A DNA stretch of 45,302 nt. It comes from Methylococcales bacterium (GTDB taxonomy: Bacteria; Pseudomonadota; Gammaproteobacteria; Methylococcales; Methylomonadaceae). The notes beneath the pieces were generated by a model, which was given only the letters and a program-made list of their open reading frames with translations, did not search any database and was not told the origin of the DNA. A program made the translations under genes and the position numbers. The stretch lies in contig JAQTXN010000003.1 in NCBI GenBank assembly GCA_028688755.1, positions 1 through 45,302 on the forward strand, given 5' to 3'. This document shows, piece by piece, positions 1-45,302 of this stretch (its first letter is position 1; each line of letters opens with the position of its first letter).

Positions 1-23
1 AAAATTTGTCCAAGGAGAGAAAA

Positions 24-134
24 ATGTTTGATTTAAGTGAATATCTTGATCCTTATCACATTGAAACGTTGGAAACGATTGTGATGATTTTGGTTGTTTT
101 TGGCATTTTAGGTTTAGCTCGGATGCAACGTTAA
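24..134 (+). CDS. 36-aa single-pass membrane miniprotein (MFDLSEYLDPYHIETLETIVMILVVFGILGLARMQR)
   Basis: ATG at 24 preceded by AAGGAGAG Shine-Dalgarno-like sequence, TAA at 132-134; hydrophobic core TIVMILVVFGILGLA with basic C-terminus; below the length cutoff of the ORF track. Confidence 0.6.
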   Translation: MFDLSEYLDPYHIETLETIVMILVVFGILGLARMQR

Positions 135-224
135 GAATTCCTTGTCACTTGCCTGTCATCTTTTGGCGGCAGGCAAAATGGTAGCATGGCGTTTTAAGAT
201 TTTTAGACTGACAGGTAAGCCAAA

Positions 225-734
225 ATGAAAGAATTATTATTACTTCGACATGCAAAATCGGATCGCAAAGCGGATGTAAGTGACATTGAGCGACCACTCA
301 AAAAACGTGGCAAACGTGATGCCCAAAATATCGGCGTATGGCTGAAAACACAACATTTAATTCCTGCTGTCATTTTAAGTTCTCCTGCGACGCGAGCCAT
401 TGAAACCGTCAAAATTATTTATGAAGAATTGCACATTGATGGTTTGGTCATTCAAGAAGATTCACGTTTATATGCAACGGGCATTGAACAATTGAAAATG
501 GTTTTGGCGAGTTGTCCTGAAACAATACAGCGTGTTTTGTTAGTTGGACATAATCCCGAATTAGAAGAGTTGTTAACGTATTTAGTCGGTGAAAAAGCAC
601 TGCCCGATAGAGAAAAATTATTGCCGACTTCTGCGTTAGTGCATTTATCGTTTGATTGTCCGTGGGCAGATTTGCATAGCGATTGCGCTCAATTGTTATC
701 AATTACTTACGCAAAATCGTTGTTGCAAGAATAA
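225..734 (+). CDS. sixA: SixA-type phosphohistidine phosphatase (histidine phosphatase superfamily)
   Basis: N-terminal LLLLRHAKS (RHG/RHA motif), internal LLVGHNPELEEL. Confidence 0.85.
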   Translation: MKELLLLRHAKSDRKADVSDIERPLKKRGKRDAQNIGVWLKTQHLIPAVILSSPATRAIETVKIIYEELHIDGLVIQEDSRLYATGIEQLKMVLASCPETIQRVLLVGHNPELEELLTYLVGEKALPDREKLLPTSALVHLSFDCPWADLHSDCAQLLSITYAKSLLQE

Positions 735-736
735 GC

Positions 737-1687
737 ATGTCCAGCATCGGATTATTGCCTTCGCAATCACTTTCAGAAGCAGGTCAAAAGGTTCTCAAAC
801 ACCATTTCCATGACTTTTTAAAACAAGAATCAGATGTACGTTTAAGCAAAGATATTGAAGCTGTGCATGATATGCGCGTTGCAACACGGCGAATGCGAGC
901 AACATTGCGTATTTTTAAAAAAGGATTTACGCCCAGTGAGTTAAAATTTCTAACAAAAGGATTGCAGCAAACGGCTCACGTTTTAGGTGCGGTGCGAGAT
1001 TTGGATGTTTTCATTGAAAAACTAACTATTTATCAACACAAATTTCCCTTAGCAGAACAGATTGGACTTGCGCCATTGTTAGAATACTGTCACCTACAAC
1101 GCGATGAAGCGAGAGCAAAAATGTTGGCGTATTTGCAGAGCAGCGCGTACAAAAAGTTCAAAACCAAAACGGCTCATTTTTTAAACAAAGACATTCAAAC
1201 TGATGATTCCTTTTCAATTAAACCTTTTCCGAATCAAATTCAGCACGTTGCGCCTGTGTTAATTTATGAACGTTATGAAGCCTTACGCGCTTATGAGCCT
1301 TTTTTGATGGATGCTTCTGTGGAACTTTTGCACCAACTTCGAATCGATTTTAAGTATTTTCGCTACACATTAGAAAATTTCCACGATATTTTAGGTAATG
1401 AAAGTGGCGTTGTTTTGGCAAATGTTAAAGAAATACAAAATCACTTAGGCGATTTAAATGATACAAACGTGGCATGTCAGTTTTTGAAAAACTTTTTGCA
1501 TAATTGGAAGCATTATCGTAAAAGTCTCGCGACCACACGTTCTAAAAAACCGAGTGCAATCATTGATTATTTAAATGTCAAACTGGCTGAAAAAGAGCGA
1601 CTTTTAAGCACTTTTCCTAGCGTGTGGCATCAATTTAATTCCACTAACTTGCGTCTAAATTTGGCGTTATCCATTTCTATTTTATGA
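737..1687 (+). CDS. CHAD domain protein
   Basis: VHDMRVATRRMRATLRIFK and LHQLRIDFKYFRYTLENF are CHAD-type conserved His/basic helices; ATG at 737 preferred over the longer ORF start at 683, which overlaps sixA. Confidence 0.85.
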   Translation: MSSIGLLPSQSLSEAGQKVLKHHFHDFLKQESDVRLSKDIEAVHDMRVATRRMRATLRIFKKGFTPSELKFLTKGLQQTAHVLGAVRDLDVFIEKLTIYQHKFPLAEQIGLAPLLEYCHLQRDEARAKMLAYLQSSAYKKFKTKTAHFLNKDIQTDDSFSIKPFPNQIQHVAPVLIYERYEALRAYEPFLMDASVELLHQLRIDFKYFRYTLENFHDILGNESGVVLANVKEIQNHLGDLNDTNVACQFLKNFLHNWKHYRKSLATTRSKKPSAIIDYLNVKLAEKERLLSTFPSVWHQFNSTNLRLNLALSISIL

Positions 1688-2637
1688 GTCAAAAACCCAA
1701 ATCTTTGATGCTGTACGGTTGGCTGTCGATTGCGGCAGCGATTTCAACGATTGCGCTGAAAACGTATGCGTATTTACTGACGGATTCCGTCGGATTGTTA
1801 TCTGATGCGATGGAATCGGTTATCAATTTAGTGGCAGCAATGATTATGCTGATTGTGTTGCATATTGCCGCGCAACCGCCTGATGAAAAACATCCTTACG
1901 GTCACGAAAAAATTGAGTATTTTTCTAGCGGTGCAGAAGGTGTCATGATCTTGCTCGCCGCTTTGAGTATCGGTTATACCGCATGGGAACGTCTTTGGAA
2001 TCCACAACCGTTGCAACAACTCGATATTGGGATTGCGATTTCGGTTTTAGCGTCACTGATCAATTTAGTGGTAGCGAAAATTCTGATTCACGTCGGCAGA
2101 AAAAAACGCTCGATTACGCTTGAATCTGATGGCAAACATTTGATGACGGACGTGTGGACAACAGCGGGTATTTTGCTCGGCATTGGTGCAATTATGCTGG
2201 CGAATTCGTTTGAACAAAGCATCAATTTTGCGCGAGAAATGGGCTTCAGATGGGAAATTTTAGATCCTATCATCGCGTTGTTTGTGGCGTTAAATATCGT
2301 TTGGGCAGGTCTGCATTTAATTCAACGCACCATTTCGGGATTGATGGATGCAGCGTTACCTGAAAATGAACAAAGTGAAATTATTGCTGTGTTAGAAGAA
2401 TTTGTGACGTTGCACGGCATTGCGTATCACGCTTTTCGAACGCGCTATTCAGGCGCGAGGCGTTTTATGTCTGTGCATATTTTGGTGGCTGGAAATTTAA
2501 CGGTTCAACAAGGACATGATTTAGTGGAATTGATTGAACAGCGCATTGAAGCGATTTTTAATAACATCGACATTGACACCCATCTTGAACCTATTGAAGA
2601 CCCCGTGTCGTGGGAACATTTGCACGCGCACGTTTGA
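1684..2637 (+). CDS. Cation diffusion facilitator family transporter
   Basis: LLSDAMESVINL and HPYGHEKIEYFSS CDF motifs, multiple TM segments, C-terminal cytoplasmic domain; ATGA overlap with the CHAD gene. Confidence 0.9.
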   Translation: MSQKPKSLMLYGWLSIAAAISTIALKTYAYLLTDSVGLLSDAMESVINLVAAMIMLIVLHIAAQPPDEKHPYGHEKIEYFSSGAEGVMILLAALSIGYTAWERLWNPQPLQQLDIGIAISVLASLINLVVAKILIHVGRKKRSITLESDGKHLMTDVWTTAGILLGIGAIMLANSFEQSINFAREMGFRWEILDPIIALFVALNIVWAGLHLIQRTISGLMDAALPENEQSEIIAVLEEFVTLHGIAYHAFRTRYSGARRFMSVHILVAGNLTVQQGHDLVELIEQRIEAIFNNIDIDTHLEPIEDPVSWEHLHAHV

Positions 2638-2707
2638 CTACTTTTGTTTAATAAGATTTTGCGTCACAATGCGACTTTATTTATTCCCATTTTGGAGCTA
2701 AAAAATC

Positions 2708-3034
2708 ATGGATTATCCCGAAAAAACCTGTTCCATCGAACGTCTTGTCACGCACGAAAAATTAGTTGCCGCAACGCTTGCAGGTCGAAAAACACAACAA
2801 CGTCGTAACGGTGTTTATGGTTATCCGAATGAAACCTTTGAACTTGAAGGTAAAACGTTTGTTGTCACGGAGTTATATCAACAAAAATTAGGTGATATGA
2901 CTGACGCGGATGCACAAGCGGAAGGTTATCCAAGTTTAGAAATGTATCGTGATTTGATTTTACGAATGCACGGCGGCATGGAATGGAATGATGAAGCTAG
3001 CGCGTGGGTTCACTGTTTTAAAGCGCAAGAATAG
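2708..3034 (+). CDS. ASCH-domain-like small protein
   Basis: [16 protein letters not shown]...[27 protein letters not shown] pattern typical of ASCH/PUA-like proteins. Confidence 0.6.
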
Positions 3035-3048
3035 AGAAATTAACTGTT

Positions 3049-3378
3049 ATGTCAGATTTGCACCCTTTTTTTCATAATGATTTCGAAGACGACACGCTAG
3101 TCTTAAATGCACCACCACAATTAAAAAAACCATCGCTTTATCGTGTAATTTTGCTCAATGATGATTTCACGCCGATGGATTTTGTGATTGATATTTTGGT
3201 CAATTTTTTTGCGATGTCCGAAGAGCAAGCTACGGCGATTATGTTGCAAGTTCACACGCGCGGGATGGGAATTTGTGGCACTTATTCAAAAGATGTTGCT
3301 GAAACCAAAGTGTATATCGTGAATTCGTTTGCCATTGAAAATGATCATCCGTTGAAATGTGTCATGGAAGAAATTTAA
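3049..3378 (+). CDS. clpS: ATP-dependent Clp protease adaptor ClpS
   Basis: [20 protein letters not shown]...A...[24 protein letters not shown], canonical ClpS. Confidence 0.95.
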
Positions 3379-3390
3379 CGTTTCTGCCAT

Positions 3391-3432
3391 AAAAAAAGCC
3401 CCGATTTGCTCAATGCAAGTCGGGGCTTTTTT
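3391..3432 (+). terminator. Rho-independent terminator after clpS (A/T tracts on both sides)
   Basis: AAAAAGCCCCGATTTGCTCAATGCAAGTCGGGGCTTTTTT: GC-rich stem followed by a T run. Confidence 0.85.
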
Positions 3433-3435
3433 GTG

Positions 3436-3453
3436 TGCGACGATTTGTCGCAT
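3436..3453. promoter_or_regulatory. RegA/PrrA-like palindrome TGCGACGATTTGTCGCAT
   Basis: Inverted repeat TGCGAC-N5-GTCGCA; near-identical copy at 23102-23119; resembles published RegA/RegR box GNGRCRTTNNGNCGC (14/15 by eye). Confidence 0.45.
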
Positions 3454-3516
3454 CGTGATTTTGAGATGAATGCCGATAATGTAAGGCGTTATTAAACACA
3501 TCAATCAGGGATTTTT

Positions 3517-4299
3517 ATGTCAAATATATCAACTGATAAAGCCGTTATATCTACGGATAAATCAATTCACGCTTATTCAACGACTCAAAAAATGATTGCT
3601 AAGGGTAATTCCAACTCGTCGAGCTTCGAAAGTATTTTGAATCAGCAGGTAAATAATTCATCTCCACCATCTTCTGTAAATCATCCAAAAATCGCAAGTA
3701 CGGGCGTTTCTGATGATATGCCAAAAGAATACCGTGACCGAAAATTAGCTGAAATGGAATATAACATCGATCATGGTCACATAGAGGATATGGAATGGAC
3801 AGAGAAGGGCTATATTCCTAAATTTCGTTTGTTATTTTCACCTGAATACTACGCTGTAAGAGACAGACTCGCAGCTTATTATCAAACACCTGAAGGGCAA
3901 AAATCATCGTTAATGTTTAGTAATCCCGCTGTTAAAGCAATCGTGCAAGACAAAGAAGGTAACATTATTGCTAAATTCTATGTAGACGATATGACAGGCG
4001 TTGACCCGCAAAAGATAACAAATACCGCGTGGGCTGGCGGAGAGGGCAGTTTATCTACTGATGAATCGATTAGCCAACTAGAAAAACGCGCTGATTTGAC
4101 TGTCGTCAAATATGGCAATTCAAGTAAAGTGACAGATTTAGATTTGTTGAAATACGAGGTCAATCATGCAAATGAGCAAATTAAACAAAATCCTGAATTT
4201 CGAAAAACGTACAATGAAATGGCAAAAGCCATGCACCCCGAAATGACGCAAGATGTTGGCGATGTTTTAGCATTTCAAGAAAAAATTTTGGCCGCTTGA
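3517..4299 (+). CDS. Hypothetical protein, low-complexity Ser/Asn-rich N-terminus
   Basis: Intact 260-aa ORF between two terminators; no family recognised. Confidence 0.75.
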   Translation: MSNISTDKAVISTDKSIHAYSTTQKMIAKGNSNSSSFESILNQQVNNSSPPSSVNHPKIASTGVSDDMPKEYRDRKLAEMEYNIDHGHIEDMEWTEKGYIPKFRLLFSPEYYAVRDRLAAYYQTPEGQKSSLMFSNPAVKAIVQDKEGNIIAKFYVDDMTGVDPQKITNTAWAGGEGSLSTDESISQLEKRADLTVVKYGNSSKVTDLDLLKYEVNHANEQIKQNPEFRKTYNEMAKAMHPEMTQDVGDVLAFQEKILAA

Positions 4300-4310
4300 A
4301 AATCTAAAAT

Positions 4311-4350
4311 GAAAAGCCCCGATTTGCTCAAGGCAAGTCGGGGCTTTTTA
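4311..4350. terminator. Bidirectional Rho-independent terminator between convergent genes
   Basis: AAAAGCCCCGATTTGCTCAAGGCAAGTCGGGGCTTTTTA; differs at one base in stem/loop from the 3391-3432 hairpin. Confidence 0.85.
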
Positions 4351-4373
4351 TTGTCAATTCAAAAAAACCAAAC

Positions 4374-6233
4374 TTAAAAATCTTTCGGTTCTTTCGCTCT
4401 ACGAGATGTGGAACTTAAACGTTTTTTACTTTTATCCGTTTTAGGTTTGCTATCGTCGAATTTCAAGGTTTTGCGACCTTCTGATTTGGGTTCATATTTC
4501 GCGCTACTGCCCGAGCTTTCGCCGACTTTTGAAATGTTCAATGCTTGCCCAACAACGCGCACTTTGCGTAATTCGTTTAACAATTCTTTTGGCATTCCAG
4601 CAGGCAATTCAACGGTGCTGTAATCGTCTTCAATGCGAATTCGCGCAATGTGATCGCCGTCGATACCTGTTTCATTGGCAATGGCACCCACGATATTGCC
4701 AGGTTTTACGCCGTGTGCGTGACCAACTTCAATGCGGAAAGTTTCCATTTCGACGTTGCTTGAAAATTCACGTTTTGGACGGCGTTCGCCACGTTCACTT
4801 GATTCACGTCTTGGGCGTTCATTTCGCTCACCGCGCCCGCGTGAATCGTCACGATCACGACGTGGTGGACGCTCATCACGTTCACGGTCTCGTTCTGATA
4901 CTTTTTTAGGCGGAGCCATCAATAATGGTTCGTCGCCTTGTACTAATTTTGCTAACGCTGCGCCAATCTCTAATGCTGTCACATCATGTTCAATTTCGTA
5001 TTGTTGAATCAGTTGCGAGAAGAAACTGAGTTCTGCTGACGCAAGCGTATCAGTGATGTTTTGTTTGAAACGTGCGATACGTTTGTTATTGATGATTTCA
5101 GTTGAAGGCAAGCCCATTTCTTCAACTTTTTGTTTGGTTGCACGTTCGATATTGATGAGCAATTTACGTTCGCGTGGCGCGATAAACAAAATCGCATCGC
5201 CTGTGCGACCAGCACGACCTGTACGACCAATACGATGCACATACGATTCGGTATCGTAAGGAATATCGTAATTCACAACGTGGGTAATTCTGTCTACGTC
5301 TAAACCACGCGCTGCCACGTCTGTAGCAATCAGAATATCGAGTTTGCCATTTTTCAAATGGTTAATCGCGCGTTCACGCAAATTTTGCGACATATCGCCG
5401 TTAATTGCGGCGGCAGAATAACCACGCGCTTCTAATTTTTCAGCGAGTTCAATGGTCGCGGTTTTCGTACGCACGAAAATAATCATGCCGTCGAATGTTT
5501 CGGCTTCCAAAATTCGCGTCAAAGCATCAAGTTTGTGAACGCCGCTAACGAGCCAATAACGTTGACGGATATTTTCCGCTGACGCATTGGTGACTTTAAT
5601 CGTAACGTGTTCAGGTTTGTTGAGATATTTATCGGTCATGCGACGAATAACGCTCGGCATCGTCGCCGAGAACAACGCAATCTGACGATTATCAGGCGTT
5701 TGTTCCAAAATCCATTCTACGTCGTCAATAAAGCCCATGCGTAACATTTCGTCGGCTTCGTCGAGAACCAAAAATTTCAAGTTAGCAAGCGATAAAGTGC
5801 CTTTTCGCATGTGATCCATTACGCGACCAGGTGTACCAACAACAACATGTGCGCCACGTTTTAAAGCACGCAATTGCGAGGTGTAATCTTGTCCGCCGTA
5901 AATCGGTAAAACATGAAAATCTTTTAAATGTGATGAATAACGTTGAAAGGCTTCAGCAACTTGAATAGCAAGCTCGCGCGTTGGAGCTAAAACTAAAACT
6001 TGTGGGTCGCGTTGTTTTAAATCGATGCGTGACAAAATAGGCAATGCGAACGCGGCAGTTTTTCCCGTGCCTGTTTGCGCCTGACCTAAAACGTCTTTGC
6101 CTTCGAGAATGAATGGGATGGTTTGTGCTTGAATGGGCGACGGCGTTTCGTAGCCAACTTCTTTTAATGATTTAAGGATAGGTTCAATAATTCCTAAGTC
6201 ACGAAATGACAAGGGAGTTGTTTCTTCTGACAT
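4374..6233 (-). CDS. deaD: DEAD-box ATP-dependent RNA helicase DeaD/CsdA with DbpA-type RNA-binding domain
   Basis: AQTGTGKTAAF, PTRELAIQV, VLDEADEML, FSATMP, HRIGRTGRAGR; Arg/Asp-rich linker; C-terminal FRIEVGHAHGVKPGNIVGAIANETGI. Confidence 0.95.
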   Translation of the reverse strand: MSEETTPLSFRDLGIIEPILKSLKEVGYETPSPIQAQTIPFILEGKDVLGQAQTGTGKTAAFALPILSRIDLKQRDPQVLVLAPTRELAIQVAEAFQRYSSHLKDFHVLPIYGGQDYTSQLRALKRGAHVVVGTPGRVMDHMRKGTLSLANLKFLVLDEADEMLRMGFIDDVEWILEQTPDNRQIALFSATMPSVIRRMTDKYLNKPEHVTIKVTNASAENIRQRYWLVSGVHKLDALTRILEAETFDGMIIFVRTKTATIELAEKLEARGYSAAAINGDMSQNLRERAINHLKNGKLDILIATDVAARGLDVDRITHVVNYDIPYDTESYVHRIGRTGRAGRTGDAILFIAPRERKLLINIERATKQKVEEMGLPSTEIINNKRIARFKQNITDTLASAELSFFSQLIQQYEIEHDVTALEIGAALAKLVQGDEPLLMAPPKKVSERDRERDERPPRRDRDDSRGRGERNERPRRESSERGERRPKREFSSNVEMETFRIEVGHAHGVKPGNIVGAIANETGIDGDHIARIRIEDDYSTVELPAGMPKELLNELRKVRVVGQALNISKVGESSGSSAKYEPKSEGRKTLKFDDSKPKTDKSKKRLSSTSRRAKEPKDF

Positions 6234-6412
6234 GTTTTACCTGTGTAGAATTTTAGATGCGCTGGATGCGCGGGGAGGGTATTTGTTTTGATGTTTGAAT
6301 TATAACGTATTTACGCGTAGTTCTGCTAACGGATGTTTCATAAATTATGATTACGCAATGCAAGGGTAGTAAATTTAGAACCAGCCCTTGCAAGATAAGG
6401 TTTAAGTGTGAC

Positions 6413-7372
6413 TTATTTAGAGCTGTAGCGAAACACTAACCACATAAAAAACTGCGTGCCTAAAATTAAATTTGCCATCAGTAAATGAATGGGTTGCGCG
6501 ACAGGTGGCATTCCTAATCGGTCTAAACTCACGCCCGCTAAAATCGCTGTTACAATCAATGCAAAAAGCAAAAAGCCTGCTTTTACAATCGGATGAGTTC
6601 GCGCCACATGTTGCCAAAGTCGCCAAACCAGCCACGCATTGGTAAATAAAATTAGTGATGAAAATGAACGATGTACATAAAAAATAACGGGAAAATCCTC
6701 GCGCCAAAATTGCCGTTCAAGCACCAAATCGTGTGAAATAAAATCGACTGCCTCGCGCACTTGTGTTCCCATTGTGATTTGCACAAGGCTCATAATCAAA
6801 ACGGCATTTAAAACCGTCGGTAATTTTGTAGGCAAAACGCTTAAATCAATCGACGCAAAAGTGTCTCGTTGCGAGCGCGTTATTGTGTAAATCAACAGTG
6901 CGACAATCAGCAAGGCAACCACCATGTGAATGGTAATTTTGAGCGGATTTAAATTACTGGAAACAACGGTTGAACCTAACCATCCTTGAAATCCCACCAA
7001 TAAAAATGCGGTGACGGCTAAATAAAAAACAGGTTTATCCGTTTTTAAATAAATGCGCGATGACCACGCCGTTAAAAAAATCAAAAAGCCAATCGTCACG
7101 CCAACTAAACGATTTGTGTATTCAGTCCACGTTTTAACGGGATTGAACTGCGTATTCTCATAACCACGTTGCGCGTAAATTTCGTGATAATTCGCGGGTA
7201 ATTGCGCCTCAGAAGTCGGCGGAATCCATTGACCAAAACAGGTTGGCCAATCAGGGCAACCCATTCCCGCGCCTGATGCACGCACAATTCCTCCTGCTAG
7301 AATTACAATGTACACAGCACAAATTGTGAGCATTCCTAATCGACGAAAACGTTTTGCAGCGGCTTCATTCAT
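6413..7372 (-). CDS. ctaA: Heme A synthase (COX15/CtaA family)
   Basis: GGIVRASGAGMGCPDWPTCFGQWIPP and multiple TM helices with conserved His. Confidence 0.9.
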   Translation of the reverse strand: MNEAAAKRFRRLGMLTICAVYIVILAGGIVRASGAGMGCPDWPTCFGQWIPPTSEAQLPANYHEIYAQRGYENTQFNPVKTWTEYTNRLVGVTIGFLIFLTAWSSRIYLKTDKPVFYLAVTAFLLVGFQGWLGSTVVSSNLNPLKITIHMVVALLIVALLIYTITRSQRDTFASIDLSVLPTKLPTVLNAVLIMSLVQITMGTQVREAVDFISHDLVLERQFWREDFPVIFYVHRSFSSLILFTNAWLVWRLWQHVARTHPIVKAGFLLFALIVTAILAGVSLDRLGMPPVAQPIHLLMANLILGTQFFMWLVFRYSSK

Positions 7373-8121
7373 GATTTATTTCCTCCAACAATTTTTAAAA
7401 CATCTTTTAAATCGTTATCTAGGCGCAAAACTTCGTTTGTTGCTTCGGTATTCACAACACACAAAACCAGCATTTTATTTACCGTCGTAGGTTCAGTTTC
7501 GTCGCCTGATTCGCTTTTTGCTTTTTGGGGAATGCCGCGAACTTGCGCTAATAAAACTGTTCCGACTTTTTCATTATTCTCATCAATAATGTCGCAATTT
7601 GGTTCAACTGAAACGTTGGGTTCGCAAAGTCCAAGATTTAATGTGCGTTTCACGTCGCCTAAATAATGCGTTCGCACCACAATTTCTTGTCCCGTATAAC
7701 AGCCTTTTTTAAAACTCACCGCGCCTGTTTCATCTAAATTGAGCATTTGAGGAATAAATTGCTCACTGGTTTCTGGCAAAATCCAAGGTGTTCGCAGCGT
7801 CGTCGGTTTTAAAAACGCTTGAAGTGGTAGATTTTCAAGTTCGGCAATGGTGACTTTGGCGCGTAATTTATAGCGTTCAAGCAATTCTTGAATCGTTTGC
7901 AACATCGTTTTTGGCAAAATTAACAAAAAACCTTCCGCCGTTTTTGCCATGACAAAAAACGCAATCACTTTACCTTTAGGACTGCAAAATGCGCCTGTTT
8001 GACTTTGATTTTCAGCGAGTTCAAAAACGTCACAAGTTGTTTGTCCTTGTAAAAAGGTGGCGGCATCTTCGCCTGAAACGGACAAACAGCCCAAATCCGT
8101 GAGTTGAATTAACGATTTCAT
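7369..8121 (-). CDS. ygfZ: YgfZ/GcvT-domain folate-binding protein
   Basis: K-G-C-Y-T-G-Q-E motif (FKKGCYTGQEIVVRTHYLGDVKR) and N-terminal GEDAATFLQGQTTCDV. Confidence 0.9.
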   Translation of the reverse strand: MKSLIQLTDLGCLSVSGEDAATFLQGQTTCDVFELAENQSQTGAFCSPKGKVIAFFVMAKTAEGFLLILPKTMLQTIQELLERYKLRAKVTIAELENLPLQAFLKPTTLRTPWILPETSEQFIPQMLNLDETGAVSFKKGCYTGQEIVVRTHYLGDVKRTLNLGLCEPNVSVEPNCDIIDENNEKVGTVLLAQVRGIPQKAKSESGDETEPTTVNKMLVLCVVNTEATNEVLRLDNDLKDVLKIVGGNKS

Positions 8122-8606
8122 TTTTTCTCCAACGTTAAAAAGCGATACGAAAAATCCACTTTTTCGTCATTATCAATTTGTTCACAAGCAATTTCATCCC
8201 AATCAGTTACGTCAAATTTGGGAAAAAATGTATCACCTTCAAATTCAGCTTGAATGTCAGTTAAATAAAGCCGCTTTGCGAGTGGCAATGCGATTTCATA
8301 AAGCGTCGCACCACCAATAATAAATACTTCTTCACCGTATTTTTTTGCTTCATTCAATGCTGATTCAAGCGATTGAAACACAAGGCAACCTTGCTGCTGA
8401 TAATTAGCATTTTTGCTTAAAATCAAATTGGTACGTCCATCAAGTGGCTTGCCAATGGATTCAAACGTTTTACGTCCCATCAAAATGGGCGAATTCATCG
8501 TGATGGCGCGAAATCGTTTTAAATCAGCCGATAAATGCCACGGCATTTTATTGTCACGTCCAATCACGCGATTTTTGGACATGGCAACGATTAAGGATAT
8601 TTTCAT
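8118..8606 (-). CDS. folA: Dihydrofolate reductase
   Basis: ISLIVAMSKNRVIGRDNKMPWHLSADLKRFRAIT...ILMGRKTFESIG...FIIGGATLYEIAL. Confidence 0.95.
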   Translation of the reverse strand: MKISLIVAMSKNRVIGRDNKMPWHLSADLKRFRAITMNSPILMGRKTFESIGKPLDGRTNLILSKNANYQQQGCLVFQSLESALNEAKKYGEEVFIIGGATLYEIALPLAKRLYLTDIQAEFEGDTFFPKFDVTDWDEIACEQIDNDEKVDFSYRFLTLEKK

Positions 8607-8660
8607 TTTAGGATTGTGCTTGTTATGCTTAAAAATCCTAATTTTAATGCAAATAAGACA

Positions 8661-9581
8661 ATGAAAAACATTTTAGTCATCTTTACAGGCGGCACAATTG
8701 GTTCAAGTGTTCACAATGGCGCGATTGATACCGATGAAAAAACCGCTTTTTTGTTGCTCGAACAATTTAAACAGCGTTATCCCGAAACGGCGGTGAATTT
8801 CACTACGTTGCAGCCGTATCAAATTCTCAGTGAAAATTTATCACCACGCATTTGGACGGATTTAATCAATGCGATTGAAAAGGCACTGCCGCAAAATTAC
8901 GACGGCATCATCGTTACGCATGGCACAGATACACTCGCTTACACCGCCGCCGCGTTGGATTTTTATTTTCAGTCGCTAAACGTACCGATTTTTCTGGTTT
9001 CAAGTCACTTGCCGTTGCGTAATCCGAATGCAAATGGACTTGATAACTTCAGCTTTGCCGTTGAAAAAATTTTGCAAGAGAAATTAACAGGCGTTTTTGT
9101 GCCATATCGAAATCCAAATGAAAAAAACGTGACGTTGCATCAAGCAAATCGTTTAACGAGTTCGCCACAACTCAGCAGTGATTTTTTTAGCGTTTCTGAT
9201 GTAAGTGTTTCGCAAAAAACAATTTTCGACACGCCGCTTAAAGCCCAATTTTCAGAAAAAATCTTGCTGATAAAGCCATATCCGTCGCTCAATTACGATT
9301 ATTTTGATTTGAAAAATGTCGATGCCGTGTTGCACGATTTGTATCATTCAGGAACGGCGTGTACGAGTTCACAATGGGGCGACAATTATTCGTTATTGAA
9401 TTTTATCGCCCGTTGTAAAAGCGAAAATGTGCCGATTTATCTTGCTCCTGCGTTGAAATCGCCAGACGCTTATCAATCGACACTTGAACTCGTTAATAGT
9501 GGCGCGACGATGCTTTGGAACATGACGCTTGAAGCCGCTTTCGTGCAGTTGTCGCTTTTGTATGGGAATTCAAATTTTTAA
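8661..9581 (+). CDS. Asparaginase family protein
   Basis: IFTGGTIGSS and IIVTHGTDTLAYTAAAL active-site motifs; ATG at 8661 preferred over the 8616 start. Confidence 0.88.
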   Translation: MKNILVIFTGGTIGSSVHNGAIDTDEKTAFLLLEQFKQRYPETAVNFTTLQPYQILSENLSPRIWTDLINAIEKALPQNYDGIIVTHGTDTLAYTAAALDFYFQSLNVPIFLVSSHLPLRNPNANGLDNFSFAVEKILQEKLTGVFVPYRNPNEKNVTLHQANRLTSSPQLSSDFFSVSDVSVSQKTIFDTPLKAQFSEKILLIKPYPSLNYDYFDLKNVDAVLHDLYHSGTACTSSQWGDNYSLLNFIARCKSENVPIYLAPALKSPDAYQSTLELVNSGATMLWNMTLEAAFVQLSLLYGNSNF

Positions 9582-10888
9582 AACTCAAACGCACCATCTA
9601 AACCATTGGCTTTCGCATCACGCTCTGAAAGAGGAAGTAGTTCAAAGCGATTTTCAATCAATTTCAAAATCGAAGTCGTGTCATAAAGTGTGTTATCGAC
9701 AAAACCTTTTTTCGCAAACGGTGACACGATAATTGCGGGAATGCGTGTTCCCGCTCCCCAACGGTCAAGTTGTGGTGGCGCAACGTGATCCCAAAAACCA
9801 CCGAATTCGTCGTAAGTAATGATAATCGCCGTTTTTTCCCAAATCGGACTGTGACGAATGGCTTCGACAATCTCTTTGATTTCCGCATCGGCATCTAAAA
9901 TGGTGGCATAACCTGGATGTTGATTTTTACTGCCAACGGGTTTGAAAAATGCCACGCTTGGAAAATGACCTTTTAAGTCTTCAAAAAGCTGCGTTTTGTC
10001 TTTTAAATGCTCTTTACGAGCCTGCGTATCGGGCGCGAAATTTGTGTAATAAACAAACGGTTGGTGGTGATATTGGAAATTATCGCCTGCATCTTTGTTT
10101 GCCATTGCATCATTCCACCCACCCGAATACCACGCCCATGAAATCCCTTTTTCTGAAAGTCTATCGCCAATGGTGGCGTGTGTTTGCGGTGGCAAACGAG
10201 TTTCATTGTGCGTTGAATCAAACGGCGGATAATGCGGTTGGATTGTTCCGACTGCATAATTGTCTGTTGTGACAGTTGGGTCTTTGGTGACTTTGCCTGT
10301 TTTGGTATCACTTTTCCATTTTTTTAATTCATCAGGTGCGTCTTTAAATTCGGGTGTGCAGGCACAAATTAACCATTGATGATTTAAAAATGAACCGCCA
10401 TAAGCCGCTTGAAAAAAATTGTCGGCGAGCGTGAATTCTTTTGCATATTGCCACAAGGCGGTTTGCGATAAATCGTAATGTCCCATCGTCAACGCGCCTG
10501 CTGAAGACAATTGTGCAAAACGATCATTTTTCCCGCCGTTAATTTGCATTTGATGAATAAAAAAACGGTGTGTTAAATCGGGATGTTTTTCAGTTAATGG
10601 AACGTAACGCGCAATATCAAACGGCTGATTGGGCAAATTTTCAGGAAAACGTTTATCAGAAACCGTCGGCAAGGTTGTGTAATCACGCCCAAATTCATCG
10701 ACTTGTAATGGTGCATTTTTTGCATTTTCTAAGCCGTTCGCATCGGGAAATAGACCAAATAAATTATCGAAACTGCGATTTTCAAGATACAGCACAACGA
10801 TGTGTTCAATGTCTTTTACGTCTTTTGCGGGAGCGGGCGTTGAAAAAATAGCGGTAATGGTTAATGCGAAAGCGGCAACTTTTTTCAT
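9578..10888 (-). CDS. Secreted phosphoesterase (phospholipase C / acid phosphatase AcpA-like)
   Basis: Signal peptide; IEHIVVLYLENRSFDNLFG, IIITYDEFGGFWDHVAPP, RIPAIIVSPFAKKG. Confidence 0.85.
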   Translation of the reverse strand: MKKVAAFALTITAIFSTPAPAKDVKDIEHIVVLYLENRSFDNLFGLFPDANGLENAKNAPLQVDEFGRDYTTLPTVSDKRFPENLPNQPFDIARYVPLTEKHPDLTHRFFIHQMQINGGKNDRFAQLSSAGALTMGHYDLSQTALWQYAKEFTLADNFFQAAYGGSFLNHQWLICACTPEFKDAPDELKKWKSDTKTGKVTKDPTVTTDNYAVGTIQPHYPPFDSTHNETRLPPQTHATIGDRLSEKGISWAWYSGGWNDAMANKDAGDNFQYHHQPFVYYTNFAPDTQARKEHLKDKTQLFEDLKGHFPSVAFFKPVGSKNQHPGYATILDADAEIKEIVEAIRHSPIWEKTAIIITYDEFGGFWDHVAPPQLDRWGAGTRIPAIIVSPFAKKGFVDNTLYDTTSILKLIENRFELLPLSERDAKANGLDGAFEF

Positions 10889-11451
10889 GATTGTACGGGG
10901 CGTTTATCTAATTTACGTTGAAGTGATCGACGGTGCATATTCAATGCCCGCGCCGCGGCAGAAATGTTGCCATCGTGTTGCATCAATACTTTTTGCAAAT
11001 GTTCCCATTCCAAGCGTTTTACCGAAAGCGGAATTTCACTAATGGCTGCGGATGTATCCCCTTCATTTTTAAGCAGTGCGGTGACGATTTCATCTGCATT
11101 AGCAGGTTTGGTTAAATAATGCGTTGCCCCTAATTTAATTGCTTCAACAGCTGTTGCAATACTTGCAAAACCTGTGAGCATCACAATTCGCGTGTTGTCA
11201 TCGAGCGAAATCAACTTTTTGACCAGTTCTAAGCCTGATTCCAAACCAATTCGTAAATCAATCACCGCGTATTCGGGTAAATTTTGTTCGGCAAGTTGAA
11301 TTCCCGAAGCCACATCATAAGCGACTAAAACCTCGTAATCGCGTTTTTCGAGGGCATTTTTTAACACGCTGCAAAACGTTTCATCATCATCAACAAGTAA
11401 TAAGCGTGGATTGTCGAGTTCTTCAGTTGCTGTCATTTTCTGTCTCATCAT
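10885..11451 (-). CDS. regA: RegA/PrrA/ActR-family response regulator
   Basis: REC domain plus Fis-type HTH GNISAAARALNMHRRSLQRKL, characteristic of RegA/PrrA/RoxR. Confidence 0.88.
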   Translation of the reverse strand: MMRQKMTATEELDNPRLLLVDDDETFCSVLKNALEKRDYEVLVAYDVASGIQLAEQNLPEYAVIDLRIGLESGLELVKKLISLDDNTRIVMLTGFASIATAVEAIKLGATHYLTKPANADEIVTALLKNEGDTSAAISEIPLSVKRLEWEHLQKVLMQHDGNISAAARALNMHRRSLQRKLDKRPVQS

Positions 11452-12805
11452 GTAATAGCGGTAATGTCAGTGTGACCTGTGCGCCGCCTTCATATCTATT
11501 TTCAAAGTCAATTGTACCGCCTAAACGTTGCAGGGTTGAGTAAGTTAAAAATAAGCCAACGCCTAAGCCTTGTTTACTGCTTGTCGTGGGATGTTGCCCT
11601 GCAAATTCAAGTAAATGTTCAGGAAAACCTGCCCCAAAATCCCGAATTTTAATCGTTGCACTTTGTTTATCCCAAATAGCGTGAAATTCCACGCCTAAAT
11701 CTGGATTGGTCGCTTCTGCCGCGTTATTTAAAATGTTAATTAGCGAATGCGTCAACGTGCGTTCAGCGATGATTTTTGCCTCAAAATCGACGTTGGGATC
11801 GATAAAAAAGTTTAATTTTGTGCCGACTTTGTGGGTGCGCCATTGCTTAATTACGTCATCTAAATAATCACTCAGTAACATGATGTTGCCTGATTCAGCT
11901 CGCATTTCACCTGCTGACGCTGACATTACCGATAAGGCTTCTTTGCAGCGATTGATTTGTTCTTCGATGATAGACATTTTTTCGTATAACTCAGGATGAT
12001 TGCAATACGCATAATCTTGAGTGAGTTCATGCGCGATAATTGCCATCGTGCCAAGCGGCGTTCCCATATCATGCGCGGCACTTGCGGCAAGCGTTCCGAG
12101 CGCGACAACTCGTTCATTTCGCAACGCATTTTCTCTTGCTTGTGCCAAACTGCGCTCACGAATTTTTAAGGTTTTAGCCAGTTCAACGACAAAAAACGCC
12201 ACTAAACCTGCGCTAAATACAAATCCAAACCACATCCCGAAAATATGTAAATTGAAATAATTTTTATCATTGAGCGTATGTTGCAATTCAAGCGCGTCGA
12301 GTTGCGACATTTGAGAGAAATCAATGTGCGAATTATGACTTAAATGCGGCGCAATCGAGGGCAGGGGGATGTTATAAACCATCAACATTGTGTACATCGA
12401 AGTTGTAAGTATCAACATGTACCACGCATAATTTGGCGGCAACATAATCGCGGTAATCATCAGCGGCAATAAATAGACCCAAATAATAGGATTCGACGCG
12501 CCACCTGTTGCGTAAAGCAATGCCGTGATGGCAAAAACATCAAGCGTAAGTTGCACAAAGATTTCTTGCGTGGTCACAGGCGTGGGTTCATCTAAACGCA
12601 GCCAAGTGTAGATATTTACCGCTGCAATACTTGCCACAATCCACCACAAAGGACGCTCTGGAAGTCCAATATGCAAACCGTGAACACTGAGAAAAATTAA
12701 AAAGGCTTCACTAAACAGCATGAGGTTTCGTAAAACAAATAGCCATTTTAGGTTTTGCCGAACGGATAATTCAGATTTAGTTGTGGACGTTACATGAGAA
12801 AACAT
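11423..12805 (-). CDS. regB: RegB/PrrB/ActS-family redox sensor histidine kinase
   Basis: Six-TM N-terminus with GGASNPI (variant of the GGxxNPF quinone motif), H-box AASAAHDMGTPLGTM, conserved Cys in INRCKEAL; overlaps regA. Confidence 0.88.
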   Translation of the reverse strand: MFSHVTSTTKSELSVRQNLKWLFVLRNLMLFSEAFLIFLSVHGLHIGLPERPLWWIVASIAAVNIYTWLRLDEPTPVTTQEIFVQLTLDVFAITALLYATGGASNPIIWVYLLPLMITAIMLPPNYAWYMLILTTSMYTMLMVYNIPLPSIAPHLSHNSHIDFSQMSQLDALELQHTLNDKNYFNLHIFGMWFGFVFSAGLVAFFVVELAKTLKIRERSLAQARENALRNERVVALGTLAASAAHDMGTPLGTMAIIAHELTQDYAYCNHPELYEKMSIIEEQINRCKEALSVMSASAGEMRAESGNIMLLSDYLDDVIKQWRTHKVGTKLNFFIDPNVDFEAKIIAERTLTHSLINILNNAAEATNPDLGVEFHAIWDKQSATIKIRDFGAGFPEHLLEFAGQHPTTSSKQGLGVGLFLTYSTLQRLGGTIDFENRYEGGAQVTLTLPLLHDETENDSN

Positions 12806-12928
12806 AAAAGTCGCATCAAAAGTTTAAGTTACGAATAGTTTAAAGAGATTTAACTTTGGAGGCGATTGTTTAGCCCATTTCTCGCAAATCTATATTTAGA
12901 AAAAACTATTAGATGTCTATGTTTAAAG

Positions 12929-12959
12929 TTAGACAGAAATAATTTCAATCTGCTAGAAT
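12929..12959 (+). promoter_or_regulatory. Candidate extended -10 promoter for the MerR-B12 operon
   Basis: TGCTAGAAT at 12951-12959 (TGn-TAGAAT); weak -35 TTAGAC at 12929 with a long spacer. Confidence 0.35.
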
Positions 12960-13038
12960 CCGAGCTATTGTTTGTGGAAGCTAAATAACACTGTTTTAAT
13001 AAACATAATTTTGATAATGAAGTTTATTTTAAGTAGTT

Positions 13039-13944
13039 ATGTTTTCAATCAGTTTAGTTTCACGAGAAACAGGTATCTCAATTGCGACGTTGCGAAAATG
13101 GGAAACACGTTATGGTTTTCCAAAACCTGTACGACATAACGGTTACACCCGATCTTACAGCAAAGAAGATATTGCCTATTTACATGAAGTAAAACGTTTA
13201 ATTGATTTAGGAATGCGTCCATCAAAATTATTTTCAGTAACGCCGAGTGAATTTTCAGCTTTAGCTTTAACGCATCCCACAAGAGCCGTCACCCTAGAAC
13301 AAAAATTTATAGAAGATGTAATTGAATTATTGATTTCGCACGAAATTAAAAAATTACGCAAAATTTTAGATAAAAAATTAAAAAAACTTGGGGTATTAGA
13401 TTTTGTTGAAAAAGTTGCTCAACCATTAACTGTTTTGGTCGGACAAAAATGGGCAGATGGTGTCATTAGCATATTCACTGAGCATTGCTATAGCGAACAA
13501 ATGTCGCAAGTTTTAAACAGCGTCGAACCCGCTAATTTAAAATACGACGAAACGTTACCGCGCATTTTACTTACTACACTTTCAGGCGAGCGGCACACAT
13601 TAGGGCTGGATATGGTGAAAGCTCTTTTAAGCGAGCAAAAAGCACATTGCATCAATTTAGGTGCTGAAGTGCCGCTACTCGAAATTCCTCAAGCCGCGCT
13701 TCACTACAAAGTGAATGTCGTCGGCTTATCGTTTAGTGCTTCTTTTCCCAAACGAGCGATGACCGAATCACTCAAACAATTACGCCTCTCGCTCGCACCT
13801 GAGATTGGATTATGGATTGGCGGTTCAGGCGCAAAACAATTAGCAAAATTACCTAATGGCATTGAAATTTCTCATTCAACAGCAGAAGTTTTAGCGGTAT
13901 TTGAAAGTTATAAAAAAACACACGCTGTTATCGATTCATTCTAG
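13039..13944 (+). CDS. MerR-family regulator with C-terminal cobalamin-binding domain (CarH/LitR-like)
   Basis: MerR HTH ISIATLRKWETRYGFPKPVR; W-x9-EH (WADGVISIFTEH) and ExHxxG (ERHTLG) B12/photoreceptor motifs. Confidence 0.9.
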   Translation: MFSISLVSRETGISIATLRKWETRYGFPKPVRHNGYTRSYSKEDIAYLHEVKRLIDLGMRPSKLFSVTPSEFSALALTHPTRAVTLEQKFIEDVIELLISHEIKKLRKILDKKLKKLGVLDFVEKVAQPLTVLVGQKWADGVISIFTEHCYSEQMSQVLNSVEPANLKYDETLPRILLTTLSGERHTLGLDMVKALLSEQKAHCINLGAEVPLLEIPQAALHYKVNVVGLSFSASFPKRAMTESLKQLRLSLAPEIGLWIGGSGAKQLAKLPNGIEISHSTAEVLAVFESYKKTHAVIDSF

Positions 13945-13949
13945 GAAAA

Positions 13950-16916
13950 ATGTTTGTGAAAAAAAATCAAATCTCCGCTGTTATTCCTTTCGAAATAAAT
14001 TCTTTTACAGGTTACGTTGTTGGCATTGGTGCTTCTGCTGGTGGTCTTGATGCACTTGAAAAATTCTTTGATTTTTGCCCTGTTGATACGGGGGCAACGT
14101 TTGTTGTAATTCAACATTTATCGCCCGACCACAAAAGCATGATGAGCAATTTGCTCGCTCGTCACACGACAATGCCCGTTTGCATGGTTGAACAAAACAC
14201 CTCGATTGAACCCAATAATGTGTATCTAATTCCACCTGGTTCCATCATGCACATGGGCAAAGGTTTTCTGCATTTAACACCTAAAAATCCGCGCGGTTTA
14301 ACGCTTCCAATTGATATTTTCTTCACGTCACTTGCCGAAAGTTATGGCAATCATGCCATTGGTATTGTGCTTTCTGGCACAGGTTCAGACGGTACGCGCG
14401 GCGCATCAGCTATCAATTCGATGGGCGGTTTTTTACTCGCGCAAGAACCCAGCACTGCGGGTTTTGATGGAATGCCTAAAAGTTTTATCAACACGGGTTT
14501 AATCGATGCCATTTTGCCGCCCGAAGAATTAGCGAATCGTGTTGTCGCACACATCAATCATTTGGCCTCAAATGAACCCGAAATTTACGTCGAAAATGAT
14601 GCGTTTATTCCCCGTCTTGCGCTATCACACGAAGAAGCCTTTAACGCGATTATGCAGTTGTTATTGCAAATTAGCGGAATCGATTTTAAAGATTACAAGC
14701 CTTCTACAATTATGCGCCGTTTGGAGCGTCGAATGCAGGTGCGGCGCGTTTCAACGCTTGAAGATTATTTGAAATTACTCGAAACCGAAAACAGCGAAAT
14801 TTTCACGTTACGGCAAGAATTCTTAATTTCTGTCACCAGTTTTTTTCGAGATACTGAACCGTTTAAAACGCTCACAGAATGCGCGGTTGCTGAAATTGTG
14901 GCGAGTAAAAATAACGGTGATATTGTCCGAATTTGGACGGCGGGTTGTTCAACTGGTGAAGAACCTTACACGCTTGGAATGCTCTTTATTGAAGAATTTG
15001 AACGCCAAAAACGCTGGTTGACACTCAAAATTTTTGCGACCGATGTGAATCAACAAAATATCGAATTTTCAGCCATTGGCAGTTATAGCGAATCCATTGC
15101 AGCTGAATTAAGTCCTGCGCGTTTAGAACGATTTTTTGACGTGAAAGGCTCGAATTTCGTTGTTAAAAATGATTTGCGTCAATGTATTATTTTTGCGCGG
15201 CATAATTTGTTGAGTGACCCACCTTTCACCAAAACGGATTTGGTGGTTTGTCGAAACACGCTAATTTATTTTAAAAATCCTGCTCAAGAACGTGCATTGC
15301 GTCGTTTGCAATATGCCGTCAATCCACAAGGCTTTTTATTTTTAGGTTCTAGCGAATCGCTGTCAGGGGCAAATGAAGGTTTTAAAACGATTAACGCGAA
15401 ACACAAATTGTTTAAGCGCATCACCTCGGCAACGCCTGTTCCTTACGATATGTTGCAAAATGTTTCAACAGCGTATCAAACAGGACGACATGCGTCGTCG
15501 GTTTTAGTTTCACAAAAAGCGAAAAGTGTTGATGGTAACGCCATTGATAGTGCAATCAGTATGATGCTCAACAGTTACGCCCCACCTGCGCTTATCGTAA
15601 ATGGCAATCATGAAATTCTGCATTTTTTCGGCGATGTTCAGCCGTATTTATCGTTTCGAGAAGGTAGCGCAAGTTTGCAAATCGGACGTGTTTTACCACA
15701 ACGTTTGATTCCGATTGCTTCTGCACTGCTTTATAAAGCTGCCAAAAGCACAGAAATACTCATCTCTGATTTGATTCAATTCAAACAAGCCGATGATTCA
15801 ATAAAATTGATTCGTTTGAGTGCGCGTCAAATTTCACTCAAAACGCATGAACCATTCATATTGTTGTGTTTTGAAACCATCACAAATAACGTTGCTGAAA
15901 TTGAAACCAAAGCCTTCAATCTGGACGCAGAAACCATTGAACGAATTGAAATTTTAGAAAATGAACTCGCCGCAACGCGCGAAAGTTTGCAAGCGACCAT
16001 TGAAGAACTCGAAACTTCAAACGAAGAATTACAAGCCACAAACGAAGAACTCATGGCTTCAAATGAAGAATTACAAAGCTCAAACGAAGAATTGCAATCG
16101 GTCAATGAAGAACTCAACACGGTTAATGCCGAATACCAAGAAAAAGCAGGTATTTTAAGTCAGCTCAATGCAGATTTAGACAGCATGGCAAAAGCCTCGG
16201 GCGTAGCAACGATTTTTGTTGATGAAGAATTGCGATTAACCCGTTTTAGTCAAGACGCGATGCAAATTTTCAAATTACGCAATTCCGATATTGGGCGGCG
16301 TTTAGACGATTTCGCCCATACGCTCAAATATGAACATTTAATTGAAGATATTGAAGCGACGTTGCAATTGCAACGCATGACAGAACGTGAAATTTTATCT
16401 AACGACGGACGTACATTTTTAGTACGAATTTTGCCGTACTTTGTTCCATCGACCATGTCAAAAGGTGTAGTTGCCAGTTTTGTTGATATTACCTCGTACC
16501 ACGATGTGCAACGTTTGCAATCTATTATTGATGCGCTACCTGAACATATTGCCGTGTTAGAACATGACGGAAAAATTGCAATGATTAACCAAGCGTGGCA
16601 GCGATTCGCTAAAGCAAATGGCGATACTAATCTTACGCATACGGGCATTGGTACAAATTATTTTGAAGCATGCAAAGTGAGTAATCTTGAAAATTCAGAA
16701 ATCGCACAACGCGCTATTCACGGCGTAAAAAGTGTTCTCGAAGGTTCAAACGCCGAATTTTCGTTGCAATATCCTTGTCATTCACCAACCGAAAACCGTT
16801 GGTTTGTGATGAATGTCGCGCCGATTAAGGGCTACGATTACGGCGCGGTTGTCAGTCATATCAACATTTCCTCTTGGTATGCAAGTAACGAAAAAAAGGA
16901 AGCCGAACGTGAATAA
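13950..16916 (+). CDS. CheB methylesterase-CheR methyltransferase-PAS fusion
   Basis: Che[37 protein letters not shown]; Che[29 protein letters not shown]; coiled-coil; PAS-like C-terminus. Confidence 0.92.
16002..16127 (+). repeat. Six 21-nt coding tandem repeats (heptad coiled-coil EELxxxN)
   Basis: [42 protein letters not shown], encoded by GAAGAAYT.. units. Confidence 0.9.
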
Positions 16917-19517
16917 TGCTCAAAATCATCATTTGAAAGAGTTGCGTCATCGCGCCGAAGTTGCCTTGCAAAACGGTGAAATTGCATTGCAACATATTCC
17001 CGATGAAAAAGCGTTACACGATGCCCGCGAATTGATTGAAGAACTCCGTATTTATCAAGCTGAATTAGAACTTCAAAATGAAGAACTGAATCGTTCACAA
17101 CTTCAAGCAGAGCAAGCCTTAGCGCGTTATCGATTGTTATTTACCTCGCTGCCACTTGCGGGCGTGGTATTGGACAGATACGGCATTATTCAAGATGCCA
17201 ATATTCATGCGACGAATTTATTTGGATTTAGCACAGATTCAAAATTACTCAAACATTCCATTTATCGTTTAATTGCTGACGAAGACAAAAATCGGATTCT
17301 GGGTGTTTTGCATTTAGAAAATAGCGGCACAACAACGATTTTGCATGAAATAAAAGTGCGAAACTCAAATAACGAATGGATTGTCATGGATGGGCATTTG
17401 ATTCATTTGCCGCTCGATTATCATTTAGATAATTACACGTTGTTATTGCTAGTTGATCGCAGTATTGAAGCGGCGCGTGAGCAAGACAGAATGCTGTTTC
17501 AATCAATGTTTGATAATAGTCCATCGATAATGGTCGCTTTTGATGAAAAAGGTCATTGCATCCTCGCAAATAGCGCGATGCTCAAGTTTGTCAATAGCTC
17601 TGTCGAACACGTTTTGGGTAAAACGCGCAACTCTTGGCAAAATTCAGTCGATGCAAAAACGCTGCAAGAAAAAGATTCTGAAGTGATTGCAACAGGAAAT
17701 CCTTCGCTTGAAGAAGAATTACTTTCAGGTAATAACCAGCCAAAACATCATTACATTAGCAATCGTTTTCCTTTGCGAAATAAAAACGGTGATATTTTTG
17801 GCGTAGGTTTAGTGAAAACCGACATTACCGCGATTCGAGAAATTGAAGTGCGCTTGCAACTTGCGATGCAAGTTTTCAGTCAAGGCTCAGAAGGCATCAT
17901 TATTACGGATTCAGAAAATAAAATTATTTCGGTGAACAAAGCGTTTGAGCGCATTACGGGCTACAGAGAAAAAGACGTTTTAGGGGAAAACCATCAATTT
18001 TGGCATCGGGAAAACAAGATAAACATTTTTACGAGAGAATGTGGCGTGATTTGCTTTGTTATAACGAATGGGAAGGCGAACTTTATAATCGTCGCCAAAA
18101 CGGAGAAATCTATCCACAACATTTGAGTATTAGCCGCGTTCTTGATGATCAAGATAATTTGACTTATTACATTGCAATTTTTAATGACATTACGCATAAA
18201 AAACGCATTGAAAATGAAATTCATCAATTGGCCTTTTATGACCCGCTTACAGGCTCACCTAATCGCCATTTATTGCGCGACCGTCTAAATCAAGCAATCA
18301 ACGTTGCACATCGTGAAAATACACAACTTTGTTTAATTTTTCTCGATTTAGATCGCTTCAAAGAAGTCAACGACACATTAGGTCACGGTGCAGGAGACGA
18401 CTTGTTAATTGAAGTCGCACAACGTTTAAAAAATTGTGTGCGTGATGTCGATACGGTTTGCCGCTTTGGTGGCGACGAATTTATTTTGTTGTTAAACGAT
18501 ATAAACGAAAAAACGGTGATTGAAAAAGCGCAAACGATTTTGGCGACGGTTTTAAAGCAATATGTGATTCAAAATGAAGTGTTGACGTTATCCGCCTCAA
18601 TTGGCATTGCCATGTATCCGCGTGATGGCGAAGATTATGCGACGTTATTAAAAAATGCTGATACTGCAATGTATGGTGCAAAAGAAAATGGACGCAATGC
18701 GTTTCGTTTTTATCAGGCAGAACTTGATGGATCAACAATGCGCCGCATGGTAGTTGAAAACGCATTGCGCAATGCCATTGAAAATAACGAGTTGTGGCTT
18801 GCGTTTCAGCCGCAAATTTGCATAACGACTAAAAATTTAAAAGGCGTTGAAGTGTTGTTGCGGTGGAATAATGAAACGTTAAATCATCCTTCACCAGATG
18901 AATTTATTCCCATTGCTGAAGCAACAGGTTTGATTGTGTCAATTGGTGAATGGGTGTTAAAAGAATCGCTCAAACAAGCAAAATTGTGGCTTGACGCAGG
19001 ATTAGAACCTTTCACGATTGCGGTGAACATTTCAGCACGACAGTTTTGGAATGAAAATTTTTCAAGTTTTGTTCACTCTTCGTTACTTGAAACGGGCGTG
19101 CCTCCGCATCTGCTTGAACTTGAATTAACCGAGCGCGTTGTCATGCGCGAACCTGAAGCGATCATTGACATCATGAATGAGCTTAGTTTGCTGGGGGTGA
19201 AAATTTCCATCGATGATTTTGGTACGGGTTATTCGTCGCTTAATTATTTAAAACGCTTGCCTGTGACGAAATTAAAAATTGATCAATCATTTGTACGCGA
19301 TATTGAAAGTGATAATGACGACGGGATTATCGTATTGTCGATCATTCAACTCGCTAAAGCCTTAGGTAAAGAAACGATTGCCGAAGGCGTTGAAACGCTT
19401 GGGCAAGAGTTATTTTTATTTGAAAATGGTTGTGACACGATTCAGGGCTTTTTGCACGCTCGCCCGATGGCGATTACTATATTCGAATCATGGTTGGATA
19501 AAAAATTGTGTGAGTAG
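16909..19517 (+). pseudogene. PAS-PAS-PAS-GGDEF-EAL diguanylate cyclase/phosphodiesterase interrupted by an apparent 1-nt frameshift near 17998-18001
   Basis: GTG start at 16909 with AAAAAGGAAG upstream; frame 1 runs to 18126 but PAS homology stops at ...VLGENHQF; homology resumes in another frame as ASGKQDKHFYERMWRDLL; RFGGDEF, I-site RDVD, EVL, DDFGTGYSSL, AEGVET motifs downstream. Confidence 0.8.
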
Positions 19518-19521
19518 CATT

Positions 19522-21483
19522 ATGAACGAATTAAGGTCTATTTCTGTTTTGCTTGTTGAAGATGAAGCGGGGGACGCTTATTTAGTGAAAACAACGTTAA
19601 AACAAAACTCCGATATTACTTTCAACGTGCAGTGGGTTGAATCGCTTGAATTAGCAAAACAGGCTTTAGCCATTTCACATTTTGATGTCATGCTGCTCGA
19701 TTTATCGCTGTCTGATTCGCAAGGTTTAAATACTATCAAGTTCGCTCGCAAAATCGATCCCGAAATCCCCATCATTGTTTTAACGGGCAGAGTAGATATT
19801 GACTTTGCATTAACTTCTTTAAAGGCAGGCGCGAGCGATTACATCCTTAAAGATATTGTACAAAGCAGCATAAATACTTTGTCGCGTGTTATTCGTTACG
19901 CTTTACTTCGCGTTGAACTTGAAAAAAACAATCAACTCCTTTCAGCGGCAAATTTAAGTTTAGATTTACTGCATTCGTTAGATCACACCACCATTATTTC
20001 TGAAACAAATTTAAACGGAGAATTTACCTTTGTGAATTCGGAATTTTGCCGTGTTTCAGGTTATAGCGCAGCCGAATTACTTGGTACAACGCCGAAAATT
20101 GTTTCTTCGGGCGTGCATTCAAAAGAATTTTATTTGCGTCTTTGGTCAACGATTAAAAGTGGTCGCGTGTGGTCGGGTGAAATTTGTAATCTCAACAAAG
20201 CAGGTAAAAAATATTGGATGCAAACCATTATTTTGCCTGTTCATCCCCATAACAGTGAAGGTACTTATTTCTACAAATATGCCATGGTTGGGCTTGATAT
20301 TACCGAAAAGAAAAACCACGAAATGGCTATGGAACAACGCGCCGCGCTTTATGAAGCGGCAATTGAAACTACTGATGGTTTTTGCCGCATCAGTAGCAGC
20401 GGAAATTTCTTAGAAGTCAGTGATGGTTATTGCAAACTCTCTGGCTACAGTCGTGAAGAATTACTTAACATGAACATTTTAAAAATGGCAGGCGATTTTG
20501 CTTTAAGTTTGCAGCAATTTAGCCAAATTATTCAAGGGAACGGCAAAACCTTTGAAACTCAGCAACATCGAAAAGATGGCAGTTTGTGGATCGCTGAAAT
20601 TACCGCGTCATATTGCTCTACTTTAAATGATAGTAGTGTATTCGTTTTTTTGCGTGATATTACGCAGCAAATGGAAATGCAAAAACGGGATCGAATTTTG
20701 CGTGACCAACTGATTCAAATGCAAAAAATAGACAGCATTGGTCGGCTCACAGCAGGTATCGGACATGATTTTAATAACATTTTGACAAGCATTTTAGGCT
20801 TTAACGAAATGAATAAAATCATTATCGATGAGGATATTCAAGATGAAAATATCAAAATGCTGTTAGATCAAAATTTAGAACATGTTGCAGTTGCTGGTAA
20901 ACGCGCTGTTGAGTTGATTGCAAAAATGATGAACTATTGTCGTCAAAACACGGCACCTGTTGAAATTGAACAAATTGAACTTAAAAAACCAACGCGCAAA
21001 ATTATCGAAGAAGTCGTTGAAATGGTGCGAGCAGGCTTGCCTAAAAAGATAACTATTGAATTAGATTTAAACGATACACCACCAATTTTTATCGATCCAA
21101 TTGATTTACATCAAATTATGACGAATTTACTCGTCAATGCGCGTGATGCGATGAAATCAAACGGAGGGGTTATCAAAGTGAAATTGGCGGTTGTAAATAT
21201 CCTCACTTATCCTTGTGCGGCGTGTTTGAAACCTGTTGAAGGTGGATTGATTGAATTAAGCGTGTCAGACAGTGGCACAGGAATTGATAAAAAAGTGATT
21301 GAAAAAATCTTTGATCCATTTTTTACCACTAAAGCGGTTGGTGAAGGTACAGGGCTTGGATTATCAACGGTTAGTGGCATTGTGCATCATGCTCACGGAC
21401 ATATTTTGATTGACTCTGTACTCAGTGTAGGAACAACGTTTAGATTACTGTTTCAAAAGGATCCAATGACTGAGAAAGGATAA
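19522..21483 (+). CDS. REC-PAS-PAS-histidine kinase
   Basis: [13 protein letters not shown]...[13 protein letters not shown]...VLTG REC; two PAS domains; [17 protein letters not shown]-box; [24 protein letters not shown] at 19522 preferred over the 19378 start. Confidence 0.88.
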
Positions 21484-21484
21484 T

Positions 21485-23059
21485 TTAAACCGACTCAACT
21501 AAATAATGTTCAATATCTTCTTTAGAAAAGCCTATTTTTTTAGCGACTCTTTCTGCATGACTTACACGCGAAATGCCATTGATAATTTTATGAGTAGGCA
21601 TATCACCTAAAAATTCCACTTGTTTTGCAATACCTAGATGTTGTTTAACTAATTCATCAACAAGTTGATGATTATGGGTAATTAAAAGCGTGCTGTTTCC
21701 TTTGCGATAAAATCCATTTAGTACCGTTAACGAGGATTCCATTTTTTCTTCAAAGGTTGTACCTTCGGATAATTCGTCCAAAATCACTAAACTTCGCGCA
21801 CTGCTCGCAAGAAAAATGTCTTTGGTGCGTTTTAATTCCGCGCCAAAACGTCCTTCACCATCATTTAAACGGCTAATTTCGGGAGCTTGATAAAAGATTT
21901 TATCTGCAATACTCAATGTTTCCGAGCGTGCGGGTACAAAACAACCAATTTGTGCAAGTAATTGAATTTGTGAAACGGTTTTGCAAAATGCGGTTTTTCC
22001 GCCACTGTTTGGCCCCGTAATCAATAATAATTTTTCGTTGTCTAACGACAAATCGTTACCCACATAATCCGCATTGCCTTTACCTAAAATGGGATTCATT
22101 GCGTCACATAAAATGATTCGATGGTGTTCACTTTCAACTAATGACGGCAATACCATGTCATGAGCAAAATTTTCGGCAAATTTTAAAAAGGACAACAATT
22201 CATCTAATTCTCCAAGAGCGTCTAACGTTCCCGCTAATTCAGTAGAATCTTTGAAAATTTCGCGTAATGGAATAATGAAATTGTCTCTATCAAAACCGCC
22301 AATGATGGGGAAATAAATCAACAATAACGGCGATGCTAAGATGACTTCCATTAAAATCGACGGTAAAAAAAGCAACACTGAAACGCCAATCGCTAGCAAT
22401 GAGAAAAATATCAGCGGTTTAAAAATGCGAGGATAAAACACGATTGCGGGCAACCACCATGCTTTACGACGTTCTTGTTTAGTTTGTAGACTGGTTTCGG
22501 TGAGATACACCGCATTTGTCATGAGTGAATAAACACGACTGCTTGAAAAGGCTTTGATTCGTTCGAAAAGTTCACGCAAATAATCGCTTTCAGGTTCAGG
22601 GGCGTTTTGAATTTGTGTAATCAGTTCCGTTACTAAACGAATCCCGCGCTTATATTGAACATATCCGTAGCCTTCAATTTCTTTGTCCGTTTTAGCGGTG
22701 CTAAACATGGGCAAAAATTCGCCGAATAATAAACGATAAAAATTATTTTCATGAGCCGTTGCATTTGTGACAAGCTCTTGAATTGCCGTGCGTAATTCTG
22801 GATTGTTACGCAATTCTTCAACAGCAGATTGTTTATTTTCTATGTCGTGTAATTTATCTAGCGGTTGGGTAAGTGAGCGAAACAACACGCTTTGTCCAAT
22901 GACTGTTTGCGCGTGATTGACTGATTCAAATAACGTGTCAATTTCTAATGCCGCAAAACCGCTTTTGTCTAACACGCCTTCGCCAAGTGGTAACGGTTCA
23001 GTAATTTTAATTTCTGACCATGTCAATTTTTTCCACAAACTCAATAAATGTGTTTTCAT
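21485..23059 (-). CDS. MutS-related ATPase with internal transmembrane segments
   Basis: ITGPNSGGKTAF Walker A, LVILDELSEGTT Walker B, LLITHNHQLVDEL; hydrophobic IFFSLLAIGVSVLLFLPSILMEVILASPLLLIYFPIIGG. Confidence 0.85.
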   Translation of the reverse strand: MKTHLLSLWKKLTWSEIKITEPLPLGEGVLDKSGFAALEIDTLFESVNHAQTVIGQSVLFRSLTQPLDKLHDIENKQSAVEELRNNPELRTAIQELVTNATAHENNFYRLLFGEFLPMFSTAKTDKEIEGYGYVQYKRGIRLVTELITQIQNAPEPESDYLRELFERIKAFSSSRVYSLMTNAVYLTETSLQTKQERRKAWWLPAIVFYPRIFKPLIFFSLLAIGVSVLLFLPSILMEVILASPLLLIYFPIIGGFDRDNFIIPLREIFKDSTELAGTLDALGELDELLSFLKFAENFAHDMVLPSLVESEHHRIILCDAMNPILGKGNADYVGNDLSLDNEKLLLITGPNSGGKTAFCKTVSQIQLLAQIGCFVPARSETLSIADKIFYQAPEISRLNDGEGRFGAELKRTKDIFLASSARSLVILDELSEGTTFEEKMESSLTVLNGFYRKGNSTLLITHNHQLVDELVKQHLGIAKQVEFLGDMPTHKIINGISRVSHAERVAKKIGFSKEDIEHYLVESV

Positions 23060-23100
23060 TCGCTTTTTCTCGAAAGGGCTTCGGTTTTATTTAGACGGCT

Positions 23101-23119
23101 ATGCGACAATTTGTCGCAT
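23101..23119. promoter_or_regulatory. Perfect palindrome ATGCGACAA-T-TTGTCGCAT (RegA/PrrA-like), 41 bp upstream of the MutS-like gene
   Basis: 9-bp perfect arms; copy of motif at 3436-3453. Confidence 0.5.
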
Positions 23120-23221
23120 TCCCTGTGACGGAGTTTGTTGTTATGATTGAGTCAACTTATTGCCATTCTAAACTATTTTTAGCTAACAGCTAAGTTGTGT
23201 TATATCCTTCCTAATACCTCT

Positions 23222-23248
23222 AGCGACTTTTTGAAGTCGCTTTTTTTT
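23222..23248 (+). terminator. Plus-strand Rho-independent terminator with no recognised upstream plus-strand gene
   Basis: AGCGACTT-TTTG-AAGTCGCTTTTTTTT stem with 8-T tract. Confidence 0.7.
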
Positions 23249-23250
23249 GC

Positions 23251-24006
23251 CTAAAATTCAGCGGCTTTTTGACGAGCTGTTTCCGCCCCCGCTTTATCGC
23301 CTTGCATTTCTTTTGCGTGAGCGATGAGCAACCAACTATTTTTCTTCAATGCCGTGTCTTTGCCTGCAAGTAATTCTGCTTTTTTAGCTAAATCTTCTGC
23401 TAGTACAGGTTTTGATTGTTTTAAACGCAATGTGGCAAGTTTATACAGTAATTCCCCGTTGCGCGGTTCAATACGAATCGCACGCTCAATTGCCGCCGCC
23501 GCTGATTCTAAATCGCCTGTTGAGCTGCTTTTATTTGCGGCAGTAATTAAGGCATTTACCGCAGGTGATTGCGTTGTGGTCGATTCTGCTGGTTTAAATT
23601 CGGAAATAGCGGGCGCAGGTTCAAATTTTGGAACACCTGTGTCAGAAGGCGGTGTTGGCATGAGCAACGGTTTTGACGGTGGTTTAACTTCAATGACTTT
23701 TGGAATGTCATCGTACACGGGAGGCGTAACGGGGGGGACAGGCGTTACAGCAATCGGTTCAGCTTTAATTTCCTCTTTTTCAATAGGCGTAAAATCTTGC
23801 AATGGCTGAACTTGAACCGTTTCTTGTTTTTCGATTTTTGGCGCAATAGGTTTTTTAGCCGTGGGTGGAACTGGCGCGTTAAAAGGTTTGTTGTTGCTAT
23901 AAACAGGAGCGGGCGGTTGAGTTCCACTTAGTCCCGTACACCCCGTGATAAACAAAGGCATTAAACCGCCAACTAAAACAAATTTTTTTAATCCAAATTG
24001 TTTCAT
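23251..24006 (-). CDS. TPR-containing lipoprotein
   Basis: Lipobox LMPLFITGC after basic start MKQFGLKK (ATG at 24006 preferred); Pro-rich linker; TPR-like AAAAIERAIRIEPRNGELLYKLATLRLKQ. Confidence 0.75.
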   Translation of the reverse strand: MKQFGLKKFVLVGGLMPLFITGCTGLSGTQPPAPVYSNNKPFNAPVPPTAKKPIAPKIEKQETVQVQPLQDFTPIEKEEIKAEPIAVTPVPPVTPPVYDDIPKVIEVKPPSKPLLMPTPPSDTGVPKFEPAPAISEFKPAESTTTQSPAVNALITAANKSSSTGDLESAAAAIERAIRIEPRNGELLYKLATLRLKQSKPVLAEDLAKKAELLAGKDTALKKNSWLLIAHAKEMQGDKAGAETARQKAAEF

Positions 24007-24013
24007 AACATTC

Positions 24014-24562
24014 TCAAAATAATTCAACATCGTCGTCATCATCAGATTTTTGCGCTTCTAATGCGGCTTTAATCGCCAATGCCTCTTCAATCGATTTGCC
24101 GTCCAAAATAGCATCAAACATGATTTTCTCTGATTCCATCGTGTAACGTGAACGAATTTCCATTTGGAATTTATTCCATTCGAATGGGTTATACAGTCTG
24201 TCGGGGCTTTCAACTAACGATGATAACCCTTTCAAATTCGCCGTAACGTGTTGCAAACATTGTTGCATTCGGTCGTAAAACTGAAAGGCAACAATGGATT
24301 CTTGAATCAAATCGCTGGTTTCGGTGCAATAACGCAACAATTCATCGCGTGCTGGCGTATCGTCAAAATCTTGCAAATGATCATAAATCGTTCGCATGTG
24401 TTCAACAATGAAAGTGAATGATTCAGTGAGTGTATTGACTGATACGTCAGAGGTCGCAAGTAAATCTTCAACTTGTCCAGCAGATAGTGTTAATAATTTT
24501 GACGTTTCACGAACCTGCGTCCAATCAAGGTCAGGCATAAAGGGTTTAGAGCTTTGCGTCAT
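24014..24562 (-). CDS. Putative CheZ-like chemotaxis phosphatase
   Basis: Helical protein with AFQFYDRMQQCLQHV (DxxxQ as in CheZ D143/Q147) and acidic C-terminus SDDDDDVELF. Confidence 0.5.
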   Translation of the reverse strand: MTQSSKPFMPDLDWTQVRETSKLLTLSAGQVEDLLATSDVSVNTLTESFTFIVEHMRTIYDHLQDFDDTPARDELLRYCTETSDLIQESIVAFQFYDRMQQCLQHVTANLKGLSSLVESPDRLYNPFEWNKFQMEIRSRYTMESEKIMFDAILDGKSIEEALAIKAALEAQKSDDDDDVELF

Positions 24563-24661
24563 GCGTCATACCAAAAAAGAATAAAAATTGGCGCAAATTA
24601 TATAACAAAGCTCTGTTAATGCCTGTGCCAATTTTGGACAAGTTGAGGATTGATATGAATG

Positions 24662-25448
<787 letters not shown>

Positions 25449-28097
25449 TTAAAACTCTTCCCAATCATCAGAAAACGTCGCAGGTTCAACCGATTTTTTA
25501 ACGACTGGTGCTGGTTTTGGCTTCGTATCTTTTTTCAATCGCATAATAGCTGACCCGACGGCACCTGAATTTTTAATAAAATCGCCATTGCTATCATTGA
25601 GCATTCGGTCAGCATCCTCGTATTTTTTGGCGTTAATAATATGAGCAATGGTTCCTGCTACTTGGTGAAAATCGGCGTGCCGTTCTACGCAATCATGATA
25701 ACTTTGCAAATGGGCAATGTGCGGATGCGTGTCTTCACTGTGCAACCATTTTCCAAAGTCACAGCAATTGTCTTTTGAAATGGTTTCTGCATCGAGAGTT
25801 TCTCTATTTGCAATCGCAGTGCGAAGTTTTACTTTCCAATCAGCATGTTTTTTCAATGCACCATCTAAATCAATGTCGATAGGTTCAATTGCTTCTTGTA
25901 CTGGTGCGACAGCTTGTTTCGTTACAGTTTTTACAGGTGCAGAACTTGGTTGATAGGTTTTTGCAGCAGGCGCAACGCTTTTTGTTGGTTGCACATCGTC
26001 AATTTTGAAATTGTTCAACGTAATCGATAAATGTCGCGCTTGGTCTTCAAGTGATTCAGCGGCAGCGGCGGCTTGTTCAACTAACGCCGCGTTTTGTTGC
26101 GTCACATCGTCCATTTCACCAATGGCGAAATTAACTTGTTGAATGCCTGCGGTTTGTTCATAAGATGCGGACGTAATTTGAGTAATAGTTGCAGTTACGC
26201 CTTGAATCGAGTTCACAATTTCTTCCATTGTTTTACCCGCACGCGCGACTAAATTTGTGCCATCTTCAACTTTATCAACGGAATCGCTAATCAAGCCTTT
26301 AATTTCACCCGCTGCGCTGGCTGCACGTTGCGCCAAATTTCTGACTTCACTTGCCACCACAGCAAAACCTCGACCTTGTTCGCCCGCTCTTGCCGCTTCA
26401 ACGGCAGCGTTCAATGCCAAAATGTTGGTTTGGAAGGCAATTCCGTCAATAACCGTAATAATATCAACGATTTTGCGCGACGATTCGTTAATATCTTCCA
26501 TTGTTGAAACGACTTGATTCACAACATCCACGCCTTTTCGCGCAATATCAGACGAGGACAACGCCATTTCGTTGGCGTGTTTTGCATTGTCGCTGTTTGC
26601 CTGAACAGTTGATGTGAGTTCTTGCATACTTGCAGCGGTTTCTTCCAAACTTGCGGCTTGTCTTTCGGTGCGTTGTGACAAATCGTTATTTCCCGCCGCG
26701 ATTTCTTGAGAAGCCGTGCTAATTGTGTCGGCAGAATCTCTAATTTCAGCGAGTAATGCTTTGAGGTTTTCAACCGTACCGTTCATTGCATCTTTAGCTT
26801 TGCCAAATGTACCAGGATAATCTTTTGTAATTTGTTGCGTTAAATCGCCTTGTGCAATGGCATTTGCGATGCGTAATACGTCGTTAAATCCTACTTCATT
26901 GGTTTCAACTAACTCATTCAAATGCGTGAGCATTTCTTTGAACATAAATTCAAATTCATCTGCATGGGCGCGTTTTGAAAAATCCCCTTGTGAACCTGCT
27001 GCCACAATTGTTTCAATTTCTTTGTTAATTTTTAACAACGCCGTTTTTACTGAATCAATTGCGACGGTAATTTTGCCTTTTTCTTCTGGTAAGCGACTAA
27101 TATCACGCGAAAAATCGCCTTTAGCGTATTGCGAAACGATGTCAACCACTTCCATTTTGACGGCAATATGAGACTGAACTAACTGGTTAATTTCACTTGC
27201 CATTTTCGCATAAGTGCCTTTGAATTTCGTATCGTCAATTTTATGACTAATGAAACCTTGAGCGTGTTTTTCAGAAATCAAATTTTGTTCTGCAACAAAG
27301 CCGTTAATGGTTTCTTGTAGATTTTTTAATGAATAAAGCAAACTGCTGTGATCGCGTGGTTTCAAGGAAATTATGCTTGAAAAATTACCATCCGAAATTT
27401 GGCTAACGTGTTTGACTGCCTCATCAATTTCACCACCTAATTGACGCATTAAGTAACGTGCAAACATGATGCCGATGATTACGCTGACAATGAACCCCAG
27501 CGAGACTAATACAATCATTAAAATCAGGTTTTTTGTGTACGTTTCGCTCGATTCTTTCACCGTTTTAGTGGCGAATTCTTCTTTTAATGCGTTCAGCTTA
27601 TCTATTCTGCTATCAATTTCTTTGCCTTTAGGCTCTTGTAATTTTCGTAAAGCAATAAATTCAGGCGTTTGTGATGTTAAATTTTGCTCGAAAATCATTG
27701 CTGCCATTTGCATTGTGAGACGTTTCCACTCATCGTTCACTTGCTGGATTTCTTGAACGAGCTTTTTGCCTTCGTCGGTATAAAACAATTCGCCGCCTTT
27801 TTTAATGTTTTCTTCGTAGGCATGAATACTGTCATCAAGTTGTTTAGCGTAACGCTGTTTCTCTTCAAGAGTTGGAGCAAGTAAAATGTCACGCCAGCGA
27901 CGACCTGCATCAAGACGATTAGCTTGTGCTTGCTTGACATAAGACATTCCTAGCAAATCTTTGTAATACATCTTATCTAGGTAAGTATCGATGCTACTCA
28001 TTCCCATAATGCCGATGACTGAAATAATTAAGCCAATTAGTGACACGGCAATGAAGCTAGAAACTAATTTTGTGCCGAGTTTCATATTTTTAAACAT
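25449..28097 (-). CDS. Methyl-accepting chemotaxis protein with C-terminal CZB domain and DWEEF tether
   Basis: 4HB-like sensor, [60 protein letters not shown] hairpin; CZB-like [12 protein letters not shown]...CDFGKWLH...H; terminal DDWEEF. Confidence 0.93.
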
Positions 28098-28115
28098 TCT
28101 GTTCTCCTAAAATCG

Positions 28116-28589
28116 TTATTCGTTTGGCAGTCGTACTGCAAGAACATCACACGGCGCGTGATGCAATACATCGTTTGCAGTTGAACCCAGTAATAACGCT
28201 AAACCGTGTCGCCCATGTGAACCGACGATAATTAAATCTATGTTTTCTTGCGCGGCAAGAGCGCAAATTTCTTCTTTCGGACTTCCCCAAATCAACCAGC
28301 GTTGATTTTCAGGGACATTTAAACGGTCGCCGATAGTATTTAAATTTTCTTTTTCTTGTTTTAGTAAAGCGTTATCTGCTTCATCGTTTAGAGCAATGAC
28401 TGTGCCGTAACTGGTATCAGGCATTGGGATATTGTCTAAAATATGCACGATGCTAATTTTTGCACGGCTAAGGGAGGCAATATCACCAGTTTTGTTGATA
28501 ACAAAATCAGTGTCATTTGAAAAATCGACGGCAAGAAGAATATGTTGGTAAGTGGTCATTTTAGGTTTCTCAAAAGAGGTGGAAGTCAA
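28116..28589 (-). CDS. Universal stress protein UspA family
   Basis: YQHILLAVDFSNDTDFVI...IIVGSHGRHGLALLLGSTANDVLHHAPCDVLAVR. Confidence 0.93.
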   Translation of the reverse strand: MTSTSFEKPKMTTYQHILLAVDFSNDTDFVINKTGDIASLSRAKISIVHILDNIPMPDTSYGTVIALNDEADNALLKQEKENLNTIGDRLNVPENQRWLIWGSPKEEICALAAQENIDLIIVGSHGRHGLALLLGSTANDVLHHAPCDVLAVRLPNE

Positions 28590-28623
28590 ACGGAGTGAAG
28601 CATAGAAACATAAAGGTTAGTTT

Positions 28624-29307
28624 TTACAATTTGGTAATTTCAAAGACTGCACCATAATCGTTATTGCTGGTTGGAGAGGGAACTTGTGCGCCAAATGATA
28701 ATTGCCAGTCTTTAGGTAAAAAAATAACGAAACCTAATACCGCAACACTGATGTCATTGTTGCCAGTGAGTATGTCGCCTTGTAAATGAAATTTTTTCTC
28801 AATTAACGGATATTCTACGCCAGCCATAATGCCAAACGAATCACCAGCTCCAGCATAAGCGTGGTTTGCATAATAACCGCCTAAATAATAATGTCCTAAA
28901 TACTCTAAATTTAGCGAATTATTAAAATAGGAAAAACTGGGAATACCTATACTTTCATTATGTATAGGCGGTGTAATGCCCGTTTGTGTACCAAAGCCAA
29001 TTTTATAATGCTCGTTAATCGTAAAACCTTTTTGAAAATTAGCTAAAACAAATGGATTGCGTAATTCGTTTGTCGGATACAAATCCACATTAAAAATATT
29101 TAGTCCAATTTCCAAATTGTCTTCCAAGCCGTAGTCAAAAGTTGTGTTACTAACTCCTGATGATTTACCTAAATTAAATTGTTGCTGAAAAAATATCGTT
29201 CCGTTTTCAGTAATATCAGAAGACGGAACGTTAAATAAATTTTGTTGTGCATTACTAAGTGATGAATAAAACAGCGTTACACAAATCAAAGGAAATAAAG
29301 GTTTCAT
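28624..29307 (-). CDS. Putative outer-membrane beta-barrel protein
   Basis: Signal peptide MKPLFPLICVTLFYSSLSNAQ; alternating aromatic/polar beta-strand pattern. Confidence 0.55.
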   Translation of the reverse strand: MKPLFPLICVTLFYSSLSNAQQNLFNVPSSDITENGTIFFQQQFNLGKSSGVSNTTFDYGLEDNLEIGLNIFNVDLYPTNELRNPFVLANFQKGFTINEHYKIGFGTQTGITPPIHNESIGIPSFSYFNNSLNLEYLGHYYLGGYYANHAYAGAGDSFGIMAGVEYPLIEKKFHLQGDILTGNNDISVAVLGFVIFLPKDWQLSFGAQVPSPTSNNDYGAVFEITKL

Positions 29308-29380
29308 CGTAAGTTCTCAAATTTAAAATTGTTTAGTGGTTTTTATCGCACTTACGACTGAAATCTTTAAAGGTAAGTTT

Positions 29381-30133
29381 TTAAAGTTTGAGCGTTTCAG
29401 ATAAAACAGAGGATAAGAAACCTTTAACTTCTGCTAATTCGGGTTTATCACCACAATGTTCTGCTAACTTGAAAATGTTTTGAACTATATAAGCAAGTCG
29501 TCGTTCATCTTGAGGTTGCTGAACTACGTTAGTTGGCTCTTCAGAATCATTTAGCAAAATGTTCGTAGGATTTTTTGCTTTTGTTACCATGCGTTCTGTA
29601 TACAAATCCAAAAAGTTTTCGTCTTTGACAAAAACAGAAATGAAATCATTTGAATAAGTACCATTTTGCCAACCAATAAAACTTTCTAATAAAGCAGGAT
29701 TATAGCCAGAAATTTTTCCCCATTCTCTCAATGCAATTCCTGCATCAGGGTAAAAACGCCAGTTATCAGTTGGATAACGATGATAAACGCCGCCCGATGG
29801 CGCATTGATATACATAATGCCATTGGGTTTTGTGATGCGTAGCATTTCCAAAAAAGAAAGCCAAAAAAATTGACTGTGTTCAAAACATGAGCTGGTTACA
29901 ACAATGTCGGCAGTGTTGTCTTCAATTGGAAGATTGTAAGGATCCGTAATAACAATATCGACATCATTACCATCGTCAAAATCAAGACCAATATATTTTG
30001 ATGGATTTGGCGCAAATTCTTTGATTGAACCATTTACATTTTTTGAACCAATTTCAACAATCGTTGGATTTTCGAAGTATTTTGAATAAGTTTCAAAAAA
30101 TTGTTCTCCGTGCTTCATCGCTTCTGGGTGCAT
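29381..30133 (-). CDS. SAM-dependent methyltransferase (class I)
   Basis: TIVEIGSKNVNGS, YIGLDFDDGNDVDIV, ADIVVTSSCFEHS, LEMLRITKPNGIMYINAPSGG. Confidence 0.8.
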   Translation of the reverse strand: MHPEAMKHGEQFFETYSKYFENPTIVEIGSKNVNGSIKEFAPNPSKYIGLDFDDGNDVDIVITDPYNLPIEDNTADIVVTSSCFEHSQFFWLSFLEMLRITKPNGIMYINAPSGGVYHRYPTDNWRFYPDAGIALREWGKISGYNPALLESFIGWQNGTYSNDFISVFVKDENFLDLYTERMVTKAKNPTNILLNDSEEPTNVVQQPQDERRLAYIVQNIFKLAEHCGDKPELAEVKGFLSSVLSETLKL

Positions 30134-30168
30134 TACATTTTCCTCTAATTAAATTAAAAAATTCTGTT

Positions 30169-32301
30169 CTATTTCAACGCTTCAAGCATGACAGGCTCTT
30201 GCCCATGTTGAACTAAATCCCACATAGCTAGCAAATCGTCTTGGTGAATTTCTGCCCACGCTAAAACCAAACGTTCTTGTCGTGTTGGTAAATTGCTTTG
30301 TGTTATTTCAATCGGATTAAGCGTAATTCGCGCCGTTGAACCTTGAAAATCAGCGTGAATATGCGGCTGACTGGTTGATTTTGGATTGCGTTTCAAACGA
30401 ATCACAATGCCATAAAACAAACTTAAAATTGCAAACTCGCTCTGATTCACAGGTGTTGAGGTCGCAAAGGTTTTTGTTTGTTTATTCGGGATGCCTTGGG
30501 CAATCGCTTTTTCATATAACGCTTCGATGTCACGCACTTGTTTTGGCATATTGAACAAATTGCACGTCGAGCGACGTGCTTCAATGCTGCGGCGAAAATC
30601 GGCAACGTGACTACGATTTTGCGAAAGCCAAACGGCTTTTTCTTCATAATCTTCGATGTTGTAAGTAATCAATTCGTCTAAACCAAGCGAGTGCAACAAA
30701 CTACCTGCCATACGCGAAGCAAAAGTTTTGCCCGTTAAAGTTAAAATCGGCAAGCCCATAAATAACGCATCATTTGCCGTTGTGCCACCATTGAACGGCG
30801 TGCAATCTAAAAATACATCGGCAATTTGATAACGCGCTAAATAATCGGCAGGTGTCACACGCGAAGCAAAAATCAAACGTTCTTTTTCAACGCCATGAGC
30901 AATTGCGGCATTGACCATGTTGTCATGCGCCCATTCGTTATCAGCGAGCAACCATAAAACGCTGTTTGGCACACGTTTTAAAATTCGCATCCAACAAGAA
31001 AACATTTCTTCGGTGATTTTGTAGTTGTTGTTAAATGAACAGAAAACAAACGCATCGTCAGGTAATTCACAACTTTCGCGAGTTGGCTTTTGTCCAACAG
31101 GACGTTTTCTGTCCGACACTTGGAAAACGTGTGGCATATAAAGCGGTGTTTCGCTGAAATACGCCGCCAATTCAGGTGGAATCAAAAATTCGTCACCAAT
31201 CACATAATCGATATTTGGCAACGCGGTTGTACCTGGAAAACCTAAATACGTTACTTGAACAGGCGCGGGGCGATACGCCAAAATGTTCGGACGCACGCCC
31301 GACGTTAAGCCTTGTAAATCAACCAGCAAATCAATTTCGTGTGAATGAATACAATGCGCCGCTTCTTCATCGCTCATTTGTCCGACGGGAATAAAATGAT
31401 CCATTCCAGCAACCACACGCGCTCGCAAAGCCGAATCATCAGGCGGTGTTAAACAGAAACCGTAAATTTCAAACTTGTTACGGTCGTGCAATTCATACAT
31501 TTCCACCGTCAAAAGTGAAACGGCATGGGTGCGAAAATCTGACGACAAATAACCAATGCGAATTTTATCGTGTTTGTATGGAACTTGATTTTCAACCAAA
31601 TTAGGCAAATTTTTAGTAACTTTTTCAGCGACAAAACTTTGCGAATTTTCAAGTTGTTCTTGCGGGGCATTCGACGCACTGAGCATGGCGAGTGCCGATG
31701 TGCCTTCAATCATGGCTTTTTTTGATACGCCTAAAACAGGTTTATAAACAGGCCATTCACATTGTTTTTGACGCAAATGCACCCAATGCGAAATCACTTT
31801 TGGTTGGTCAGGATTGAGCAGCAAACTTTGGGTTAGAAACTTTTCTGATTCTTGGAACTGACGCTCTGTTTCTAACACTCGCCCCAAACGATTGAGCGCG
31901 AGAATATAGATTTTTTTATCATCGTCCGACAGTTGCGTGTATTCGTATTTTTCAACAATGCCGCGCCATTGATTTAAAGCATCTTCAATACGATTTTGAC
32001 GTTCTAAATTCGCACCTAAATTGAAATGTCCTTGGGTAAAATCAGGGTGAATTTCAATTGCGTTACGATAGGCTTGCTCGGCTTTTTCGGGCATTTTTTG
32101 ATTATCTAAAATCACCGCTAAATTGAAATATGCCGCGTAACGAACTGGTGAATCGGAATGTTTTAACCATGTTTCATAGAGTTCGATTTGTTCGGTTGGT
32201 GTGAGTAATTCACCAACGGAAAGCAATTCCATGATGTCCATTTGTTGCTCTGTTGCTTGTTCTAAAAAAGTTTCAAATGTTGCAGTGTGTTTTTTAGTCA
32301 T
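30169..32301 (-). CDS. TPR + GT41 (SPINDLY/O-GlcNAc transferase-like) glycosyltransferase
   Basis: N-terminal TPRs; KIRIGYLSSDFRTHAVS, LVDLQGLTSGVRPNILAYRPAPVQVTYLGFPGTTALPNIDYVIGD, FLDCTPFNGGTTANDALFMGLPILTLTGKTFASRMAGSLL. Confidence 0.9.
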   Translation of the reverse strand: MTKKHTATFETFLEQATEQQMDIMELLSVGELLTPTEQIELYETWLKHSDSPVRYAAYFNLAVILDNQKMPEKAEQAYRNAIEIHPDFTQGHFNLGANLERQNRIEDALNQWRGIVEKYEYTQLSDDDKKIYILALNRLGRVLETERQFQESEKFLTQSLLLNPDQPKVISHWVHLRQKQCEWPVYKPVLGVSKKAMIEGTSALAMLSASNAPQEQLENSQSFVAEKVTKNLPNLVENQVPYKHDKIRIGYLSSDFRTHAVSLLTVEMYELHDRNKFEIYGFCLTPPDDSALRARVVAGMDHFIPVGQMSDEEAAHCIHSHEIDLLVDLQGLTSGVRPNILAYRPAPVQVTYLGFPGTTALPNIDYVIGDEFLIPPELAAYFSETPLYMPHVFQVSDRKRPVGQKPTRESCELPDDAFVFCSFNNNYKITEEMFSCWMRILKRVPNSVLWLLADNEWAHDNMVNAAIAHGVEKERLIFASRVTPADYLARYQIADVFLDCTPFNGGTTANDALFMGLPILTLTGKTFASRMAGSLLHSLGLDELITYNIEDYEEKAVWLSQNRSHVADFRRSIEARRSTCNLFNMPKQVRDIEALYEKAIAQGIPNKQTKTFATSTPVNQSEFAILSLFYGIVIRLKRNPKSTSQPHIHADFQGSTARITLNPIEITQSNLPTRQERLVLAWAEIHQDDLLAMWDLVQHGQEPVMLEALK

Positions 32302-32350
32302 AGTTTTCTCTAAAGAAATAAAACGAAATAATGCCTGTTTTCAGCAATTC

Positions 32351-33643
32351 TTATGCCGAAATACTAATTTTCTGAAGACGTGCATAATAAAAGCCGTCAC
32401 AACCATTTTCGCCCGTTAAAATTTGCCAGCCGTGTTTTGCAGGATTTTTTTCAAAAGGAATTTCTTGAGCATTCGGCGTTGTTGCTAAAAATTCCGCGAT
32501 TTGGTCTTCATTTTCGGCTTTCAAAATGGAACAGGTTGCATAAACGAGCAAACCACCTTCTTTTAGCATCGACCATGCGGCATTTAAAATTTGCGCTTGC
32601 AGCGCGGGGAGAGCAGTTAAATCATCAGCTCGACGTAAAAGTTTGATGTCAGGATGGCGGCGAATTACGCCCAAAGCAGAGCAGGGCGCATCGACCAAAA
32701 TGCGGTCAAATTGTTTGCCATCCCACCAACTTTCAGGTTGCGTGGCATCGCCAACGATTAGCTGTGCGGATAAATTTAATCGTTTCAAATTGGTTTCAAC
32801 ACGCACCATTCGCGTGGCATCAATATCAACGGCGACGCATTCTACATCGGGTTGCGATTCCAAAATGTGCGCGGTTTTCCCAGCTGGTGCGGCGCATAAA
32901 TCTAAAACACGTTGTCCTGCGTTCAATTCCAATAAACCTGCGGCAAATTGCGCTGCCGTGTCTTGAACTGAAACCATGCCTGTGTCGAAATTGGGCAATG
33001 TCGTCACGCCAACAGGTTTAAGCAATCGAATCGCAGACGGGCAAGTTTCAACCGCTTGCGCTTCAATTTCTAACTCGGCGAGTTGTTGTAAATACTTTTC
33101 GCGTGTTGTTTGCAACGCATTGACACGCAAAACCATCGGAGGCGGTTCATTTGCAGCTTGAAAAATGTGCGGTGCATTTTCGCCCCAATCGTTTTCGATT
33201 CGAGAAATTAACCATTTTGGATGCGAATACAACGCGACAGGATTTGAATTGGCGAGCGTTTCGAGTTGCTCTTGTTCACGCAAATAACGACGCAACAAGG
33301 CATTTATCAAATTTTTTGCCCACGATTTTTTGCGCGTAGCATCAACCGTTTCAGAAACCGCCGCGTGTGTTTTCACCCGCATAAATGCCAATTGATATAA
33401 CCCAACTAGCGCGAGTGCGTAAATTTCAACATCTTTAATCGGTTTATCTAGCAGTTGAAATAACAAAAATTGCAAACGATGATAATAACGACAAACGCCA
33501 TAACAAACCGCTTGCACAAAGGCTTTTTCTTGTGGATTTTCGAGCGTGGAAAGCGTGTGTTCTAACGCGCTAGTGAGCGATTGTCCGCCATCTAAAACGC
33601 GCACCAAAGTTTGCGCCGCTACAAGGCGCGTATTTTTACTCAT
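32351..33643 (-). CDS. rsmB: 16S rRNA m5C967 methyltransferase
   Basis: VLDLCAAPAGKTAHILE, ILVDAPCSALGVIRRHPDIK, LVYATCSILKAENE; N-terminal NusB-like domain. Confidence 0.93.
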   Translation of the reverse strand: MSKNTRLVAAQTLVRVLDGGQSLTSALEHTLSTLENPQEKAFVQAVCYGVCRYYHRLQFLLFQLLDKPIKDVEIYALALVGLYQLAFMRVKTHAAVSETVDATRKKSWAKNLINALLRRYLREQEQLETLANSNPVALYSHPKWLISRIENDWGENAPHIFQAANEPPPMVLRVNALQTTREKYLQQLAELEIEAQAVETCPSAIRLLKPVGVTTLPNFDTGMVSVQDTAAQFAAGLLELNAGQRVLDLCAAPAGKTAHILESQPDVECVAVDIDATRMVRVETNLKRLNLSAQLIVGDATQPESWWDGKQFDRILVDAPCSALGVIRRHPDIKLLRRADDLTALPALQAQILNAAWSMLKEGGLLVYATCSILKAENEDQIAEFLATTPNAQEIPFEKNPAKHGWQILTGENGCDGFYYARLQKISISA

Positions 33644-33649
33644 TGATTT

Positions 33650-34741
33650 TTAACCCTGTTTTTGTCGATAACGATAATATGCCGCACACGCGCCTTCTGA
33701 CGAAACCATCGTTGCACCGAGTGGATGTTCAGGCGTGCAAGTTGTGCCGAATTCAGCGCATTGTGCGGGTTTGATTAAACCTTGCAACACGTCGCCACTT
33801 TTACATTCAATCGGTTCTTGCGTGTTAATTTCGTCAACCGCAAAACGATTTTCAGCATTCCACTCGTCATAATCTGAATTTAACGCCAAACCGCTGTTTG
33901 GAATTTCACCCAAACCGCGCCAATTCCGATTCACCACGTTAAAAACGTTGTGAATTAACTTTTGAGCGGGCAAATTTCCTGCTTCTTTAACCACGCGCGT
34001 GTATTGATTTTCAACGGCAAAACGTTTTTCTTCGAGTTGTTTTACGCACAAATAAATGCCTTGCAAAATGTCTACGGGTTCAAAACCTGTCACGACAATT
34101 GGCATTTTATATTTTTCACAAATTGGCGCGTATTCATGAAAACCCATAATCGAGCAAACGTGACCTGCGCCAAGAAAACCTTGTACACGATGATTTTCAG
34201 TCGAAAGTAACGCTTCCATCACAGGCGGTACACGAACGTGACAAATTAGCAATGAAAAGTTTTTAAGCTGTTTCAATTTCGCTTGATACGCCGCGAGCGC
34301 AGTCGTCGGCGCAGTCGTTTCAAAACCGACACCAAAAAATACCACTTCTTTGTCAGGCGAATTTTCAGCAATGGCAAGCGCGTCGAGCGGTGAATAAACA
34401 ATCCGAATATCTGCGCCTTGCGCTTTTAAACTCAGTAAATCTTGATGTGAACTTGGCACGCGCAACATATCGCCAAAGGAACAAAAAATAACATTCGGTT
34501 GTGCGGCAATGGCGAGAGCTTTATCAATATAAGCGAGCGGCGTGACGCAAACTGGGCAACCAGGCCCATGAATTAACTCAATTTCGTCAGCCAATAATTG
34601 GTCAATACCGTATTTGATAATGCTGTGTGTTTGTCCGCCGCAAACCTCCATAATTCGCCACTTTTGCGTCGTTAGCGACTTAATCGAATTGACCAATTCC
34701 TTTGCGAGCTGGGGATTGCGAAAGGCTTGGGTGTAATTCAT
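33650..34741 (-). CDS. hypD: Hydrogenase maturation protein HypD
   Basis: [47 protein letters not shown]. Confidence 0.96.
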
Positions 34742-34983
34742 AACGTTGCCTCAAAATCAGCTAAATCTTGAAAGGCTTGCAAACTAGCTAAGGCTTCTTC
34801 TTCGTCTAACACAGACAGCGCGAAACCCGCATGAACAATGACATAATCGCCCACATTGGCTTCGGGAACGTAAGCCAAACTGATTTCTTTTTGCACACCC
34901 GAAAAATCAACGAAACCTGTTTGAAGTAATTCGTCGGTGTTGGAATTTAAACTGATAATTTTGGCAGGAACGGCAAGACACAT
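34738..34983 (-). CDS. hypC: Hydrogenase maturation chaperone HypC
   Basis: MCLAVPAKI...[21 protein letters not shown]. Confidence 0.95.
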
Positions 34984-35087
34984 AAAAAAACTCGTTCAAA
35001 AGTTTGGAATGGCTAAAGCCTAAACATATTGCGACGTATTTTCAAACTTGAAGACGCGCGAATCACAGCAAGCTAAAATTAGTACGT

Positions 35088-35093
35088 TATAAT
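35088..35093 (+). promoter_or_regulatory. Candidate -10 box (TATAAT) of ileS promoter
   Basis: Perfect TATAAT 35 bp upstream of the ileS ATG; -35 not convincing. Confidence 0.4.
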
Positions 35094-35127
35094 GTGCCAA
35101 CAAAAATTTTAAATTTGGATTTAAAAC

Positions 35128-37929
35128 ATGACTACTGATTATAAAAAAACGCTAAATTTACCGAATACAGGTTTTTCGATGAAAGCGAATTTAGCGCAAC
35201 GCGAACCTGAGCAACTCAAAAAATGGCAAACCGCCGATTTGTACGGGCAAATCCGTGAAGTTTCCAAAGACCGTCCAAAATTCGTGCTACACGATGGCCC
35301 GCCGTATGCGAATGGTGAAATTCACATTGGTCACGCGGTTAATAAAGTTTTAAAAGATTTCATCATCAAATCCAAAACACTCAGTGGTTTCGACGCGCCT
35401 TATGTACCCGGTTGGGATTGCCACGGTTTGCCGATTGAATTACAAGTTGAAAAGAAAGTCGGCAAAGCAGGCGTGAAAGTCTCGCCGCAAGTTTTTAGAA
35501 ATGCTTGCCGCGAATATGCCGCGAAACAAGTTGAAATCCAAAAAGAAGCCTTTGTGCGTTTAGGTGTTTTTGGCGATTGGGAAAATCCGTATTTAACGAT
35601 GAATTTTCAATTTGAAGCCGACATTGTGCGTTCACTCGGACGCATTGCCGCAAATGCTCACATTGTCAAAGGTGCAAAACCTGTGCATTGGTGTACGGAT
35701 TGTGGTTCTGCACTTGCCGAAGCAGAAGTGGAATATGAAGACAAACATTCGCCAGCCATCGACGTGCGTTTTGCGGCAGTTGATAGCGCAGACTTTTTGT
35801 TAAATTTCAGTTCGTCACAAGGTCACGGCAAAGTGTCGGTGGTGATTTGGACAACTACGCCGTGGACATTGCCTGCAAACCAAGGCGTGGCGATAAATCC
35901 AGATTTAACCTACGTTTTGGTGCAACATCACGATGAACGTTTAGTAATTGCTCAAGATTTGCTCGAATCGGCGATGCACCGTTATGGCAATTTGAATTAC
36001 ACCGTTTTGGCAGAATGCGAAGGTCGCGCGTTAGAAAATCAGTTATTGCAACATCCATTTTATGACCGCCAAGTACCGATTATTTTAGGCGACCACGTTA
36101 CCACGGATGCAGGAACGGGCGCGGTTCATACTGCACCTGCTCACGGTCAAGAAGATTATGTTGTCGGACGTGTTTATGATTTACCTGTCGATTGTCCAGT
36201 CGGTGGCGATGGTGTGTTTTTGCCAAATGTGGAAATTTTCGCAGGCGAACACGTTTTCAAAGCCAATGCTCACGTTTTAGAAGTGTTGCATGAACGTGGT
36301 AATTTGGTTCACCAACAAACGCTGTTGCACAGTTATCCGCATTGCTGGCGACACCACACGCCGATTATTTTCCGCGCCACGCCGCAATGGTTTATTTCAA
36401 TGAATCAAAATAAATTGCGTGAACAAGCCTTAGCCGAAGTGAAAAAAGTGGCTTGGATTCCTGAATGGGGACAAGCACGAATCGAAACCATGATGGAAAA
36501 TCGCCCTGATTGGTGCATTTCACGTCAACGGACGTGGGGCGTGCCGATTGCGTTTTTTGTGCATAAAGAAACAGGCGAATTGCATCCGAAAACGGCTGAA
36601 TTGATTGAACAAGTCGCGCAAAAAATTGAAAAATCAGGCATTGATGCGTGGTTTGATGCGACAGCCGCTGAATTTTTAGGCGACGAAGCAAGCGATTACG
36701 ACAAAATGACCGACACGTTAGACGTTTGGTTTGATTCAGGCGTAACCCATGCAGCGGTTTTAGAGCGTCGAGGACAATTGCATTTTCCTGCCGATTTATA
36801 TTTAGAAGGTTCAGACCAACATCGTGGTTGGTTTCAATCGTCGCTTTTAGCCTCAACTGCCATGAATGGCGTTGCACCTTATAAAACCGTTTTAACGCAC
36901 GGTTTCACGGTCGATGCGAAAGGCGAAAAAATGTCGAAATCAAAAGGCAACGTCATTCCACCACAATCGGTGATGAAAACATTGGGTGCAGACGTGTTGC
37001 GTTTGTGGATTGCATCGACCGATTATCGCGGTGAAATGCGTGTTTCAGATGAAATTTTAGAACGTACTTCGGACGGTTATCGCCGTTTGCGAAATACGGC
37101 GCGTTTCTTGTTGTCGAATTTAAATGATTTCAATCCTGCTGAAGATTTGGTTGAAACGGCGAAATTATTGCCACTTGATCGTTGGGTGTTAGACCGTGCG
37201 TTTTCGTTGCAAGAAGAAGTCAAAGCCGCTTATGAAACGTATCAATTCCAAACAATTTTCCAAAAAGTGCATCATTTCTGCGTAATCGATTTGGGCAGTT
37301 TTTATCTCGACATCATCAAAGACCGTCAATACACCGCAAAAACCGATGGGCTGGCGCGTCGCTCAACACAAACCGCAATGTTCCACGTTTTAGAAGCGTT
37401 GACTCGTTGGATTGCGCCGATTTTGAGTTATACAGCGGATGAAATTTGGCAACATTTACCCGCTGTTCATCAACGTCCAGCATCGGTATTTTTAACAACT
37501 TGGTATGAAGATTTAGTGTCGTTGGATTCGACAACGGAATTCAATCATGATTTCTGGCAAATCGTGATGGATGTTCGTGCAGAAGTGAGTCAAGCTCTTG
37601 AGCATTCGCGCTCAACAAAAGAAATTGGTTCGTCACTTGGCGCAAATGTAGAACTCGAATGTGACGAAAAAACCTTTGCAACGCTTGATAAATTGGGCGA
37701 CGAATTACGTTTTGTTTTCATTACCTCAGGCGTAAAAATTACTAAACTTAGCGATGCAATAAATTTTCAAGTAAAAATCAAAGTCATACCTTCAACTGCT
37801 CCAAAATGCGTCCGTTGTTGGCATCAACGCGAAGATGTAGGCTCACATTCTGAACATCCTGAATTGTGTGGACGTTGTGTTGAAAATATCGCATTAACTG
37901 GCGAAGGTGAGAAACGTCTTTATGCCTAA
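35128..37929 (+). CDS. ileS: Isoleucyl-tRNA synthetase
   Basis: [23 protein letters not shown] (HIGH), [11 protein letters not shown] (KMSKS), C-terminal zinc motif [12 protein letters not shown]...CGRC. Confidence 0.97.
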
Positions 37930-38404
37930 GTTTCCCATGTTGAAATGGTTGTGGCTTGCGTTTTTATCGCTCGGTTTAGACCAAGCCAGCAAAATCGCCA
38001 TTGATAAAACGTTTGCGCTTTATGAATCGATTGCGATTGTGCCGTTTTTTAATCTCACTTACGTTCACAACACAGGCGCAGCGTTTAGTTTTCTGAGTGA
38101 AGCAGGTGGTTGGCAACGTTGGTTTTTCGCAGCGTTGGCAATCATCATGAGTACGATTATGACGATTTGGCTCACAAAATTAAAAGAACACGAAACGTTA
38201 CTCGCTGTAGCGTTATCGCTGATTTTAGGTGGCGCGATTGGTAATTTAATTGACCGCCTCGCTTATGGTTATGTAATTGATTTTCTCGATGTCTATTACG
38301 GCACTTATCATTGGCCTGCGTTTAACATTGCCGATTCAGCGATTACGATTGGCGTGGCGTTGATGCTCGTGGATTCGTTTAAGTCTCAGGGAAAAGAGGC
38401 ATGA
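37922..38404 (+). CDS. lspA: Lipoprotein signal peptidase
   Basis: [69 protein letters not shown] at 37922. Confidence 0.95.
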
Positions 38405-38937
38405 AATCTCGCGACCGCCGTCACGGTTTAACAGTCGTCAATACAGGCGAAGGCAAAGGCAAATCATCCAGCGCATTCGGCATGGTGTTTCGCGCCGCAG
38501 GTTGGGACATGAATGTTTGCGTAATTCAATTCATCAAAGGGCAATGGCAAACGGGCGAACAAAAAGCCGCCCAACGTTTTGACAATATCGAATGGCACGC
38601 GCTTGGCGACGGTTTTACTTGGGACACCAAAAATCCTGAGCAAGACATTAAAACTAGCCGTGAAATTTGGGAATTTGCCAAAGAGCAGATTTTGTCGGAA
38701 AAGTTTGATGTGGTGTTGCTTGACGAAATAAATTACTGTTGCGGTTACGGTTGGATTTTAGGGCAAGAAGTTGCTGATTTTATTACCCAAGAAAAACCAC
38801 CGTGGTTGCATTTGATTTTGACAGGGCGAAATGCCTCGCCCGAAGTAATTGCCGTTGCGGATACCGTGACCGAAATGACCAAAGTGAAACACGTTTTTGA
38901 AACAGGCGTGAAAGCAGAGCAGGGCATAGATTTTTAA
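38401..38937 (+). CDS. cobO: Cob(I)yrinic acid a,c-diamide adenosyltransferase
   Basis: GLTVVNTGEGKGKSSSAFGMVFRAAGW P-loop and VVLLDEINYCCGYGW. Confidence 0.93.
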   Translation: MKSRDRRHGLTVVNTGEGKGKSSSAFGMVFRAAGWDMNVCVIQFIKGQWQTGEQKAAQRFDNIEWHALGDGFTWDTKNPEQDIKTSREIWEFAKEQILSEKFDVVLLDEINYCCGYGWILGQEVADFITQEKPPWLHLILTGRNASPEVIAVADTVTEMTKVKHVFETGVKAEQGIDF

Positions 38938-38957
38938 CACAACAATGAGGAATTGTT

Positions 38958-39350
38958 ATGAGTGAAGAAGTAGAAGTAAAAGAACCGATGAGTCAAACCA
39001 TGAAAATCGTGATTGCCGTGGTGGGCGTTTTTGTTGCAGGCTTTTTACTCGTGGGACAAAGCAAGCAAAAATCGACCGCTGAAATTGAAGCAGAATCGAT
39101 GATTCGTAATTACGCCAACATTCAAGGCATGGCAAATCAAAAATGCCCTGCGGCAGTGGAAGAAGCAACGGGTGAAAAAGTCTTTTTCCCAAGCAAAACC
39201 GAATCTGATAAAGACACCTACATTACCTTATTTTGGGAAGGTGAAAATACAGCAAACGGTGGCTTTAAAAACGCTAGTTGCACATTAAAAGCCTCTTTAG
39301 GCGGAATTTCTGAATTGATTGTTGATGGTAAAACGCTTATCAAAAAATAA
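38958..39350 (+). CDS. Hypothetical N-terminally membrane-anchored protein
   Basis: TM segment IVIAVVGVFVAGFLLVG then soluble domain with two Cys. Confidence 0.7.
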   Translation: MSEEVEVKEPMSQTMKIVIAVVGVFVAGFLLVGQSKQKSTAEIEAESMIRNYANIQGMANQKCPAAVEEATGEKVFFPSKTESDKDTYITLFWEGENTANGGFKNASCTLKASLGGISELIVDGKTLIKK

Positions 39351-39362
39351 AAAATTCGCACT

Positions 39363-39397
39363 TTGAAGCTCGGCATTCTCATGATGTCGAGCTTCAA
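39363..39397. repeat. Strong inverted repeat (about 14-bp arms, 7-nt loop) in leader of the PhnD-like gene
   Basis: TTGAAGCTCGGCAT-tctcatg-ATGTCGAGCTTCAA, one G-U pair, no T tract. Confidence 0.75.
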
Positions 39398-39428
39398 TAC
39401 TGGTTACGATTATTGGAGACGGCGAATC

Positions 39429-40346
39429 ATGTTTAGTATCCAAAATGCTATAAAATTAGGGACGATGTTTGTCCTAACATTACTCATAAGTGCTTGCGAT
39501 AAAACAGAAGAAAGTGCTTATCAGCCCATTTCTAGCTCTCAAAGCCCCAGTTTAATAACGGAATATGTTGTCGCAATTCACCCCTTGCACAATCCACAAA
39601 AATTGATGGAACTCTACAACCCCATTGTGGAATACATGAATAACAACATTCCCAACGCACATTTCAAATTAGAAGCCTCACGCAATTACGACGAATTTGA
39701 GAAAAAACTTTATGCGGGAAATTTCGCGTTTGCCATGCCAAATCCTTATCAAACCGTGCAATCGCTCAAACATGGGTATCACGTTTTTGGCAAAATGGGC
39801 GATGACGATGTTTTTCGAGGCATTATCCTCGTGCGTAAAGACAGTGGCATTCAAAAAGTGACTGACCTCAAAGGCAAAGCGGTTTCCTATCCTTCTGCAA
39901 CCGCGCTCGCCGCAGCGATGATGCCACAATACTATTTACATACGCATGGTATTGACGTTAATCGAGATATTGAAAATCGCTATGTGGGTTCACAAGAATC
40001 TTCCATTATGAATGTGTTGCGTGGTCATGTTGCCGCTGGCGCGACATGGCCTGTGCCGTGGGAGGGTTTTAAAGTGGAACATCCCGATATGGCAAGTGAG
40101 TTAGAAGTAAAATGGCAAACGGAATCGATGCTAAATAATGGCTGGGTCGTTCACAACGATATTCCCAAACCTATTGCTGATAGATTTGCCACATTGCTAT
40201 TTAGCTTACAAGACAGCGAGCAGGGAAGAGCAATGCTCGCGAAATTACCCATTTCACATTTTGAACCTGCAACAGATGAAACCTATCGCCCTGTCCATGA
40301 TTTTTTAGAAAAATTTTCTAAAGCGGTTCGTCCTGTTGATTATTGA
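39429..40346 (+). CDS. PhnD-like periplasmic binding lipoprotein
   Basis: Lipobox [34 protein letters not shown]...[28 protein letters not shown] 39429 preferred (39363 start lies inside the hairpin). Confidence 0.8.
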
Positions 40347-40360
40347 CTTGCCGAAATCTC

Positions 40361-42973
40361 ATGAACTCAATCCGCTGTATCTTTAGCCAATTAACAGGCG
40401 TTTGGAGTCGTTCCATTCGCCGCCAATTGGCGTGGTCATTTTCACTCGTGTCACTTATCGTCATTTTGGGTGCAGGGTATTTTCTGTTCTCTTTTCAACA
40501 AAATTTTCTTTACACGCAAAATACAAAAAGAGCCTTTGATATAGCTCGAACACTTTCATTTAGCAGTTCATCGTGGGTGTTAGCCAATGATGTGGAAGGT
40601 TTGCAAGAAGTGTTGAAAGGGGCAATGGGAATCACAGACCTTAAATTTGCTGTCGTGATTTCACCAAGCGGCGAAGTGTTAGCGGCAACAAAACCTGAGT
40701 ATATCGGGCAATTTTTCAACGATGAAATTAGTCAAAAATTATTAAGATTACCTAGCAAGCCACAAATTTTGCTCGATGAATACAATCTTATTGATATTGC
40801 CGTCCCCATTGAAGTGAGTAATAACTTTATTGGCTGGGTGCGAGTTGAACTTACGCGAGACACCTCAAATGCGAATTTGCAAAAAATTGCTTTGGCAGGT
40901 TTGGGCATTGCCGTGTTGTTTGTGTTGCTCATTACCGTTATTGCGACAGGATTAGCACGGCGATTAACAAAGGGCTTAGACAAGTTAGCAAAAGTTGCCA
41001 ATGATGCAGAGCATGGGCTTGAATTCAAACGCGAAGAGGTTAAACGTTGCGATGAAATTGGCTTACTTGCGACGCATTTATACCGAATGCTTGATGCGAT
41101 TGAAGAAGGAAAAAAAGCACAGATTGAAAATACGGCAAAATTACGCGCCATATTTGAAACGTTGCATGATTTGGTTTGGCTTAAAAATGCAGATGGCGTT
41201 TATCTGGCGTGTAATCCGATGTTTGAGCGTTTTTTTGGGGCGAAAGAATCTGAAATTGTCGGAAAAACAGATTACGATTTTGTTGACCTTGCATTGGCTG
41301 ATTTGTTTCGTGCCAATGATAACCACGCCATAGCGGCGATGAAATCGGTGATGAACGAAGAATGGGTAACGTTCGCTGACGATGGCACTCGTGCGTTACT
41401 CGAAACCGTTAAAACGCCTATGTATGACGCTGACGGGCATTTGATTGGTGTGCTAGGTATTGGTCGAGACATTACTCAGCGCAAACAAGCTGAAGCCGAA
41501 TTGAAACAACACCGAGATCATCTTGAAAATTTGGTTGAAGAACGAACTGCCGATTTAATCATTGCAAAAGAAGCTGCTGAAGCCGCAAATATCGCTAAAA
41601 GCACGTTTATTGCGACAATGAGTCATGAATTACGCACGCCGTTGAATGCGGTTTTGGGATTTTCAGAACTGATGAGCCGCGATGAAGCCACTACAGAATC
41701 GCAAAAAGAAACACTCGGTATTATCAATCGCAGTGGGGCGCATTTACTGAATATGATTAACGACGTGTTGGATATTTCTAAAATTGAAGCAGGTCGTCTT
41801 GATGTCGATATTCGAGCCTTCGATTTAATCAAATTATTAAACGATATTGGCGAAATGATTAACGTGCGAGCAGCCAGCAAACAGTTAGGTTTTTCTGTAA
41901 ATCTCGCGGCAGATATACAACGTTTCGTTAAATCAGACTGTGGCAAATTGCGGCAAGTGCTTATCAATTTGCTCGGCAATGCGGTTAAATTTACCAAACA
42001 TGGCGAAGTGTCGTTGAATGCTCACACGGAATTCTACTCATCACTTGATACCTTGATGTTGGTAATCGAAGTGACTGATAGCGGCGTAGGCATTCCTGAA
42101 AACAAACTCGAAGAATTGTTCAAACCGTTTGTGCAATTGGTTCAAGAAAATGCCGATGTAAAAGGCACGGGACTAGGTTTGGCGATTTCTAAATCGCTGA
42201 TTGAACTCATGGGCGGGCATATCAGTGTAAGCAGTGTGTTAGGCGAAGGTTCTACATTTAAAATTGAATTGCCTGTTGCTGTAGCAAGCCTTTCTGATAT
42301 TGCGGCAGAAGAAAATTATCGTGACGTTAAAAGTCTTGCGCCAGACCAGCCGAACTGGCGATTACTCGTTGTCGATGACAGTGTAGATAACCGATTATTG
42401 CTCGTTACGATGCTTGCAAATATAGGTTTCCAAGTGCGTGAGGCTGAAAATGGTCAAGAAGCCATTAACGTATTTAAACAATGGCAGCCCGATTTGATTT
42501 GGATGGATATGCGTATGCCCGTCATGGACGGTTATGAATCAACGAGCAACATTCGGCAACTTGCAGGCGGCGACAAAGTGAAAATTATCGCTTTGACTGC
42601 CAGTGCCTTCATCGACCAACATAATGATATTATCAAAGCGGGTTGTGATGCGGTATTGCATAAGCCGTTTCATATTCCTGAAATTTTTGCCGCATTGAGC
42701 AATCAATTGGGCGTTAAATTTATTTACCAAGATGCGCCTGTCACGGCAATATCACCCACTTCAAAACTCACAGCTGACATGATGGCAACGTTACCAGTGG
42801 AATTACGAGAAGAATTAAACGAAGCAACGTTAGCACTTGATACCGATGACATTGAGGCGGTCATTGTGAAAATTCGCATACTGGAACCTGAAATTGCAGA
42901 CAGTTTAGAGGCATTAGCAAAAGGTTATCAATTTGACCAAATTATTCAGCTTATTGAAGCCATGAATGGATAA
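40361..42973 (+). CDS. Hybrid sensor histidine kinase: TM-sensor-HAMP-PAS-HisKA-HATPase-REC
   Basis: [87 protein letters not shown]...[15 protein letters not shown]. Confidence 0.93.
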
Positions 42974-42978
42974 AAATT

Positions 42979-45302
42979 ATGAACAAAGATTTATCTGCGT
43001 TTACCAACAGCCTAAGACTAACGATGGGGATGTTCATGGTCGTGGCGGTTACGTTTAGTGTTTATGTCTATTCAGAAAAACGAATTGATCGCGCCAATGA
43101 ATTGCGCTTGCAATCTTATCTATTCGCTGACGAATTACGTCAATCTTCGGACGACTTGACACGCATGGTGCGTAGTTATGTGATGACGGGTGATAAAAGC
43201 TATAAACAGCATTATGTAGAAATTATGGACATTCGTGATGGTAAGAAACCGCGTCCTGTCGATTACAACAATATCTATTGGGATTTGGTGTTTTCCGATG
43301 ATGTGCGCCCATCACCGAGCGGTGAATCTATCCCTTTGTTAGAACTTATGCGTGAGATGGGTTTTTCTGAAAAAGAATTTTCCTTGCTTGCACAAGCCAA
43401 AGCGAACTCCGATGCACTCACGAATGCTGAATTTTCGGCAATGGCATTGATTGAATCAACCACCCCTTCTACCGAAGAAAATTTGCACAAAGCATTTGAT
43501 TTACTGTTTGACGAATCTTATCACCGCGCGAAAGCAGAAATCATGCGCCCCATCCACGAGTTTTACCAAATGATGGATGCTCGAACTTTAAAAGCCGTTC
43601 ATTCCTCTGAAAATGTAGCAACGATGGTGCGAATAACACTTATCGCATTTGGTCTTCTTCTCGCTTATACGTTACGACTTTCTTATCGTGCGTTATATAA
43701 AACATTAGGTTGCTCTGTGGGGGAATTAAAACAATTGATTGTTCGTTTGGGCAGTGGCGATTTTTCGTCACCAATTCCTGTTGATAAAAACAAAAAAAAC
43801 AGTGTGTTAAGTTGGTTGTCTGAAACGCAAATCAACCTTTTCCGCATCGATACCGAGCGTAAGCAAGCCGAAATTGAACTCAAAAAATACCACGACAATC
43901 TTGAAAAATTGGTCGAGGAGCGAACGCTTGCACTTTCTGCTGCAAAAGAAGCCGCAGAAGCGGCAAATATCGCTAAAAGTACGTTTATTGCGACGATGAG
44001 TCATGAATTACGCACACCACTTAATGCGATTTTAGGTTTTTCGGAGCTGATGAGTCGCGATGAATTGACTAACGAGGCACAAAAAGACACGCTTAGCATT
44101 ATCAATCGAAGCGGCGCACATCTACTCAGTATGATTAACGACGTGTTAGACATTTCAAAAATTGAAGCAGGGCGACTTGAGGTGGATATTCAAGCGTTTG
44201 ATTTAATCAAGTTACTCAATGAAATTGGTGAAATGATTAACGTACGAGCGCAAAGTAAGCAGTTATTTTTTAGCGTAGAGCTTGCCGCAGACATCCAACG
44301 TTTTGTGAAATCTGACAGTGGCAAATTGCGGCAAGTGTTAATCAATTTACTGGGCAATGCGATTAAATTTACCGAAAAAGGTGAGGTCAGATTACACGCT
44401 TGCACCATGCCATCTGAATCGGTTGATAGATTATTACTGGTGATTGAAATCATTGATAGTGGCGTAGGCATTCCCGCAGATAGGCTCGATGAACTTTTCA
44501 AGCCATTTGTGCAATTGGTTCAAGAAAATGCGGATGTAAAAGGAACAGGCTTAGGTCTCGCTATTTCCAAATCATTGATTGAGCTAATGGGCGGACAAAT
44601 TAGCGTAAGCAGTGTGCTTGGTTTGGGTTCGACATTTAGAATTGAATTGCCTGTTGCACCTGCAACACTTACCGACATTTCTACTGAAGAGAATTATCGC
44701 GCCGTGCAAAGCCTTGCGCCAGCTCAACCAAATTGGCGATTACTCGTCGTTGATGACAGTGTGGATAATCGCTTGTTATTGGTTTCCATGTTAGTTGGCG
44801 TAGGTTTTCAAGTGCGTGAAGCGGAAAATGGTTTAGAAGCCATTGAGGTGTTTAAACAATGGCAACCGCATTTGATTTGGATGGATATGCGAATGCCGAT
44901 TATGGATGGTTACGAAGCGACGGGGAAAATTCGCCAACTTGTCGGCGGTGATAAAGTAAAAATTATTGCGTTAACTGCCAGCGCGTTTGTTGAACAACAT
45001 CGTGACATTGTTAATGCGGGTTGTGATGCCGTGTTGCACAAACCGTTTCATATTCCCGAAATTTTTGCGGCATTAAGTAAGCAGTTAGGCGTTAAATTTA
45101 TTTATGAAAATGCGCCTGTTACTGCCTCATCACCTACGTCGAACATTACAGCTGACATGGTGGCAACATTGCCAGTAGCATTGCAAGAAGAATTACATGA
45201 AGCAACGTTGACACTCGATACCGAAGCAATCGATGCCGTTATTGTGAAAATTCGCGCTCTCGAACCTGAAATGGCGGACAGTTTAGAGGCATTAGCAAAA
45301 GG
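42979..45302 (+). CDS. Second hybrid sensor histidine kinase, truncated by window end
   Basis: ATG 42979, open to window edge (absent from the ORF track); TM + periplasmic DELRQSSDDLTRMVRSYVMTGD...; HisKA-HATPase-REC near-identical to the upstream kinase. Confidence 0.92.
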   Translation, partial: MNKDLSAFTNSLRLTMGMFMVVAVTFSVYVYSEKRIDRANELRLQSYLFADELRQSSDDLTRMVRSYVMTGDKSYKQHYVEIMDIRDGKKPRPVDYNNIYWDLVFSDDVRPSPSGESIPLLELMREMGFSEKEFSLLAQAKANSDALTNAEFSAMALIESTTPSTEENLHKAFDLLFDESYHRAKAEIMRPIHEFYQMMDARTLKAVHSSENVATMVRITLIAFGLLLAYTLRLSYRALYKTLGCSVGELKQLIVRLGSGDFSSPIPVDKNKKNSVLSWLSETQINLFRIDTERKQAEIELKKYHDNLEKLVEERTLALSAAKEAAEAANIAKSTFIATMSHELRTPLNAILGFSELMSRDELTNEAQKDTLSIINRSGAHLLSMINDVLDISKIEAGRLEVDIQAFDLIKLLNEIGEMINVRAQSKQLFFSVELAADIQRFVKSDSGKLRQVLINLLGNAIKFTEKGEVRLHACTMPSESVDRLLLVIEIIDSGVGIPADRLDELFKPFVQLVQENADVKGTGLGLAISKSLIELMGGQISVSSVLGLGSTFRIELPVAPATLTDISTEENYRAVQSLAPAQPNWRLLVVDDSVDNRLLLVSMLVGVGFQVREAENGLEAIEVFKQWQPHLIWMDMRMPIMDGYEATGKIRQLVGGDKVKIIALTASAFVEQHRDIVNAGCDAVLHKPFHIPEIFAALSKQLGVKFIYENAPVTASSPTSNITADMVATLPVALQEELHEATLTLDTEAIDAVIVKIRALEPEMADSLEALAK

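Follow-up and report, generated by a model that had tools for sequence, protein, structure and literature searches.

The window analyzed here, a stretch of 45,302 nucleotides, is contig 60 of a 2.72-Mb metagenome-assembled genome (MAG; G000) in 240 contigs. Four genes follow one another on its plus strand. The first (13,039–13,944) encodes a CarH/LitR-like MerR-B12 regulator of 301 aa, the second (13,950–16,916) a 988-aa protein joining CheB, CheR, a coiled coil, and PAS (Pfam CheB_methylest, CheR_N, CheR, and PAS_10), the third (16,909–19,517, with a GTG start at 16,909) a protein with three PAS domains followed by GGDEF and EAL, and the fourth (19,522–21,483) a 653-aa REC-PAS-PAS-histidine kinase, as assigned by Pfam. 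The genes are separated by a 5-nt gap, an 8-nt overlap, and a 4-nt gap, respectively. The order, coordinates, single strand, and near-zero spacing are those described in the first-pass annotation of this DNA, as is the identity of the first gene, whose MerR_1, B12-binding_2, and B12-binding domains all score above the Pfam cut-offs.

Ahead of the first gene lies a candidate sigma-70 promoter (12,930–12,959, plus strand), which agrees with 10/12 consensus positions: a −35-like TAGACA, an 18-nt spacer, and a TG-extended −10 element, TAGAAT. The −35 box is at the same time the right arm of a candidate operator, the dyad TGTCTA-N10-TAGACA (12,914–12,935, plus strand). The divergent neighbor on the minus strand (11,423–12,805) encodes a RegB/PrrB/ActS-like kinase (NCBIfam NF033792, 202.8 bits against a cut-off of 350) and is given as context only; it forms part of a RegA/RegB-like redox two-component pair (10,885–12,805), both members of which fall below the NCBIfam cut-offs for ActR/PrrA and ActS/PrrB. 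Also as context, a BtuR/CobO cob(I)alamin adenosyltransferase is encoded at 38,401–38,937 on the plus strand (PF02572 at 38,422–38,934, E 4.8e-63).

The signaling proteins carry catalytic motifs. In the 988-aa protein, a single chain holds a CheB methylesterase domain, CheR_N and CheR, and PAS, with the CheB catalytic motifs GASAGG, QHLSPDH, and GTGSDGTRG and a CheR motif; the Pfam scan agrees with the earlier description of these methylation enzymes as lacking a REC domain. We refer to this fusion as CheBR. The kinase has the motifs HDFNN and NLLVNARDA. The third gene encodes an RxxD I-site, GGDEF, and the EAL-type motifs EVLLRW, DDFGTG, and AEGVE, so its annotated domains and catalytic motifs are present; it is not the single intact gene first described, since it is split here into two open reading frames in different frames (16,909–18,126 and 18,000–19,517). 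Aligned with an intact, 899-aa orthologue from a Methylococcaceae MAG of the same genus (G017), it shows a one-base gap near 17,992–17,998. Comparison with that orthologue shows strong purifying selection on the GGDEF-EAL half (dN 0.073, dS 0.96), which argues that the frameshift is a recent lesion or an assembly error; the latter could apply because the genome is a MAG of 240 contigs. The best NCBIfam match of the third protein, searched as a partial protein, is the phosphodiesterase DibA, below the cut-off. In the same comparison with G017, dN/dS is about 0.19 for the MerR-B12 gene and 0.05 for CheBR, so the regulator is changing much more quickly than its partner.

Does this arrangement recur in other genomes? 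The first-pass annotation had set conservation of the neighborhood beforehand as a test of its proposal, and we found the grouping in G017, in an uncultured proteobacterium MAG of the same genus (G008), in an Azonexus MAG, and in G574. The order MerR-B12, CheB-CheR-PAS, PAS-GGDEF-EAL is kept in G017, where it is spread over two contigs, and in G008. CheBR orthologues adjoining a MerR-B12 gene are 94% (G017), 86% (G008), 63% (Azonexus MAG, over 974 aa), and 58% (G574) identical to the window protein; the regulators themselves are 73% identical in G017, 55% in G008, and 34% in the Azonexus MAG. In that MAG, identified by a contig scan, the regulator gene overlaps CheBR by 4 nt and a gene for a PAS-HK-REC protein comes next. 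G574 has the full triad, including PAS-GGDEF-EAL. The genes are tightly spaced or overlapping in all five loci, and recurrence in this order across genomes is more than chance. The conserved core is MerR-B12, CheB-CheR-PAS, and a PAS protein with a variable output, shared by three methanotroph and two Rhodocyclales-type genomes. The REC-PAS-HK gene adjoins this core and is best treated as a neighbor outside the conserved unit: contrary to its first description as an operon member, neither G017 (L077) nor G574 (L150) has it behind the third gene, while the G008 contig breaks off within that gene and is uninformative on the fourth.

Among 101 relatives surveyed, the MerR-B12 type or its B12 part occurs in only 4/18 genomes of the genus. 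The CheBR subfamily was found in 8/200 genomes of the Azonexus family and is rare, occurring, at the threshold used, in 4/369 sampled genomes of the class and 3/399 of the Azonexus order. Where subfamily members have no MerR-B12 gene, the next gene mostly encodes a PAS protein with a GGDEF-EAL or kinase output, so that CheBR and the PAS output protein form the core proper and MerR-B12 a recurrent front piece. One such copy is the second CheBR of G017 (68%; L076, C71, 1–6122), which comes after REC-REC, LuxR-type regulator, and PAS-HK genes and ahead of the gene for the PAS protein. Conversely, none of 38 other MerR-B12 loci from the class and phylum samples (with longer flanks for 11) has CheBR beside it. 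We found no plasmid-borne copies of the unit; the closest plasmid CheBRs are from Azospirillum (42%), and the one checked has no MerR-B12 gene nearby. The divergent neighbor in G017 and G008 is an M48-type peptidase gene (named from sequence) rather than RegBA, which indicates that the unit has changed its genomic place; for the same reason, we rejected RegBA as a component of the system.

In the methanotrophs the promoter region is conserved along with the unit. Common to the three methanotroph operons is TGTCTA-N10-TAGACA with identical arms, one variable base, and then AAATAATTTCAATCTGCTAGAAT. Within this 46-bp block 42/46 positions are invariant in the three genomes, against 69/165 aligned columns outside it, and the block is kept though the genes upstream differ. 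The exact dyad, with no mismatch, occurs once per genome in all three genomes with the operon, always at this promoter, and in 0/15 congeners. Because the promoter block is conserved despite differing upstream genes and the dyad is unique to the operon genomes, the MerR-B12 protein probably regulates its own operon through this candidate operator. One-mismatch counts in the search for further targets did not exceed a reversed-pattern control, so no wider regulon can be claimed, and no cobalamin riboswitch or other known RNA was matched by Rfam in the window. The dyad TTTGTC-N14-GACAAA lies upstream in two LitR-type relatives (G360 and G249; L124 and L125), with arms and spacing identical to those in G017 and G008; at L124 the MerR-B12 gene adjoins a lycopene cyclase gene. 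At the Azonexus and G574 loci, the dyads present are of the looser form GTC-N13-GAC.

Where did the regulator come from? In the MerR-B12 tree, the five linked proteins group with three proteins of the genus that lack the helix-turn-helix (HTH) and with an unlinked protein from G312 (92/89), nested in a clade with betaproteobacterial LitR-type regulators (100/97); the Azonexus and G574 branches are long, and their exact placement is unsure. Placing the regulator beside the CarH of its host family costs 136 log units (p-AU 2.7e-6), so that inheritance of the regulator within that family is rejected; forcing the family's CheBRs into one group costs 318 (p-AU 7.6e-8), so CheBR does not follow the host family either. 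A single clade of linked and HTH-less MerR-B12 proteins was not rejected (p 0.30). Because the regulator groups with betaproteobacterial LitR-type proteins and not with the CarH of its host family, the tree suggests horizontal acquisition; horizontal transfer, as one gain with losses or as repeated transfer, is the simplest reading. The MerR-linked CheBRs do not form a clade (p-AU 3e-4), which rejects a single, vertically inherited CheBR-MerR unit and, together with the absence of MerR-B12 from most CheBR-subfamily loci, is what would be expected had a mobile regulator gene come to rest ahead of a CheBR/PAS pair by happenstance, with no functional link. We consider such an accident very improbable: it sits poorly with tight spacing or overlap in five loci, with an arrangement kept while its upstream neighbors change, with a promoter block and unique dyad conserved along with the unit, and with the lack of CheBR beside any of the 38 MerR-B12 loci sampled elsewhere.

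What does the regulator sense? Among known structures, CarH is closest by sequence (phmmer E about 2e-20), at about 28% identity to the Thermus thermophilus protein (TtCarH), and the twelve best Protein Data Bank matches of an AlphaFold2 model (pLDDT 84) are all full-length TtCarH (including 5c8d and 5c8e). Full-length TM-scores are 0.44–0.6, with a different placement of domains, while the B12 domain alone reaches a TMt of about 0.8. Pfam and the full-length fold both give a MerR HTH followed by B12-binding_2 and B12-binding; the latter (PF02310) scores 38.8 bits against a cut-off of 32.1 in the window protein and falls below the cut-off in G574. Residues W138, E148, H149, and H186 correspond to W131, E141, H142, and H177 of CarH, its adenosylcobalamin (AdoCbl) contacts, of which H177 is the lower ligand, and are invariant in 5/5 operon-linked proteins. 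AdoCbl itself can be made, by prediction, because BtuR is encoded in the window; the methanotrophs lack the PduO adenosyltransferase. With a CarH fold, the four residues kept, and BtuR in the same window, the AdoCbl sensing first proposed from the sequence is plausible.

Sensing of light is a different matter. In Thermus CarH, His132 forms the bis-His light adduct, and an H132A variant stays mostly tetrameric after illumination, although an earlier report of H132A CarH disassembling is noted in the same study (PMC10442372). The window protein has Ala139 at this position, which reads A/S/S/Q/A across the five linked proteins; its NCBIfam CarH score is 103.5 bits against a cut-off of 400. We therefore describe the protein as CarH-like in predicted ligand pocket and architecture and do not file it as CarH. 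The position also varies among relatives, many of them from light-type clusters (several of the nearest unlinked relatives lie with photolyase, lycopene cyclase, or FAD-oxidoreductase/CFA-synthase-like genes), and His132 may not define the wider CarH/LitR class. The title of Takano 2016, as listed among the references of PMC9758184, describes a light-domain histidine as "semi-conserved." Given these relatives and that title, the absence of His132 weakens the case for light sensing without removing it. With the AdoCbl contacts kept and His132 lost, AdoCbl sensing appears better supported than CarH-type light switching. The same autoregulated operon might then answer to a cobalamin-level or redox sensor that reads AdoCbl supply, light having no physiological role, as the replaced histidine in all five linked proteins and the largely blocked light-driven disassembly of H132A CarH (PMC10442372) would suggest. 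We think this rather unlikely, as a CarH-type pocket would not be expected to keep AdoCbl from being photolabile and relatives in light-type gene clusters lack the histidine too.

The reading that we favor, as somewhat more probable than its competitors taken together, is an autorepressor that depends on AdoCbl and that, once released, lets CheBR and the c-di-GMP enzyme rise, so that B12 or light status resets c-di-GMP signaling. The MerR-B12 protein would bind TGTCTA-N10-TAGACA at its own promoter, where the dyad overlaps the −35 box, and would most likely act there as a repressor that needs AdoCbl rather than as an activator. Loss or photolysis of AdoCbl would release it, and expression of CheB-CheR-PAS and PAS-GGDEF-EAL would go up. 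Gene order and its recurrence in two lineages, the conserved promoter and unique dyad, the AdoCbl contacts, the fold, and the catalytic motifs are seen in the sequence; binding of the dyad by this protein, its ligand, repression, light as a natural trigger, and the direction of any change in c-di-GMP are inferred. Counting against this autorepressor are the replaced His132, the subthreshold B12 domain in G574, the low NCBIfam CarH score, the looser Rhodocyclales dyads, and the frameshift in the window's c-di-GMP gene.

Related B12 modules also occur without a DNA-binding domain. In G008, an HTH-less B12 protein (216 aa, 42% identical to the window regulator, pocket residues kept) is encoded with REC and PAS-PAS-HK-REC proteins (L036, C130, 3553–6640), and the latter shares 52% identity with the fourth protein of the window. 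G014 has two more, each after a PAS-HK-REC gene and with pocket residues partly lost (L037, C188, 1563–7652; L038, C17, 1827–4982); genes at the three loci encode PAS-HK-REC, REC, or MCP-like proteins. As a lead, this suggests that the B12 module may also serve as a direct kinase partner. The coupling to phosphorelay output raised by the first-pass annotation gains circumstantial support from these paralogues, which adjoin PAS kinases in G008 and G014; the window's own kinase, as noted, lies outside the core. Other B12 genes were seen in passing. In G1065 a MerR-B12 gene directly adjoins a gene for a PilZ-domain c-di-GMP receptor (L192, 1438–3430), a possible B12/c-di-GMP link. Related MerR-B12 genes on a Comamonas endophytica plasmid (L166) and in G312 (L121) are flanked by methyl-accepting chemotaxis protein genes, the former with a BLUF gene as well. 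The window's genome also holds an apparent corrinoid methyltransferase cluster, named from sequence (L086, C65, 8679–12,570), in the order reductive activase-like, corrinoid protein, UroD-like methyltransferase, and hybrid kinase.

A broader reading, which we put forward tentatively and as possible rather than probable, is that CarH-type B12 domains are general signaling inputs in the methanotroph genus and Rhodocyclales. With an HTH they would gate the CheB-CheR/c-di-GMP operon; without one (G008:C130, G014:C188, and C17) they would contact PAS kinases, so that B12 or light would act on c-di-GMP and phosphorelay by way of CheB-CheR, pigment genes playing no part. CarH and LitR are best known for switching carotenoid and photoprotective functions. 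That two unrelated lineages of bacteria share the grouping suggests a role for B12 or light in setting a lifestyle signal here, rather than in pigment production. If true, B12 photobiology or B12 sensing would extend to lifestyle decisions; the orphan CheB-CheR-PAS family would gain a first testable input, with an exact candidate promoter and operator; and in aquatic methanotrophs attachment or motility could be tied to daylight or to the supply of cobalamin.

How does the unit compare with known systems? With CarH and class I LitR, the AdoCbl photoreceptor-repressors of T. thermophilus and Myxococcus xanthus, it shares three domains, AdoCbl contacts, and fold, as well as a candidate dyad over the −35 box of the regulator's own gene, here predicted from sequence. 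It departs from CarH in the low overall identity, the replaced His132, and the subthreshold NCBIfam score, and its operon encodes CheB-CheR and c-di-GMP enzymes rather than carotenoid or photolyase functions. The betaproteobacterial LitR-type regulators are the closest relatives by tree and have the TTTGTC/GACAAA upstream sites; they are 32–38% identical, their genes adjoin FAD oxidoreductase, DUF1365, CFA synthase, photolyase, or lycopene cyclase genes, and none checked is linked to CheBR.

The class II LitR protein PmlR2 of Pseudomonas mendocina likewise lies beside a PAS-superfamily signaling protein, PmSB-LOV, with which it interacts directly (PMC9758184). By that precedent of adjacent genes, the MerR-B12 protein could act independently of B12, as a DNA-binding effector of its PAS partners, much as class II LitR works with a short LOV anti-repressor; CheBR and the third protein both carry PAS, and the PAS part of the third gene is kept while its output domain varies. 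We judge this improbable. PmlR2 has no Rossmann B12-binding domain, and its partner is a short LOV protein rather than CheBR or GGDEF-EAL (PMC9758184), whereas that domain and its histidine are present in the window protein, whose partners are multidomain proteins with PAS domains, none recognized as LOV in the Pfam scan. Photocobilins resemble the preferred autorepressor in that B12 domains control outputs other than pigment genes, but their B12 domain forms one chain with a bilin-binding, globin-like domain, while here it belongs to a separate DNA-binding-type protein in an operon (PMC10979010). B12 domains occur in more complex architectures, for which experimental evidence is scant (PMC10979010).

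Other CheB-CheR-PAS fusions, annotated as "chemotaxis protein CheB," have an identical architecture, with paralogues across the host family, and the Azospirillum fusion is followed by a PAS protein, as in this operon; what sets the present subfamily apart is its place downstream of MerR-B12 in five loci. Searches of the open-access literature, pairing B12-binding with CheB, CheR, PAS, or MerR and CarH with c-di-GMP, turned up no description of such a system, in agreement with the first-pass annotation. The parts are known, and their stable combination with its own candidate operator appears new to us.
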